A DNA stretch of 64,000 nt from Salibaculum halophilum (GTDB taxonomy: Bacteria > Pseudomonadota > Alphaproteobacteria > Rhodobacterales > Rhodobacteraceae), in contig NZ_MSIT01000009.1 of the NCBI RefSeq assembly GCF_002094885.1, positions 62,001-126,000 of the forward strand, read 5' to 3'. Both the position numbers and the translations under genes were made by a program. The notes under the pieces were generated by a model. The model searched no databases. It was not told the origin of the DNA and saw only the letters and a program-made list of their open reading frames with translations. Of this stretch, positions 1-64,000 are shown piece after piece; within the stretch, counting starts at the first letter, position 1; each line of letters begins with the position of its first letter.

Positions 1-816
1 CGTACCGGCGCGCTGGTCGATCACATGCTGCATGATGCGCGCGTGCGCGTCGTCAGCTTTACCGGGTCGACGGGTGTGGGGCGCAAGCTGCTAAAATCCG
101 CCGCCGACCAAGTGCTCAAACCGGCCATGGAACTGGGCGGCAACGCGCCCTGCATCGTCTTCGAGGACGCCGATATCGAAGCGGCCGTCGAGGGCACAAT
201 GCTGGCCAAGATGCGCAACCTCGGCGAGGCCTGCACCGCGGCCAACCGCATCTATGTGCACCGCGACGTGGCCGACGAATTCACCCGCCGCCTGACCGAA
301 CGCATGGCCGCGCTCAAGCTGGGCTGTGGCACCGACCCGTCGGTGGATGTCGGCCCGCTGGTCAATGCCGACACGCGCGACAAGGTGGCCGCCTTCGTCG
401 CCGATGCCGTGGCCAAGGGGGCCAAGGTCGAATGCGGTGGCACCACGCCCGATGGGACGGGGTATTTCTACCCACCCACCGTGCTGTCGGGCGTCACCGA
501 GGATGCCGATTGCGTGCATGACGAGATCTTCGGCCCCGTTGCCGCGATCCAGAGCTTTTCCGACCAGGAGGACGTGATCGCCCGCGCCAACGCCACCGAA
601 TACGGCCTTGTCGCCTATGTCTTCTCAGAAGATTTCAAGCGCGCGCTGCAGGTCTGCGAGCGGCTGGACTACGGCATGGTCGGCCTCAACCGCGGGCTGG
701 TCAGCGACCCGGCCGCCCCCTTCGGCGGCACCAAGCAATCGGGCCTCGGCCGCGAAGGCGGGCACGAGGGTATGCTGGAGTTCATGGAAACCCAGTATAT
801 CTCGGCCAACTGGTAG
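1..816 (+). CDS. NAD(P)-dependent succinate-semialdehyde dehydrogenase family protein, 3' part (5' end outside the window)
   Basis: The reading frame is open from base 1, so the gene starts before the window; 271 residues of the C-terminal half are present. It is an aldehyde dehydrogenase: the ELGGNAP motif carries the general-base glutamate, and the catalytic cysteine lies in GEACTAANRIYV near base 230. That arrangement is typical of succinate-semialdehyde and related semialdehyde dehydrogenases. The C terminus has the usual GLNRG and GGTKQSGLGREGG segments. The stop at 814-816 is followed within ten bases by the next gene, so the two are very probably cotranscribed. The exact aldehyde substrate cannot be read from this half. 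The neighbouring E2-like acyltransferase suggests a small acid or amine catabolic operon that begins upstream. Confidence 0.88.
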   Translation, partial: RTGALVDHMLHDARVRVVSFTGSTGVGRKLLKSAADQVLKPAMELGGNAPCIVFEDADIEAAVEGTMLAKMRNLGEACTAANRIYVHRDVADEFTRRLTERMAALKLGCGTDPSVDVGPLVNADTRDKVAAFVADAVAKGAKVECGGTTPDGTGYFYPPTVLSGVTEDADCVHDEIFGPVAAIQSFSDQEDVIARANATEYGLVAYVFSEDFKRALQVCERLDYGMVGLNRGLVSDPAAPFGGTKQSGLGREGGHEGMLEFMETQYISANW

Positions 817-825
817 GGGGTGGAC

Positions 826-1707
826 ATGTCGGACATCATCGCCAGCCCCTCGACCCGCCGTCTCGCGCGGGACAATGACGTGGATATCGAGGCCCTCGCC
901 CGGCGCCTAGGGCGCACAACGATCGGCCCCGAGGACATCACCGGCAAGGCCCCTGCGCCCGCGGGGCCCGGGGGCGACACCGCCTTCTGGGACGTTGACC
1001 ACGGCCAGTACGGCCCGGTGCGTGAAGAGCCGATGAGCCGCTTTGCTCAGGTGGCCGCCGGAAACCTTGCCGCCGCGCAGGCGCTGATCCCGGCGGTGAC
1101 GCATCACGACCGCGCCGACGTCAGCGCCGTCGAGGCCTTTCGCACAGCCCTGAAACCCGAGGCGCAGGCGCGCGGCGTCAAGCTGACCGCGCTGGCCTTT
1201 CATGTCGCGGCGCTGGCGCGGTGCCTGCGCGCCTTTCCGCGCTTCAATGCCTCGCTCACGCCTGATGGCGAAACGCTGGTGCTCAAGGATTTCGTCCATA
1301 TCGGCATCGCCGTGGACACGCCACACGGCCTGATGGTGCCGGTGATCCGCGATGCGGATACCAAGGGGCTGTGGCAGATCGGGGCCGAGATCGCCGACCT
1401 CGCCGCGCGCGCGCAGGCCCGCAAGATCGGGCCTGATGAAATGGGCGGGGCGTCCATGACCATCACCAACCTTGGCGGGATCGGCGGCACCGGGTTCACC
1501 CCCATCGTCAACCCGCCCGAGGTGGCGATCCTCGGCATCACGCGGACCGAGACCATCACGGTCTGGGACGGCGACACGCCGCGCCCGGTGCCGATGGTGC
1601 CGCTGGACCTGTCCTACGATCACCGCGTGATCAACGGCGCCGACGCGGCGCGCTTCCTGGCGCATTACGCGGGCCTGATCGGCGATCCGCGCAACATGCT
1701 GATCTGA
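826..1707 (+). CDS. 2-oxo acid dehydrogenase E2-type acyltransferase without lipoyl domain
   Basis: 293 residues. Residues 6-40 resemble the peripheral subunit-binding domain of E2 proteins (PSTRRLARDNDVDIEALARR), and the rest is the catalytic acyltransferase domain ending in DHRVINGADAARF. His266 is the catalytic histidine. The usual HxxxD aspartate is Asn270, a substitution known in active E2p proteins such as that of Azotobacter vinelandii. No N-terminal lipoyl domain is present, so the protein cannot carry its own lipoate. It would need a lipoyl carrier in trans or act on another acyl donor. The ATG at 826 is preferred over an in-frame GTG at 820 because a G-rich Shine-Dalgarno sits just before it. 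It follows the semialdehyde dehydrogenase closely and ends in front of a strong terminator hairpin. Confidence 0.8.
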   Translation: MSDIIASPSTRRLARDNDVDIEALARRLGRTTIGPEDITGKAPAPAGPGGDTAFWDVDHGQYGPVREEPMSRFAQVAAGNLAAAQALIPAVTHHDRADVSAVEAFRTALKPEAQARGVKLTALAFHVAALARCLRAFPRFNASLTPDGETLVLKDFVHIGIAVDTPHGLMVPVIRDADTKGLWQIGAEIADLAARAQARKIGPDEMGGASMTITNLGGIGGTGFTPIVNPPEVAILGITRTETITVWDGDTPRPVPMVPLDLSYDHRVINGADAARFLAHYAGLIGDPRNMLI

Positions 1708-1721
1708 GGCCGACAAACACA

Positions 1722-1749
1722 AAACGGCGCCCCCGCGGGGGCGCCGTTT
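1722..1749. terminator. perfect 28-bp palindrome, bidirectional terminator
   Basis: AAACGGCGCCCCC is followed directly by its reverse complement, forming a GC-rich stem with a minimal loop. A-rich and T-rich ends give short U runs in both directions. It lies between the stop codons of the convergent acyltransferase gene and katG, where a shared terminator is expected. Confidence 0.85.
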
Positions 1750-1773
1750 GACTGTCGTTGTGTCGCGGGCCGA

Positions 1774-4064
<2,291 letters not shown>

Positions 4065-4976
4065 ATGTCTTCGCTGACCCTCAAGCAGATGCGCTATTTC
4101 GAGGCGCTTGCCCGGCACGGCCATTTCGGCCAGGCCGCCGCGGCCTGTGCCATCAGCCAGCCCGCCCTGTCCATGCAGATCAAGGACCTCGAAGACCGGC
4201 TCGGCACCCCTGTCTTCGAGCGTGGGCCAAGGCACGTGCGGCTGACCGCCTTCGGCGAACGTGTCGCGGTCCGGGTCCGCGACATCCTGCGCGCGGTCGA
4301 GGAACTGGAAGAGCTGGCGCGCGCGTCGCGAGATTCCCTCGCGGGGCCGCTGCGGATCGGCGTGATTCCCACCATCGCCCCTTACCTGCTGCCCCGGATC
4401 ATCGGCGAGATGTCGCGCCAGCACGAGGGGCTGGACATCAACGTCCGCGAGACCCTGACCTCGACCCTGATCGAGGAACTGGCGCGCGGCCGCATCGACA
4501 CGGCCATCGTCGCCCTGCCGGTGTCGGAGCCGGGGCTGGAGGAAGTGGCCCTCTTCGAGGAGGATTTCGTTCTGGTGCGGCCCGGCACGGACGCCGATCA
4601 GCCCGTCCCCGCGCCCGAACGCCTGCCCGAGATGCGCCTGCTGCTGCTTGAAGAGGGGCATTGTTTCCGCGACCAGGCGCTGTCGTTCTGCAACCGGGCG
4701 GCTCAGGCCCCGCGCGAGGTTCTGGACGGCTCGACCCTGTCCACGCTGGTGCAGATGGTCGGCGCCGGGATCGGCGTGACCTTGATCCCCGAGATGGCCG
4801 TGCCGGTCGAGACGCCATCGGCCCCGGTGTCGGTCGCCCGGTTCCCGGCCCCCGCGCCGCGGCGCACGATCGGCATGGTCTGGCGCCGCACGAACCCCCT
4901 GGCCGATCGGCTGACGGCCATTGCCGGCGTCGTGCGCGCCGCCGGGGCCACCCCCGTCTCGGAGGGCGCTGGATGA
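4065..4976 (+). CDS. oxyR: hydrogen peroxide-sensing LysR-type regulator OxyR
   Basis: 303 residues. An N-terminal LysR winged helix-turn-helix (residues about 5-65, with FGQAAAACAISQPALSMQIKD as recognition region) is followed by a substrate/redox domain. The two peroxide-sensing cysteines of OxyR are present: Cys200 in EEGHCFRDQ and Cys209 in ALSFC, the same spacing as Cys199/Cys208 of E. coli OxyR. This separates it from generic LysR proteins. It is divergent from katG, its likely main target. The last residues overlap nothing, and the next gene starts 103 bases on. Confidence 0.95.
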   Translation: MSSLTLKQMRYFEALARHGHFGQAAAACAISQPALSMQIKDLEDRLGTPVFERGPRHVRLTAFGERVAVRVRDILRAVEELEELARASRDSLAGPLRIGVIPTIAPYLLPRIIGEMSRQHEGLDINVRETLTSTLIEELARGRIDTAIVALPVSEPGLEEVALFEEDFVLVRPGTDADQPVPAPERLPEMRLLLLEEGHCFRDQALSFCNRAAQAPREVLDGSTLSTLVQMVGAGIGVTLIPEMAVPVETPSAPVSVARFPAPAPRRTIGMVWRRTNPLADRLTAIAGVVRAAGATPVSEGAG

Positions 4977-5079
4977 CCCGCCGCGCCGGCCGAAAAGCAC
5001 TATGGTACGCGGGGAATCTGCTGTAGAATAGGGTTCGGAGGCGTAGAGACCGCCCGCAAAAGGGCCAGAGACGGCAGGC

Positions 5080-5547
5080 ATGGCAAAACAGGAGACGGAA
5101 CAGGCGAGGATCAGCCTTGGCGCGGCCGGCAAGACCGATGTCCGCACCCAGTTCGGCGCCCTGTGCTACCGCGTCAAGAATGGCGACCTGCAGTTCTGCC
5201 TTATCACCAGTCGCGGCACCGGGCGCTGGATCGTCCCTAAGGGCTGGCCCATGGACGGCGAGACCCCCGGCCAGGCCGCCGCCACCGAGGCCTGGGAAGA
5301 GGCCGGTGTCGAGGGCCGCGTGCGCAGCCGCCCCCTCGGCGTCTACAGCTATTACAAGGTCCACAGCGCGGATTCCCTGCCCTGCGTGGTCGTGGTCTAT
5401 CCGCTCAAGGTGAAAAGGGCACAGAGCCGCTGGCCCGAGTGCAAGGAACGCCAGCGCCGCTGGGTGTCCCGCCGCAAGGCTGCGCGGTTGATCGAAGAGC
5501 CCGAGTTGCGGCAGATGATCCTGCACTTCGATCCCAAGCTGGTGTGA
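5080..5547 (+). CDS. Nudix hydrolase, diphosphoinositol-polyphosphate-phosphohydrolase-like
   Basis: 155 residues with a single Nudix fold. The Nudix box spans residues 55-77 (G55, E61, E70, E73, E74, G76 all present), so metal-binding glutamates are conserved. The usual arginine before the first glutamate of the REUxEE core is Thr69. The context WIVPKGWPMDGETP is typical of the DIPP-like subgroup common in Rhodobacterales, whose physiological substrates (dinucleoside polyphosphates or inositol pyrophosphates) are mostly inferred. No signal peptide, so cytoplasmic. It is followed after about 60 bases by the DUF1178 gene on the same strand. Confidence 0.85.
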   Translation: MAKQETEQARISLGAAGKTDVRTQFGALCYRVKNGDLQFCLITSRGTGRWIVPKGWPMDGETPGQAAATEAWEEAGVEGRVRSRPLGVYSYYKVHSADSLPCVVVVYPLKVKRAQSRWPECKERQRRWVSRRKAARLIEEPELRQMILHFDPKLV

Positions 5548-5608
5548 TTGCCCTGGCCGGGCCTCGGCTCTATCTGTGGGAAAACGGAAGCCGCACGCCG
5601 GAGCCCCG

Positions 5609-6037
5609 ATGATCCACTACACGCTGACCTGCGACCAAGACCATCAGTTCGACAGCTGGTTCCGGTCATCGGAGGCCTACGAGACACTTCGCGATGCCGG
5701 CCAGGTCGCCTGCGTGACCTGCGGCTCGACCCGGGTGCGCCGCAGCCCCATGGCGCCCAGCATCGCCAAGGGCGGGGCCGACGATGCGGCCCCCGCGCTG
5801 TCGCAGGCGCCGGACACGCAGGCCCGGCAGGCTCTGGCCGCCCTGCGCCGCCATGTCGAGGACAACAGCGCCTATGTCGGCCCGGCGTTCGCCTCTCAGG
5901 CGCGCGCCATGCACGACGGCACCGCGCCAGAACGCGCCATCCACGGCGAGGCCGGCCCCGAAGAGGCCAAGGCCCTGATCGAGGACGGCATTCCGGTGGC
6001 GCCCCTGCCCTTCGTCCCCAAGCGCAAGACCAACTGA
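5609..6037 (+). CDS. DUF1178 family protein
   Basis: 142 residues. The N terminus MIHYTLTCDQDHQFDSWF and the nearby CVTCGSTRVRRSPMAPSIA are the hallmark of the DUF1178 family, which looks like a small zinc-ribbon domain (cysteine pairs at the start and in CVTC) plus a helical tail. The function of the family is not established. The ATG at 5609 is chosen because family members begin MI(H/R)Y. An in-frame GTG at 5576 would add 11 atypical residues. It is downstream of the Nudix gene and convergent with apt, whose stop lies only 9 bases away. Confidence 0.85.
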   Translation: MIHYTLTCDQDHQFDSWFRSSEAYETLRDAGQVACVTCGSTRVRRSPMAPSIAKGGADDAAPALSQAPDTQARQALAALRRHVEDNSAYVGPAFASQARAMHDGTAPERAIHGEAGPEEAKALIEDGIPVAPLPFVPKRKTN

Positions 6038-6046
6038 TACAGCGCG

Positions 6047-6577
6047 TCAGGCCCCCTCGAAGGCGCAGAGGGCGTGCACCTCCATGCCCAGCGCCTCGAG
6101 CCGCGTGCGCCCGCCTAGCTCGGGCAGGTCGATCACGAAGGCGCAGCCGACCACCGCACCGCCCAGCCGTTCGATCAACCTGATGCCCGCTTCGGCGGTG
6201 CCGCCCGTGGCCAGCAGGTCGTCGACCACCAGCACGCGCTGACCGGCACTTATGGCGTCGTCGTGCATCTCCATCACCGCCTCGCCGTATTCCAGTTGAT
6301 AGGGCTGGTCGATCACCGCGCCGGGCAGCTTGCCGGCCTTGCGGATCGGCACAAAGCCCCGGCCCAGCTGATGCGCGATGGCCCCGCCCAGGATGAAGCC
6401 GCGCGCCTCCAGCCCCACGACCACGTCTATGTCGGCGCCCGCGTAGGGGTGCAGCAACTGGTCCACCGCCATGCGGAAGCCGCGCGGGTCGGCGAACAGC
6501 GTCGTCACATCGCGGAACATGATCCCTGCATGCGGGAAATCGGGAATCGTGCGGATATAGTCCTTCACGGTCTTCAT
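6047..6577 (-). CDS. apt: adenine phosphoribosyltransferase
   Basis: 176 residues from ATG 6577. The enzyme converts adenine and PRPP to AMP. The type I PRTase signature [13 protein letters not shown] lies at residues 115-127, and the N terminus [19 protein letters not shown] is diagnostic for Apt. The in-frame TTG at 6598 is less likely as a start because the conserved N terminus begins at MKTVKDY. The gene sits 25 bases downstream of mtnP on the same strand. Adenine released from methylthioadenosine by the upstream enzyme is therefore the obvious substrate source. Confidence 0.97.
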
Positions 6578-6602
6578 GGGCACGGGTCCTTTCGGCAAAC
6601 GG

Positions 6603-7469
6603 TCACAGAACGCGGCCGGCCACGGCGTCCAGCTTGCGCAGCAGGGCCGGGTCGCGCGCCTCGGGCGCGGTCAGCAGGGCATGGTCCAGCGCCCGGTCGC
6701 AGCCATGCGGGCAGGGCGCGGCATGGTCCAGCCGACCGGGCAGCCCGGCGACCGTGTGCCGCGCCTTGTCGGCATTGGCCCCCAGCGTGGCAATGATCTC
6801 GGATATGTCCACGCTGCCGTGATCCGGGTGCCAGCTGTCGTAATCGGTGATCATCGCCACCGAGGCATAGCAAAGCTCGGCCTCGCGGGCGAGCCGGGCC
6901 TCGGGCATGTTGGTCATGCCGATAACGTCGCAGCCCCAGACATCGCGATAGAGCACCGATTCCGCCCGGGCCGAGAACTGCGGCCCTTCCATGGCCAGGT
7001 AGGTGCCGCCGCGGTGCACCGTCACCTCCGCCGCCTCCGCCGCCGCCGCGCAGGACTCCGCCAGACGGTCACAGACGGGATGCGCCAGGCTCACATGCGC
7101 CACGCAGCCCGTGCCGAAGAAGCTGCGCGGCCGGGTGACGGTGCGGTCGATGAACTGGTCCACGACAACGAAATCCCCCGGCGCCATCTCCTCGCGGAAG
7201 GACCCGCAGGCCGAGACGCTGACCACGTCGGTGCAGCCCAGCCGCTTGAGCGCGTCGATATTGGCGCGGTAAGGCACGGTGTCCGGCGCATGGACATGCC
7301 CGCGCCCGTGGCGCGGCAGGAAAGCGAGCCCGACGCCGCCCACCTCGCCCACCAGAATATCGTCCGAGGGCGCGCCCCAGGGCGTGGCGACGGGGTGCCA
7401 CTCCGCCCGGTCCAGCCCGGGCAGCTGATAAAGCCCCGAACCTCCTATGATCCCGATCATGGCTGCCAT
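6603..7469 (-). CDS. mtnP: S-methyl-5'-thioadenosine phosphorylase
   Basis: 288 residues. It phosphorolyses methylthioadenosine, the by-product of polyamine and homoserine-lactone synthesis, to adenine and methylthioribose-1-phosphate. The N terminus [15 protein letters not shown] and the segment [11 protein letters not shown] within a purine nucleoside phosphorylase fold are characteristic. Further family segments are [22 protein letters not shown], interrupted here only by normal variation, and [16 protein letters not shown]-like [16 protein letters not shown]. The start at 7469 is chosen for a GGAGG five bases upstream. A second ATG at 7460 is possible. It is the first gene of a two-gene operon with apt. 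Confidence 0.95.
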
Positions 7470-7810
7470 TGCACCCTCCGTCAAAATCCGTCGCCACCTT
7501 GCCCAAACCCGCCCCGGTTGTGAAGCGGACAGTCCGCCGATCAGGTCGCGAGAGCGCCGAAATTTGCGGCAACGGGACGGCGGGCGGGGCGATGTCGCCG
7601 GCCCCCGCCCGGTGACGAGCGTCGTCCCGCCGTAAGCTGTCGCGCCTCGCGATCCAGCCGACGGGCCGCGGGGCGACGATGGCCCCGAGAGGATCATGCG
7701 CCAGGCCGTGGCCCGTATCGGGGCGGTGGAACGTCAGCCTCTCCAAGCGTTTGCCGTGGTGTGGCCCCCATGCTAACCGGCAGCGCGGAAACAACACGAA
7801 AGACCGGCGC
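7470..7810. other. mtnP / GNAT intergenic region with gene relic
   Basis: A 341-bp gap between two divergent starts. The half nearest mtnP holds no recognisable coding sequence. The half nearest the GNAT gene holds a short relic of a flavin-reductase-family gene, listed separately. Promoters for both flanking genes must be here, but I see no convincing -35/-10 pair. Confidence 0.6.
7648..7740 (-). pseudogene. fossil N terminus of a flavin reductase family gene
   Basis: On the minus strand one frame reads FHRPDTGHGL, AHDPLGAIVAPRPVGWIA, which matches the start of flavin reductase (FMN split-barrel, DIM6/NTAB type) proteins: YRPxDGHGLPHxPFxAIVxPRPIGWIS. About 30 codons are recognisable. There is no start codon at the expected place (CTG stands where the methionine is expected), and the homology stops abruptly after GWIA in all frames. 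No remainder of the gene is visible before mtnP. This looks like a deletion remnant. The match is by eye from family memory. Confidence 0.6.
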
Positions 7811-8305
7811 ATGAACCTGCGTCCCGAACGCGACGCCGACTGGTGGGAGGTTGAGGCGCTCTTCGACCTGTGTTTCGCGCCGGGGCGCGAGGCGCTGTCC
7901 TCCTATCGGCTGCGCGACGGGGTGCCCCCGGTGGCCCCGCTCTGCCTGGTGGCGCGCGACGGCGACGGCATCCTGGGCGGGGCGATCCGGGGCTGGCCGG
8001 TGCGCGTCGGCACGGCCCGCGCGATCCTGCTGGGCCCCGTCGCCGTCCACCCGACCCGCCAAGGCGAGGGGCTGGGCGGCTGGCTGATCCGCGCGCAGGT
8101 GGCCGAGGCCGCGCGCCAGGGCTGGGACAGGGTCATGCTGGTCGGCGACGCGCCCTATTATGCGCGTTTCGGCTTCGCCCCTCTGCCGGGCGTGCGCATG
8201 CCGCCGCCCACCAACCCCGACCGGGTGCTTGGGCTGGCCCTGACCCCCGGGGCCTGGGACGGCGTTTCCGGCGCGGTGACGCGCGCCGATCATCGCGGCG
8301 ATTGA
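7811..8305 (+). CDS. GNAT family N-acetyltransferase (YhbS-like)
   Basis: 164 residues. A GNAT fold: the acetyl-CoA-binding segment is LGPVAVHPTRQGEGLGGWLI (residues about 77-96), followed by VMLVGDAPYYARFGFAPLPG, which is typical of the YhbS subgroup of putative acetyltransferases. The ATG at 7811 begins the conserved core MNLRPERDADWWEVEALF. The open frame extends further upstream but enters the flavin reductase relic. The substrate is unknown. The next gene follows after 30 bases on the same strand. Confidence 0.85.
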   Translation: MNLRPERDADWWEVEALFDLCFAPGREALSSYRLRDGVPPVAPLCLVARDGDGILGGAIRGWPVRVGTARAILLGPVAVHPTRQGEGLGGWLIRAQVAEAARQGWDRVMLVGDAPYYARFGFAPLPGVRMPPPTNPDRVLGLALTPGAWDGVSGAVTRADHRGD

Positions 8306-8335
8306 AAAGCCCGCCGCCTTCCCCATCTTCTGTCC

Positions 8336-9148
8336 ATGGCCCCAGACCGCGACACCATGCGCCTGGTCAATCCCGACCCGCCGCCCGCGCCGCTCGATGA
8401 CGCGGCGCGCGCCGCCATCTCGGCCCTTGCCGTACGTCAGCACGGCGCGAACACTCTGCTGATGCAGGCCGTCACTTTCGTCGGCGGCCAGGTCGAGGAC
8501 GGTCTCACGCTCTTGCCGGCCGCGCAGCGCGCGCAGATCGAGTCCGCCGCCCGCGCCGCGCTGCACCGGTCCTACGACCTGGCCGGGCGCAGCCGCCGGG
8601 GCACCATGGCCCGCTTGGCCGCCTCGGACCGGGGGCATCGCGCGCTGGCCACGGTGTCGGGCGCGCTGGGGGGTATCGGCGGGCTGCCCACGGCCCTGGC
8701 CGAGTTGCCCGTCGCCACCACGGTGATCTTCCGCGCGGTGCAGGCCGTGGCCGAGGCCCACGGCGAGGACCCGGCGGCCGACGTCACCCGGCTGCACTGC
8801 CTGCAGGTTTTCGGTGCGGGCGGGCCGGGCACGGGCGACGACGGCATCGACACCTCCTTCATCGGCGCGCGGCTGAGCCTGACGGGCGCGGCCCTCAACA
8901 AGCTGCTGGCCCGGATCGCGCCGCGCTTCGCCTCGGTCATCGGCCAGAAACTCGCCGGTCAGGCGGTGCCGGTGCTGGGGGCCGCGGCCGGAGCGGGCAC
9001 CAACTATGCTTTCATGGATTATTACAGCCGCATCGCGCAGGTGCACTTCGGGTTGCGCCAACTGGCCCGCACCCATGGCGAAGAGGCGGTTCTGAGCGCA
9101 TTTCACGCGGACCTCGCACGTCTGCGGCGCCCGGTTCTGCGCGGCTAG
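8336..9148 (+). CDS. EcsC family protein
   Basis: 270 residues. The middle (residues about 75-215) fits the EcsC family: an Arg-rich helix, then ALATVSGALGGIGGLPTALAELPVATTVIFRAVQAVAEAHGED split here by a hydrophobic turn, then AGAGTNYAFMDYYSRIAQVHFGLRQL near the C terminus. EcsC-family proteins are membrane-associated and of unclear biochemical role. The hydrophobic glycine/alanine-rich segments suggest peripheral membrane contact rather than several full spans. The stop codon shares the tetranucleotide CTAG (9145-9148) with the stop of convergent ptsP. Confidence 0.85.
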   Translation: MAPDRDTMRLVNPDPPPAPLDDAARAAISALAVRQHGANTLLMQAVTFVGGQVEDGLTLLPAAQRAQIESAARAALHRSYDLAGRSRRGTMARLAASDRGHRALATVSGALGGIGGLPTALAELPVATTVIFRAVQAVAEAHGEDPAADVTRLHCLQVFGAGGPGTGDDGIDTSFIGARLSLTGAALNKLLARIAPRFASVIGQKLAGQAVPVLGAAAGAGTNYAFMDYYSRIAQVHFGLRQLARTHGEEAVLSAFHADLARLRRPVLRG

Positions 9149-11382
9149 CCCCGCAGCGCCTCGATCACCGCGTGGCGCACGGACTGGTCGCCCCGTGCGC
9201 GCGCCGCGTCCATCGCGGCCTTGACCGCGCCGAGGTCCACCTGGCGCAGAAGGTGCTTGACCGGCCCGATCGAGGCCGGGCGCATCGACAGCGCCCGCAG
9301 CCCAAGGGCGGCGAAACACACCGCCTCGATGGGCCGGCCGGCATCCTCGCCGCAGAAGCTGACCGGCGTGCCCAGCGCCGCGCAGCGCGCGATCAGCTGT
9401 TCCAGAAAACTCAGGAAACTGACGTTGAGCGTGTCGTAGCGCCGGCGCACGCGCTCGTTCTCGCGGTCGGCGGCAAAGAAGAACTGCTTGAGGTCATTGC
9501 CTCCGATCGAGAGGAAATCGACATCCTGAAAGAACTGGTCGGGCGCAAAGGCCAGGCTGGGGGTTTCCAGCATCGCCCCCACCTCGACCGCCTCGGGCAG
9601 CGGATGGCCGAGGCGGCGTTCGCGGTCCATGGCCTTGTCGAACTCGGCCCGGGCATCGCGGAATTCCTGCAACTGGGCGATGAAGGGAAACATCACCGTC
9701 AGCGGACGCCCGGCGGCGGCCCGGATCAGCGCCTGCAGCTGCATGCGCAGCACGCCGGGCTTGTCGAGGCCCACGCGGATCGCGCGCCAGCCCATCGCGG
9801 GGTTGGGTTCGTCATTGGGTTTCATGTAGGTCAGCACCTTGTCCGACCCGATGTCCAGCGTGCGGAAGGCCACACGCTTGCCCCCGGCGGCATCCATGAC
9901 CCGCGCGTAAAGCGCCGAAAGCTCGGCCCGCCGGGGCATCTGGTTGCGGATCAGGAACTGCAACTCGGTGCGGAACAGCCCTACGCCCTCGGCCCCCGAC
10001 GAGGGCAGTGAGGGCAGATCGGCCATCAGCCCGGCGTTCATGTTCAGGGCGACGGTCTGGCCGCAGCGGGTCGTGGCGGGCTGATCGACCAGCGAGGCAT
10101 AGCGTTCCTGCGCCGCCGCCTGCATGGCGATCTTGTCGCGAAAGGCGGAACGCACGGTGTCGTCCGGCCGCAGGTGGACGATCCCCTGTTCGCCGTCCAC
10201 GAGAATGGGGTCACCGTTCAGCGCCTCGGTGGTGATGTTCTTGGCGTGGATCACCAGCGGGATCGCCCAGGCCCGGGCGACCACTGCCGCATGGCTGCCG
10301 ACCGAGCCTTCCTCGAGCACGATCCCCCGTAGCACCTTGCCGTAGTCCAGCAGTTCGCCGGGGCCGATGTTGCGCGCCACCAGCACCGGATTTTCGGGCA
10401 ATTCGGCGCCGGTGTCGCCACCCTGCCCGGTCAGGATCCGCAGCAGCCGGTTGGACAGATCGTCCAGGTCGTGCAGCCGGTCGCGCAGATAGGCATCCTT
10501 GGACTGGGCCATGCGGGTCCGCGCAAGGGACTGTTCCTTTTCCACCGCGGCCTCCGCCGACAGGCCGTTGTCGATGTCGTCCTCCATCCGCTTGAGCCAG
10601 CTGCGCGAATTGGCGAACATGCGATAGGCCTCGAGCACGTCCTTCTGATCAGCACTGGCGGCAGAGTTGCGCGCCAGCATCTGGTCGACGGAAAGCCGCA
10701 GGGTGTCGATGGCCTCCGACAGGCGGGCCTTCTCGCTCTCGGGGTCGTCGGCGATGGGGTTGGTGACCACAACGCGCGGCTCGTGCAGGAACACATTGCC
10801 ACCCGCGGCGCCCTCTTGCGCGACAGTGCCGCGGAACATCACCGGCTGCTGGTGGCGCGCAGAGAGCGCCGCGCCCTCGCCCACGAAGGCGCCCAGCTCG
10901 GTCATCTCGGCCAGCACCATGGCCACGACTTCCAGCGCATAGACCTCGTCGGCGGTGAACTCGCGCTCGGCCTTGGACTGCACCACCAGCACGCCCATGG
11001 TGTCGCCCAGCCGCTGGACCGGCACGCCGCAGAAGCTGGAAAACCGCTCCTCGCCCGTTTCGGGCATGTATCGAAAGCCCCGCGCGGACGGCGCATCGGC
11101 GGTATTGATCACGTCGCGCGCCTTGGCGACGCGGCCCACCAGCCCCTCGCCCACGCGCATCCGGGTCTGGTGCACCGCCTCGGGCGACAGGCCCTCGGTC
11201 GCGCAAAGCTCCAGCGTGTCGGCATCGCGGAACAGGTAGATCGAACAGACCTCGGTGCGCATCGAGCCGGCGATCAGCGCGACGATCCGGTCCAGACGTT
11301 CCTGGCCGGCATCGCCGGCGGCCATGGCGTCGCGCAGCCGACCAAGAAGCTTGCGGCTTTCTGTTTCCAACGTCTCGGGCAT
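9145..11382 (-). CDS. ptsP: PEP-protein phosphotransferase PtsP (EI-Ntr)
   Basis: 745 residues, the expected size for enzyme I of the nitrogen-related phosphotransferase system. It transfers phosphate from PEP to NPr and then EIIA-Ntr. Domains: GAF sensor (about 25-160), coiled linker and HPr-binding region (about 180-320), swivelling phosphohistidine domain with His364 in EEGSVGSHAAVVARAW, and a C-terminal PEP-binding barrel with FCGEDAG carrying the catalytic cysteine. Intact. In related genomes ptsP commonly follows lysC. Here an SGNH lipoprotein gene lies between them. Its stop codon overlaps that of the EcsC gene. Confidence 0.96.
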   Translation of the reverse strand: MPETLETESRKLLGRLRDAMAAGDAGQERLDRIVALIAGSMRTEVCSIYLFRDADTLELCATEGLSPEAVHQTRMRVGEGLVGRVAKARDVINTADAPSARGFRYMPETGEERFSSFCGVPVQRLGDTMGVLVVQSKAEREFTADEVYALEVVAMVLAEMTELGAFVGEGAALSARHQQPVMFRGTVAQEGAAGGNVFLHEPRVVVTNPIADDPESEKARLSEAIDTLRLSVDQMLARNSAASADQKDVLEAYRMFANSRSWLKRMEDDIDNGLSAEAAVEKEQSLARTRMAQSKDAYLRDRLHDLDDLSNRLLRILTGQGGDTGAELPENPVLVARNIGPGELLDYGKVLRGIVLEEGSVGSHAAVVARAWAIPLVIHAKNITTEALNGDPILVDGEQGIVHLRPDDTVRSAFRDKIAMQAAAQERYASLVDQPATTRCGQTVALNMNAGLMADLPSLPSSGAEGVGLFRTELQFLIRNQMPRRAELSALYARVMDAAGGKRVAFRTLDIGSDKVLTYMKPNDEPNPAMGWRAIRVGLDKPGVLRMQLQALIRAAAGRPLTVMFPFIAQLQEFRDARAEFDKAMDRERRLGHPLPEAVEVGAMLETPSLAFAPDQFFQDVDFLSIGGNDLKQFFFAADRENERVRRRYDTLNVSFLSFLEQLIARCAALGTPVSFCGEDAGRPIEAVCFAALGLRALSMRPASIGPVKHLLRQVDLGAVKAAMDAARARGDQSVRHAVIEALRG

Positions 11383-11501
11383 CTTACTCTTTCACAGCCG
11401 CCGGTCTCGGGACTGTATAACGCAATCTAGACGGGTGAGAAGACAGATCACGGAACGCCGGGGTTTTGAAGCCCTTTCTCGCCCAGGGTGCGCGGCCCCT
11501 G

Positions 11502-12176
11502 CTAGCGCTGGTCGATCGCTGCCATGAGCGCGACAATACGTTCGGCGATGGCCGCGCTGCCCTTGGGCGACGGGTGCACACGATCAAGCCGATGAAAGGA
11601 GGTGTCGCCGCTTGGCACCACCGTGGCGAGGTCCAGAAAGAACACGCCCGGGTCCCGGTCGGCCAGACGCGCGATGCGACGGTCCATCTCCGCCCCCAGC
11701 GGCGCGCAGCGCTCGACCGGTGACGCGAACCCGGGGGTGCGCAGGTAGCCGGTGTAGATCACCCGTGTTCCGTCGGCGCGCAGGCGGGTGACGAGGTCGG
11801 GGATCGCGCCACTTTCGCCACTGGGGGCGATGAGCCGGGTCATCCTGTCCGCGCAGCTCCGGCAACCACAGCCCCACAAGAGATCGTTGCCATAGCCGTT
11901 CAGCACGACCCAGTCCCAATCCTGTGGCACATATTGGCCGGCAATACCGCCGGCCGCCCCCGCGCCGACCACGGCTGCACCAGATACGGACCGATCCGCG
12001 ACGGCGCGGTTCAACCGTGCCTGCAATTGATCGGCGACTGATGCTCCCGAAAGCCGGTTATAGGCCATCATCGAATCGCCCATGACCAGCACCTTGGCGC
12101 CCTTGAAAGTCGCCGGTGTGTCCTGGCACGCGGCCAACACCGTGAAAACCGATACCAGAAAGAGCCGCCAGAGCAT
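11502..12176 (-). CDS. SGNH/GDSL-type hydrolase lipoprotein
   Basis: 224 residues. The N terminus MLWRLFLVSVFTVLAAC is a lipoprotein signal with Cys17 in the lipobox LAAC, so the protein should be membrane anchored in the periplasm. SGNH blocks: MGDSMMAYNR (Ser35), a glycine block around GAGAAGG, YGNDL with the oxyanion asparagine, and DRVHPSPKG with the Asp-His pair. An unusual cluster CGCRSC follows the asparagine block and could form disulfides or bind metal. The substrate is unknown; esterase or sugar O-deacetylase activity would fit. The ATG at 12176 starts the signal peptide. The gene interrupts the usual lysC-ptsP neighbourhood. Confidence 0.82.
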   Translation of the reverse strand: MLWRLFLVSVFTVLAACQDTPATFKGAKVLVMGDSMMAYNRLSGASVADQLQARLNRAVADRSVSGAAVVGAGAAGGIAGQYVPQDWDWVVLNGYGNDLLWGCGCRSCADRMTRLIAPSGESGAIPDLVTRLRADGTRVIYTGYLRTPGFASPVERCAPLGAEMDRRIARLADRDPGVFFLDLATVVPSGDTSFHRLDRVHPSPKGSAAIAERIVALMAAIDQR

Positions 12177-12254
12177 CCTGTGTCCCGAATAAGATGGCAA
12201 TGGGTGGATCTGCCAGCAGACAGTCAATACCGCATTGCCAACAGCCAGCGCGCC

Positions 12255-13493
12255 CTAGCCGGCCTTTTCCAGCTCGAAAGCGTCGTGCAGGGCCTGCACC
12301 GCCAGTTCCATGTACTTGCGATCGACCAGCACGCTGATCTTGATTTCCGAGGTGGCGATGACCTTTATGTTGATGCCCTCGGCCGAGAGCGTCTTGAACA
12401 TGGTCGCGGCCACGCCGGACTGGCTGCGCATGCCGATGCCGACCGCACTGATCTTGGCGACGTCCGTGTCTGCCACCAGATCGTGATAATTGATCTCACC
12501 ACTGGCCTTGGCCGCGTTCAGGGCCTTCTCGGCACGGGGGACCTGATCCACCGGGCAGGAAAAGGTCATGTCGGTGCGGCCCTCTTCGGAGATGTTCTGG
12601 ATGATCATGTCCACGTTCACGCCCGCCTCGGACAGCGGGCCGAAGATGGCGGCCGCGATACCGGGCCGGTCGGCCACCGAGATCAGCGTCATCTTGGCCT
12701 CTTCGCGGCTGTAGGCGATACCGGATACGGGGCGGTTTTCCATCACGTCCTCCTCGTCGCAGACCAGGGTGCCGGCCGCGTCGGATTGTTCCTCGAAACT
12801 GCTGAGCACCCGCAGCCTCACGTTGAAGCGCATGGCCAGTTCGACCGAGCGGGTCTGCAGCACCTTGGCCCCGAGGCTGGCAAGTTCAAGCATTTCCTCG
12901 AAGGCGATGCGGTCAAGCTTGCGCGCCTTGGCCGCGATGCGCGGATCGGTGGTATAGACGCCGTCGACATCGGTGTAGATGTCGCAGCGCTCGGCGCCGA
13001 AGGCCGCGGCAAAGGCCACCGCGGTGGTGTCGGACCCGCCTCGGCCCAGCGTGGTGATGCGGCCCTCGGGGCTGACGCCCTGAAAGCCGGCCACGACGGC
13101 CACGCGCATCCCTTCGGCGAATTTGGCGGAAATGTTGTCGGTCGGGATTTCCTCGATCCGGGCGGCCGAATGGGCGGCGGTCGTGCGCACCGGCACCTGC
13201 CAGCCCTGCCAACTGCGCGCGGGCACCTCCATTTCCTGCAGGGTCAGCGCCATCAGCCCGGCGGTGACATTCTCGCCGGAACTGACGATGGCGTCGTATT
13301 CGCGCGCATCGTAAAGCGGGCTGGTGTCGGCGACATGGCCCACCAGCTTGTTCGTCTCGCCCGCCATGGCCGAGACGATGACGATCACGTCATATCCCTT
13401 GGCGACCTCGACGCCGACGCGCTTGGCCGCGCGGCGGATGCGGTCGGGGGTGGCGACGCTGGTGCCGCCGAATTTCATCACGAGAACTGACAT
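12255..13493 (-). CDS. lysC: aspartate kinase
   Basis: 412 residues; the enzyme phosphorylates aspartate as the first step towards lysine, methionine and threonine. The kinase domain starts with [14 protein letters not shown] (residues 6-19). Two C-terminal ACT domains follow (from about residue 265, including [22 protein letters not shown], shown here in two halves, and [15 protein letters not shown]), indicating feedback control by amino acids. The length fits the monofunctional LysC/Ask type. The ATG at 13493 starts the conserved core; an in-frame start at 13532 adds atypical residues. The gene lies upstream of the SGNH gene and ptsP on the same strand. Confidence 0.97.
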
Positions 13494-13551
13494 GCCGGGC
13501 CCTTGGGTCGATCCGCGCCCTGATAGGCGCAAGCCCGCCCGAGGGCAAGCA

Positions 13552-14964
13552 TCACACCCCGCGCAGCACCGCGCCGGGGTTGAGGATTCCCTGCGGGTCG
13601 AGCGCCTGCTTGATGGCGCGCATCGTGGCCAGTTTCACCGGGTCGGCGTAGCGTTCCAGGTCGGCGACCTTGAGCCGCCCCACCCCGTGTTCGGCGCTGA
13701 TCGAGCCGCCCATTTCGTGCACAAGGTCATGCACCGCGCGCTTGACCGCGCCGCGCTGGTGATCGTGATCGGCGCGGCTGCGGCCCGGCTGCGGGAAGAC
13801 GTTGTAGTGCAGGTTGCCGTCGCCCAGGTGGCCGAAACAGTTGATGCGGAAGTCGCCCACCTCGGCCAGTTTGCCCGGCGCCTGCGCGATGAAGTCGGGA
13901 ATCGCGGACAGCGGCAGCGAGATGTCGTGCGAGGACACCGCGCCGATCGCGCGGTTGGCCGCCGGAATGCCCTCGCGGATCGCCCAGAGGGCGCGCGCCT
14001 GCTGCACCGATTGCGCGATGGTGCCGTCCTCCGTCAGCCCTGCGTCCAGCGCGGCGGCAAAAAGCGCCTCGAGCGCGCCCTGCGCCGCCTGCCCCGCCCC
14101 GAGGCCGACCTCGGTCAGCACGCACCATTCGGGGACAGGGTCGAGCGGGCGAACATGGTCGATCCCGGCCTCGGCCAGAAAATCGACCCCCTGCCGGTGG
14201 ATCAGCTCGAAGGCCGAGATCGTCTCGCCCAGCTGCGCCCCGGCCAGCGCCAGCAGGTCCAGCGCCGCTTCGGGGCCGGGCACGGCGAACAGTGCCGTGG
14301 CGGTTTCGACCGGGCGCGGCATAAGTTTCAGCGTGGCGGCGGTGATGATCCCCAGCGTGCCCTCGGCGCCGATCATCAGGTCGCGCAGGTCGTAACCGGT
14401 GTTGTCCTTGCGCAGCCGCGACAGCCCGTGCCAGACGGTGCCGTCGGCCATGACGACCTCGAGCCCGAGGCATTGCGCCCGCGCGTTGCCGTAGCGCAGC
14501 ACGTTCAGCCCGCCGGCGTTGGTCGCCAGCAGGCCGCCGATCCGGGCCGAGCCTTCCGAGGCCAGCGAGAGCGGGAACAGACGGTCCACCCTCTCCGCCG
14601 CCGCCTGGATGTCGGCGAGGATCGCGCCCGCCTCGACCTCCATCGCGTTTTCGCGCGCATCGACCGCGCGGATCGCGGCCATGCGGTGCAGCGACATGAT
14701 GACGGGGGCCGGGTCAGCCTCGGTGAGTTGGCCACCGACAAGGCCGGTGCCCCCGCCATAGGGAATGATCCCCACGCCCGCCTCGGCGCAGAGCCGGACG
14801 ACCTGCGCCACCTCGTCGGTACTGGCCGGGGCCACGACAAGGCCGCGCCCCTGCCAGCGCCCGCGCGGTTCCTGCAGGTAGGCGGTGCTGTCCTCGGGCA
14901 GGCCGGTCGGCCCGAGGCGCGCGCGCAGGGCCTTTTCCAGATCGGGCGAGACAGCGGTCAGCAT
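13552..14964 (-). CDS. FAD-linked oxidase, GlcD / D-2-hydroxyacid dehydrogenase type
   Basis: 470 residues. An N-terminal PCMH-type FAD-binding domain has PYGGGTGLVGGQ and GSARIGGLLATNAGGLNVL (residues about 80-175). The C-terminal FAD-linked oxidase domain carries the metal/substrate motifs GHLGDGNLHYNVF and EHGVGRLK. This is the vanillyl-alcohol-oxidase superfamily group that includes glycolate oxidase GlcD, D-lactate dehydrogenases and D-2-hydroxyglutarate dehydrogenase. Single-gene occurrence without GlcE/GlcF favours a D-lactate or D-2-hydroxyglutarate-type enzyme, but the substrate is not decided by sequence. The start at ATG 14964 follows MLTAVSPDLEKAL. Confidence 0.87.
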   Translation of the reverse strand: MLTAVSPDLEKALRARLGPTGLPEDSTAYLQEPRGRWQGRGLVVAPASTDEVAQVVRLCAEAGVGIIPYGGGTGLVGGQLTEADPAPVIMSLHRMAAIRAVDARENAMEVEAGAILADIQAAAERVDRLFPLSLASEGSARIGGLLATNAGGLNVLRYGNARAQCLGLEVVMADGTVWHGLSRLRKDNTGYDLRDLMIGAEGTLGIITAATLKLMPRPVETATALFAVPGPEAALDLLALAGAQLGETISAFELIHRQGVDFLAEAGIDHVRPLDPVPEWCVLTEVGLGAGQAAQGALEALFAAALDAGLTEDGTIAQSVQQARALWAIREGIPAANRAIGAVSSHDISLPLSAIPDFIAQAPGKLAEVGDFRINCFGHLGDGNLHYNVFPQPGRSRADHDHQRGAVKRAVHDLVHEMGGSISAEHGVGRLKVADLERYADPVKLATMRAIKQALDPQGILNPGAVLRGV

Positions 14965-15001
14965 GAACGCGTCAAAGCACGGGCGCGCGGGGCGGGGCAA
15001 G

Positions 15002-15814
15002 TCACTCGGACAGGAACTCCGGCTCCAGCACCATGACGGTGGGCCGCGACGGCAGGCTGTCCAGCGACAGGGTGATCTCCGGCCCGCCGCTGCGCACGAC
15101 GTCGTAGCCGCTGACCGCCATGTCGTCGAGAAAGGACTCCAATGTGCTGCGCCCGAACCAGTGCATCGGGATCACCACCGAGGACCGCAGCCGGTCCATC
15201 ACCCGCATCAGCGTCGCGTGGCGCAGGGTCAGACCGCCGTCCACCGCCGCCATGACCACGTCGAGCCGGCCAAGCATGGCATATTGTTCGTCGTCAGGTT
15301 CGTGGTGCAGATGGCCGAGGTGGCCAACACAAAGCCCGGCGACCTCGAACACGAAGATGGAATTGCCGTCCTCGCGCACCCCGCCGCCCGAGCGGACGTC
15401 AGTGTGCACATTGCGGATCAGCATCTCGCCCAGGTCCAGCTCGTGGTCGCGCGGCTGGCCCTCGACGGCCCAGCCCCGCAGGACATGGGCAATCGCTGGG
15501 TCCGGCGCGCTGGTGAAATGGGTGGAATGGGCGTTGTTCATGGTCACGACGTCGGGCGTGAAATCCACGTTGCCATACCACCCGGTGAAGTCGGTCATGG
15601 CCGAGACACTCTCGGACTGGATCAGGAACATGGCGTGATCGACGTAGGTGATGCGCACCGTGTCGTCGGCGACAGGGTCGCGGAACGCGGCGCTGTGCAG
15701 ATAGTCCATCCCCGGCGCCTGCGCGAAGGCGCGACAATGCGACGGAATGCGGTCCTGCGCCAGAAGGGGACTTGCAGTCAGAGCGAGGACGAGAGGCAGG
15801 ATGTAACGGATCAT
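15002..15814 (-). CDS. secreted metallo-beta-lactamase-fold protein (UlaG-like)
   Basis: 270 residues. A cleavable signal peptide MIRYILPLVLALTASPLLAQ points to the periplasm. The mature part resembles UlaG-like metallo-beta-lactamase-fold proteins: VRITYVDHAMFLIQ, a region MNNAHSTHFTSAPDP where the HxHxDH motif is expected but is degenerate, FEVAGLCVGHLGHLHHEP, and VVIPMHWFG near the end. The canonical metal set is therefore incomplete or altered, and catalytic activity is uncertain. An excellent AGGAGG sits six bases before ATG 15814. It is adjacent to a DUF4168 gene but separated from it by a terminator. Confidence 0.72.
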   Translation of the reverse strand: MIRYILPLVLALTASPLLAQDRIPSHCRAFAQAPGMDYLHSAAFRDPVADDTVRITYVDHAMFLIQSESVSAMTDFTGWYGNVDFTPDVVTMNNAHSTHFTSAPDPAIAHVLRGWAVEGQPRDHELDLGEMLIRNVHTDVRSGGGVREDGNSIFVFEVAGLCVGHLGHLHHEPDDEQYAMLGRLDVVMAAVDGGLTLRHATLMRVMDRLRSSVVIPMHWFGRSTLESFLDDMAVSGYDVVRSGGPEITLSLDSLPSRPTVMVLEPEFLSE

Positions 15815-15886
15815 GGCGGACCTCCTGATCAAGAGAATAGCGCCTTGTCCGCGAAAGTCAGCCATTTCCGGCGCCCGGCAAAGAAA

Positions 15887-15917
15887 CGCCCGCATGCCGG
15901 CGGGCGGCATGCGGGCG
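15887..15917 (-). terminator. rho-independent terminator of the DUF4168 gene
   Basis: Two perfectly complementary 12-base arms, CGCCCGCATGCC (15887-15898) and GGCATGCGGGCG (15906-15917), with a 7-base loop. Read leftwards, the stem is followed by TTTCTTTG. It lies 25 bases after the stop of the minus-strand DUF4168 gene. Confidence 0.85.
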
Positions 15918-15941
15918 ATGGCGTCACCGGTTGCGGTCGGC

Positions 15942-16337
15942 TCAGTTTTCCATGCGGTCGGTCAGTTCGGCGCGCAGGTCAGCGTCGTTCCGGGCCAGTT
16001 CGATGATCTCCATGTAGCGGTCGACGTCCATGTCGGGCGTCTCGTCAACGGCTGTCATCATCTCGCTACGGGCCTCTTCCATCAGCTGTTGCTGCTGGGA
16101 CTGGTCGCCCTCGGCCTCTTCCAGGCGCCCGGCGTAGGTCTGCTCGATCGCCATGACCGCGTCGACCGCGTCGGCGAAGGCGTCCAGTTCGACCTCGGAA
16201 ACATCGGCGGCTGCAGCCGAGTCCTCGACGGCGGTGTCGCCGCTGCTGTCCTGCGCAACAGCCGGGCCGACGAGAAGGGCCGAAACGGCCATGCCGGCGG
16301 CTGCGAGGGTGGTGTAGAGTGTCGTTTTCAGGGTCAT
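15942..16337 (-). CDS. DUF4168-like secreted protein
   Basis: 131 residues. The signal peptide ends at VGPAVAQD (cleavage after about residue 29). The mature protein is acidic, Gln/Glu/Met-rich and predicted helical. Segments such as FADAVDAVMAIEQTYAGRL and MDVDRYMEIIELARNDADLRAEL resemble DUF4168 proteins, small periplasmic helical proteins of unknown function. The ATG at 16337 has AAGGAT at good spacing; an in-frame start at 16373 would disrupt the signal peptide. It is monocistronic, with its own terminator. Confidence 0.72.
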   Translation of the reverse strand: MTLKTTLYTTLAAAGMAVSALLVGPAVAQDSSGDTAVEDSAAAADVSEVELDAFADAVDAVMAIEQTYAGRLEEAEGDQSQQQQLMEEARSEMMTAVDETPDMDVDRYMEIIELARNDADLRAELTDRMEN

Positions 16338-16445
16338 TGCGATCCTTTCAAGGGGTGAGTTGCCGTCGCCCATCGCACCTAATGCACCGGCAGCGGCCCA
16401 CCAACCGGGCCTGCGGAAATCCGCTGAAAAATTCGCCCGACCGTG

Positions 16446-17030
16446 CTATCCGGCCCCGGTCTTGCCGCGCCGGTCGTGACGCAGGTTGGCGTAGAGCACG
16501 TGGTTGCGCCAGCGCCCGTTGATCTGCAGGTAGGACTGCGCCACGCCCTCGTACTTGTAGCCGCAGCTTTCCAGCAAACGGCGCGAGGCGACGTTCTCGG
16601 GCAGACAACCCGCCTCGATGCGGCTCAGGTCCAGCGCGGTGAAGGCATGGTGCACCAACGCCTCGATGGCCTCGCGCATGTAGCCCTGCCTGGCATGGGC
16701 CGCGCCGATCCAGTAGCCGGTGGTGCCGGCCTGCGCCGGGCCGCGCCGGATATGGTCCAGCGTGATCGCGCCCAGCAGCACCGCATCGGCGCGCCGGATC
16801 AGGAACAGCGGCACCGCGGTGCCGTTGGCCACCGACCGCTGCGCCCAGTACACGCGGTTGGTAAAGCTCTTGCGCGACAGGTGGTCGGGGGCCCAGCTGG
16901 GCTCCCACGGGGCCAGGAAATCGCGGCTCGCCTCGCGCAGGGCCACCCAGTCGCGGAAGTCCGTATGCTGGGGCGGGCGCAGGGTCAGGCGCTCGGTCTC
17001 CAGCCGCAGCTTCCGCTTCTGGCGCAGCAT
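16446..17030 (-). CDS. RimJ/RimL-type GNAT N-acetyltransferase
   Basis: 194 residues. Starts LETERLTLRPPQHTDFRDWVALR, then a GNAT core with GTTGYWIGAAHARQGYMREAI (acetyl-CoA loop) and CLPENVASRRLLESCGYKYEG, the signature of ribosomal-protein-alanine acetyltransferase-like (RimJ/RimL) enzymes. The true target is unknown. The ATG overlaps the stop of the M16 peptidase gene (ATGA, 17030-17033 on the minus strand), so translation is probably coupled. It is the last gene of the long operon from ctaC. This position after an M16 peptidase is, as far as I recall, conserved in Rhodobacterales. Confidence 0.88.
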   Translation of the reverse strand: MLRQKRKLRLETERLTLRPPQHTDFRDWVALREASRDFLAPWEPSWAPDHLSRKSFTNRVYWAQRSVANGTAVPLFLIRRADAVLLGAITLDHIRRGPAQAGTTGYWIGAAHARQGYMREAIEALVHHAFTALDLSRIEAGCLPENVASRRLLESCGYKYEGVAQSYLQINGRWRNHVLYANLRHDRRGKTGAG

Positions 17031-18295
17031 CACGCCGCGAGCCTTTCGCGCAGGGTCTCCAGCGACGGGGCGCCGCCGACGGGGCCGTAAAGCGCCATGG
17101 CCGTGCCCGCGCGGCCGAGCATCTCGGCACCGAAATCGCGCACATCGCCGGTGGTCACCGCGTCGATGCGGCGCGTCGTTTCCTCGAGGCTGGGCACCTT
17201 GCCCCAGATCGACAGCAGCCGCGCCAGCCGCTCGGCCCGGTTCGCGGGGCACTCCAAGCCCATCAGCATCCCGGCCTTCATCTGGGCGCGGGCGCGGGCG
17301 ACCTCCTGCGCGCTCATGTCCTCGGCGGCGCGTTTCATGGTATCCACGGTCAGCTCGGCCAGCGCGCCCAGTTGTTCGCCCGACGTTCCGGCATAGAGCG
17401 TCATCATGCCGGTATCGGAATAGGCGCCGGTCTGGGCGAAGATCGTGTAGCACAGCCCGCGGTTTTCGCGCAGGTCCTGGAACAGGCGCGATGACATGCC
17501 GCCGCCCATGGCGATGGCATAGATCTGCGCGGCATAGATCCGGTCGGCGCAGTAATCCGGCCCCTCGAAGGCCAGCGCGAAATGGGCCTGCTCCAGCGGC
17601 TTGTCGTGGCGCGCCTCGCCCCCGCCGAAACGGGCGGGCGTGGCCTTGTTGGCCGGGGCGCGCGCCGGCAGGTGGCCGAAATGCGCCTCGGCCAGTTTGA
17701 CCAGCTCCTGCGGGTCCACCGCCCCGGCGGCGGCGAGGATCATCTGTTCGGGGCCGTACTGATCCTGCACGAAACCGGCCAGGTCGTCGCGGGTGAAGGC
17801 ATTGACGCGCTCGGCCGGGCCAAGGATCGGGCGGCCGATGGGCTGGCCCGGGTAGGCCTGTTCCTGCAGCCAGTCGAAGATGATGTCGTCGGGGGTGTCC
17901 AGCGCCTGGCCGATCTCCTGCAGGATCACGCCGCGCTCGACCTCGATCTCGCGCGTATCAAACACCGGGTTGAGCAGGATGTCGGCGATCACGTCCATGG
18001 CCAGCGGCACGTCCTGTTCCAGCACGCGGGCGTAGTAGGCCGTCATCTCGCGGCTGGTATACGCGTTGATGTAGCCGCCCACGTCCTCGATCGCCTCGGC
18101 AATCTGCAGCGCGCTGCGCCGGGCCGTGCCCTTGAAGGCCATGTGTTCGAGGAAATGGGCGATGCCGTTCTGGTCGGCCCGCTCGTGGCGGCCCCCGGCA
18201 TCGACCCAGATGCCCAGGGCGGCGGATTTCAGGCCCGGCATGACCTCGCAGACGACGCGAAAGCCGTTCGACAGGGTATGGATTTCGACAGTCAC
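17030..18295 (-). CDS. M16 family zinc peptidase (processing-peptidase-like)
   Basis: 421 residues from a GTG start. The inverted zinc motif HFLEH is at residues 47-51, with the distal glutamate in the EVERGVILQEI helix (residues about 120-130). The second half carries the LFQDLRENRGLCYTIF segment, with the conserved Arg/Tyr of active M16B peptidases. Single-chain bacterial members resemble the beta subunit of mitochondrial processing peptidase; the bacterial substrate is unclear. The GTG at 18295 overlaps the thrC stop in a GTGA junction, and the end overlaps the next gene. An in-frame extension upstream into thrC has no homology. Confidence 0.92.
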   Translation of the reverse strand: MTVEIHTLSNGFRVVCEVMPGLKSAALGIWVDAGGRHERADQNGIAHFLEHMAFKGTARRSALQIAEAIEDVGGYINAYTSREMTAYYARVLEQDVPLAMDVIADILLNPVFDTREIEVERGVILQEIGQALDTPDDIIFDWLQEQAYPGQPIGRPILGPAERVNAFTRDDLAGFVQDQYGPEQMILAAAGAVDPQELVKLAEAHFGHLPARAPANKATPARFGGGEARHDKPLEQAHFALAFEGPDYCADRIYAAQIYAIAMGGGMSSRLFQDLRENRGLCYTIFAQTGAYSDTGMMTLYAGTSGEQLGALAELTVDTMKRAAEDMSAQEVARARAQMKAGMLMGLECPANRAERLARLLSIWGKVPSLEETTRRIDAVTTGDVRDFGAEMLGRAGTAMALYGPVGGAPSLETLRERLAA

Positions 18296-19680
18296 TTGGT
18301 GCGGCTCTCCCGGATCAGGGTTTGAAGGGCGGCCAGGTCGTTGGCCACGGGGGTGACACGCTCGGGGCGATCGAAAAGGTCGGCCATGCGATCGGGCAGC
18401 GCCGGGCGGATGCCGGTGGCCTGCTCCACCGCGTCGGGGAACTTGGCCGGATGCGCGGTGGCCAGCGTGACCATGGGGGTCGCCCCCAGATGCGCCTCGG
18501 CCACCTCGACGCCCACGGCGCTGTGCGGGCACAGCAATTCGCCCGACCGGGCGAGCTCGGCACGGATGCGCGCCAGCGTCTGCGCTTCGGTGGCCCGGCC
18601 GCTGTCGAAGCTGTCGCGCAGCATCTCGATGGCGCCCTGGCTGATGGTGAATTCGCCACGGGACTTCAGGTCCGCCATCTGCGCGGCCACCACGGAACCG
18701 TCGCGGCCATAGGCCTCGAAAAGCGCACGCTCGAAGTTCGACGACACCTGGATATCCATCGAGGGGCTGATCGAGGGCGTCACCCCCTGCTTGACCTGCG
18801 CCCCGGTTTGCAGCGTGCGGTGCAGGATGTCGTTTTGGTTGGTGGCCACCACCAGCCGGTCGATGGGCAGGCCCATGCGCCGCGCGATGTAACCCGCGAA
18901 AATGTCACCGAAGTTGCCCGTGGGCACGGTAAAGCTGACGCGGCGGTGCGGCGCGCCCAGGCTGACGGCGGCGGTGAAGTAATAGACCACCTGCGCCAGC
19001 ACCCGGCCCCAGTTGATACTGTTGACCCCGGCCAGGCCCACCGCGTCGCGGAAGGCGAAGTCGTTGAACATGTCCTTGAGCCGGGCCTGGCAGTCGTCGA
19101 AGTCGCCCTCGACGGCCAGGGCGTGGACATTGGCCTCGGTCGGGGTGGTCATCTGGCGGCGCTGCACCTCGGAGACCCGCCCCTGCGGGAACAGGATGAA
19201 GACATCCACGTTGTCGAGCCCGCGAAAGGCCTCGATCGCGGCGGACCCGGTATCGCCCGACGTCGCGCCGACGATGGTGATGCGCTTGCCGGTTCGCGTT
19301 AGCGCGGCCTGGAACATCTGGCCGATGATCTGCATGGCGAAGTCCTTGAAGGCCAGCGTCGGCCCGTGGAACAGCTCCAGCAGGAAATGATTGGGCGCCA
19401 GTTGCTTGAGCGGGGCGCGCGCGGCATGGCCGAAGCCCGCGTAGGCGGCATCTATCAGGCCGCGAAACTCGCCATCGGTGAATGTGTCGCCGACGAAGGG
19501 GCGCATGATCTCGTGGGCGGCCTCTTCATAGCTCTTGCCCGCCAGCGCGGCGATCTCGTTCGTGGGCATCTGCGGGATGGTCTCGGGCACGTAGAGCCCG
19601 CCGTCGCGCGCCAGGCCGGTCATCATGGTGTCTTCGAAATCCAGCGCGGTGGCGCTGCCGCGGGTCGATACGTATTTCAT
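18292..19680 (-). CDS. thrC: threonine synthase
   Basis: 462 residues; PLP-dependent conversion of O-phosphohomoserine to threonine. MKYVSTRGSATALDFED is the typical N terminus. The PLP lysine is Lys112 in GPTLAFKDFAMQ, and the phosphate-binding loop lies in GATSGDTGSAAIEA. Length fits the class of longer bacterial ThrC. The start overlaps the SURF1 stop (ATGA) and its stop overlaps the M16 gene start (GTGA), so it is tied translationally to an oxidase-assembly gene on one side and a peptidase on the other. Confidence 0.97.
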   Translation of the reverse strand: MKYVSTRGSATALDFEDTMMTGLARDGGLYVPETIPQMPTNEIAALAGKSYEEAAHEIMRPFVGDTFTDGEFRGLIDAAYAGFGHAARAPLKQLAPNHFLLELFHGPTLAFKDFAMQIIGQMFQAALTRTGKRITIVGATSGDTGSAAIEAFRGLDNVDVFILFPQGRVSEVQRRQMTTPTEANVHALAVEGDFDDCQARLKDMFNDFAFRDAVGLAGVNSINWGRVLAQVVYYFTAAVSLGAPHRRVSFTVPTGNFGDIFAGYIARRMGLPIDRLVVATNQNDILHRTLQTGAQVKQGVTPSISPSMDIQVSSNFERALFEAYGRDGSVVAAQMADLKSRGEFTISQGAIEMLRDSFDSGRATEAQTLARIRAELARSGELLCPHSAVGVEVAEAHLGATPMVTLATAHPAKFPDAVEQATGIRPALPDRMADLFDRPERVTPVANDLAALQTLIRESRTK

Positions 19681-20360
19681 GCCGGGGCGTCCTCGCGGCG
19701 AAGATTGCGGCGCAGCCAATAAAGGCTCATGGCGACCCAGACCGCGGCCAGCAGGAACCAGGTGATCGCGTATTCCAAGTGGTCGTTGGCGATATTGACC
19801 GTGTCCACCGGTAGCGGCTCGATCCGCGGATCCAGGGCCGAGGCCCGCGCCAACACAACCAGCAGCGGCTCGGTGTCCAGCCGGTCGGCCATGGCGGCCA
19901 CGTCGCGGCCGAACCAGATGTTTTCCTCGAGGTTGGGGTCCGGTGTGGAACTGGTCACGTCATCGGGCCATAGAAGCGTGCCGGTCACCGCCATCTCGGG
20001 GCGGGCCGGGGCGCTGTCCTTTTCTTCGAGCGGCAGAAGGCCCTGGTCCAGCAGGATGCGGCGGCCCGCCTCGGTCTCGAAGGCAGAGATGACGCGGTAG
20101 CCCGTCCCCTCTTGCGTGCCCGAGACGAGCACGTGCAGCTCGTCGCCCGTGGGACGGCCCGCGAAGGTGACGGTGCGGTATTCGTCCGCCGCCTCGGTCA
20201 CCGCGTCGGGCAGGGGCACCGGATCGGCCGCCATGCGCGCGTCGATCCCGGCGAGGATGCCCTCTTTCCATTCCAGCCGGTCCAGTTGCCAGAACCCCAG
20301 CCAGAGCAGCACGGCAAGGCCGCCGAGGCCGACGAGGAGTGGAAACAGAAGCTGTCGCAT
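19677..20360 (-). CDS. SURF1 family cytochrome oxidase assembly protein
   Basis: 227 residues. Two membrane spans frame a periplasmic domain: PLLVGLGGLAVLLWLGFWQLDRL at the N terminus (with GFWQLDRLEWK, typical of SURF1) and WFLLAAVWVAMSLYWLRR at the C terminus. SURF1 proteins help heme a delivery to subunit I of aa3-type oxidases. The ATG at 20360 is preferred to the TTG at 20363. It follows ctaE after a 111-base gap holding a strong hairpin and overlaps thrC by four bases. Confidence 0.94.
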   Translation of the reverse strand: MRQLLFPLLVGLGGLAVLLWLGFWQLDRLEWKEGILAGIDARMAADPVPLPDAVTEAADEYRTVTFAGRPTGDELHVLVSGTQEGTGYRVISAFETEAGRRILLDQGLLPLEEKDSAPARPEMAVTGTLLWPDDVTSSTPDPNLEENIWFGRDVAAMADRLDTEPLLVVLARASALDPRIEPLPVDTVNIANDHLEYAITWFLLAAVWVAMSLYWLRRNLRREDAPA

Positions 20361-20391
20361 CAACGGGTCCGTGGTTGCGGTGCCTGGACAT

Positions 20392-20427
20392 CAAGACGCG
20401 CGGGGCGCCGGCACCCCGCGCGTCTTG
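20392..20427 (-). terminator. strong hairpin between ctaE and SURF1 genes
   Basis: Two perfect 14-base arms (20392-20405 and 20414-20427) with an 8-base loop. There is no U-run after it on the minus strand, so it may be a partial terminator, attenuator or mRNA-stabilising 3' structure for the oxidase genes rather than a full stop. Confidence 0.6.
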
Positions 20428-20471
20428 TCCTGTCAGCTGTCGGGGGTCAAGAGCCGCCGCGGTCAGGTCGC

Positions 20472-21272
20472 CTAGCCACCCCAGACGTAGACGGCCGCGA
20501 AGAGGAACAGCCAGACCACGTCGACAAAGTGCCAATACCAGGCGGCCGCCTCGAAGCCGACATGTTTTTGGGCGGTGAAATGGCCCATGTAGACACGGAT
20601 CAGGCAGACCAGCAGGAAGATCGTGCCGATGATCACGTGCGCGCCGTGAAAGCCGGTCGCCATAAAGAAGTTGGCGCCATAGATGTTGCCGGCCAGCCCG
20701 AAGGCCGCGTGGCTGTATTCGTAGGCCTGAAAGCCGGTGAAGATCACGCCCAGCAGCACCGAAAGGATCAGGCCGTGCTTCATGTCCTGGCGATTGTTCT
20801 CGTGCACCAGAGCGTGGTGCGCCCAGGTCGCGGCGGCCCCCGAACACAGCAGGATCAGCGTGTTGATCAGCGGCAGGTGCCAGGGATCGAAGGTCTCGAT
20901 GCCCGCCGGCGGCCACTGGCCATCGACCGCCGGGCTTTGCGGGCCCATCGGATACATGGCGTGCTTAAAGAAGCTCCAGAACCAGGCGGCGAAGAACATG
21001 ACCTCGGACATGATGAACATGATGAAGCCGTAGCGCAGGCCGATGCGGACGACCGGCGTGTGGTCGCCCTGCTGGCTTTCTGCGACGACGTCGGCCCACC
21101 AGCCGAACATCGTGTAAAGCACCGCCACCAGGCCGATCAGGAACATCCAGGGCGCCGAGCCGTCCATCCAGAGCACCGCCCCAAAGAGCATCACGAAGGC
21201 CCCGACCGCGCCCAGGAAGGGCCAGATCGAGGGGTTGAGGATGTGGTAGTCGTGGTTCTTTTCGTGCGCCAT
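20472..21272 (-). CDS. ctaE: cytochrome c oxidase subunit III
   Basis: 266 residues with seven predicted membrane helices. [21 protein letters not shown] is the standard alphaproteobacterial N terminus, with [24 protein letters not shown] and [16 protein letters not shown] further on, all characteristic of subunit III of aa3-type heme-copper oxidases. It belongs to the cta operon downstream of ctaG (23-base gap). Subunit I is not in the window, as usual for this group, where ctaD is elsewhere. Confidence 0.97.
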
Positions 21273-21295
21273 TTTGTGCTTTCCCTCGCGCGATA

Positions 21296-21922
21296 TTATT
21301 GATTTCGGGTCCGGTCGACCGGGGGGGTCGCCGTCATCGCCCCGGCTTTCAGGGCCGCCTGCTTTTCCTCTTCGGGCAGCGGCGCCTTGTGAAAGGTATA
21401 GCCCAGGGTGATGGTGTGGACATACTGGCCCTCGCGATCGTCGACGATGGCCGGGTCCACGTAGAAATTGACCGGCATCTGCATGGTCTCGCCCGGCTGC
21501 AGGACCTGCATCTCGAAGCAGAAGCAGTCGATCTTCTCGAAGAAACCGCCAGCGTCGTAGGGGGCCACGTTGTAGCTGGCACTCCCGGCGATCGGCGCGT
21601 CGCTGGTGTTGGTGGCCTCGTAGAAGGCCAGCGCCGTCTCGCCGATGCGCACTTCCATCTCGCGCTGCGCGGGCTTGAAGCGCCAGGGCATGTCGCGTTC
21701 AACCGACGCCTCGAAGCGCACGGTCACGGTCTTGTCGAGGATCTCGTCGCTGCCGGCCTCGGCCACGCCGGTCACCCCGCCGAAGCCCGTGACACGGCAG
21801 AACCAGTCGTAGAACGGCACCGAGGCCCAGGCCAGGCCGCCCATGAGCACAACGACGGTGACAGCCTGTGCGGCGGTGCGGCGGGGGCCGTCCTCGATGC
21901 GGTTGAAGAGGTTCATTTTCAT
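21296..21922 (-). CDS. ctaG: cytochrome c oxidase copper chaperone CtaG/Cox11
   Basis: 208 residues. One N-terminal membrane span ([22 protein letters not shown]) and a periplasmic immunoglobulin-like domain with the copper-binding CFCF motif in [10 protein letters not shown]. Cox11 delivers copper to the CuB site of subunit I. All key cysteines, including the one after the membrane span, are present. The ATG at 21922 overlaps the stop of the preceding small membrane protein by four bases. An internal ATG at 21916 is a possible alternative. Confidence 0.97.
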
Positions 21923-22137
21923 TCCGCGCCCTCCTGTGACTGGTCCCGGGCGGCCTCTTCGAGCGCCGGCCGGGCGACGTGATCAAAGCGTTCCATCTCG
22001 CGGGGGTCGTCGAGTGTCTGGACCTTGACCACCGTCAGGCCGAGCACGATGGCCACGAAGGCCGCCAGCAGCACCCCCAGCCCGACGTTCTTGTCAAGGC
22101 GGCGTTTGTGCAGGTCGTGTTCAACCTTCAGCGTCAT
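21919..22137 (-). CDS. small single-span membrane protein of the cta operon (CoxF-like)
   Basis: 72 residues from ATG 22137. A basic N terminus (HDLHKRRLDKN) precedes one membrane helix (VGLGVLLAAFVAIVLGLTVV) and a charged periplasmic tail ending in EEAARDQSQ. Small proteins of this design sit between ctaB and ctaG in Rhodobacterales and Rhizobiales and are annotated as oxidase assembly protein CoxF-like. Their molecular role is not established. Spacing is tight: four bases after ctaB and a four-base ATGA overlap with ctaG. Confidence 0.8.
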   Translation of the reverse strand: MTLKVEHDLHKRRLDKNVGLGVLLAAFVAIVLGLTVVKVQTLDDPREMERFDHVARPALEEAARDQSQEGAE

Positions 22138-22141
22138 CGTC

Positions 22142-23077
22142 CTACCAGCCTCCCAGGCCATGGTTGCGCAGCAGCGCCTCGATCAGAAGGGCGCCGAAGT
22201 GGCCGAAAAGGTAATAGAGCGACGCCTTGAAGACCCGTTTCTCGGTCGCGTGGCTGTCGGCCTCGCTGGCGGCGTCGTCGCGGCGCCAGATCGCGAGCGC
22301 CCCCGAAAGGAACCAGCCGTTGAGCAAGAGCGCCGCCGCCAGGTAAACCGGCCCACCGACCTCGGTGAAGGCAATGGCCAGCGCCACCGGCACCAGCGCA
22401 ATGGTATAGCCAAGGATGTGGTTGCGGGTGGCGCGCCGGCCGTGCGTTTCGGTCAGCATGGGCACCTTGGCGTTGCCGTAATCGGATTTCACGAAAAGCG
22501 CCAGCGCCCAGAAGTGCGGCGGCGTCCACATGAAGATCAGCGCGAACATCAGCAGGCTTTCGGGTGCGATGCCGCCCGTGGCCACGGCCCAGCCCACCAT
22601 CGGCGGAAAGGCCCCCGCGGCCCCGCCGATGACGATGTTTTGCGGCGTCGTCCGCTTGAGCCACATCGAGTAGACGACTGCGTAGAAGAAGATCGTGAAG
22701 GCCAGCAATCCCGCCGCGAGAAGGTTCGTCGCCAGCGCCAGAAGGATGACCGAGAACCCCGACAAGGCCAGGCCGATGCCCAGCGCCTCGCCCGGCTGGA
22801 CCCGGCCCGCGGGGACGGGCCGCGATTGCGTGCGCGTCATCAAGGCGTCAATATCGGCGTCCCACCACATGTTGAGCGCGCCGGACGCCCCGGCGCCGAC
22901 CGCGATGCACAGGATACCGACGAAGGCGATGAAGGGATGCACCGCAACGGGCGCGGCCAGCAGACCCACCAGCGCGGTAAAAACAACCAGTTGCATCACG
23001 CGCGGCTTCATCAGGGCGTAGTAATCGCCCATCCGTGCCTCGCCGGGCTGCATGGTCTGCTGGGTAACGTCGGTCAT
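22142..23077 (-). CDS. ctaB: protoheme IX farnesyltransferase (heme O synthase)
   Basis: 311 residues, UbiA-superfamily integral membrane enzyme that farnesylates heme b to heme O for the aa3 oxidase. The Asp-rich motif NMWWDADIDALMTRTQSRP (residues about 73-92) is diagnostic for CtaB/CyoE. Family segments YYALMKPRVMQLVVFTA and KRTTPQNIVIGGAAGAFPP are also intact. It lies 67 bases after ctaC, in the usual order. Confidence 0.97.
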   Translation of the reverse strand: MTDVTQQTMQPGEARMGDYYALMKPRVMQLVVFTALVGLLAAPVAVHPFIAFVGILCIAVGAGASGALNMWWDADIDALMTRTQSRPVPAGRVQPGEALGIGLALSGFSVILLALATNLLAAGLLAFTIFFYAVVYSMWLKRTTPQNIVIGGAAGAFPPMVGWAVATGGIAPESLLMFALIFMWTPPHFWALALFVKSDYGNAKVPMLTETHGRRATRNHILGYTIALVPVALAIAFTEVGGPVYLAAALLLNGWFLSGALAIWRRDDAASEADSHATEKRVFKASLYYLFGHFGALLIEALLRNHGLGGW

Positions 23078-23144
23078 CCATACCCCGTTCGTGTCACGTC
23101 GGCTGCCCGCCCGGCCGCGGGGTCAGGCAGGCAGCGCAGCCCGG

Positions 23145-24017
23145 TCAGGCCGGGTATTCTTCCTTGGCGGTCGCCAGCCAGTCCTCGTAGGCCTCGGGAC
23201 TGACGACCTTGACGGTGATCGGCATGTAGGCGTGATCCTTGCCGCACAGCTCGGAACACTGACCGAAGTAGACGCCCTCGCGCTCGGGCTCGAACCACAG
23301 CTGGGCAAAGCGCCCAGGCACCGCATCCTGCTTCACGCCAAAGGCCGGGACCGTCCACGAGTGGATCACGTCCGCCCCGGTCACGGTCATGACAATAGTC
23401 GCCCCGGTCGGAACGACCACGGCCGTGTCGGTGGCCAGGCGGAACTCGTCCTCGGAATAGCCGGCCTCGACAAGCTGGTCGCGGATGCTGTCGTTCAGGT
23501 TTCCCTCGCCGTAACCGATCATGTAGCTTTCGAAGAAGATGTCCTCGTCGGTGTATTCGTAGGACCAGAACCATTGATAGCCCGTCACGGTGATGTTGAT
23601 ATCACCCTCGGGGATTTCCTGCTGCTTGAACAGCGTCGGCAGCGAGAACGAGCCGATGAAGACCAGGATGACGATCGGCACCACCGTCCAGGCCACCTCG
23701 AGCGGGGAATTGTGGGTAAAGGTCGCCGGTTCCTTGTTGGCCCGTTCATTGTAGCGCAGGATCACCCAGGCCAGCAGGCCAACCACGAGCAGCGTGATCG
23801 CGGTGATAATGATCAGGACCATGCCATCGAGCCACTGCAGGTCACGGGCGAGTTCGGTTGCGGCGGGCTGGAAGCCGGTGCCGCCCTGCTCGGGCTTGCC
23901 GATGATCTCGAGGTCGTCCATGCCCTGCTGGGCCGTGGCCGCCCCGGCGAGGGCGGCGGTTGCAAGGGCCGATCCGGCGGCGCGGCCCAGCGTGCTGACA
24001 AAGGTGTTCAGTCGCAT
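23145..24017 (-). CDS. ctaC: cytochrome c oxidase subunit II
   Basis: 290 residues from ATG 24017. Signal sequence [20 protein letters not shown] and Ala-rich cleavage region, two membrane helices (about 55-125), then a periplasmic cupredoxin domain carrying the dinuclear CuA site: HSWTVPAFG supplies the first histidine and [13 protein letters not shown] supplies the two cysteines, the glutamate and the second histidine. It accepts electrons from cytochrome c. First gene of the operon, preceded by a control region with an FNR-type box. A longer in-frame extension to 24194 has no homology. Confidence 0.97.
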
Positions 24018-24134
24018 GTCATTCCCTAAAGCAGTTCGGACCGCGGGGCTGGTGCCCCGTTGTCTTTCGTTTTGGTCATCCCATAATCTGGGGGGCAACT
24101 CAAGCGCGGCCATTGTGGCAAACGGTCGCTTTTT

Positions 24135-24148
24135 TTGATCTGGATCAA
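24135..24148. promoter_or_regulatory. perfect FNR/FnrL-type box
   Basis: TTGATCTGGATCAA matches the FNR consensus TTGAT-N4-ATCAA at all ten defined bases. It lies between divergent ctaC and tldD, 118 bases from the ctaC start and 31 bases from the tldD start. A class II activation position for tldD would put the transcript start inside the gene, so oxygen-responsive control of ctaC is the likelier role. That is inference. Confidence 0.7.
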
Positions 24149-24178
24149 ACCCCGGAGATCGCCCGGGCAGGAGGCCCC

Positions 24179-25624
<1,446 letters not shown>

Positions 25625-25725
25625 CCCGCACCCGCCCGCAGGGAAAATCGCGCCGGCGTTTTTCCCTTTACCGTCGGTTAACCATTGCCGGTCTAGACCT
25701 GTCCTTGCAGCAGGCGGAGGACAGG

Positions 25726-26874
25726 ATGACCGGGGATACGCACTCTTCCACTCACCCCCCACTCCCACCCACCACGGAAGACGACCGGTTCAATGCCCTT
25801 CGCCTGTTGCGCTCGCGCCGGGTGGGGCCATCGACCTGGCGCCGCCTGATCGCGGAACACGGTGATGCCGGAGCCGCGCTGGACGCCTTGCCCGATGTCG
25901 CACGCGCCGCCGGGGTCGACGACTACCAGACCTGCCCCGAGGGCGTTGTCGCCGCCGAACTCAAGGCCGGGGCCGCGGCCGGGGCGCGGCTGGTCTTCGA
26001 TGGCGAGGCAGACTATCCGGCCGAACTGGCCACGATATCCGATGCCCCGGTCGCGCTGTGGATGCTGGGCGATACCCGGCTGGCCCGGCGCCCGATGGTC
26101 GCCCTGGTCGGCGCGCGCAACGCGTCGTCGCTGGGCACGCGCATGACCCGCAAACTGGCCGCCGAGCTTGGCGAGGCCGGCTTCTGCGTGGTGTCGGGCC
26201 TGGCGCGCGGGATCGATGCCGTGGCCCACGACGCCGCGCTCGCAACCGGCACCATCGCGGTTCAGGCCGGGGGCGTCGACATCACCTACCCTGCCGAGAA
26301 TACCGCGCTGGCCGGGCGCATCGCCGAGAGCGGCCTGCGCCTGTCCGAACAGCCCCTGGGCCTGCAGCCGCAAGCCCGCCATTTTCCCGCCCGCAACAGG
26401 ATCATCTCGGGCCTCGTCCGCGCCGTCGTCGTGGTCGAGGCGGCCGCCAAGTCGGGCAGCCTGATCACCGCGCGCAACGCGCTCGACCAGGGGCGCGAGG
26501 TCATGGCGGTGCCCGGCCACCCCTTTGACGCCCGCGCGGCCGGCTGCAACATGCTGATCCGCGACGGCGCGCAGCTGGTGCGCAACGCCGCCGATGTGAC
26601 CGAGGCATTGGCCGATCCGGCCCCCGCCCCGCAGCCCCAGGCGCAGCCGGCCCTCGACATCCCCGCGCCGCCGCCCGACCGCCGCAGCCTGCAGGACACC
26701 GCCGCGCTGCACCGGGATATCCTGTCGCGGCTGGGCCCCAGCCCCATCGCCGAGGATCAGCTGATCCGTGACCTGCATGTCGCCCCGGGCCAGGTCGCCC
26801 CGGTGCTGGTGGACCTGGAACTGGAGGGGCAGATCCTGCGCCAGCCCGGCGGCCTGTTGTCGCGCGTGGTCTGA
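25726..26874 (+). CDS. dprA: DNA-processing protein DprA
   Basis: 382 residues. Helical N-terminal region (ALRLLRSRRVGPSTWRRLI), central Rossmann-like domain with VALVGARNASSLG, VVSGLARGIDAVAH and EAAAKSGSLITARNALDQGR, and a C-terminal winged helix (about residues 320-380). DprA binds incoming single-stranded DNA and loads RecA during transformation; in many non-competent bacteria its role is less clear. ATG 25726 has a GGAGG upstream. It is followed by a 301-base gap before topA, although dprA-topA adjacency is common in alphaproteobacteria. Confidence 0.95.
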   Translation: MTGDTHSSTHPPLPPTTEDDRFNALRLLRSRRVGPSTWRRLIAEHGDAGAALDALPDVARAAGVDDYQTCPEGVVAAELKAGAAAGARLVFDGEADYPAELATISDAPVALWMLGDTRLARRPMVALVGARNASSLGTRMTRKLAAELGEAGFCVVSGLARGIDAVAHDAALATGTIAVQAGGVDITYPAENTALAGRIAESGLRLSEQPLGLQPQARHFPARNRIISGLVRAVVVVEAAAKSGSLITARNALDQGREVMAVPGHPFDARAAGCNMLIRDGAQLVRNAADVTEALADPAPAPQPQAQPALDIPAPPPDRRSLQDTAALHRDILSRLGPSPIAEDQLIRDLHVAPGQVAPVLVDLELEGQILRQPGGLLSRVV

Positions 26875-26982
26875 CGGACGCCGGGCCATCCCGCGCACGA
26901 TCACCGCCCGCCCGGCGCGATCTCCGAAGGACAAGGGCACGGGAGCTCCACACCCGGTGCCGAAATGCCGCGTCATGGCGGT

Positions 26983-27062
26983 CCGGCCGGGTGCGGGGCA
27001 ATCTCGGACCACGACGGCACCAACCGCCGCCCCTTCACCGAGCCTGCCCCGCACCCGGCCGG
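26983..27062. repeat. 18-bp perfect inverted repeat with 44-base interior
   Basis: CCGGCCGGGTGCGGGGCA (26983-27000) is repeated as its exact reverse complement at 27045-27062. Inside, CTCGG (27003-27007) can pair with CCGAG (27038-27042), extending the stem after a small internal loop. The transcript would fold into an 80-base structured arm. No U-run follows on the plus strand, so a simple terminator is not the best reading. Confidence 0.8.
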
Positions 27063-27109
27063 CCCGGCGTCGACTTGACCCCGCTGCCGGGCCGTCCCAA
27101 GTGAACGCA

Positions 27110-27140
27110 TTGACAAATGCGGCGGGCCACGCCCTTTATG
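27110..27140 (+). promoter_or_regulatory. candidate topA promoter
   Basis: A perfect TTGACA (27110-27115) is followed 18-19 bases later by a T/A-rich CTTTAT(G) at 27134-27140, 36 bases before the topA start. The -35 is ideal and the -10 is poor, so the call is tentative. Confidence 0.45.
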
Positions 27141-27175
27141 CCCGGCCCGCGACCCAGGAATTTTCAGGAGTGTCC

Positions 27176-29698
27176 ATGCCCGTTGTCGTCGTCGAGTCCC
27201 CGGCCAAGGCCAAGACAATCAACAAGTATCTGGGCTCCGACTACACCGTGCTGGCATCTTACGGCCATGTCCGCGACCTGCCGCCCAAGAGCGGATCGGT
27301 CGATCCCGACAACGGATTCGACATGGTCTGGGAAGTCGCCAATGACAGCAAGAAGCACGTCAAGGCCATCGCCGACGCGCTGAAAGACGACAACGAACTT
27401 ATCCTCGCCACCGACCCCGACCGCGAGGGCGAGGCGATTTCCTGGCACCTGCAGGAGGCGCTCACCAAGCGCCGCTCGATCAAGAAGGACACCTCGGTAT
27501 CCCGCGTAACCTTCAACGCCATCACGAAAGAGGCCATCACCGAGGCCATGCAGCACCCCCGCCAGGTCGACGAGGACCTGGTCGAGGCTTATCTCGCGCG
27601 GCGGGCGCTGGACTACCTTGTGGGCTTCAACCTCTCGCCCGTTCTGTGGCGCAAGCTGCCCGGCGCGCGCAGCGCGGGCCGGGTGCAGTCGGTCTGCCTG
27701 CGCCTGATCGTCGAGCGCGAGATGGAGATCGAGGCTTTCGACCCCCGCGAATACTGGTCGGTCAAGGCGCAACTGGAAACCTCGCGCGGCCAGCCCTTCG
27801 AGGCGCGGCTGACCACCCTGGCCGGCAAGCGTCTGGAAAAGTTCGATCTCGAGAACGCGACCCAGGCCGAGATGGCCGTGCAGGCCGTGACCTCGCGCGA
27901 TCTGTCGGTACAGAAGGTCGAGGCCAAGCCCAGCACCCGCAAGCCGGCGCCGCCCTTCATGACCTCGACCCTGCAGCAAGAGGCCAGCCGCAAGTTCGGC
28001 ATGGGTGCGCGGCAGTGCATGAACACGGCCCAGCGCCTCTACGAGGCGGGGTTGATCACCTACATGCGGACCGACGGCATCGATATGGCCCCCGAGGCCG
28101 TGGCCGACGCGCGGGCGGCGATCGAGGCACGCTACGGCAAGGACTACGTCCCGGCCGAGGCCCGCATCTACAAGAACAAGGCCAAGAACGCGCAAGAGGC
28201 CCACGAATGCATCCGCCCCACCGAAATGGCCAAGGCGCCGGCCGACGCGAAGATCAGCGAGGCCGATCAGCGAAAGCTCTATGACCTGATCTGGAAACGC
28301 ACGCTGGCCAGCCAGATGGCCGCGGCCCGGCTGGAACGCACCAGCGTCGACATCGCCAGCGCCGATGGCCAGGTCGTGCTGCGCGCCAACGGCCAGGTGG
28401 TGCTCTTCGACGGCTTTCTCGCCGTCTACGAGGAAGGGCGCGACGACGTGGTCGACGACGACGACAAGCGCCTGCCGCAGATGACCGAGGGCGAGGCGGC
28501 GAAGAAAACCGGCGTCAGCCCCGAACAGCACTTCACCCAGCCGCCGCCGCGCTACACCGAGGCGACCCTGGTCAAGCGCATGGAAGAACTGGGCATCGGG
28601 CGGCCCTCGACCTATGCCAGCGTCATCTCGACGATCCAGGACCGCGAGTATGTCCGCAAGGAAAAGAACCGCCTGATCCCCGAGGACAAGGGCCGGATCG
28701 TCACGGTTTTCCTGCTGAATTTCTTTCGCAAGTATGTCGGCTACGAGTTCACCGCGAACCTCGAAGAAATGCTCGACGATGTCTCGGCCGGGCAGCGCGA
28801 CTGGAAAGAGGTCCTGTCGGGCTTCTGGCGCGACTTTCACAAGGCGATCGAGGACACCTCGGAACTGCGCATCACCGAGGTTCTGGACGTGCTCGACGAC
28901 GTGCTGGCGCCGCAGTTGTATCCCCCGCGCGAGGACGGCAGCGATCCGCGCGCCTGCCCCAAGTGCGGCACCGGGCGTCTGCATCTCAAGACCTCGCGCA
29001 CGGGCGGGTTCGTGGGCTGCGGCAACTACCCCGAATGCACCTACACCCGCCCCATCGCGGGCGAGGGCGCCGATGGCGACGAGCGCGTGCTGGGCGAGGA
29101 CCAGGGCGACGAGATCTGGCTGAAATCGGGGCGCTTCGGGCCCTACGTGCAGCGCGGCGAGCCGACGCCCGAGAACAAGAAACCGCCGCGCGCCTCGCTG
29201 CCCAAGGGCTGGGACAAGGACGCGATGGACCTGGACAAGGCGCTGACCCTGCTCAGCCTGCCACGCGAGGTGGGCGAACACCCCGAGGGCGGCACGATCA
29301 AGTCCAACTTCGGCCGCTTCGGGCCCTATGTCATGCACCAGCGCCCGGACGAGGCCAAGCCGGTCTACGTCAACCTCAAGGACCCCGACGACGTGTTCCA
29401 GGTGGGCATGAACCGCGCGGTCGAGATGCTGGCCGAGAAACGCGCCAACCCCGGCCGGGGCGGGCGCGGTGCGGCAAAGCCCCTCAAGGAACTGGGTGAC
29501 CACCCGTCCGAGGGCGGGCCGGTCAACGTCATGGAGGGGCGCTACGGCCCCTATGTGAAATGGGGCAAGGTCAACGCGACGATCCCCAAGGAGACCGAGC
29601 CGGGCGACGTGACCATGGACCAGGCCGTGGCGCTGATTACCGAGAAGGCCGCGAAGACGGGCACAGGCAAGAAGACGGGCGGCCGCAAGAAAGCCTGA
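27176..29698 (+). CDS. topA: DNA topoisomerase I
   Basis: 840 residues, type IA topoisomerase relaxing negative supercoils. TOPRIM domain at the N terminus (VVVVESPAKAKTINKYLG; acidic triad ATDPDREGEA near residue 80). The catalytic tyrosine is Tyr296 in GLITYMRTDG. One C4 zinc ribbon follows (CPKCGTGRLHLK and CGNYPECTYTRP), then alphaproteobacterial C-terminal repeats with GRFGPYV/GRYGPYVKWG and a basic tail. The start follows a TCAGGAG Shine-Dalgarno. An upstream in-frame extension is non-homologous. Confidence 0.98.
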   Translation: MPVVVVESPAKAKTINKYLGSDYTVLASYGHVRDLPPKSGSVDPDNGFDMVWEVANDSKKHVKAIADALKDDNELILATDPDREGEAISWHLQEALTKRRSIKKDTSVSRVTFNAITKEAITEAMQHPRQVDEDLVEAYLARRALDYLVGFNLSPVLWRKLPGARSAGRVQSVCLRLIVEREMEIEAFDPREYWSVKAQLETSRGQPFEARLTTLAGKRLEKFDLENATQAEMAVQAVTSRDLSVQKVEAKPSTRKPAPPFMTSTLQQEASRKFGMGARQCMNTAQRLYEAGLITYMRTDGIDMAPEAVADARAAIEARYGKDYVPAEARIYKNKAKNAQEAHECIRPTEMAKAPADAKISEADQRKLYDLIWKRTLASQMAAARLERTSVDIASADGQVVLRANGQVVLFDGFLAVYEEGRDDVVDDDDKRLPQMTEGEAAKKTGVSPEQHFTQPPPRYTEATLVKRMEELGIGRPSTYASVISTIQDREYVRKEKNRLIPEDKGRIVTVFLLNFFRKYVGYEFTANLEEMLDDVSAGQRDWKEVLSGFWRDFHKAIEDTSELRITEVLDVLDDVLAPQLYPPREDGSDPRACPKCGTGRLHLKTSRTGGFVGCGNYPECTYTRPIAGEGADGDERVLGEDQGDEIWLKSGRFGPYVQRGEPTPENKKPPRASLPKGWDKDAMDLDKALTLLSLPREVGEHPEGGTIKSNFGRFGPYVMHQRPDEAKPVYVNLKDPDDVFQVGMNRAVEMLAEKRANPGRGGRGAAKPLKELGDHPSEGGPVNVMEGRYGPYVKWGKVNATIPKETEPGDVTMDQAVALITEKAAKTGTGKKTGGRKKA

Positions 29699-29772
29699 CG
29701 GCGCAAGACATCGTTTCCCTTTGCGAAACGGTTTCATAATGTCGCCCCATTCCGTGTCTAGACGGGCGGGTA

Positions 29773-30777
29773 ATGAGCATGACCCTCACCCCCGATCCCG
29801 CGGCCGCGCCGCCGCCCCGCCCTGCCACGCGCCGCTGGCGCGAGTTCGCGCTGCTGGGCGGCCTGTTCGCGCTCGTCATCGCGGGGCTGGCCGGGCTCGC
29901 CGCGGCCACCGGCTGGGCCGAGACCCGGGCGCAACTGATGCGGCTGACCGCGGGGCAGGTCGCGCTGCTGCTGGGGTTGAGCCTTGTGAATTACCTCTTT
30001 CGCGGCGCCCGCTGGCATCTTTTTGCCCGGCGGCTGGGGCTGCCCACGGGGCTGGTGCAGGACATGCGCCACTTCGTCGGGGGGCTTGCCATGTCGGTGA
30101 CCCCCGGCCGCGTGGGCGAGTTGATCCGCATGCGCTGGCTCAAGCGCGAGGCCGGCTGGCCGGTCGAGCGCACCGCGCCACTCGTGCTGGTGGACCGCGC
30201 CTCGGACCTGGCCAGCATGGCGCTGATCCTGGCGCTTTCGGTCGCGCTTTCGGCCGGAGGTGCGCGCATGGCGGCGCCTGTCGCCCTGCTGGCGCTGGCG
30301 GCGGCCTGGATCGCCACCCGCCCGCGCCTGCTGGCCGGCGGGGTGACGCTGGCCTACCGGCTAACCGGCCTGCTGCCCCGCCTGATGGGCCGGGTCCGCG
30401 GCGCGGCGCGCTCGCTGGCCGTCTTTTCCAACGGGCCGACGCTGTCGCTCTCGCTTCTGCTGGGGGTGATCGGCTGGGGCGCCGAGGGCTATGCCTTTCA
30501 TCTTCTGCTGGGCTGGATGGGCACCGATATCGGGCTCTGGGCGGCGATGGGCATCTTTACCTTCGCAACGCTCGCAGGTGGCCTGACGGGCGCGCCCGGT
30601 GGCGTCGGCGGGGCCGAGGCAGCCATGGTCGCGCTTCTGTCGCTCGAAGGCGTCCCGCTCGAGGTCTCGATCCCCGCCACCGCCGTGATCCGGCTGACCA
30701 CCCTCTGGTTCGCCATTGCGATCGGGCTGGCCGTGTTCCCGCTGGCCGAGCGCCGCGCGGCGCGCGCCCAGGGGTGA
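29773..30777 (+). CDS. lysylphosphatidylglycerol synthase TM region / UPF0104 family membrane protein (flippase-like)
   Basis: 334 residues with about eight to nine predicted membrane helices. Family landmarks: YLFRGARWHLFARRLGL, GGLAMSVTPGRVGELIRMRWL and TLAGGLTGAPGGVGGAEAAM near the end, as in the YbhN / LPG-synthase transmembrane family. Members move or help move lipid-linked substrates or are of unknown role. Its position directly in front of DprE1- and DprE2-like genes (stop 5 bases before the next ATG) suggests it flips polyprenyl-phosphoryl arabinose across the inner membrane. That role is inferred from context. Confidence 0.85.
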   Translation: MSMTLTPDPAAAPPPRPATRRWREFALLGGLFALVIAGLAGLAAATGWAETRAQLMRLTAGQVALLLGLSLVNYLFRGARWHLFARRLGLPTGLVQDMRHFVGGLAMSVTPGRVGELIRMRWLKREAGWPVERTAPLVLVDRASDLASMALILALSVALSAGGARMAAPVALLALAAAWIATRPRLLAGGVTLAYRLTGLLPRLMGRVRGAARSLAVFSNGPTLSLSLLLGVIGWGAEGYAFHLLLGWMGTDIGLWAAMGIFTFATLAGGLTGAPGGVGGAEAAMVALLSLEGVPLEVSIPATAVIRLTTLWFAIAIGLAVFPLAERRAARAQG

Positions 30778-30782
30778 GCACC

Positions 30783-32081
30783 ATGCAGGGCGCGCGGAGG
30801 ATCACCTATTCGGGCTGGGGCCGGGTCCATCGCGCCACGGGTCCGGTCGCCCGCCCCCATGCGGCCGACGCCATCGACGGCACCGCGCCGGCCTTCGGCA
30901 ACCGGCGGTCCTACGGGGACGCGCCGCTCAATGACGGGGGTGGCGCCTGCGACATGACCGCGCAGAACCGCATCCTGGCCTTCGACCCACGGGCTGGGGT
31001 CCTCACCGCCGAGGCGGGCGTGACCCTGGGCACCCTCGCCCGCGTCCTGCCGGCCCGGGGCTGGCTGCCGCCGGTCCTGCCTGGCACGGGCTTTGCCACG
31101 CTGGGCGGGGCCGTGGCAATGGATGTCCACGGCAAGAATCACCACGCCGCCGGCAGCTTCTGCCAGCATGTCACCGCACTGACGCTGGTGCAGAACGGCC
31201 AGCGCCGCCCGGTCACGCCCGAGACCGACCCGGCGCTGTGGGCCGCGACCTGTGGCGGGCTTGGCCAGACCGGCGTGATCACGCAGGTCACGCTGCAACT
31301 GGCCGCCTGCCCGGGCGATGTCATGGTCGTCACCGAGCGGCGGGTCGCGGACTGGGCCGAACATATCGCCCGTCTCGACGCCTCGGACGCCGCCTATTGC
31401 GTGGGCTGGATCGACGCGACCGCCAGCGGCGCGGCCCTTGGCCGCGGTATCCTCGAAGAGGCCGAGGTCGGCCGCGGCCTGCCCCCGGCCCGGCCCGCAC
31501 CGCGCCGTGTGCCGTTGGACGCGCCGCATTGGGCCCTGTCGGCGCCGATCGTGCGCGCCTTCAACAGCCTTTACTATCACCGCGTCCCGGCGACGGGCCG
31601 CACCACCGTGCGCCCTTTCGACGGCTTCTTCTTTCCGCTGGACAGGATACACGACTGGAACAAGCTTTACGGCAGGCGGGGCTTTCACCAGTTCCAGTGC
31701 GTCGTGCCACCGGAGCAGGCCGAGGCCCTGCGCGCCATGCTGGCCGAGATCGCCGACAGCGGGCTGGCCTCGCCGCTGGCCGTGCTCAAGCGCATGGGGC
31801 CGGGCCGAGCCGGATACCTCTCCTTCCCGATGGGAGGCTACACGCTGGCGGTGGACTTTCCCAACCGCGCCGCCGCGCGCGCCCTGATTGCCCGGCTGGA
31901 GGACCTGACCGTCGCCGCCGGCGGGCGCATCTACCTGGCCAAGGACGCGCTGGCCACGGGCGACCGGGTCAAGGCCATGTATCCCGACCACCCCCGCTGG
32001 CTGTCCCGGGTCGCCGCGGCCGACCCGGACGGCGCCCTTGAAACTGACATGGTCCGCCGGCTGGACCTTCGGAGGACATGA
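30783..32081 (+). CDS. DprE1-like decaprenylphosphoryl-ribose 2'-oxidase homologue
   Basis: 432 residues. FAD-dependent oxidase with RRSYGDAPLNDGGGACDMT, MDVHGKNHHAAGSFCQHV and a C-terminal IYLAKDAL (Lys387). These correspond closely to mycobacterial DprE1 segments around its flavin and active site (RSYGDxxxNxGG, DIHGKNHHSAGSFG, YLTKD). DprE1 oxidises the 2' hydroxyl of polyprenyl-phosphoribose. The residue equivalent to Cys387 of M. tuberculosis is Ala356 in GGYTLAVDFP. ATG 30783 is preferred; an overlapping in-frame GTG at 30774 is possible. The end overlaps the DprE2-like gene. In related systems (mycobacteria, Nod-factor noe genes of Azorhizobium) it acts with DprE2. Confidence 0.88.
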   Translation: MQGARRITYSGWGRVHRATGPVARPHAADAIDGTAPAFGNRRSYGDAPLNDGGGACDMTAQNRILAFDPRAGVLTAEAGVTLGTLARVLPARGWLPPVLPGTGFATLGGAVAMDVHGKNHHAAGSFCQHVTALTLVQNGQRRPVTPETDPALWAATCGGLGQTGVITQVTLQLAACPGDVMVVTERRVADWAEHIARLDASDAAYCVGWIDATASGAALGRGILEEAEVGRGLPPARPAPRRVPLDAPHWALSAPIVRAFNSLYYHRVPATGRTTVRPFDGFFFPLDRIHDWNKLYGRRGFHQFQCVVPPEQAEALRAMLAEIADSGLASPLAVLKRMGPGRAGYLSFPMGGYTLAVDFPNRAAARALIARLEDLTVAAGGRIYLAKDALATGDRVKAMYPDHPRWLSRVAAADPDGALETDMVRRLDLRRT

Positions 32082-32818
32082 TGGAACAGACCTGGATCAT
32101 CCTGGGGGCAAGCTCGACAATGGCGCGGGCGCTGATGCAGAAACTCGCCGAAGCGGGCGCTGGCCTGGTGCTGGCCGGGCGCCGGATGGACGACCTGCAG
32201 GCCAGCGCCAGCGACGCCCTTGCCCGTGGGGCGGCCCTGGCCGAGCCGGTGGCCTTCGACGCCCGCGACCCCGACAGCTTTCAGCCGGTGATCGACCGCG
32301 CCCTGGACCAGCCCGGGCAGATCAACTGCGCGGTCTTCGTCGGCTCCATGCCCCCGCAGGCGGAGATCGACGCCGACCCGGGGCTGCTGGATGGTGTGAT
32401 CGCCGACAGCTTCACCGGCCCGGCCCGGTTCCTGCAGATGCTGGCACCGCACCTGGAGGCGCGCGGTTCGGGCACCGTTGTCGGTGTCGGATCGGTTGCC
32501 GGCGACCGCGGGCGGATCGGCAATTATGTCTACGGCGGGGCCAAGGGCGGCTTTGCCACCTACCTGTCGGGGCTGCGCAACCGGCTGGGCCGCAGCGGCG
32601 TGCATGTCCTGACCGTGAAGCCCGGCCCGGTGGACACGGCCATGACACAAGGGATGGAGGGCCTGCCCTTCCCGACCACAGCCGAGGCGGTGGCCGAGGA
32701 TATCCTCGCCGGGGTCGGGCGCGGGCGAGACGTGCTCTATACCCGGCGGATCTGGTGGCCGATCATGCTGGTGATCCGCGCCATTCCCGAGCACCTCTTC
32801 AAGAAGATGTCGATCTAG
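32081..32818 (+). CDS. DprE2-like short-chain dehydrogenase
   Basis: 245 residues. SDR fold with the nucleotide motif ILGASSTMARALMQKLA (residues 7-23), catalytic YGGAK (Tyr-x-x-x-Lys) and VLTVKPGPVDTAMT after it, as in DprE2, which reduces the 2'-keto intermediate to polyprenyl-phosphoryl-arabinose using NADH or NADPH. GGAGG at 32071-32075 sets ATG 32081 at ideal spacing; ATG 32078 is an in-frame alternative that overlaps the preceding stop by four bases. The stop codon shares CTAG (32815-32818) with the convergent HAD-UbiA gene. A C-terminal hydrophobic helix (WWPIMLVIRAIPEHLFKK) may anchor it to the membrane. Confidence 0.87.
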   Translation: MEQTWIILGASSTMARALMQKLAEAGAGLVLAGRRMDDLQASASDALARGAALAEPVAFDARDPDSFQPVIDRALDQPGQINCAVFVGSMPPQAEIDADPGLLDGVIADSFTGPARFLQMLAPHLEARGSGTVVGVGSVAGDRGRIGNYVYGGAKGGFATYLSGLRNRLGRSGVHVLTVKPGPVDTAMTQGMEGLPFPTTAEAVAEDILAGVGRGRDVLYTRRIWWPIMLVIRAIPEHLFKKMSI

Positions 32819-34239
32819 CCGGTCAGCCGGAGATACCACTCGGTCCACAGGCCGGCCGCGTAGAACATCAGCGACAGGGTGATCAGCAGGTAGCCGATGC
32901 CGCGGATATCGCGCAGGGCAAAGACGATGGGGTCGTAGTCCTGCGTGCCGAAATACCCCAGGCGGATCATCCGGTAGAGCCAGGCCGCGATCGGCAGCAG
33001 CGCCACCCAGAGAAGCCACTGGTCGGGGTAGAGCAGCCGCGCCTGGTCCGACCAGGAATACAGGAAGAAGATCACGAGCGCTCCCGCCATGCCCAGCGCG
33101 GCCATGTTCAGCAGATCGCCCCGGTCGCCGCGGGCATAGCCTCGGCCCGGCAACCGCGCGCCGTCGGACGCCAGCGCCAGTTCCGTCATCCGCTTGACGC
33201 AGCCCAGGGTCAGGAAAACAGGGAAGACGAAGATCAGCATGAAGACCGAGGCCGGCACCTCGCTCGCCGCCGCACCGGCGACGACCCGCAGCGTGTATAG
33301 CGCGGCCAGCGTCGCGATATCGACCCAGCGCAGCCGCTTGAGGCGCAGGGAATAGGCCAGCGACAGCGCCATGTAGAGCACCACGACACCCAGCATCTGC
33401 ACCGACAGCAGCGCGCCCAGCACCAGCGCCAGCACCGCAAGCGCCGCGCAGGCGATCATCCCAATCGGGATGGGAACGGTTCCGGCGGCGAAGGGGCGCG
33501 TCTTCTTGGTGGCGTGGCGGCGGTCGGCCTCGATATCGACCAGGTCGTTGACTATGTAGATGGTCGAAGCCGCCGCCGAAAAGGCGGCGATCCCCAGCAG
33601 CACCCGCAGCAACGTGCCCGTATCGAAGGCATGGGCCGCGATCATCGGCAGGAACAGCAGCACGTTCTTGACCCACTGGTGCGGCCGTAGCGCCCCCAGC
33701 AGCGCACGCGGTGTCCAGCCGCCGGCGATGCGGGTCGGGGCCGCCAGCCTGTCGGCCGCGCCGCCGGCCCGGCCGACGACGATGGCATGGTCGGCGTGCC
33801 GCCAGACCGCAATGTCGGCAGCGGCGTCGCCCGCGTAGTCGAAGCCCCTCTCTCCGAAGGCCGTGACGAGGGCGCGCGCCTTGGCGGCGCCTTTCAGGTT
33901 CTCGCCATCGCGCGAGGCAAAGACACGGTCGAAGCCGAAGCGCTTTGCCAGCGGTTCGACGAGGGCGGCGTCCGAGGCCGAGGCCAGGACGACCTCGCGC
34001 CCTGCCGCGCGGGCCGTCTCGACCAGGGCGACGACCTCGTCCCGAACGGGCAACAGGTCGGTCCGCAGCGGCGCCACGCGGGCGAGCTCGGCCTTGAAGG
34101 CCGCCTTGTCGGGCAGGCGGCCGAGGGCGCGCAGCGTGCCGGCCGGGTCGCTCCCCACCCCCTTCCAGGCACATTCGAGCAGCATGTCGGTGCGCAGCAG
34201 GGTGCCATCGGCATCCACGACAAGGGGTTTGCCCGCCAT
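32815..34239 (-). CDS. HAD-UbiA fusion, decaprenyl-phosphate phosphoribosyltransferase-like
   Basis: 474 residues. Residues 1-190 are a HAD-type phosphatase with motif I VVDADGTLL (Asp9, Asp11), SASD (motif II) and YAGDAAADIAVW (motif IV). Residues about 195-474 are a polytopic UbiA prenyltransferase with NDLVDIEADRRHATKKTRP from residue 231, which closely matches decaprenyl-phosphate phosphoribosyltransferase (Rv3806c-type NDxxDxxADRxHPxKxxRP). A single protein could therefore transfer 5-phosphoribose to polyprenyl phosphate and then remove the 5-phosphate. It provides the substrate for the convergent DprE1/DprE2 pair. It starts one base after the lytic transglycosylase stop (TGAGATG), so it is cotranscribed with that gene. 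Confidence 0.9.
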   Translation of the reverse strand: MAGKPLVVDADGTLLRTDMLLECAWKGVGSDPAGTLRALGRLPDKAAFKAELARVAPLRTDLLPVRDEVVALVETARAAGREVVLASASDAALVEPLAKRFGFDRVFASRDGENLKGAAKARALVTAFGERGFDYAGDAAADIAVWRHADHAIVVGRAGGAADRLAAPTRIAGGWTPRALLGALRPHQWVKNVLLFLPMIAAHAFDTGTLLRVLLGIAAFSAAASTIYIVNDLVDIEADRRHATKKTRPFAAGTVPIPIGMIACAALAVLALVLGALLSVQMLGVVVLYMALSLAYSLRLKRLRWVDIATLAALYTLRVVAGAAASEVPASVFMLIFVFPVFLTLGCVKRMTELALASDGARLPGRGYARGDRGDLLNMAALGMAGALVIFFLYSWSDQARLLYPDQWLLWVALLPIAAWLYRMIRLGYFGTQDYDPIVFALRDIRGIGYLLITLSLMFYAAGLWTEWYLRLTG

Positions 34240-34240
34240 C

Positions 34241-35083
34241 TCAGCCCTCCGGCGCGACGTTGAAGACGCAGCCGTCGCTGGGCAGTTCAGGCGGGGTGAC
34301 ACAAAGCCCCCGCGCCACCCGCCATGCGGCCAGCACCCGGGGCACGTAGGTGCGGGTTTCGGGATAGGGCGGCACGCCGGCGTTGTCGCGCACCGCGCCG
34401 GCCCCGGCGTTGTAGCCGGCCAGCACCATGATCAGGTCGCGGTCGAACTCTTCCATGAGCCAGCCGAGATAGGCCACGCCGCCGGCGATGTTCTGCCCGG
34501 CATCGAAACTGTCGCGCACGCCGAACCGCGCGGCCGTGGCGGGCATGAGCTGCATCACCCCGCGCGCGCCCGCACTGCTGACGGCCTGCGGATCGCCGGA
34601 ACTTTCCACGGCGATCACCGCCAGCACCAGCGCGGGCGACACCGGTTCACCGACCGAGGCGGCGAGTATCTGCGCGCCATAGCGCCCGGCCAGGGCACCG
34701 AGGTCGCGCAGGCGCGGCTGCGGGATGGCGCGGTCGTCGGGGGCATTCACCAGCGCGGCTTCGGCCTGCATGAAGCTCGCCGGGTCAGAGGCCCCCAGGT
34801 CGGGCGAGACCGCCTCCCAGAACCAGGCGATATCCGCGGCGGCCCGCCCGGACAGCCCGTCCGCCGGGGGCGAAGGCACCGCGGCGGGCCCCGGCGCGGC
34901 GGCGGCGTCAGGGGGCGTCGGGGCGATCTGGACCGTGATGCGATCCGTCGCACCGGCGGGGGGAACGCCGATGCGCTTGAAGGTGAAATCCTCTTGCAGG
35001 CGCTGTTGCTCGGCGCGTGGCGCCCCTGCGACGGCCAGCGCAGCGACCCCTGCCAGAACTGCAGTATTGATGCTGCGCCGCAT
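34241..35083 (-). CDS. lytic transglycosylase (SLT domain)
   Basis: 280 residues. Signal peptide MRRSINTAVLAGVAALAVAGAPRA, a proline/alanine-rich linker, then a C-terminal SLT domain with the catalytic Glu160 in VIAVESSGDPQAVS, GARGVMQLMPATAARFGV, and AGYNAGAGAV. It cleaves peptidoglycan in the periplasm. ATG 35083 gives a clean signal peptide; an in-frame GTG at 35119 would add 12 residues. It is divergent from the Tad pilus cluster, and SLT enzymes often open the cell wall for secretion or pilus machines, so a pilus role is plausible. It is cotranscribed with the HAD-UbiA gene. Confidence 0.92.
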   Translation of the reverse strand: MRRSINTAVLAGVAALAVAGAPRAEQQRLQEDFTFKRIGVPPAGATDRITVQIAPTPPDAAAAPGPAAVPSPPADGLSGRAAADIAWFWEAVSPDLGASDPASFMQAEAALVNAPDDRAIPQPRLRDLGALAGRYGAQILAASVGEPVSPALVLAVIAVESSGDPQAVSSAGARGVMQLMPATAARFGVRDSFDAGQNIAGGVAYLGWLMEEFDRDLIMVLAGYNAGAGAVRDNAGVPPYPETRTYVPRVLAAWRVARGLCVTPPELPSDGCVFNVAPEG

Positions 35084-35450
35084 TTCCGCGGTCTCCACCT
35101 GCCTCGCCTTGCACTTCACACCCTACCCTGTCCGCGGCGGGCTGGCCAGACGTCCGTGACAGGGGCCGAATTGGCGGGTTTCGTAGCCCTCAAAAACCTC
35201 CGAACAGGCCGCGCAACATACTGCCCACCGAGGACGGCTGAATTTATTATCGTTTAAAAACAAGTATTTGGAAAATAAATATACGAAAGTTTAACGGGCT
35301 GCAAAAATGCACGAAAGCCGTCCAAATCTCGCCCCATTCGATTGGCTATATCTACCCATCCGAGACGGGGACCGCACCAATCAAGAGGCCGGCGCGGGAC
35401 GATCCGAAGCGGAGAGTGAAACCGAGCGAAACCCTGAGGAGGGACATCAA
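35084..35450. promoter_or_regulatory. AT-rich divergent control region before the Tad cluster
   Basis: 367 bases between the lytic transglycosylase and the first flp gene. Bases about 35235-35300 form a marked AT-rich island in otherwise GC-rich DNA (tracts such as TTTAAAAACAAG and AAATAAATATACG), well suited to a strong pilin promoter with UP-like elements or to binding of a nucleoid protein. I cannot fix -35/-10 hexamers with confidence. The flp Shine-Dalgarno GAGGAGG lies at about 35436-35442. Confidence 0.6.
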
Positions 35451-35636
35451 ATGCTGAACTACATCAAGAACTTCCGCAACGACGAAGATGGCGCCGTGAC
35501 CGTTGACTGGGTCGTCCTGACCGCGGCCATCGTGGGCCTCGGCATCGCCGTGCTGACCACGGTGGGCGAGCAGACCGCCACCTTCGCCGACGACATCTCG
35601 ACCGAGCTGAGCAGCCAGGGCATCAAGGAATACTGA
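35451..35636 (+). CDS. Flp family type IVb pilin 1
   Basis: 61 residues, typical for Flp pilin. A short basic leader MLNYIKNFRNDEDG ends in glycine 14, then the hydrophobic helix AVTVDWVVLTAAIVGLGIAVLTTVG. Cleavage after Gly14 by the prepilin peptidase at 45887 is expected. Positions +5 and +6 of the mature pilin are Asp-Trp instead of the usual Glu-Tyr of Flp pilins. The protein ends in tyrosine. It is preceded by a strong Shine-Dalgarno and followed by a terminator-like hairpin, as expected for a highly expressed structural subunit. Confidence 0.93.
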   Translation: MLNYIKNFRNDEDGAVTVDWVVLTAAIVGLGIAVLTTVGEQTATFADDISTELSSQGIKEY

Positions 35637-35671
35637 TTGCCGGCTCGTCCGAACCGTCGGACCTGAGACAG

Positions 35672-35696
35672 GGGCCGCTCCGTTCCGGAGCGGCCC
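35672..35696 (+). terminator. hairpin after the first flp gene
   Basis: GGGCCGCTCC (35672-35681) and GGAGCGGCCC (35687-35696) form a 10-bp stem with a 5-base loop, followed by TTCGTCTTTCT. It probably stops or attenuates transcription after flp1 so that pilin mRNA is in excess over the assembly genes. Confidence 0.7.
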
Positions 35697-35826
35697 TTCG
35701 TCTTTCTCGGCGCGCAGACCGGGTTTTTTGCAACAGCGGCTGACGCGGAATCACCCCAGGCCCGGCCAGAAGCTGACACAGTCGCACGGTAGCGATTTGA
35801 AATCATCTGACGCTTTGGAGAGTCCC

Positions 35827-36012
35827 ATGCTCAACATCCTACGCAAGTTCCGAAGGGCGGAGACCGGGGCCGTGACCGTCGACTGGGTCGTTCTGACAGG
35901 CGCGATCGTCGGGCTGGGCGTGGCCGTCGTCGTCACGATCCTCGAGACCACGGCCGAAGGCGCCGAGGGCCTTGGCGCCCACCTGGAAGACCAGTCCGTC
36001 AAGACCTACTGA
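35827..36012 (+). CDS. Flp family type IVb pilin 2
   Basis: 61 residues, the same length as the first pilin. Leader MLNILRKFRRAETG, then AVTVDWVVLTGAIVGLGVAVVV, sharing GAVTVDWVVLT with the first copy, including the unusual Asp-Trp at mature +5/+6. The C-terminal part (TTAEGAEGLGAHLEDQSVKTY) differs strongly, so this is a diverged paralogue, not a recent duplication. It could be a minor or alternative pilin. GGAG upstream of ATG 35827. Confidence 0.92.
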   Translation: MLNILRKFRRAETGAVTVDWVVLTGAIVGLGVAVVVTILETTAEGAEGLGAHLEDQSVKTY

Positions 36013-36160
36013 TCCGGGCAGGGCGGGCCAACGCGCCGCGCGGCCCGACGCTGACCCGAAGCGGTCACGCGAACGACCCAAAATGGCCGCATTCCCGGGG
36101 TAAGCGATGAATCCGTAATGCGTTGGTGCCCGCGCGGCACCGCAAGCGAAAGGAAAGAGG

Positions 36161-37027
36161 ATGCGTGCAGTATTCGGTCTTGTCCTGATCATCGGGGTCG
36201 GCCTCGCGGGGGCGGCCATCTACATGGTTCAAGGATACTTCGAGCAACAGAACGCCCAGCTCGCGGCGCAGCGGGCCAGGATGGCGCAGAACGTGCCCAC
36301 GGTCGACGTGATCGCCGTGAATCGCGTGGTGGAATACGGTGACGAGATCACGCCCGAGGATGTCGTCACGATCAAGCATGCCGAACCCTTCCTGCCCGAG
36401 GGGGTCTTCCGCACCGAGGAAGAGGTCTTCCCCGAAGGCGCCGAGGAAACCCGCGTCGCCCTGCGCCAGATGGAACCGAACGAGCCGCTGATGGCCGTCA
36501 AGGTCACCGACCCGGGCGAAAGTGCCGGGATCAACGCGCTGCTGACGCCGGGCATGCAGGCCTATGCCATCGACGTGACCGTGCGCTCGGCGGTATCTGG
36601 GTTTCTGCGCCCGGGGGATCGCGTCGACGTCTACTGGACCGGCCAGGCCAACCTTGGCGACTTCGGCGGCACCCAGGGCGTCACGACCCGCCTGATCCAG
36701 AGCGGGCTGACGATCGTCGCCGTGGACCAGAGCACCGACAGCGGGCGCGCCGCAGCCTCGGGCCAGGTGCGCACCGTCACTGTCGAGGCCGACAGCGCCC
36801 AGGTCGCGGCCCTCGCCACCGCACAGGGATCAGGGCAGCTTTCGCTCGCCCTGGTCGGCGACACCCTGCCCACTGCGTCGAACGATCCGGTCGAGGTCAA
36901 CCAGGCCACGCTGCTGGGGATCACCCCGCGTCAGGAGCCCGAGCCCGTCGAGCAGGAGGAGGTCTGCACGATCCGCCAGAACCGCGGCACCGAAACGGTC
37001 GAAGTCGAAATACCCTGCACCAACTGA
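36161..37027 (+). CDS. cpaB: Flp pilus assembly protein CpaB/RcpC
   Basis: 288 residues. One N-terminal membrane span (FGLVLIIGVGLAGAAIYMV), then a periplasmic part with an SAF domain (about residues 45-115, VDVIAVNRVVEYGDEITPEDV) and the RcpC domain (AYAIDVTVRSAVSGFLRPGDRVDVYW). CpaB is thought to stabilise or gate the CpaC secretin. A strong hairpin follows the stop before cpaC, so differential expression within the cluster is likely. Confidence 0.95.
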   Translation: MRAVFGLVLIIGVGLAGAAIYMVQGYFEQQNAQLAAQRARMAQNVPTVDVIAVNRVVEYGDEITPEDVVTIKHAEPFLPEGVFRTEEEVFPEGAEETRVALRQMEPNEPLMAVKVTDPGESAGINALLTPGMQAYAIDVTVRSAVSGFLRPGDRVDVYWTGQANLGDFGGTQGVTTRLIQSGLTIVAVDQSTDSGRAAASGQVRTVTVEADSAQVAALATAQGSGQLSLALVGDTLPTASNDPVEVNQATLLGITPRQEPEPVEQEEVCTIRQNRGTETVEVEIPCTN

Positions 37028-37048
37028 AACGTCACGGCACCCCGTCAC

Positions 37049-37078
37049 ACCGCCCGGACACACCCGTGTCCGGGCGGT
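37049..37078 (+). terminator. hairpin between cpaB and cpaC
   Basis: ACCGCCCGGACAC (37049-37061) and GTGTCCGGGCGGT (37066-37078) form a perfect 13-bp stem with a 4-base loop, followed by TCCGTTTC. It is a terminator or attenuator, so cpaC may have its own promoter in the AT-richer stretch at about 37120-37190. Confidence 0.75.
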
Positions 37079-37223
37079 TCCGTTTCGCCGCTTGTTGCCG
37101 GTTATCCACATGAACCCCCCTGCACACAGTATTGATTCTTGCAAAAAAAGCCGTTTCGGTGCAGGGTCGGCGCAATATCGGGCAAAAATGTCCAGCAGTG
37201 GGCGTGATCGAGAGGCAGGTCAC

Positions 37224-38651
37224 ATGACAATCAGAACTTCGATCAAGGCGGCCCTTGCCGGGCTTATCCTTGCCGTCACGGCCGCGCCTTCGATGGCGCC
37301 AGCCGAGACCCTGCAGGTGATGTCGGGGTCGCCATCAAGCGCGTTGAACGTTCCGATGAACCGGGCGGTCGTTGTTGAGAGCGACACGCCCTTCGCCGAG
37401 CTTTCCATCGCGAATCCGGGCATCGCGGACATATCGTCGCTTTCGGAACGCACCATCTACGTGCTGGGCAAGGAACCGGGCCGCACGACGCTTACGCTGC
37501 TGGCCGGCGACGGTCGACTGATCACCAACGTCGAAATCCACGTCACACCGGACATCGCCGAATTCAAGGAACGCCTGGAACAGATCCTGCCCGGCGAACC
37601 CATCGAGGTGCGCACGGCCAATGACGGCATCGTCCTGTCCGGCACTGTCAGTTCCTCGGCCAAGCTGGACCGTGCCCTGCAATTGGCCGAACGCTATGCC
37701 TCCGGGCGCGTGTCCAACCTGATGAGCGTCGGCGGCACCCAGCAGGTCATGCTGCGCGTGCGATTCGCCGAGATGCAGCGCTCTGTCTCGAAACAGCTCA
37801 GTTCATCGGTGGCCATCGCCGGCGACGCGCTGGGTGGCGACCTCGGCACGTCGATCGGCACAGGCACGACGGTCACGGAAGGCGGCCGGAACGGGGCCCT
37901 GAGCGGCGCTCTGCCCGGGTCCAACGACAACCAGGGGGCCATGCTGTTCGGGTTCAATGCGGGCGGACTGGAAGTCGGCATCCTTCTGGAGGCGCTGGAA
38001 GAACGCGGTGTGGTCCGCACCCTGGCCGAGCCCAACCTGACCGCACTGTCCGGGCAGGAGGCGCGGTTCCTCGCCGGGGGCGAATACCCGATTCCGATCG
38101 CGCAGAGCGAAGACCAGATCACCGTGGAGTACAAGCCCTTCGGCATCGAGCTGAACTTCGTGCCGCGGGTGATCGACGGGGATGTCATCAACCTCGAACT
38201 CAACGCCTCGGTCAGCTCGCTGGACCCGACTAACGGCTTCAGCCAGAACGGGTTTTCCATCGACGCCTTCAGCACGCGTGAAACCTCGACCACCGTCGAG
38301 ATGCGCGACGGCGAGAGCTTTGCCATCGCCGGGCTGTTGTCGGACGATTTTACCGACCTTGCCGGCCAGGTGCCGTGGCTTGGCGACATCCCGGTGCTGG
38401 GCGCGCTGTTCCGCAGCGCGGAATACTCGCGAGAGCAGACCGAACTGGTCATCATCGTCACGCCGCATTTGGTCACGCCGACCCGTGGCGAAGCACTTGC
38501 CCTGCCGACCGACCGCGTGCGCCCCCCCTCGGAGCGTGACCTGTTCCTGTTCGGCCGTGTCGCGAACGATGGCGCCCCCACATCGGGCGGGGCCGGCGAA
38601 GTCGCCCGCCAGGACTTCAACGGGTCCTACGGCTATGTCATGGACAACTGA
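37224..38651 (+). CDS. cpaC: Tad secretin CpaC/RcpA
   Basis: 475 residues from ATG 37224. Signal peptide MTIRTSIKAALAGLILAVTAAP; an N-terminal pilus-assembly domain (residues about 35-110, including FAELSIANPGIADIS and LSERTIYVLGKEPGRTTL, an adhesion-like fold), a BON-like module, then the secretin domain with VRTLAEPNLTALSGQEARFLAGGE split around the conserved EPNLTALSG and ending in PWLGDIPVLGALFRS. It forms the outer-membrane channel for the Tad pilus. The upstream frame to 37092 has no homology. Confidence 0.96.
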   Translation: MTIRTSIKAALAGLILAVTAAPSMAPAETLQVMSGSPSSALNVPMNRAVVVESDTPFAELSIANPGIADISSLSERTIYVLGKEPGRTTLTLLAGDGRLITNVEIHVTPDIAEFKERLEQILPGEPIEVRTANDGIVLSGTVSSSAKLDRALQLAERYASGRVSNLMSVGGTQQVMLRVRFAEMQRSVSKQLSSSVAIAGDALGGDLGTSIGTGTTVTEGGRNGALSGALPGSNDNQGAMLFGFNAGGLEVGILLEALEERGVVRTLAEPNLTALSGQEARFLAGGEYPIPIAQSEDQITVEYKPFGIELNFVPRVIDGDVINLELNASVSSLDPTNGFSQNGFSIDAFSTRETSTTVEMRDGESFAIAGLLSDDFTDLAGQVPWLGDIPVLGALFRSAEYSREQTELVIIVTPHLVTPTRGEALALPTDRVRPPSERDLFLFGRVANDGAPTSGGAGEVARQDFNGSYGYVMDN

Positions 38652-38662
38652 GGAGCCAGGCC

Positions 38663-39343
38663 ATGAAAACTTCCCTGACCCTGGCGGCGACTGCCCTGAT
38701 CGCCCTGTCGGGCTGCGATGACGTGACGAACGTCTTCAGCACCCGTGAGGCCGGCTCCGAGATCGATTCGGGGTACTTCGGCAACGCCACCATGAACAAC
38801 ATCCAGGTCGGGACCGGGCAGGCCAATCACGTCATCAACCTCAACCAGCGTTTCTCGACCGAGGTTCAGCCGATGATCAACTTCGGCTTCAACTCGACGG
38901 TACTTGACCAGCAGGCCAGGCAGGTGCTGCGCCAGCAGGCGACCTGGATCAACCAGTTCCCCGAGGTCCGTTTCAAGGTCTTCGGGCATACCGATCTGGT
39001 CGGGTCGCGCGCCTACAACCGGCAGCTGGGCCTGCGCCGCGCCCAGGCCGCGGTCGCCTACCTTGTCAGACAGGGCGTCGACCGCTCGCGCCTGGAGGCG
39101 GTGGTCAGCCAGGGCGAGAGCCAGCCGCTGATCGTCACCGAGGGGCGCGAACGCCGCAACCGGCGCACCGTCACCGAGGTCACCGGGTTCGTGAAGAACC
39201 ACCCCACCGTGCTGAACGGTGAATATGCCGCGGTGATCTTCCGTGACTATGTCTCGACCGGGGTCTCGACCAGCCTGGGCGGGGTAAACCCGCCGGGCCT
39301 GGGACACGGCACCAACATGCCGGGCGGACAGGACGGCGGCTGA
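38663..39343 (+). CDS. OmpA-family lipoprotein in the CpaD position
   Basis: 226 residues. Lipoprotein signal MKTSLTLAATALIALSGC with Cys18. A C-terminal OmpA-like peptidoglycan-binding domain spans about residues 70-175: INFGFNSTVLDQQARQVLRQ, VFGHTDLVGSRAYNRQLGLRRA and RRTVTEVTGF. The extra tail is Gly-rich. It occupies the place of the CpaD lipoprotein between cpaC and cpaE. Anchoring the secretin to peptidoglycan is a reasonable role. It starts 11 bases after cpaC. Confidence 0.9.
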   Translation: MKTSLTLAATALIALSGCDDVTNVFSTREAGSEIDSGYFGNATMNNIQVGTGQANHVINLNQRFSTEVQPMINFGFNSTVLDQQARQVLRQQATWINQFPEVRFKVFGHTDLVGSRAYNRQLGLRRAQAAVAYLVRQGVDRSRLEAVVSQGESQPLIVTEGRERRNRRTVTEVTGFVKNHPTVLNGEYAAVIFRDYVSTGVSTSLGGVNPPGLGHGTNMPGGQDGG

Positions 39344-39368
39344 GCGCCGCGCCCTTCGCCATTCGCTT

Positions 39369-39400
39369 TGAAACGGGGCCCGACAGCGAGTCCCGTTTCA
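39369..39400 (+). terminator. hairpin after the OmpA lipoprotein gene
   Basis: TGAAACGGG (39369-39377) and CCCGTTTCA (39392-39400) form a 9-bp stem with a 14-base loop, followed by TCTTCC. It is a weak terminator or attenuator in the 272-base gap before cpaE. The rest of the gap shows nothing else that I can name. Confidence 0.5.
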
Positions 39401-39615
39401 TCTTCCGGCGCCTGGAAACAGAGCCGCGCGAGCACGGACCACCGTCCCATTATTTCGCACAATGGCGGAAATTCGGCCCAATTCTCGACATGTTTCTCCG
39501 TGAATTTCGGCGGTGTCCCGGCCCCCAGTGCGTCACGCGACGCCGGGCCGGAAAATCGTGATACGGCCCCCGACAGTCCGAGGTCCGCGGGGCAGCTGGA
39601 AAGGACGGACCAGGC

Positions 39616-40905
39616 ATGAGTGGTGCAATGTTGCAGCCCGAACCGCAACCGATCACGGCCTGCACGGTCAGCCGTGACGTGCAGAACTTCGATCTTCTGA
39701 TCGAGGACATGGAAAGCTGCATGGGCGAAAGCTGGGGCGACCTCGGGTTCGAGGACACGCTGGCCTTTCTGGAACAGCCCGAGGCCCGCGACCTGGAGTT
39801 CCTGGCCATCGCCATGGACGAGGAGGACGAGACCGATGTCGGCCTGATCGTCGATATCGTCCGGGCCGCCAAGGACAAGTCCATACGGATCATTCTCGTC
39901 ATCGGCGAGGAGGTCTCGCCGACCACGCTGCACACCCTGATGCGCGAAGGGGGCGACGAATTTGTCCCCTACCCCCTGCCCGAGGGTGAACTTGCCGGCG
40001 CGATCGACCGCGTGATGGCCCCGCCGCCGCCGCCCGCCGCCCCCACACAGGACGTTACGACAACCCTCAAGGCCACCAACGACCGCAGCGGGGTGGTGAT
40101 CCCGGTGCACGGCATGGCCGGCGGCACGGGGGCCACGACGCTGGCGGTCAACCTCGCCTGGGAACTGGCGAGGATCGGAACGGACGGGTCCAAGGCCGGC
40201 AAGAAGACGAAGGACAAGGCCGGCGAAAAGCCGCCCCAGGTCTGCCTGATCGACCTGGACTTCCAGTTCGGCAGCACCTCGACCTTCCTCGACCTGCCGC
40301 GCCGCGAGGCGGTGTTCGAGCTGTTGCAGGACACCGAGGCCATGGACAGCGAGAGCTTCATGCAGGCCCTGCAAGGCTACGAGGACAAGCTGCATGTCCT
40401 GACGGCCCCTACCGACCTGATCCCGCTCGATCTGGTCGCACCCGCCGATATCGAGCGGCTGATCGAGACCGCGCGGATCAACTTCGACTATGTCATCATC
40501 GACATGCCCAAGACTTTCGTGGAATGGACCGAGACGGTCCTCAACGCCGCCCATGTCTACTTCGCGACGCTCGAGCTGGACATGCGTTCGGCCCAGAACA
40601 CGCTGCGGGTCAAACGCGCGCTCCAGGCCGAACAGTTGCCCTTCGACAAGCTGCGTTTCGTGCTCAACCGGGCGCCCAAGTTCACCGACCTGAGCGGCAA
40701 GAGCCGCATCAAGCGGTTGTCCGAAAGCCTCGGCATTTCCATCGAGGTGCAGATGTCCGACGGCGGCCGCCCCGTGGCCCAGACCGCCGATCACGGCGTG
40801 CCGCTGGCCGAAGGGCTACCCAAGAACCCGCTGCGCAAGGAGATCCTGAAACTGGCGACATCGGTTCACGCGCACAACGTCGCCGATGACGCGGCAACCG
40901 GATAA
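39616..40905 (+). CDS. cpaE: Tad pilus localisation ATPase CpaE/TadZ
   Basis: 429 residues. The N-terminal third (about 10-135) looks like an atypical response-regulator receiver domain (ESWGDLGFEDTLAFLEQP, DETDVGLIVDIVRAAKD). The C-terminal part is a ParA/MinD-like ATPase with the deviant Walker A region HGMAGGTGATTLAVNLA, which lacks the usual KGGxGKT lysines, as in other CpaE proteins, and with CLIDLDFQFGSTSTFLDL. CpaE/TadZ places the pilus machine at a cell pole. It lies 12 bases before cpaF. Confidence 0.93.
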   Translation: MSGAMLQPEPQPITACTVSRDVQNFDLLIEDMESCMGESWGDLGFEDTLAFLEQPEARDLEFLAIAMDEEDETDVGLIVDIVRAAKDKSIRIILVIGEEVSPTTLHTLMREGGDEFVPYPLPEGELAGAIDRVMAPPPPPAAPTQDVTTTLKATNDRSGVVIPVHGMAGGTGATTLAVNLAWELARIGTDGSKAGKKTKDKAGEKPPQVCLIDLDFQFGSTSTFLDLPRREAVFELLQDTEAMDSESFMQALQGYEDKLHVLTAPTDLIPLDLVAPADIERLIETARINFDYVIIDMPKTFVEWTETVLNAAHVYFATLELDMRSAQNTLRVKRALQAEQLPFDKLRFVLNRAPKFTDLSGKSRIKRLSESLGISIEVQMSDGGRPVAQTADHGVPLAEGLPKNPLRKEILKLATSVHAHNVADDAATG

Positions 40906-40917
40906 GGAGCCCGCCCG

Positions 40918-42375
<1,458 letters not shown>

Positions 42376-42376
42376 C

Positions 42377-43345
42377 ATGGCCATAGCAGCAGAACCCATC
42401 ATCTACGGGCTGATCTTCGTGGCCATCCTGGTGCTGGTCAACGGCATCTACCTCGTGGCATTCGGCAAGTCGATCAGTCTCAACAGCCGCGTCAACCGGC
42501 GCCTGGAGATGCTGGAGAAGGGCAACAACCGCGAGGAAGTGCTCGAACAACTCCGCAAGGAGATGACGCAGCACATCAAGAGCCAGCAAATCCCGCTGTA
42601 TTCCCTGCTGGCCAACAAGGCGCAAAAGGCCAACATCGCCTTCTCGCCCCCGCAACTGATCGCCGTGATGGGCGTGCTGTCGGGCGTTGCCTTCTTCGGG
42701 CTGACCTTCGGCACCACCGCCTCGGCGCCGGTGCGCCTGGCCGTGGCCGTGGCCATGGGCGTCGGCGGCGTCTACATGTGGATCAACAACAAGGCCAACA
42801 AGCGCCTGGCCATGCTCGAGGAACAATTGCCCGACGCGGTCGAGCTCATGGTCCGGTCGCTCCGCGTGGGGCATCCCTTCAGTTCGGCCGTCAACATTGT
42901 CGCCAAGGAAGTTCCCGATCCGCTGGGCACCGAGATGGGCGTGATCTCCGACGAGGTGGCCTATGGCCGCGACATGGGCGAAACGCTCAAGGAGATGGCC
43001 GACCGCATCGACATGCAGGACCTGCGTTTCCTGGCCGTGGCCGTGACGATCCAGCAGCAGGCCGGCGGCAACCTGGCCGAGATCCTGGCCGGCCTGGCCA
43101 AGGTGATCCGGGCACGTTTCAAGCTGTTCCGCAGGGTCAAGGCCATCACCGCAGAGGCGAAGTGGTCCGGCATGTTCCTGTCGGGTTTCCCGCTCGTCGC
43201 GCTGGTGATGATCAACGTGATCCAGCCCGGCTATTACGACGATGTGCGTGACACGGCGGTCTTCATCCCGGCCTGCCTGGCCGTGGCGGTCTTCCTGGTG
43301 GCCAACATCATCGTCATGCGCCGGCTCGTTGATATCAAGGTCTGA
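42377..43345 (+). CDS. tadB: Tad inner-membrane platform protein TadB
   Basis: 322 residues with four predicted membrane helices: one at the N terminus (IIYGLIFVAILVLVNGIYLV), a second around residues 95-135, and two at the C terminus. Between them is the cytoplasmic T2SSF domain (LEEQLPDAVELMVRSLRVGH, QQQAGGNLAEILAGLAKVIR). It starts one base after the cpaF stop and forms the platform with TadC. Confidence 0.95.
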   Translation: MAIAAEPIIYGLIFVAILVLVNGIYLVAFGKSISLNSRVNRRLEMLEKGNNREEVLEQLRKEMTQHIKSQQIPLYSLLANKAQKANIAFSPPQLIAVMGVLSGVAFFGLTFGTTASAPVRLAVAVAMGVGGVYMWINNKANKRLAMLEEQLPDAVELMVRSLRVGHPFSSAVNIVAKEVPDPLGTEMGVISDEVAYGRDMGETLKEMADRIDMQDLRFLAVAVTIQQQAGGNLAEILAGLAKVIRARFKLFRRVKAITAEAKWSGMFLSGFPLVALVMINVIQPGYYDDVRDTAVFIPACLAVAVFLVANIIVMRRLVDIKV

Positions 43346-43353
43346 GGACAGTC

Positions 43354-44334
43354 ATGCAGATTCTCGATACAGTCTCGCAGAAACTTACCGAGATGCTCGG
43401 CCCCTTCGGCCCGCTCATGGCGCTCGGGATGCTTGGTGTCCTGCTGATCCTGCTGGTGCTGCCCGCCCTTCTGAACAGGGACGCGGACCCGCTGGAAAAG
43501 CTCAAGTCGAGCAACCAGGCCAGCCAGAACCGGACCGAGGGCGCCCGGCTGCGCGTGGGCGGCGGCAAGGACAAGCTGGAAAAGTACTCCGACTTCCTCG
43601 AACCGCAGAACCAGGAGGAATTTTCCTCGGTCAAGCTCAAGCTGCTGCAAGCGGGCTATCGCGGCAAGAACGCGGTACGCATGTTCCACTTCTCGCAGTT
43701 CGCGCTGGGGCTAGGGTTCCTGGTGCTGGGCGCTGGCTATGCCATCTTCGATTCCACGACGGGCGACCCGACGGCCCAGTCCATGATGCTGGCAATCCTG
43801 GTACCGGGCATGGTGGGCTACATGCTGCCCAAATACTGGGTCACGCGGCGCCAGAGCGAACGCCAGGAACAGATGGTCAACGGATTTCCCGACAGCCTCG
43901 ACATGATGCTGGTCTGCGTCGAGGCCGGCCAGTCGCTGGACCAGGCCATCATCCGCGTCGCCCGCGAGCTGGAGTCCGGCTTTCCGGCCTTGGCCGACGA
44001 ATACAAGATCGTCTCGCACGAGATGAAGGCGGGCAAGGACAAGACCCAGGTGCTGCGCGACATGTCCGAACGGGCGGGCGTGCCCGACATTGCCAGCTTC
44101 GTCACCGTTCTGATCCAGTCGCAGCAATTCGGCACCTCGATCGCCGAGGCGCTGCGGGTCTTCTCGGCGGAGATGCGCGACAAGCGCGTCATGCGGGCCG
44201 AGGAAAAGGCCAACACCTTGCCAACGAAAATGACGCTGGCGACGATGATGCTGACGCTGCCACCGTTGCTGATCATCCTGATCGGTCCCTCGGTCTACGA
44301 GATCGCGGTGACGCTGTCGGACTCCGGTCTCTAA
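43354..44334 (+). CDS. tadC: Tad inner-membrane platform protein TadC
   Basis: 326 residues. N-terminal hydrophobic segment (LMALGMLGVLLILLVLPALL), a pair of helices around residues 105-155, a T2SSF domain (VNGFPDSLDMMLVCVEAGQS, ELESGFPALADEY, QSQQFGTSIAEALRVFSAEM) and a C-terminal helix (LATMMLTLPPLLIILIGPSV). Paralogue and partner of TadB. Located 8 bases after tadB. Confidence 0.95.
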   Translation: MQILDTVSQKLTEMLGPFGPLMALGMLGVLLILLVLPALLNRDADPLEKLKSSNQASQNRTEGARLRVGGGKDKLEKYSDFLEPQNQEEFSSVKLKLLQAGYRGKNAVRMFHFSQFALGLGFLVLGAGYAIFDSTTGDPTAQSMMLAILVPGMVGYMLPKYWVTRRQSERQEQMVNGFPDSLDMMLVCVEAGQSLDQAIIRVARELESGFPALADEYKIVSHEMKAGKDKTQVLRDMSERAGVPDIASFVTVLIQSQQFGTSIAEALRVFSAEMRDKRVMRAEEKANTLPTKMTLATMMLTLPPLLIILIGPSVYEIAVTLSDSGL

Positions 44335-44432
44335 CGGGGGCGGCCGGGCCGATCCCGGCTTGAACCGTCGCGCGGTATGGGCGAGCCTCTAGCACCAAGT
44401 ACCACCCTTGCGACAGGCAGACCCGACCGCCC

Positions 44433-44996
44433 ATGACGCCCCCTGCCCGCCCGATACTTCTGTTTTGCTGTGCCCTTGCGGCCTGCACCTCGGCGAACTT
44501 CGCCCCCGAGGGCGAACGGGTCTATGCCCCCGGCGTCGCGGGCGGGTCCGATATCGACGGGCTGATCGTCGGGCACAGGTTGATGGCGGCGGAGGAATTC
44601 GAGCTTGCGTTGCAGGCCTACACCCGCGCGGCCGGGCGCCAGGGCCTGAACGTGGACACCCTGTCGGCGCTGGGGTCGGCCAACCTGCGGCTGGGGCGGT
44701 TGGGCCAGGCCGAAGACCTGCTGCGCCGCGCAGTTGAGGCCGACGCGGACTTCGTGCCGGCCTGGAACAACCTCGGCGTCATCCTCATGGAACGCGGCAA
44801 GATCGCCGAGGCCGCGCAGGTCTTCCGTCGCGCCTATGCAACGGACAACGGCGATTCGGACCTGATCCGCGACAACCTGCGCTTGGCGCTCGCCAAGCGG
44901 GGGAATTCGGGTTACTCTTCGCAGAAAGAGGACGAAGAGTTCCGTCTGGTTCGCCGCGGCACGGGGGATTACCTGCTGCTGGGCGGCGATCCCTAG
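44433..44996 (+). CDS. tadD: TadD-like TPR lipoprotein
   Basis: 187 residues. Lipoprotein signal MTPPARPILLFCCALAAC with Cys18. Three tetratricopeptide-type repeats (about 50-150), e.g. LMAAEEFELALQAYTRAAGR, LGSANLRLGRLGQAEDLLRR and WNNLGVILMERGKIAEAAQVF. TadD proteins are pilotins or assembly factors for the Tad secretin. It is separated from tadC by 98 bases and followed 28 bases later by a second TPR lipoprotein. Confidence 0.88.
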   Translation: MTPPARPILLFCCALAACTSANFAPEGERVYAPGVAGGSDIDGLIVGHRLMAAEEFELALQAYTRAAGRQGLNVDTLSALGSANLRLGRLGQAEDLLRRAVEADADFVPAWNNLGVILMERGKIAEAAQVFRRAYATDNGDSDLIRDNLRLALAKRGNSGYSSQKEDEEFRLVRRGTGDYLLLGGDP

Positions 44997-45024
44997 AGGC
45001 AAGAGCAGCAAAAGGACGCACAAC

Positions 45025-45882
45025 ATGCGCCACTCGATCCTCCTTTGCACGGCCCTGGTCGGGGTCCTGGCCCTGGCGGCCTGTGACCGGTCGGGCGAAG
45101 CCCAGGTGAACCGGGCCCTTCAGGACGTCAACGTCGTTGACGAGACCAACCTCAACGACGTCATGCTGACCGTCGGCGACCCCGACGAGGCCGTGCGCTA
45201 CTTCGCCCGCGCGAGCGAGAACGACCCCGGCCGCATCGACCTGATGCGGGGACTGGCCAAGTCGCTGATCCGGGCCCGGGAAAACGACCGCGCGGTCGAG
45301 GCCTGGTCCGAGGTCACTGCCCACGCGGAGAGCAACGCCGACGACGAAGTCAGCCTGGCAGATGCGCTGATCCGCACCAACCAGTGGGACCGCGCTGAAG
45401 AGGTGCTCGATGCCATCCCCCCCACGCACGAGACCTACGAGCGCTACCGCCTGGAAGCCATGGTCGCCGACAGCAACGAGGAATGGGACAGCGCCGACAG
45501 TTTCTACGAGACCGCCGCCGGGCTGACGACGCGCCCCGCCGGCGTCTATAACAACTGGGGGTATTCCAAGCTGACGCGGGGCGATTACGAGGGCGCGGAA
45601 GAGCTGTTCCTCGACGCCATCAAGAACGACCGCGACCTTTTCACTGCAAAGAACAACCTGGTCATGGCCCGCGGCGCGCAGCGCAACTATGATCTGCCGG
45701 TCATCCCCATGAGCCAGGTCGAGCGGGCGCAATTGCTGCACACGCTGGCGCTGACGGCCGTCAAGCAGAACGACGTGACAATGGGGCGCGGCCTGTTGCG
45801 CGAGGCGATTGATACCCACCCGCGGCACTTCGAGGCCGCGGCGCGGTCGCTGCGCGCGCTCGAAGACAACGTGACGAACTGA
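45025..45882 (+). CDS. second TPR lipoprotein of the Tad cluster
   Basis: 285 residues. Signal MRHSILLCTALVGVLALAAC with lipobox cysteine Cys20. Five or so TPR-like repeats cover most of the mature part, including AVRYFARASENDPGRIDLMR, EVSLADALIRTNQWDRAEEV and VYNNWGYSKLTRGDYEGAEE. In Rhodobacterales Tad clusters two TPR lipoproteins commonly occur together. It probably cooperates with TadD. Ends 4 bases before the prepilin peptidase gene. Confidence 0.88.
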   Translation: MRHSILLCTALVGVLALAACDRSGEAQVNRALQDVNVVDETNLNDVMLTVGDPDEAVRYFARASENDPGRIDLMRGLAKSLIRARENDRAVEAWSEVTAHAESNADDEVSLADALIRTNQWDRAEEVLDAIPPTHETYERYRLEAMVADSNEEWDSADSFYETAAGLTTRPAGVYNNWGYSKLTRGDYEGAEELFLDAIKNDRDLFTAKNNLVMARGAQRNYDLPVIPMSQVERAQLLHTLALTAVKQNDVTMGRGLLREAIDTHPRHFEAAARSLRALEDNVTN

Positions 45883-45886
45883 TCCG

Positions 45887-46387
45887 GTGGTCGAGACCGC
45901 GTTGACTGTGACCCAGGCGGTTTGGTTACTGCCTTTCGTGGCGCCGCTGTGCCTGTACGTGGTCTGGTCCGACCTGCGGGCGATGAAGATACCGACCTGG
46001 TCAACGGACCTGCTCGCGCTGGTCTTCGTCGTGCTGGGCGTCTTCCTGCTGCCGGTTTGGCCCGACTACGTCCTGCGCTTTGCGCATTTCGGCGTGGTTC
46101 TGGCCATCGGGATCGGGCTGAACGGCATCGGGGCGCTGGGGGCGGGGGATGCAAAATTCATGGCCTCGGCCGCGCCTTTCATCGCCCTTCAGGACGTGGG
46201 CGCCGTACTGTTCCTGCTGGTGATCAGCCTTGTCGCCGCCTTCGTCGTGCACCGGCTGTGCCGGGCCATTCCCGCAGTCCGCGGGATCGTCCCCCACTGG
46301 CAGAGCTGGACCGAGACGCGCCGCTTTCCAATGGGCTTTCCGTTGGGGGTGACGCTCGTTCTCTACCTGGCCACGCCGTTTTTCTGA
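45887..46387 (+). CDS. cpaA: prepilin peptidase CpaA/TadV
   Basis: 166 residues from a GTG start. Small type IV prepilin peptidase of aspartic type: first aspartate Asp29 in VWSDLRAMKIP and the GxGD motif GAGDAKFM with Asp88. About five membrane helices. No methyltransferase domain, as usual for TadV. It should cut the two Flp pilins after Gly14. It is the last plus-strand gene of the cluster and is convergent with the membrane protein gene that follows, 20 bases between the stops. Confidence 0.93.
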   Translation: MVETALTVTQAVWLLPFVAPLCLYVVWSDLRAMKIPTWSTDLLALVFVVLGVFLLPVWPDYVLRFAHFGVVLAIGIGLNGIGALGAGDAKFMASAAPFIALQDVGAVLFLLVISLVAAFVVHRLCRAIPAVRGIVPHWQSWTETRRFPMGFPLGVTLVLYLATPFF

Positions 46388-46407
46388 GGCCCCGGCGGAC
46401 ATGGCAC

Positions 46408-48039
46408 CTAGTCCTTGTCGTAAAGTATATAGAGTGGTGTCCGCCGGATCTCGGTCAGTGTCTCGGGAATACCGCGTGTCTTGATCTTTTCGATCATGCT
46501 GTCACGGACCTGCGGGATCCGGGGGCAGCGCGGCACCAGCAGGTAGTCCGCATCTTCCCAGCCGGGCAATCCGCCGTAGTACCAGGGCGCCCCGCCTTGC
46601 AGCGGTTCCACCGCCCCGAACAACCAGAAAGAGCTGAACATGTCGGCCACGAGCGCCGAGCGGCCCTCGGCCAGCCCGGCCGCGTCAAGGTCGCGGGCCA
46701 TGGCATCCATGACCGCGAGCAGCCCCATTTCCAGCGAACACTCTTCCAGGTCCTCGCCCATGAAACGCGGCGGCGCCTCCCGCTCGGCCTGCGGGCGGTA
46801 GCGTTCGAGCCCGGTGCCGGGGCCGTCCAGCGGCACCCGCGCCTCCACGCGGTTGAACCGCAGGCTGAGCACCTGAAGGTCGGCGTGCCGCTTGGCCCGG
46901 GGCAGAAGCGGCACATACTCGGCCACGTCGGCGCGCAGATGGCGCAGCGGGCTGTAGGCAAGGTTTGCATAGGATGCCACCGACAGCGCCAGCGCCATGG
47001 CCGCGGCCACGCCCAGGGCCTCGCGCAGCGGCCAGCCGAAGCCGTTGCGAAGGACCTTTTCGGGCTCGGGGCGCAGCGCCAGAAGCAGGATCGCCAACAG
47101 CGCCAGCCACTGCGGATCGTTGCCGTAATTCTGATAGGTGACGTAGAAGAACCCCGGAAGAAGCAAAAGCAGGATCAGCCCGCCCGTTTCCACCCGCGCC
47201 TGGCGCAGCAGGATGACACCGGCCAGGGCAACCAGCGATCCGCCGAGGTAGGCCGGCGCCCCCATGACGGCGGTGAGCGGATCGCCCGGAGCCGCGCGCA
47301 CCTCGGACCCGGCAACTGTGCGCAGGTCGCCCAGGTAGGCCGGCCAGACCATTGGGCCCATCACAAGGGTGATCACGCCGACGCAGACCAGTCCGGTCGC
47401 CAGCGCCCAAACCAGCGCCCGGCGCTGTTCGGTCATCACAAGTCCCAGCGCGACCGGCAGCGCGAAGGCGGCGAAATACGTCACCTTGATCATGGCCATG
47501 ACCCCCATCATCAGTCCGATGATGATCCCGTCGACCTGGCCGACGCGCGGATGCACCGGCGGGATCACAGCGGCCAGGATCGCAACGAAGGCCGCCGCCC
47601 AGGCCTGTCGGTTGTAGTGCATCGAGACCGAGACACTGGTCTCGGCCCCACCGTCGATCAGCGCCAGCAGAAGCACCATGACGACAGCACCGAAAAGCAG
47701 GGCCAGGTTGGGCGTCAGGCGGCTGGCCGCGACCCATGCGACAATGGGCAGGAAGAGGGCTGCGACGATCACCTGGGACCACAGGAAGGCCATGCCGACG
47801 CCCATCCCCGCCTTGACCAGCAGCGCGACGGGCCAGAACGCAAGCGCGCCGATCGGCGTCATGAAGTCCAGGTGCGGCACCTGTCCCTCGGCCATGCGGA
47901 AGACGATCTGCACCATGTGCATCGCGTCGCCCTCGTGCTTGCCGATGTAGAGCGCGCCCTTGAGCACCGCGGCGCCCCCCAGACAAAGGACGATCACGGC
48001 CAACACGGCCGTCAGGATGACTGGGTTCGGTCTGCTCAT
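46408..48039 (-). CDS. polytopic membrane protein, GT-C-like architecture, function unknown
   Basis: 543 residues. About ten to eleven predicted membrane helices occupy residues 8-400, followed by a soluble C-terminal domain of about 150 residues. The first outer loop reads KHEGDAMHMVQIVFRMAEGQ followed by VPHLDFMTPIGALAFWP. Acidic residues (Glu36, Asp38, Asp58) right after the first helix and a GQxPxxDF pattern are what GT-C lipid-sugar-dependent glycosyltransferases show. I do not recognise a characterised family, so this stays a resemblance. ATG 48039 is chosen; the frame extends upstream but overlaps the divergent AAA+ gene. It sits convergent to the Tad cluster. Confidence 0.7.
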   Translation of the reverse strand: MSRPNPVILTAVLAVIVLCLGGAAVLKGALYIGKHEGDAMHMVQIVFRMAEGQVPHLDFMTPIGALAFWPVALLVKAGMGVGMAFLWSQVIVAALFLPIVAWVAASRLTPNLALLFGAVVMVLLLALIDGGAETSVSVSMHYNRQAWAAAFVAILAAVIPPVHPRVGQVDGIIIGLMMGVMAMIKVTYFAAFALPVALGLVMTEQRRALVWALATGLVCVGVITLVMGPMVWPAYLGDLRTVAGSEVRAAPGDPLTAVMGAPAYLGGSLVALAGVILLRQARVETGGLILLLLLPGFFYVTYQNYGNDPQWLALLAILLLALRPEPEKVLRNGFGWPLREALGVAAAMALALSVASYANLAYSPLRHLRADVAEYVPLLPRAKRHADLQVLSLRFNRVEARVPLDGPGTGLERYRPQAEREAPPRFMGEDLEECSLEMGLLAVMDAMARDLDAAGLAEGRSALVADMFSSFWLFGAVEPLQGGAPWYYGGLPGWEDADYLLVPRCPRIPQVRDSMIEKIKTRGIPETLTEIRRTPLYILYDKD

Positions 48040-48186
48040 GCCCGCCTCTGGAACGCCTTTGTCCCTTTTTTCGCCACAATACCCCTGCAGGAAGGCGATC
48101 ACACCCCTTGCGCCGTGCCGGGCCGGATTTGACGCCGGGCGCGGCCTGCGGGCCACAAGTGCAACCGAAAAAGCGAGCCTGCCGCC

Positions 48187-49497
48187 ATGAACATGCAGAC
48201 CTCCGACGTTGTCGCCCCGCCCGCGCCGAAATCGCTTGAGGCCATGCGGCTGCCGATGGTCATGATGCGGGATATCCTCCTCAAGACGATGTTCCGCAAG
48301 AACGCGGAAACCGTGTCGGACCTGGCCCGGGCGATCTGCCTGCCGGTGCCGGTGACCCAGGAACTGGTCGACCTCGCCCGAACGCAGAAGCTGCTCGAGG
48401 CGACGGGCACGCTCAACGCCAATTCCGGCAACGAGATGGGCTATCAACTGACGGATGCGGGCAAGGCACGGGCGCTGGATGCGCTGGCCCAGTCGGAATA
48501 CTACGGCGCGATGCCGGTGCCGCTGGAAGTCTACGCCGAACAGGTCAAGCGCCAGTCGATCCGCAACATCCAGATCACGCGCGACCACCTGACGGCCGCC
48601 ATGGGGCATCTGATCCTGCCGCCGGACCTGCTCGACCAGCTTGGCCCGGCGGTGTCCTCGGGGCGGTCGATCCTGATGTATGGCCCGCCGGGCAACGGCA
48701 AATCCTCGATTTCCAACGGCATCCGCGACGCGCTGGGTGACAAGATCTACGTTCCCCGCGCCATCGAATATGCCGGGCAGGTCATCACCGTCTACGACCC
48801 CATCGTCCATTCGGCCGCCGAGGAGCTGGTCGACGATCCAAATTCCCTGCGCCGCACGACGGGCCGCTTCGACACCCGGTACGTGCGCTGCGAGCGTCCC
48901 ACGGTCGTCACCGGCGGCGAGTTGTCGCTGTCCATGCTCGACCTTGTCTACAACCCCACGGCGCGGACCTACCAGGCGCCGCTTCAGTTAAAATCCTCGG
49001 GCGGGGTCTTCATCGTCGACGACCTCGGCCGCCAGGAGGAACCGCCGCAGAAACTGGTCAACCGCTGGATCGTACCGCTCGAGGAGAGCCGCGACATCCT
49101 GGCGCTGCAATCGGGCGAGAAGTTCGAGGTGCCCTTCGACACGCTGGTCATCTTCTCGACCAACTTCCATCCCAACGACATCTTCGACAAGGCCGCGCTG
49201 CGCCGGATCTTCTTCAAGATCAAGATCGACGGCCCCAGCCAGGAGGACTTCCTCAAGATCTTCGCCCTGGTCGCCCGCAAGAAGGGGGTGCCGCTGGACG
49301 AGGAGTCGCTGGTCTATCTTCTGCAGGAGAAATACCCGGAGATCGACAACGTCTATGCCAATTACCAGCCGATCTTCCTGATCGACCAGATCATCTCGAT
49401 CTGCGAGTTCGAGGGCATCCCCTACCAGATGCGCCCCGACCTGGTTGATCGCGCCTGGGCGAACATGTTCGTCAAGGAAGAGGACATCGTGCACTGA
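48187..49497 (+). CDS. AAA+ ATPase with N-terminal winged-helix-like region
   Basis: 436 residues. Residues about 20-105 look like a winged helix (TVSDLARAICLPVPVTQELV, GYQLTDAGKARALDAL). An AAA+ core follows, with Walker A YGPPGNGKSSISN (Lys172) and Walker B FIVDDLGRQEEPP. NRWIVPLEESRDIL and VIFSTNFHPND resemble sensor and arginine-finger surroundings. No enzyme domain is attached. The protein is not a MoxR or sigma-54 activator by these motifs. It is divergent from the GT-C-like gene next to the Tad cluster. The role is unknown; a regulatory or remodelling ATPase is likely. Confidence 0.8.
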   Translation: MNMQTSDVVAPPAPKSLEAMRLPMVMMRDILLKTMFRKNAETVSDLARAICLPVPVTQELVDLARTQKLLEATGTLNANSGNEMGYQLTDAGKARALDALAQSEYYGAMPVPLEVYAEQVKRQSIRNIQITRDHLTAAMGHLILPPDLLDQLGPAVSSGRSILMYGPPGNGKSSISNGIRDALGDKIYVPRAIEYAGQVITVYDPIVHSAAEELVDDPNSLRRTTGRFDTRYVRCERPTVVTGGELSLSMLDLVYNPTARTYQAPLQLKSSGGVFIVDDLGRQEEPPQKLVNRWIVPLEESRDILALQSGEKFEVPFDTLVIFSTNFHPNDIFDKAALRRIFFKIKIDGPSQEDFLKIFALVARKKGVPLDEESLVYLLQEKYPEIDNVYANYQPIFLIDQIISICEFEGIPYQMRPDLVDRAWANMFVKEEDIVH

Positions 49498-49580
49498 GCG
49501 CGGCGCGGTCCGTCGACGGACCCGTCGACGCAGCGGCCGCACCGCTTGACCCGCGCGCCAATGGGGGCAGTTATGGCGGT

Positions 49581-51980
49581 ATGACCGCCCTGCCCCCGAT
49601 CTTCACGGACTGGTTCGCCGCGCGAGGCTGGGCCCTCCACCCCCATCAGCAGCAGATGCTGCACCGCGCCGCCGACCCGGCCACCCTGATGATCGCGCCC
49701 ACCGGCGGCGGCAAGACGCTGGCCGGGTTCCTGCCCAGCCTGGTCGAACTGGCGGACGGGGCGCATTCTGGGCTGCACACGCTTTATGTGTCGCCGCTCA
49801 AGGCGCTGGCAACGGATATCCGGCGCAACCTGACCACGCCGGTCGATGAGATGGGCCTGCCCATCCGCATCGAGGATCGCACAGGCGACACCACCTATAC
49901 GGCCAAGCGGCGCCAGCGGGCCGACCCGCCGCATATCCTGCTGACCACGCCGGAGTCGCTCGCATTGCTGACCAGTTACGAGGACGCTCCGCGCATCTTT
50001 GCCGGACTGCAACGGGTGGTTGTCGATGAAATCCACGCCCTGGCCGACAGCAAGCGCGGCGACCAGCTGATGCTGGCGCTGTCGCGGCTGGAAAGCCTGG
50101 CGCCGGGGCTGCGCCGCGTCGGACTTTCGGCCACGGTGGACGACCCGCAGGCCATTGCCCGCACGCTGGCCCGGCACCCGGACCCCTGCCCGATCCTGTC
50201 GGCCGATCCGGGTCCCGACCCGGACATAGCGATGCTGGCCACGCAGAGCCGCCCGCCCTGGTCCGGTGGCGGAGCAAAATACGCCATTCCTGAGGTTCTT
50301 GAAGAGATCAAAAAGCACAATACCACACTTATTTTCCACAACACCCGCGCCCAGGCCGAGATCTTCTTTCACCACCTCTGGCTGGCGAACGAGGACGCCC
50401 TTCCCATCGGCATCCACCACGGCAGCCTGAGCCGGGATCAACGCGACCGGGTCGAGGCGGCCATGGTGGCCGGGCAGTTGCGTGCCATCGTCTGCACCGG
50501 CTCGCTCGACCTCGGGATCGACTGGGGCGATGTCGACCTGGTGATCCAGATCGGCGCCCCCAAGAACGTCAAGCGACTGGTCCAGCGGATCGGGCGGGCC
50601 AATCACCGCTACAACGCGCCCTCCAAGGCGCTTCTGGTGCCGGCCAACCGGTTCGAGGTTGTCGAATGCCGCGCCGCGCTGGAAGCCGCGCGCGCCCACG
50701 ACCTGGACGGTGACCCGCGCGGCCCCGGCCCGCTGGACGTGCTGTGCCAGCACATCCTGATCCGCGCCTGCGCCGGCCCCTTCGACGCCGACGCCCTGTT
50801 CGCAGAAGTCCGGACCGTGGGCGCCTATGCCGACCTGCCGCGCGCCGCCTTCGACGACTGCCTGTCGTTTTGCGCCACCGGCGGCTATGCCTTTCGCGCC
50901 TATGACAAGTGGCAGCGGCTGAAACAGACCGATGGGCACTGGCACCTGCGCGACCCGCGCGCGGCGCAGCGCATCCGCATGAACATCGGCACCATCCAGG
51001 ATGCCGACCTGTTGAAGGTGCGCATGCGCCGCGGCAATCGCACCCTGGGCGAGGTCGAGGAGGCCTTTGCCGCCTCTCTAACCCCCGGCGACCGGTTCCT
51101 GATCGGCGGCGAGGTGGTGCGCTACGAAGGCCTGAAGGAACTGACCGTCGAGGTCAGCCGCACGCCCGGGCGCGAGCCCAAGGTCGCCGTGTTCTCGGGC
51201 ACGAAATTCGCCACCTCGACGCAGCTGTCGGCGCGCATCCTCGATCTGCTGAACCGCGATCACCGGCCCGACCTGCCGGGGCACACCGCCGAGTGGCTCG
51301 CCCTGCAGCGCGCGGTCAGCCGGATGCCCACGGCCGACCGGCTGCTGGTCGAGACCTTTCCGCACGCGGGGCGCGAACACCTGTGCCTCTACGGTTTCGC
51401 CGGGCAGAACGCGCATCGCACGCTGGGCCTGATCCTGACCCAGCGGATGGAGGCGGCGGGCCTGTCGCCGCTTGGGTTCGTCATGACGGATTACGCCCTG
51501 CTGATCTGGGGGCTGGAGCGTGTCGGCGACCCCGCCGCCCTGTTGGACGCCGACGACTTGCAGGCCGGGCTGGACGCCTGGCTGCAGGGCAATGCGGTGA
51601 TGAAACGCACCTTTCGCAGCGTGGCCACAATCGCCGGGCTGATCGAGCGCAACACGCCGGGGCCGAAAAAGACCGGGCGGCAGGCGACGTTTTCCTCGGA
51701 TATCCTCTATGACACGCTGGCCAAGTACGACCCCGATCACCTGCTGATGCGCATCACCCGCGACGAGGCCCTGCGCGGGCTGGTCGATTTCGGCCGGATC
51801 GAGGAGATGCTGGGCCGTGTCCAGGGTGTGGATCATCAGCGGCTGCACCGGGTGTCGCCGCTGGCCGCGCCGCTGCTGCTGGAACCGGGCAAGGTGCCCA
51901 TCGCGGGCGAGGGGCGCGAGCGGCTGCTCGAGGACGAGGCCGAGCGCCTGATGGCCGAGGCAGGCCTCGGCGCGCTTTGA
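49581..51980 (+). CDS. ligase-associated DNA damage response DEXH-box helicase (Lhr-like)
   Basis: 799 residues. SF2 helicase: Q-like HPHQQQML, Walker A APTGGGKTLAGF (Lys45), DEIH box in VVDEIHALADS, SATVDD (motif III) and QRIGRANHRYN (motif VI), followed by a winged-helix and DUF4145/Lhr-type C-terminal region. The length of about 800 matches the ligase-associated Lhr subgroup rather than the 1400-1500 residue Lhr. It pairs with the PdeM gene 37 bases downstream. The usual ATP-dependent ligase and MBL-fold exonuclease partners are not in the window. Confidence 0.92.
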   Translation: MTALPPIFTDWFAARGWALHPHQQQMLHRAADPATLMIAPTGGGKTLAGFLPSLVELADGAHSGLHTLYVSPLKALATDIRRNLTTPVDEMGLPIRIEDRTGDTTYTAKRRQRADPPHILLTTPESLALLTSYEDAPRIFAGLQRVVVDEIHALADSKRGDQLMLALSRLESLAPGLRRVGLSATVDDPQAIARTLARHPDPCPILSADPGPDPDIAMLATQSRPPWSGGGAKYAIPEVLEEIKKHNTTLIFHNTRAQAEIFFHHLWLANEDALPIGIHHGSLSRDQRDRVEAAMVAGQLRAIVCTGSLDLGIDWGDVDLVIQIGAPKNVKRLVQRIGRANHRYNAPSKALLVPANRFEVVECRAALEAARAHDLDGDPRGPGPLDVLCQHILIRACAGPFDADALFAEVRTVGAYADLPRAAFDDCLSFCATGGYAFRAYDKWQRLKQTDGHWHLRDPRAAQRIRMNIGTIQDADLLKVRMRRGNRTLGEVEEAFAASLTPGDRFLIGGEVVRYEGLKELTVEVSRTPGREPKVAVFSGTKFATSTQLSARILDLLNRDHRPDLPGHTAEWLALQRAVSRMPTADRLLVETFPHAGREHLCLYGFAGQNAHRTLGLILTQRMEAAGLSPLGFVMTDYALLIWGLERVGDPAALLDADDLQAGLDAWLQGNAVMKRTFRSVATIAGLIERNTPGPKKTGRQATFSSDILYDTLAKYDPDHLLMRITRDEALRGLVDFGRIEEMLGRVQGVDHQRLHRVSPLAAPLLLEPGKVPIAGEGRERLLEDEAERLMAEAGLGAL

Positions 51981-52017
51981 TCTTGCAGGCCCCGTGCGGC
52001 TGGGCCAAGTCCGGGCC

Positions 52018-52671
52018 ATGTCGCATCACGTCCTGAAACTCGGCGGGCACGCCCTGCAGGCCCGCGCCGACGGCAGCCTGTTCTGGCCGGCCGCAGGGGT
52101 TCTTTGCGTGTCGGACCTGCACCTGGGCAAGTCCGAACGCATCGCGCGGCGGGGCGGCGGCCTTCTGCCGCCCTACGAGACACGGGAAACGCTGGCCCGG
52201 CTGGACAGCGCGATTGCCGCGACCGCCCCGCGCCATGTGATCTGCTTGGGCGACAGTTTCGACGACCTCGACGCGGCGACGGATCTGCCCGAGGACATGC
52301 GCCTGCACCTGTCACGGCTTCAGGCCGGGCGCGACTGGACCTGGATCGAGGGCAACCACGACCCCGGCCCGGTGGCCCTGGGCGGCAGCCACCTGGCCGA
52401 GCTGGTCCTCAACGGTCTGCACTTTCGCCACATCGCCACGCCGGACAGGCCCGAGGTCTCGGGGCACTATCACCCCAAGGCGCGGGTGCCGGGCACGGCC
52501 GCGCGGCCCTGCTTTCTGGCGGATGAAAACCGGGTGATCCTGCCCGCCTTCGGGGCCTACACCGGCGGGCTGCGGGTGACCGCGCCGATCCTGCGCGACC
52601 GCATGGCCGCCGATGCGATCGCCGTGCTGACCGGGCGGCGCGCGGTGGCCGTGCCGCTGGCCGCGCTCTGA
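52018..52671 (+). CDS. pdeM: ligase-associated DNA damage response endonuclease PdeM
   Basis: 217 residues. Calcineurin-like metallophosphoesterase with the full metal motif set: SDLHLGKS, LGDSFDD, GNHDPG and SGHYHPKA. Proteins of this size next to an Lhr-like helicase are PdeM, a nuclease/phosphodiesterase of the ligase-associated repair set. ATG 52018 is preferred to GTG 51994. Convergent with folD, with a 134-base gap that shows no clear terminator. Confidence 0.9.
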   Translation: MSHHVLKLGGHALQARADGSLFWPAAGVLCVSDLHLGKSERIARRGGGLLPPYETRETLARLDSAIAATAPRHVICLGDSFDDLDAATDLPEDMRLHLSRLQAGRDWTWIEGNHDPGPVALGGSHLAELVLNGLHFRHIATPDRPEVSGHYHPKARVPGTAARPCFLADENRVILPAFGAYTGGLRVTAPILRDRMAADAIAVLTGRRAVAVPLAAL

Positions 52672-52805
52672 CCCATCCGGCCCGGGGGGCCACGGGACCG
52701 GGCCGGGTCGCTGGCGGCAAGCTGCGCGTGCCAACACTGCGTCTTTTGACCGGTTCGCACGCGGAAAATACCGCACGCCCCGCTACAAGACACGATGCTA
52801 CCCGG

Positions 52806-53705
52806 TCAGGCCGTCAGCCCCTCGGGTTCGGCCAGCCCGGCCGCGCGGCAGCAGGCGGTAACGGTATTGGCCAGCAGGCAGGCGATGGTCATCGGCCCGA
52901 CACCGCCGGGCACCGGCGTGATGGCGCCGGCCACCTCGGCACAGCTGGCATAATGGCAATCGCCCACCAGACGGCCCTTGCCGCCCTCCTCGTCGGGGGG
53001 CAGGCGGTTGATACCGACGTCTATCACCGTGGCGCCGGGCTTGATCCAGTCGCCGGGCACCATCTCGGGGCGGCCCACCGCGGCAACGACGATATCGGCG
53101 GCGCGCACCACGCCGGGCAGGTCGCGCGTGCGGGAATGCGCGATGGTCACGGTGCAGCTGTCGCCCAGCAGCAGTTGCGCCATCGGCTTGCCGACGATGT
53201 TCGACCGCCCCAGAACCACCGCGTTCAGCCCCGACAAATCGCCCAGCTGATCGCGCAGCATCATCAGGCTGCCCAGCGGGGTGCAGGGCACCATGCTTTT
53301 CTGCCCCGTGCCCAGCAGCCCGACGTTCGAGATGTGGAACCCGTCCACGTCCTTGGCCGGGTCGATGGCGTTGATGACGAGATCGGCGTTCATGTGATCG
53401 GGCAGCGGCAGTTGCACCAGGATGCCATGCACCGCCGGATCGACGTTCAGCCGGTCGATCAGCGCCAGCAGGTCCGCCTCGGGCGTGTCAGCCGCCAGCC
53501 GGTGCTCGAAGCTCTCCATGCCGACCTCGAGCGTCTGCTTGCCCTTGGAGCGGACATAGACCTGGCTGGCCGGGTCCTCTCCCACCAGCACGACCGCAAG
53601 GCCCGGGGTGATCCCGTGCTCGGCCGTCAGGTGCGCCACATGGGCCGCCACCTTTTCGCGCACCTTGGCCGCGAAGGCCTTGCCGTCGATCACACTGGCC
53701 GTCAT
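52806..53705 (-). CDS. folD: methylenetetrahydrofolate dehydrogenase/cyclohydrolase FolD, canonical copy
   Basis: 299 residues; interconverts 5,10-methylene-, methenyl- and 10-formyl-tetrahydrofolate. All landmarks are intact: Tyr50 and catalytic Lys54 in [27 protein letters not shown] with Asp121, the NADP-binding GRSNIVGKP, and the C-terminal [10 protein letters not shown]. It starts one base after the stop of a second, divergent folD copy (TGAGATG), so it is the last gene of an fhs-folD-folD operon. Confidence 0.97.
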
Positions 53706-53706
53706 C

Positions 53707-54612
53707 TCATACCTCCGTCTTGGCATACTGGGCCGCGTAGTGCTCTTTCTGGAGCCGCGTCGCAAGCACCGCGTTCTGCATCAGGATCGCCACCGTCACC
53801 GGGCCGACCCCGCCCGGCACCGGCGTGATCCAGCCGGCGACCTCGGCGCAGCTGTCGAAATCGGCATCGCCCAGGGTGCGCGGGCCGTCGGGTGTCTCGA
53901 CACGGTTGATCCCGATGTCGATCAGCGCCGCGCCGGGCTTGACCATCTCGCCCGTCACCAGCCCGGCCTTGCCCACCGCCACGAAGACCGCGTCCGAGGC
54001 CCGGCTGTGCATGGCGACCGAGCGGGTCATGTGATGGCAGACCGTCACCGTGGCCCCCAGCCCCATCAGCAGAAAAGCGATCGGCTTGCCCACGATCTCG
54101 GAATGGCCGATCACGGTAACGTCCAGCCCTTCCAGCCGCAGCGGCAGCGTCTTCAGGATTTCCACCGCCGCCACGGCGGTGCAGGGGCCGAGCGCCAGGT
54201 CGTTGTAGACAATGTTGCCGATGGAGGCCGGGTGCATGCCCTCGACATCCTTGAGCGGGTGCACCGCCTTCTGCAGCGCCTTGACCGGAATGTGATCCGG
54301 CAGGGGGCGCTGGATGATGATCCCGTTGACCCTCGGGTCGGCGTTCAGCCCCTGCAACAGGCCGACTAGCTGTTCCAGCGACATCGTGGCGTCGTAGTTG
54401 CGCGCCTCGAACTGCACGCCCGCGCTTTCCGCCGAGCGCTGCTGGTTGCGCACATAGAGCGCGGCCGCCGCCGCATCGCCCACGGAAATGGACACCAGCC
54501 GCGGCTGCCAACCTTCGGCGGCGAGGGCCGCGGCCTGCTCGGCGATCTCGGCGCGCTTGCGCGCGGCGATGGCCTTGCCGTCAATCAGGGCAGCGCGACG
54601 GGATGGGGTCAT
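53707..54612 (-). CDS. divergent FolD paralogue lacking the cyclohydrolase lysine
   Basis: 301 residues. FolD fold with [24 protein letters not shown] and [10 protein letters not shown] conserved. The tyrosine of the active site is present (Tyr53), but the lysine four residues later is Gln57 ([10 protein letters not shown]). The KDVDG aspartate is Glu124 (LKDVEGMH). The equivalent Lys-to-Gln change in the human enzyme removes cyclohydrolase activity and leaves dehydrogenase activity. It is therefore probably a dehydrogenase-only or specialised enzyme that works beside the canonical FolD directly downstream. It lies 77 bases after fhs, with a hairpin between. Confidence 0.88.
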
Positions 54613-54646
54613 GGAACGCTCCGGACGGGACGGCGGGCGGGGCGCA

Positions 54647-54671
54647 TTGCCGTCCCCAGCGGGGACGGCAA
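54647..54671 (-). other. 11-bp stem hairpin between fhs and the divergent folD
   Basis: TTGCCGTCCCC (54647-54657) and GGGGACGGCAA (54661-54671) with a 3-base loop. No U-run follows on the minus strand, so it is more likely an mRNA-stability or attenuation element than a terminator. Confidence 0.6.
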
Positions 54672-54689
54672 CAGCGGCGCTCCGCCGGA

Positions 54690-56366
54690 TCAGAACAGGC
54701 CTTCGATCAGGCCGTCATCGTTGAGGCGGATATTCTCCGAGGCGGGCTGGCGCGGCAGGCCGGGCATGGTCATGATCTCGCCGCAGATCACCACGATGAA
54801 CCCGGCCCCCGCCGACAGCCGCACCTCGCGCACCGGGACGGAATGCCCGGTCGGCGCGCCCCGCAGCGTCGGGTCGGTCGAGAAGGAATACTGCGTCTTG
54901 GCCATGCAGACCGGCAGGTTGCCGTAGCCGGCCTCTTCCCAATCCTTGAGCTGGTTGCGGATCTTGGCATCGGCCAGCACCTCGTCGGCGCGGTAGATCG
55001 CCGTGGCCACGCGCTCGATCTTCTCGAACAACCCGAGGTCGTCGCGGTAGAGCGGCGCGAACTGGCTGACCCCGCTATCGGCGATCTCGGCCACCTTGCG
55101 CGCCAGCTCCTCGGAGCCTTCCGAGCCCAGCTCCCAGTGGCGCGAAAGCACGGCCTCGGACCCCTGCGTTGCGACGTAGTCCTTCACGGCCCGGATCTCG
55201 GCATCGGTGTCGGTGACGAAATGGTTGATGGCCACCACGACGGGCACGCCGAACTGCTTGAGGTTACCGATATGGCGGCCCAGGTTGGCGCAGCCCTCCT
55301 GCACGGCCGCCACGTTCTCCTCGCCCAGGTCGGCCTTGGCCACACCGCCGTTCATCTTCATCGCCCGCACCGTGGCGACCAGCACCACCGCGTCGGGGGC
55401 GAGGCCGGCCTTGCGGCACTTGATGTTCATGAATTTCTCGGCGCCGAGGTCGGCGCCGAAACCCGCCTCGGTCACCACGTAGTCGGCGGTGTTCAGCGCC
55501 GTCGTCGTCGCGGTGACCGAGTTGCAGCCGTGGGCGATATTGGCGAAGGGGCCGCCATGCACGAAGGCGGGGTTGTTTTCCAGCGTCTGCACCAGGTTGG
55601 GCTGCATCGCGTCCTTGAGCAGCACGGTCATGGCCCCGTCGGCCTTGATGTCGCGGCAGTAGATCGGCGTCTTGTCGCGGCGGTAGGCCACGATCATGGC
55701 GCCCAGGCGCCGCTCCAGGTCCTCCAGGTCGCTGGCCAGGCAAAGGATCGCCATGACTTCCGAGGCCACGGTGATGTCGAAGCCCGTCTGGCGCGGGAAA
55801 CCGTTGGCCACTCCGCCAAGCGAGGTCACGGTGTCGCGCAGCGCGCGGTCGTTCATGTCCATCACGCGGCGCCAGCTGACGCGGCGCTCGTCGATTTCGA
55901 GCTCGTTGCCCCAGTAGATGTGGTTGTCGATCATCGCCGACAGCAGGTTGTGCGCCGCCGTGATCGCGTGGAAATCCCCGGTGAAGTGCAGGTTCATGTC
56001 CTCCATCGGGACGACCTGCGCCTTGCCGCCGCCCGCGGCCCCGCCCTTCATGCCGAAGTTCGGCCCCAGAGAGGCCTCGCGGATGCAGATCGCCGCCTTC
56101 TTGCCGATGCGGTTGAGACCGTCCCCCAGGCCCACCGTGGTGGTGGTCTTGCCCTCGCCCGCCGGGGTCGGGTTGATGGCCGTGACGAGGATCAGCTTGC
56201 CTTTGGCGTTGTCCCTCGCGGAATCGATGAAGTCCTGGCTGACCTTGGCCTTGTCGTGGCCATAGGGCAGCAGGTGGTCGCTGCCGATTCCCAGCTTGGC
56301 GCCGATCTCCTGGATCGGTTTCTTGCTGGCCTCGCGGGCGATTTCGATGTCGGTCTTGAATGCCAT
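54690..56366 (-). CDS. fhs: formate-tetrahydrofolate ligase
   Basis: 558 residues, the usual length. ATP-dependent formation of 10-formyl-tetrahydrofolate from formate, or the reverse during C1 oxidation. ATP-binding loop [49 protein letters not shown] and [16 protein letters not shown] are all intact. ATG 56366 starts [10 protein letters not shown]. It leads an operon with two folD genes, which together interconvert formate and methylene-tetrahydrofolate. Such a set suits bacteria that demethylate glycine betaine, choline or DMSP. Confidence 0.98.
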
Positions 56367-56540
56367 TGGTGCGGTCTCTTCCCTGGGGTCGGCGCCGGCG
56401 GGGCGCGTGGTCACATGCTGGCACACCCTAATCACGACCGTGGCCGCGCTTGCACCGCGATTGCGACATTTTCGCACCCGGAATCGTCGGTCATGTCCGG
56501 GCGCATTTCAGATCAGGGCGGGTGCACCGCCGCCCAGCGC

Positions 56541-57122
56541 TCAGGGCGCCCAGCGGCGCTGGTCGGGCACGTGCAGGCGCAGCCGGTCGCCGATCACCAG
56601 GGCACCGGGGCGCTCGACCCAGGCGGTCACGCCGCGCCGCCCCTCGGCGGCGGCCTTGAAGGCCTTGCCGTGGCCGGTATGGTGGCGGTCGACCGTCAGG
56701 CCGGGCTGGTGGCAGGGGCGATTCTGCATGTCGATCACGAGGGTGGTGCCGCCCTCGGCCTGCAGGCGCGACGACGGCGGCACATGGCTGAAATCGGCCA
56801 GCCCCTGGATGACGAGGTTCACGCCCAGCCAGGCCGGATCGAGCGCGGCCAGACCCATGTCGGCGGCGACCTGCGCGAGCTCTTCGGCACTGACGATGCT
56901 CAGCTGCCGGACGTTTGCGATCTCTGTGCCCTTGGGATGCTGCGCCGTGACCCGTGAACAGGACGCCCGCGTGCGCCCGGCATAGGGCGCATCCGCCAGT
57001 CCGCCGAAGCCCAGATCCAGACGGTCCAGCGCCTCACCGTTCACCGCCGGTTCCACACGTTCGGTCATCCGGCCGACCCAGGTGATCGTGGCGTGATGAT
57101 CCGTGGGGGTCAGCGCGGGCAT
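56541..57122 (-). CDS. MOSC domain-containing protein
   Basis: 193 residues. Consists of a single MOSC domain (beta-barrel) with the conserved cysteine in MQNRPCHQPG and segments IVSAEELAQVAADMG and RRGVTAWVERPGALVIGDRL typical of the YiiM/YuaD-like MOSC proteins. MOSC domains handle sulfur or molybdenum cofactor-related substrates; the target here is unknown. ATG 57122 begins the conserved part. It lies downstream of the ftsH terminator on the same strand. Confidence 0.82.
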   Translation of the reverse strand: MPALTPTDHHATITWVGRMTERVEPAVNGEALDRLDLGFGGLADAPYAGRTRASCSRVTAQHPKGTEIANVRQLSIVSAEELAQVAADMGLAALDPAWLGVNLVIQGLADFSHVPPSSRLQAEGGTTLVIDMQNRPCHQPGLTVDRHHTGHGKAFKAAAEGRRGVTAWVERPGALVIGDRLRLHVPDQRRWAP

Positions 57123-57196
57123 GCGGCACCTCGGTTCGGGCTCGGTCCCGATCGTCCGACGTTTCCCGCCCGCGCGCAAGACCCGCACGGTAGTAA

Positions 57197-57223
57197 AAAG
57201 CCCCGCCGGTCCGGCGGGGCTTT
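57197..57223 (-). terminator. rho-independent terminator of ftsH
   Basis: AAAGCCCCGCCGG (57197-57209) and CCGGCGGGGCTTT (57211-57223) pair perfectly around a single base. On the minus strand the stem ends in a run of five U (57195-57199). It lies eight bases after the ftsH stop. Confidence 0.92.
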
Positions 57224-57230
57224 GCTTGGA

Positions 57231-59132
<1,902 letters not shown>

Positions 59133-59186
59133 GGCGAACTCCTATAGATTCGGACACGGGCGCGCATGGCGCCTGCGTGTTGCACC

Positions 59187-59214
59187 AAGATAGACACCTT
59201 CGCCCGTTCTTCAA
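59187..59214 (-). promoter_or_regulatory. candidate heat-shock (RpoH-type) promoter of ftsH
   Basis: On the minus strand TTGAAG (59209-59214) and TATCTT (59187-59192, within CTATCTT) are 16 bases apart. This resembles the alphaproteobacterial sigma-32 pattern CTTGAA-N16/17-CYTATNT. It would overlap the tilS stop and give a leader of about 48 bases. ftsH is a common RpoH target. The match is partial. Confidence 0.4.
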
Positions 59215-60482
59215 TGCGAAAGCAGGTCCGATGCAAAAGACGTGACAATCCGCGCAGTCCAGTCGGAACTGTGCCCGGCCAGCGGCGCGGCGATCAGCGC
59301 ATCGCCCCGCCAGACCGCCGGCGACGCCATGAGCGAGGCGCGCGGCAGGCCCGTGTCGCGCCAGCCGGGGCAGTCCCTGACGCCCTCGCCCAGCGCCCTG
59401 ATCTCCAGCCCCGGTGCATGGGGGCCGTCCAGACGCCAGCGCCCGTCCCAGATTTCGCGCGTGTCGCAGCGGGTCTGGGCAACGGCGTTGGGCTCGCGGC
59501 TCAGGCGCAGAACCGACCCGGCCCGAGCGGTCACGAGGCAGCCCGCGGCGGTTTGGCGCGGGCCTTCGTTTTCCAGCGCCGAGCGCAGGTTGGCCAGTGT
59601 CGTGCGGCGCGGGGCATAGGCCGCGCCCGCGACCCATTGCAGCCCCCGCGCGATCAACCGCCGTTCGATTTCGGGGTGCAGCCCCGCATCGGGCCCATGC
59701 GGGATCAGAAGATCGCCCCGATCCTCGATCACATGGCGCTGCGCCTCTTGCGCCGTATATTGCTCCAGCGCCGATCGCGCCATTCGCAGGGCCTCGGCCG
59801 TCTCGTTGAGGCCGTCGGCATCCACGCCCAGGGGGGCCAGCGCCGCGAGCCGAGCGCGGGCGCGGGTCCGGTCATAGCGCGGATCGTCGTTCGTCGGGTC
59901 TTCGGTCCAGTCAACCGCGTTGCGGCGCAAGTACGCACGCAGCGCCGCGCGGGTCTGCTGCAAGAGTGGGCGGCTCCATGTCATGCCCTGCCGCCGAAAT
60001 GTCTGATCCATCGCGGCAAGGCCATCCAGCCCGGCCTTGCGCCCCAGCCGCATCAGGAATGTCTCGGCAAGATCATCGGCCGTATGGCCCAGCAGAACCG
60101 GCGCGATGCCGCGGTCCCGCGCCCAGTCGGCGATCAGGCGATAGCGGGCGTCGCGGGCGGCGGCCATGATGTTGCCACCGCGCGCGCCGGTCCATTTCAG
60201 CGTTGTCTGCCGCACCCCGAGCCGCGCACACAGATCGGCCACGGCGCGCGCTTCGGCCGCGGCCTCGGGGCGCAGCCCGTGATCGAGGGTGACCGCTTCG
60301 ACCTGCTGCCCCAGATACCGCGCCCGGCGCCAGACCAGATGCAACAGCGCCACGGAGTCACCACCGCCGGAAACCGCGACGCCAAGGCGCGAGGCCCGGT
60401 CGCGGGGCAGGCACGTATCGACAGCAGACAACAGGGGCGCATCGTCGCCCTGTTCGCGCAGCCAGTCCGGGTCTAGCCGCAT
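59211..60482 (-). CDS. tilS: tRNA(Ile)-lysidine synthase
   Basis: 423 residues. It modifies the wobble cytidine of tRNA-Ile(CAU) with lysine so that AUA is read. The PP-loop SGGGDS is at residues 38-43, followed by TLDHGLRPEA, GHTADDLAET and the RLGRKAGLDGL region, all diagnostic of the TilS ATPase domain. The C-terminal part is shorter and less conserved. The start overlaps the end of cpoB by 10 bases. Confidence 0.95.
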   Translation of the reverse strand: MRLDPDWLREQGDDAPLLSAVDTCLPRDRASRLGVAVSGGGDSVALLHLVWRRARYLGQQVEAVTLDHGLRPEAAAEARAVADLCARLGVRQTTLKWTGARGGNIMAAARDARYRLIADWARDRGIAPVLLGHTADDLAETFLMRLGRKAGLDGLAAMDQTFRRQGMTWSRPLLQQTRAALRAYLRRNAVDWTEDPTNDDPRYDRTRARARLAALAPLGVDADGLNETAEALRMARSALEQYTAQEAQRHVIEDRGDLLIPHGPDAGLHPEIERRLIARGLQWVAGAAYAPRRTTLANLRSALENEGPRQTAAGCLVTARAGSVLRLSREPNAVAQTRCDTREIWDGRWRLDGPHAPGLEIRALGEGVRDCPGWRDTGLPRASLMASPAVWRGDALIAAPLAGHSSDWTARIVTSFASDLLSH

Positions 60483-61294
60483 CCGAGCGATTGCATCGCC
60501 TGGCCTGCCACGTCGACCTGGTCGCTGTCGGGAAAGCGCGTTTCGACCTCGCCCAGGGTGATGCAGGCATCCTCCTGCTGACCGAGGTCGCCGAGCGCCT
60601 TGCCAAGCCGGGTCAGCGCCTCGGGGGCGACAGGGCCGCGCGGGGCGGCCGAAAAACTGTCGAGATAGCCGCGCGCGGCGTTCGACGTCTCGCCCAGCTG
60701 TTGGTGCGCCTTGCCGCGCAGCAGGTGGGCCTCGGCGGCGACCGGCGATCCCGGGTAAGTCTCGCTGAAGCTGGCAAGCAGGTCGGTGGCGGCGCGATAG
60801 TCATTCTCGGCCATGGCGGCCCGAGCGCGCTCGAAATCCTCGCGCTCAGCCACGGCGAGTTGGGGGCCTGTGCCGGGTGTCCGGTCCGGCTGATCGGCGG
60901 GGGTGCTCTCCTGCCCACCCAGCGTCGGGGTGCGGCCCAGATTGCCGATATCGCAGTCCTCTTCAAGCTCGCAAAGGCGGAACTCGAGGTCGCCGATGCG
61001 GTTGGTGCCGTCGCTGACGATCCGCTCGATGCGGAATTCCAGCTGTTCGGTCTTGGCCGTCAGGCGGGTCAGCTCGGCCTCGATGGCGATGAGCCGGTCC
61101 AGCGGGTTGGCCCCGGCAACGCCGTCCTGCGTGGGCTGGCCGCTCGGGCTGAGCTCCTGTCGCAGCCGTTCAAGATCGCCGTAAAGCGCAAAAAGCTCCG
61201 CCCGGATGTCTGCCAGCGTCTGATCCTGCTGGGCCGCCACCGGACCCGCCAGCGCCAACACCAGACCGAATGAGACAAGACCCCTGCGCAACAT
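60473..61294 (-). CDS. cpoB: Tol-Pal coordinator CpoB (YbgF)
   Basis: 273 residues. Signal peptide MLRRGLVSFGLVLALAGPVAAQ. A coiled-coil region (about 25-105; LADIRAELFALYGDLERL, IEAELTRLTAKTEQLEFRI) is followed by TPR repeats in the C-terminal half (ERARAAMAENDYRAATDLLA, AHLLRGKAHQQLGETSNAAR). CpoB links Tol-Pal function to peptidoglycan synthesis in the periplasm. The cysteines in CELEEDCD may form a disulfide. Located 25 bases downstream of pal. Confidence 0.93.
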   Translation of the reverse strand: MLRRGLVSFGLVLALAGPVAAQQDQTLADIRAELFALYGDLERLRQELSPSGQPTQDGVAGANPLDRLIAIEAELTRLTAKTEQLEFRIERIVSDGTNRIGDLEFRLCELEEDCDIGNLGRTPTLGGQESTPADQPDRTPGTGPQLAVAEREDFERARAAMAENDYRAATDLLASFSETYPGSPVAAEAHLLRGKAHQQLGETSNAARGYLDSFSAAPRGPVAPEALTRLGKALGDLGQQEDACITLGEVETRFPDSDQVDVAGQAMQSLGCG

Positions 61295-61319
61295 CGCGAC
61301 CCCCCGGTCCTTTACCCTG

Positions 61320-61838
61320 TCAGCTTGTCGCGCCGAGCGAGATCACGGTCACGGCCCGGCGGTTCTGGGAATAGCAGCTTTCGTCGGAACAGACCGCGAG
61401 CGGCTTTTCCTTGCCCCAGCTCTTGGTCTCGATGCGGGTTGCCGCCACGCCCCTGGACACAAGGTAGTCGCGCACCGAATTGGCCCGGCGCGCGCCTAGC
61501 GCGAGGTTGTATTCCCGCGTGCCCTGTTCGTCGGCATGGCCCTCGATCACGGCCCGGTAATCGGTGTTGGCCAGCAGCCAGCGCGCCTGTCCGTCAAGCA
61601 CGGCCTGCGCCTCGGGGCTGAGCGTGGACTGGTCGACCGCGAAAAGAACACGGTCCCCGATGGTCTGGTTGAAATAGGCCGGGCTTTCCGGGTCGCCCGC
61701 CGATCCGAGGCCGGATTGGTCGATCCCGGCCTGCCCAGCGGCGGTGCCGGCCCCGGGATTGTCGAAGCGGTCGGCATTGGTGCAGCCGCTCAGCGCCAGC
61801 GCGCCGAGAAGAAGGGCCGCCTTGAGTGCATGGGTCAT
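61320..61838 (-). CDS. pal: peptidoglycan-associated lipoprotein Pal
   Basis: 172 residues from ATG 61838. Lipoprotein signal MTHALKAALLLGALALSGC with Cys19; low-complexity linker; C-terminal OmpA domain with VLFAVDQSTLSPEAQAVLD, IEGHADEQGTREYNLALG and RRAVTVISLG. It anchors the outer membrane to peptidoglycan and binds TolB. An upstream in-frame start at 61883 would remove the signal peptide from the N terminus, so it is rejected. Confidence 0.96.
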   Translation of the reverse strand: MTHALKAALLLGALALSGCTNADRFDNPGAGTAAGQAGIDQSGLGSAGDPESPAYFNQTIGDRVLFAVDQSTLSPEAQAVLDGQARWLLANTDYRAVIEGHADEQGTREYNLALGARRANSVRDYLVSRGVAATRIETKSWGKEKPLAVCSDESCYSQNRRAVTVISLGATS

Positions 61839-61864
61839 TCGGTGTGTCCTGTCATTCTTGATAG

Positions 61865-61882
61865 TGCTCGTTATAATCAGCA
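61865..61882. promoter_or_regulatory. AT-rich dyad upstream of pal
   Basis: TGCTCGTTATAATCAGCA is an imperfect dyad with TGCT/AGCA arms around TTATAA, in the 83-base tolB-pal gap. It could hold a -10 element for pal or an operator. A GGCCCGCGGGCC palindrome (61889-61900) lies beside it. Evidence is weak. Confidence 0.3.
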
Positions 61883-61921
61883 TAGCATGGCCCGCGGGCC
61901 TTAGAAATCACCAATGCGTGG

Positions 61922-63235
61922 TCACGGCTGCAGTGGCCCCCAAGACGGATCCGAAGCGCCCGTCGGGGTCTGGACTTTCTTGAGGTTGCGGCCCGTGATA
62001 TCGACCGAGAACAGGCTGGAGCTGCCCTCGGCGCCGCGAGTCTCGCGCGAGAACATGATGACCCGGCCGTTGGGTGCCCAGGTCGGCCCCTCGTCCAAGA
62101 ACGACGCGGTCAGCAGGCGTTCCTCGCTGCCGTCGGTGCGCATCACCCCGATGTGGAAGCGGCCGGCGTTCTGTTTGGTAAAGGCGATCAGGTCGCCGCG
62201 CGGCGACCAGACCGGGGCACCGTAGCGCCCCTCGCCGAAGGAGATGCGCCGGGCCTCGCCGCCATTGGCGCTCATGACGTAGAGCTGCTGCTGGCCGGAG
62301 CGGTCGCTTTCGAAGACGATGCGGCTTCCGTCGGGGCTGAAGGACGGGGCGGTCTCGATCGAGGGGGCGTTGGTCAGCCGGGTGTGCTGGCCCGTGCGCA
62401 GGTCGGTGCGCCAGATGTCGCTGTTACCGCCCTGCGAGAGGCTGTAGATGACCTGCCGGCCGTCGCGGCCAAAGCGCGGGCTGAAGGCCATGTCGCCCGG
62501 CTGGGTGGTCAGCTGCTGGCGCCCGACCGTCGAGACGTCGAGCACGTAGATACGGGGAAATCCGCTTTCGTAGCTGGTATAGAGCACCCTGTCGCCGTCG
62601 GGGCTGAAACGCGGGGCCAGCACGATGGCGTCGCTGTCGGTCAGGTACTGCACGTTGGCGCCGTCATAATCCATGATCGCGAGGCGCTTGGCGCGGTCGT
62701 CCTTTGGGCCGGTCTCGGCCACGTAGACGACGCGACTGTCGAAATAGCCCTCTTCGCCGGTGATGCGGGAATAGACCGCGTCGGCGACCTTGTGCGCCAT
62801 GCGCCGCCAGCCCTGCGGCGTGCCCGAGAATTGCAGCCCCTCGCCCATCTCGGCGCCCGAGAACACGTCGTAGACGCGGAACTTGACGGTCAACCGCCCG
62901 CCACCCGTGGCAACCTCGCCGATCACCAGCGCCTGGGCGTTGATCGCCCGCCAGTCGGCAAAGGCGATGGAGTCGGCAAAGCTGTCCGGGGTCGAGATGA
63001 AGGCCGACCGCGGGATCTGGCGGAACAGGCCGGTTCCGGTAAGGTCCTGCGCGACGACGCGGCTGATGTCGCCGGCCAGGGCCTCGGCGCCGGCGCCCTC
63101 GGCGTGAAAGCCCGGCAAGGCGAAGGGCAGCGGCTCGATGACGCCGTCGGTCAGCTCCAGCCGGAGCGGCTCTTGCGCCGCCGCCGCCGTGGCCAGGAAA
63201 AGCGCCGAAAGGAAAGTCAGGAACCGGATCATCAT
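61922..63235 (-). CDS. tolB: Tol-Pal system beta-propeller protein TolB
   Basis: 437 residues. Signal peptide [21 protein letters not shown], an N-terminal alpha/beta domain, then a six-bladed beta-propeller whose blades repeat patterns such as [40 protein letters not shown] and [20 protein letters not shown]. TolB is periplasmic and connects TolA and Pal. GGAG precedes the first of two adjacent ATG codons. Downstream of tolA, with a 79-base gap. Confidence 0.97.
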
Positions 63236-63314
63236 GTCGTCTCCATTGTCTCAGGATCGCCCGGCAGTGCAATAGCCGCATGACAACCGGCCTGTCGGGA
63301 TATCCCGCCGCCAT

Positions 63315-64000
63315 CTACCATGAGCGCATGTTCTCGGGGTTGAAAGTCAGTTCCACGTTGCGCCACTGGTCATACTTGTCGGCGGGCAGGTCGTAGCCGG
63401 CGCCGTCGGTTTCGTTCTGACAGCGCAGCAGCGCGCGGCGGGCGATGCCGTAGGCGGTCTCGGCGTCGGCCTCGCTGCCACCTTCATGGCCGATCAACGC
63501 GATCGAGCCGGTATCGACCCGTCCGGTTTCCGTCATCGAGAAGGCCACGGTCACCTTGGTGCGCATCGCCCCGGTCGAGGCGCTGCCCACGTTCCAGCAC
63601 CGGCCGATCTGGCGCAGGAAACCGGTCTTGGCGGCGTCGCTCAACTGGCCGCCCGCGATCCCGGCACTGGGCTGCGGGTCGGGGTCTGCGGCCGTTTCGG
63701 CCAAGGCTTCGGCCACGGGGTCGGCAGCCTCGCTGGCCTCGGGTTCGGCCTCTTGGGTCTCGGCCGTCTGCGGCGCTGGGCGGCTTGGCCGGGCCTGCGG
63801 GCGCAGGCTGACCTCGGGGGCGCCCGAGGGCGTTTCCGCCTCGGTCACGATCTCGGGGGCGGCCTCCTCGGGGGCGGTGGACTGGTCCACCTCTTCGTCG
63901 GCGGTGTCCTCGGCCGGGGCATCCGAGGTCGCCTCGGCCACCCGGTCGTCGACCTGCGTGTCCGGCTCGGGCGGCGCGACCGGCTCGGGCGCGATGCGCT
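63315..64000 (-). CDS. tolA: TolA/TonB-like energy transducer, C-terminal part (5' end outside the window)
   Basis: The frame is open to the right edge, so the N terminus and membrane anchor are missing. About 228 residues remain. The first 120 are a low-complexity Pro/Glu/Ala-rich stalk (PEPVAPPEPDTQ and similar). The last 110 form a TolA/TonB C-terminal-like domain (GFLRQIGRCWNVGSAS, KVTVAFSMTETGRVDTGSI). The cysteine pair (Cys in RCWNV and LRCQN) fits the disulfide of TolA domain III. Position directly upstream of tolB supports TolA. Confidence 0.9.
   Translation of the reverse strand, partial: RIAPEPVAPPEPDTQVDDRVAEATSDAPAEDTADEEVDQSTAPEEAAPEIVTEAETPSGAPEVSLRPQARPSRPAPQTAETQEAEPEASEAADPVAEALAETAADPDPQPSAGIAGGQLSDAAKTGFLRQIGRCWNVGSASTGAMRTKVTVAFSMTETGRVDTGSIALIGHEGGSEADAETAYGIARRALLRCQNETDGAGYDLPADKYDQWRNVELTFNPENMRSW

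Follow-up and report, generated by a model that had tools for sequence, protein, structure and literature searches.

The intergenic region between ctaC and tldD of Salibaculum halophilum contains a perfect FNR-type palindrome, TTGATCTGGATCAA, which is very probably an operator of FnrL: at low oxygen, FnrL would bind to it and repress ctaC-ctaB-ctaG-coxIII, with tldD most likely a bystander. The region was analyzed within a stretch of 64,000 nucleotides of contig NZ_MSIT01000009.1, referred to here as the window, and coordinates are those of the window unless a locus is named. Judging from related bacteria, the direction of control would be repression at low oxygen and not activation, a sign that an earlier sequence-only reading of the window had not given. 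The known turn-down of the low-affinity oxidase at low oxygen would be extended in this way to another Rhodobacterales genome, and the conserved dyad that we found next to the operator leads to a concrete, testable hypothesis for the repression by FnrL at ctaC.

An FNR-type palindrome between ctaC and tldD

The palindrome lies between two divergently oriented genes. On the minus strand, ctaC (23145 to 24017; cytochrome c oxidase subunit II; TIGR02866, above cut-off) starts with ATG at 24017 and stands first in the operon that we propose to be regulated, which continues on the same strand with ctaB (22142 to 23077; heme o synthase; TIGR01473, above cut-off), ctaG (21296 to 21922; cytochrome c oxidase assembly protein; NF003465, above cut-off) and a subunit III-like gene (20472 to 21272), for which no model exceeded its cut-off and all four matches were subunit III families. 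On the plus strand, the metalloprotease gene tldD (24179 to 25624) starts with TTG at 24179 and is preceded by AGGAGG at 24169 to 24174. Measured from the center of the FNR-type site (24141.5), the start of ctaC is about 124 bp away and that of tldD about 37 bp.

The site itself (24135 to 24148, assigned to neither strand) corresponds to TTGAT-N4-ATCAA without any mismatch, confirming the perfect FNR-type site that the sequence-only reading had placed between the two genes. It is the only perfect TTGATNNNNATCAA match in the 64-kb window; with one mismatch allowed, two matches are found, compared to a mean of 0.44 in 100 shuffled sequences, of which 7 reach two. The whole genome (2.92 Mb) contains three perfect TTGATNNNNATCAA sites, the one described here included, and none for the backward control pattern, while a first-order Markov model built from the window predicts 0.013 perfect sites in 64 kb and 0.58 in 2.9 Mb. 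As for the other two perfect sites, TTGATGGTGATCAA (G000:C12:180988-181001; locus L001, 1501 to 1514) lies about 100 bp ahead of an rnhB-like gene, which is followed by an open reading frame for a CcrM-like methyltransferase (both named by eye), and TTGATGCAGATCAA (G000:C12:222295-222308; locus L002, 1501 to 1514) is flanked by THUMP-methyltransferase-like and exonuclease III-like genes, also named by eye.

FnrL and its candidate sites in the genome

The genome encodes FnrL (locus L005; NCBIfam NF045989, 423 bits against a cut-off of 300), with cysteines in the arrangement C-x2-C-x7-C-x2-C near the N terminus, as read by eye. HTH_Crp_2 gave 12 matches in the genome, 6 of them over the cut-off, and we looked at the best 3 of the 12: besides FnrL, these are a Crp/Fnr-type protein (L004) whose gene adjoins a norC-like open reading frame, named by eye, and a third member of the family (L006), which gave no NCBIfam match at 1e-10.

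Furthermore, the pattern TTGAYNNNNRTCAA occurs 12 times in the genome, with no occurrence of its backward control. Among its neighbors, ccoN (L133), ccoG (L132) and bchE (L127) are over their respective cut-offs, the cbb3 (high-affinity) genes ccoN and ccoG each having an FnrL-type site in front; ctaD (L130), a partial gene at the edge of its locus that scores 546 bits, below the cut-off of 671, is also beside such a site. Together, these neighbors look like a usual FnrL regulon. In particular, TTGATCTGCGTCAA is located about 185 bp upstream of ctaD (L130, 1501 to 1514), and thus both aa3 loci found in the genome have FnrL-type sites. The site adjoining bchE (TIGR02026, over cut-off) is TTGACATGAATCAA (L127, 1501 to 1514), and the presence of this gene points to a probable bacteriochlorophyll maker.

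Conservation of the site in relatives

Starting from 110 tldD loci, we removed 19 with a distance of over 300 bp to ctaC, 16 whose examined sequence included no divergent ctaC and 3 duplicates, which left 72 ctaC-tldD regions that still include two near-duplicate pairs. The FNR-type site is perfect in 23 of the 72 regions and present with at most one mismatch in 31, and at this tolerance it was not found in 41; six rearranged patterns used as controls matched 0 to 1 of the 72 regions, and coding pieces of equal length gave 0 of 286. On a quick TldD tree of the 72 rows, the state of the site changes 14 times, which indicates that the site is labile. The hypothesis that the palindrome occurs by chance and has no function could be argued from the relatives that lack it (41 of 72), but it is extremely unlikely in view of these controls, of the composite arrangement described below (36 of 149 genomes, against 0 for its backward control) and of the orthologous site in Rhodobacter sphaeroides, bound experimentally according to the part of PMC2908626 covered here.

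The presence of the site was also compared with that of FnrL in 30 loci, which represent 30 of the 51 genomes in which tldD was matched and were classified manually; in the case of L117, we counted the site in the vicinity of ctaC. Of the 23 genomes whose FnrL match reaches 60% identity, 15 have the site and 8 lack it, and none of the 7 genomes with a lower match or no match has it (one-sided, 0.003, uncorrected for kinship). The line of 60% was chosen with the data in view, and the outcome depends on it: with a threshold of 50%, the counts become 15 of 27 and 0 of 3 (one-sided p of 0.11, likewise uncorrected). This co-occurrence weakly supports FnrL as the probable user of the site. Another Crp/Fnr protein, e.g., L004 beside the norC-like gene, could use the site instead of FnrL, since at least two further proteins of this type are encoded in the genome (L004 and L006) and the peaks of CrpK and FnrL coincide at shared sites in R. 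sphaeroides, as reported in the covered part of PMC4263372. We consider this unlikely, given that the orthologous perfect site of R. sphaeroides was found by ChIP-chip of FnrL (PMC2908626, part covered) and that the site was not seen in the seven sampled genomes without a close FnrL, a class that depends on the threshold. The proposal of the sequence-only reading that the site puts the aa3 operon under FnrL is therefore supported by the FnrL gene, by the conservation in 31 of 72 regions and by the binding of FnrL to the orthologous site in R. sphaeroides, documented in the covered part of PMC2908626.

A dyad at fixed spacing from a -10-like element

Next to the FNR-type site, a dyad of the RegA/PrrA/RegR type (GYGNC-N5-GNCGC), GTGGCAAACGGTCGC, occupies positions 24115 to 24129 of the plus strand and is joined to the operator by a T run (24130 to 24134, plus strand), with which it was also scored as terminator-like. 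A -10-like CATAAT element, matching CATANY, is located at 24082 to 24087, with its first base 40 bp from the center of the dyad; it could belong to a -10 read toward ctaC or toward tldD and was assigned to no strand. The offset between dyad and CATANY is fixed in 43 of the 72 regions, one mismatch at the most being allowed over the two elements together, while for the remaining offsets from 25 to 45 the count is 0 to 6, and an AAG between the two elements is invariant in all 43 anchored regions.

In the window, the dyad has a T in place of the C at the second base of the GCGNC-N5-GNCGC-like form. Compared to the RegR consensus of Bradyrhizobium japonicum, GNGRCRTTNNGNCGC, taken from the covered part of PMC5506826, 4 of the 43 anchored dyads show no mismatch, 2 show one, 23 (including that of the window) show two and 14 show three, a fit that is partly forced by the anchoring pattern. 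An orthologue of RegA/PrrA is encoded in the genome (NF033791, 319 bits against a cut-off of 250). Binding of RegA, PrrA or RegR at a ctaC promoter was not found in the literature covered, which was seen in part.

In 24 of the 25 anchored regions that have the FNR-type site, its center is 17.5, 18.5 or 19.5 bp from that of the dyad. The CATANY-dyad pattern occurs in 91 of 149 genomes of the family, some of them by chance (13 genomes for the backward control, rows counted by hand), and the full composite of CATANY, dyad and FNR-type site in 36 of 149, with 0 for the backward control; in the genome of S. halophilum, the CATANY-dyad pattern is found at this locus only. A correlation between the FNR-type site and the dyad module on the tree gave no signal, the independent pairs being too few. 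In two loci, L051 and L122, an FNR-type site lies on the other side of the -10-like element, close to CATANY, with the spacing between dyad and CATANY unchanged.

The hairpin at 24115 to 24134 with its T run was also considered as a small RNA or attenuator, which we set aside as the principal reading: its pair 4-12 is of Watson-Crick type in 19 of 43 regions, near the shuffle level of 15.5 (13% of the shuffles reach 19), the other four pairs are complementary by construction of the anchor and hence uninformative, and no Rfam match was obtained in the 64-kb window. Two terminator-like sites were scored, compared to a shuffle mean of 0.6. The second of these hairpins is on the plus strand at 24043 to 24060, between the ctaC start and CATAAT.

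ctaC or tldD as the target

The sequence-only reading regarded activation of tldD as unlikely because of the distance of the site from the gene, which is valid only insofar as the site, at about 37 bp, is too near the gene for the usual activating position. Activation of tldD from -41.5 was rejected, since the TTG start, with its Shine-Dalgarno sequence, is only about 37 bp from the center of the site.

A search for sigma-70 promoters between 23980 and 24230 returned a single match, TTGTCT-16-CATAAT (24060 to 24087, plus strand), which agrees with the consensus at 9 of 12 positions (shuffles: mean 0.0, standard deviation 0.2) and faces tldD, not ctaC. Its -35-like element, TTGTCT (24060 to 24065, plus strand), has TTG columns that are kept among the 43 anchored regions. 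It is possible that this is a promoter toward tldD overlapping the CATAAT element.

Where the two genes are apart, tldD has no site nearby when up to one mismatch is allowed, whether in the 19 separated loci or in the 16 whose examined stretch lacks a divergent ctaC. Near ctaC, such a site is present in 4 of the 19 separated loci, in two of which, L083 and L092, its position is on the coding side of the ctaC start as extrapolated; moreover, among four ctaC loci from Roseibium-type genomes, two have a perfect copy some 300 bp upstream of the gene. In genome G025 (L117), the site is 148 bp upstream of ctaC, where the dyad, with one mismatch, also stays, and an alpha/beta-hydrolase-like gene, named by eye, lies at about 540 to 1500 between the ctaC module and tldD. 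This arrangement would fit ctaC as the target without proving it; tldD and the hydrolase-like gene may belong to one operon, and for this reason the separated gene pairs are only partly decisive. The genomes of L030, L033 and L055, in which no close ctaC was found, are uninformative on the target gene.

These data bear on the alternative that FnrL mainly represses tldD, acting as a roadblock about 48 bp inside the transcript from TTGTCT-16-CATAAT, perhaps with the dyad as an attenuator. Such a role is favored by the 9-of-12 promoter match on the plus strand, with its conserved TTG and CATANY columns, by the hairpin and T run in 24115 to 24134 and by the possible hydrolase-tldD operon transcribed in G025 from a tldD-facing promoter, and it would agree with the comparative prediction in the covered part of PMC2908626, which places the U62 peptidase set 1083 in the FNR regulon. 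However, the R. sphaeroides gene RSP1825 is not oxygen regulated according to the same part of PMC2908626, a dyad that simply lay within a transcribed stretch would not be expected to keep a rigid spacing to CATANY, the count of complementary 4-12 pairs in the hairpin is near the shuffle level, and none of the 35 loci in which tldD is away from ctaC has a site nearby. We therefore consider tldD a quite unlikely main target.

A possible mechanism of repression

FnrL is the oxygen-labile member of the Crp/Fnr regulators in Rhodobacterales, and FNR proteins hold their iron-sulfur cluster at low oxygen and dimerize. When oxygen drops, FnrL would thus keep its cluster, dimerize and bind at 24135 to 24148, and the bound FnrL would repress the divergent operon of the low-affinity aa3 oxidase. 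Taking the complement of 24083 to 24088 as the leftward -10, the start of ctaC transcription is predicted near 24076, which would place the center of the dyad at about -46 and that of the FNR-type site at about -65.

We take the arrangement as a hint of a composite redox switch: FnrL, as we infer, would block the factor bound at the dyad. The play of 1 to 2 bp between the FNR-type site and the dyad, compared to the rigid spacing between dyad and CATANY, suggests that FnrL may hinder by occupancy and that the dyad factor may be phased with the polymerase. As for the repression step, the likeliest one in our view, though we would not call it probable, is that FnrL at about -65 blocks a factor on the RegA/PrrA-type dyad at about -46 or otherwise hinders the polymerase. 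With similar caution, it is possible to hypothesize that the ctaC promoter of Rhodobacterales carries a RegA/PrrA-type site at one exact distance from the -10 and an adjoining FnrL operator, repeatedly gained or lost, from which FnrL evicts or blocks the regulator, and that the divergent tldD promoter shares the -10. If this were true, two oxygen or redox sensors would compete for one short stretch at the ctaC promoter.

Class I activators are typically centered at -61.5. FnrL could be an activator of this class for ctaC, considering that the predicted position of about -65 is near this value and that in 24 of the 25 anchored regions with a site the operator is upstream of the predicted start. 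This is very unlikely, because the orthologous operons are repressed (PMC5398030 and PMC2908626, parts covered) and because in L051 and L122 the site is close to the predicted start, a position unexpected for activation. Repression of ctaC by FnrL remains the reading that we prefer.

Comparison with known systems

That an FnrL site represses the aa3 operon is already known from relatives, as far as the parts of the papers covered go. In R. sphaeroides, Dufour et al. (2010; PMC2908626) list, in the part covered, FnrL by ChIP-chip at the coxII operon RSP1826-9 with the site TTGATtcagATCAA and the sign "-", as well as coxI with TTGATctggATCAA and the same sign, whereas the tldD-like gene RSP1825 is reported as neither oxygen regulated nor bound by FnrL. 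Since the peak is at RSP1826 and RSP1825 was nevertheless called unbound, assigning the peak to one gene was, on the text covered, a judgement. The same part of that study predicts, for 27 Rhodobacterales species, an FNR regulon made up of 20 orthologue sets. In Dinoroseobacter shibae, Ebert et al. (2017; PMC5398030, part covered) report that ctaCBGE and ctaD are repressed anaerobically and that FnrL mediates the repression of aa3.

For R. sphaeroides, Imam et al. (2014; PMC4263372) list coxI with the sign "-" in the covered section on CrpK and FnrL; in the main text, as far as covered, coxII, RSP_1826 and ctaC do not occur, and no strong PrrA consensus is reported. Our literature search returned no paper on tldD with FnrL and no reported transcript start for coxII, and among the matches listed for PrrA/RegA with aa3 or ctaC, the titles and the beginnings of the abstracts do not describe the promoter pair. 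Within the literature covered, seen in part, we did not find a description of the dyad at fixed spacing or of the eviction model.

The dyad resembles the published RegA/PrrA/RegR motifs insofar as GNGRCRTTNNGNCGC fits it with two mismatches, and the dyads of 4 of the 43 anchored relatives with none; in the covered part of PMC5506826, these motifs are degenerate and dissimilar to one another. The coxII operon of R. sphaeroides is like the one described here in that the same form of operator is found at the subunit II operon and that the U62 peptidase gene RSP1825 is next in numbering (PMC2908626, part covered). It differs in the central four bases of the listed site, and its operator was tested experimentally, whereas the role of ours is deduced from the sequence. 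Lastly, the FnrL regulon of D. shibae, as described in the covered part of PMC5398030, comprises the same operon and follows the same logic as we propose for S. halophilum, where, without oxygen, cbb3 would go up and aa3 would go down.
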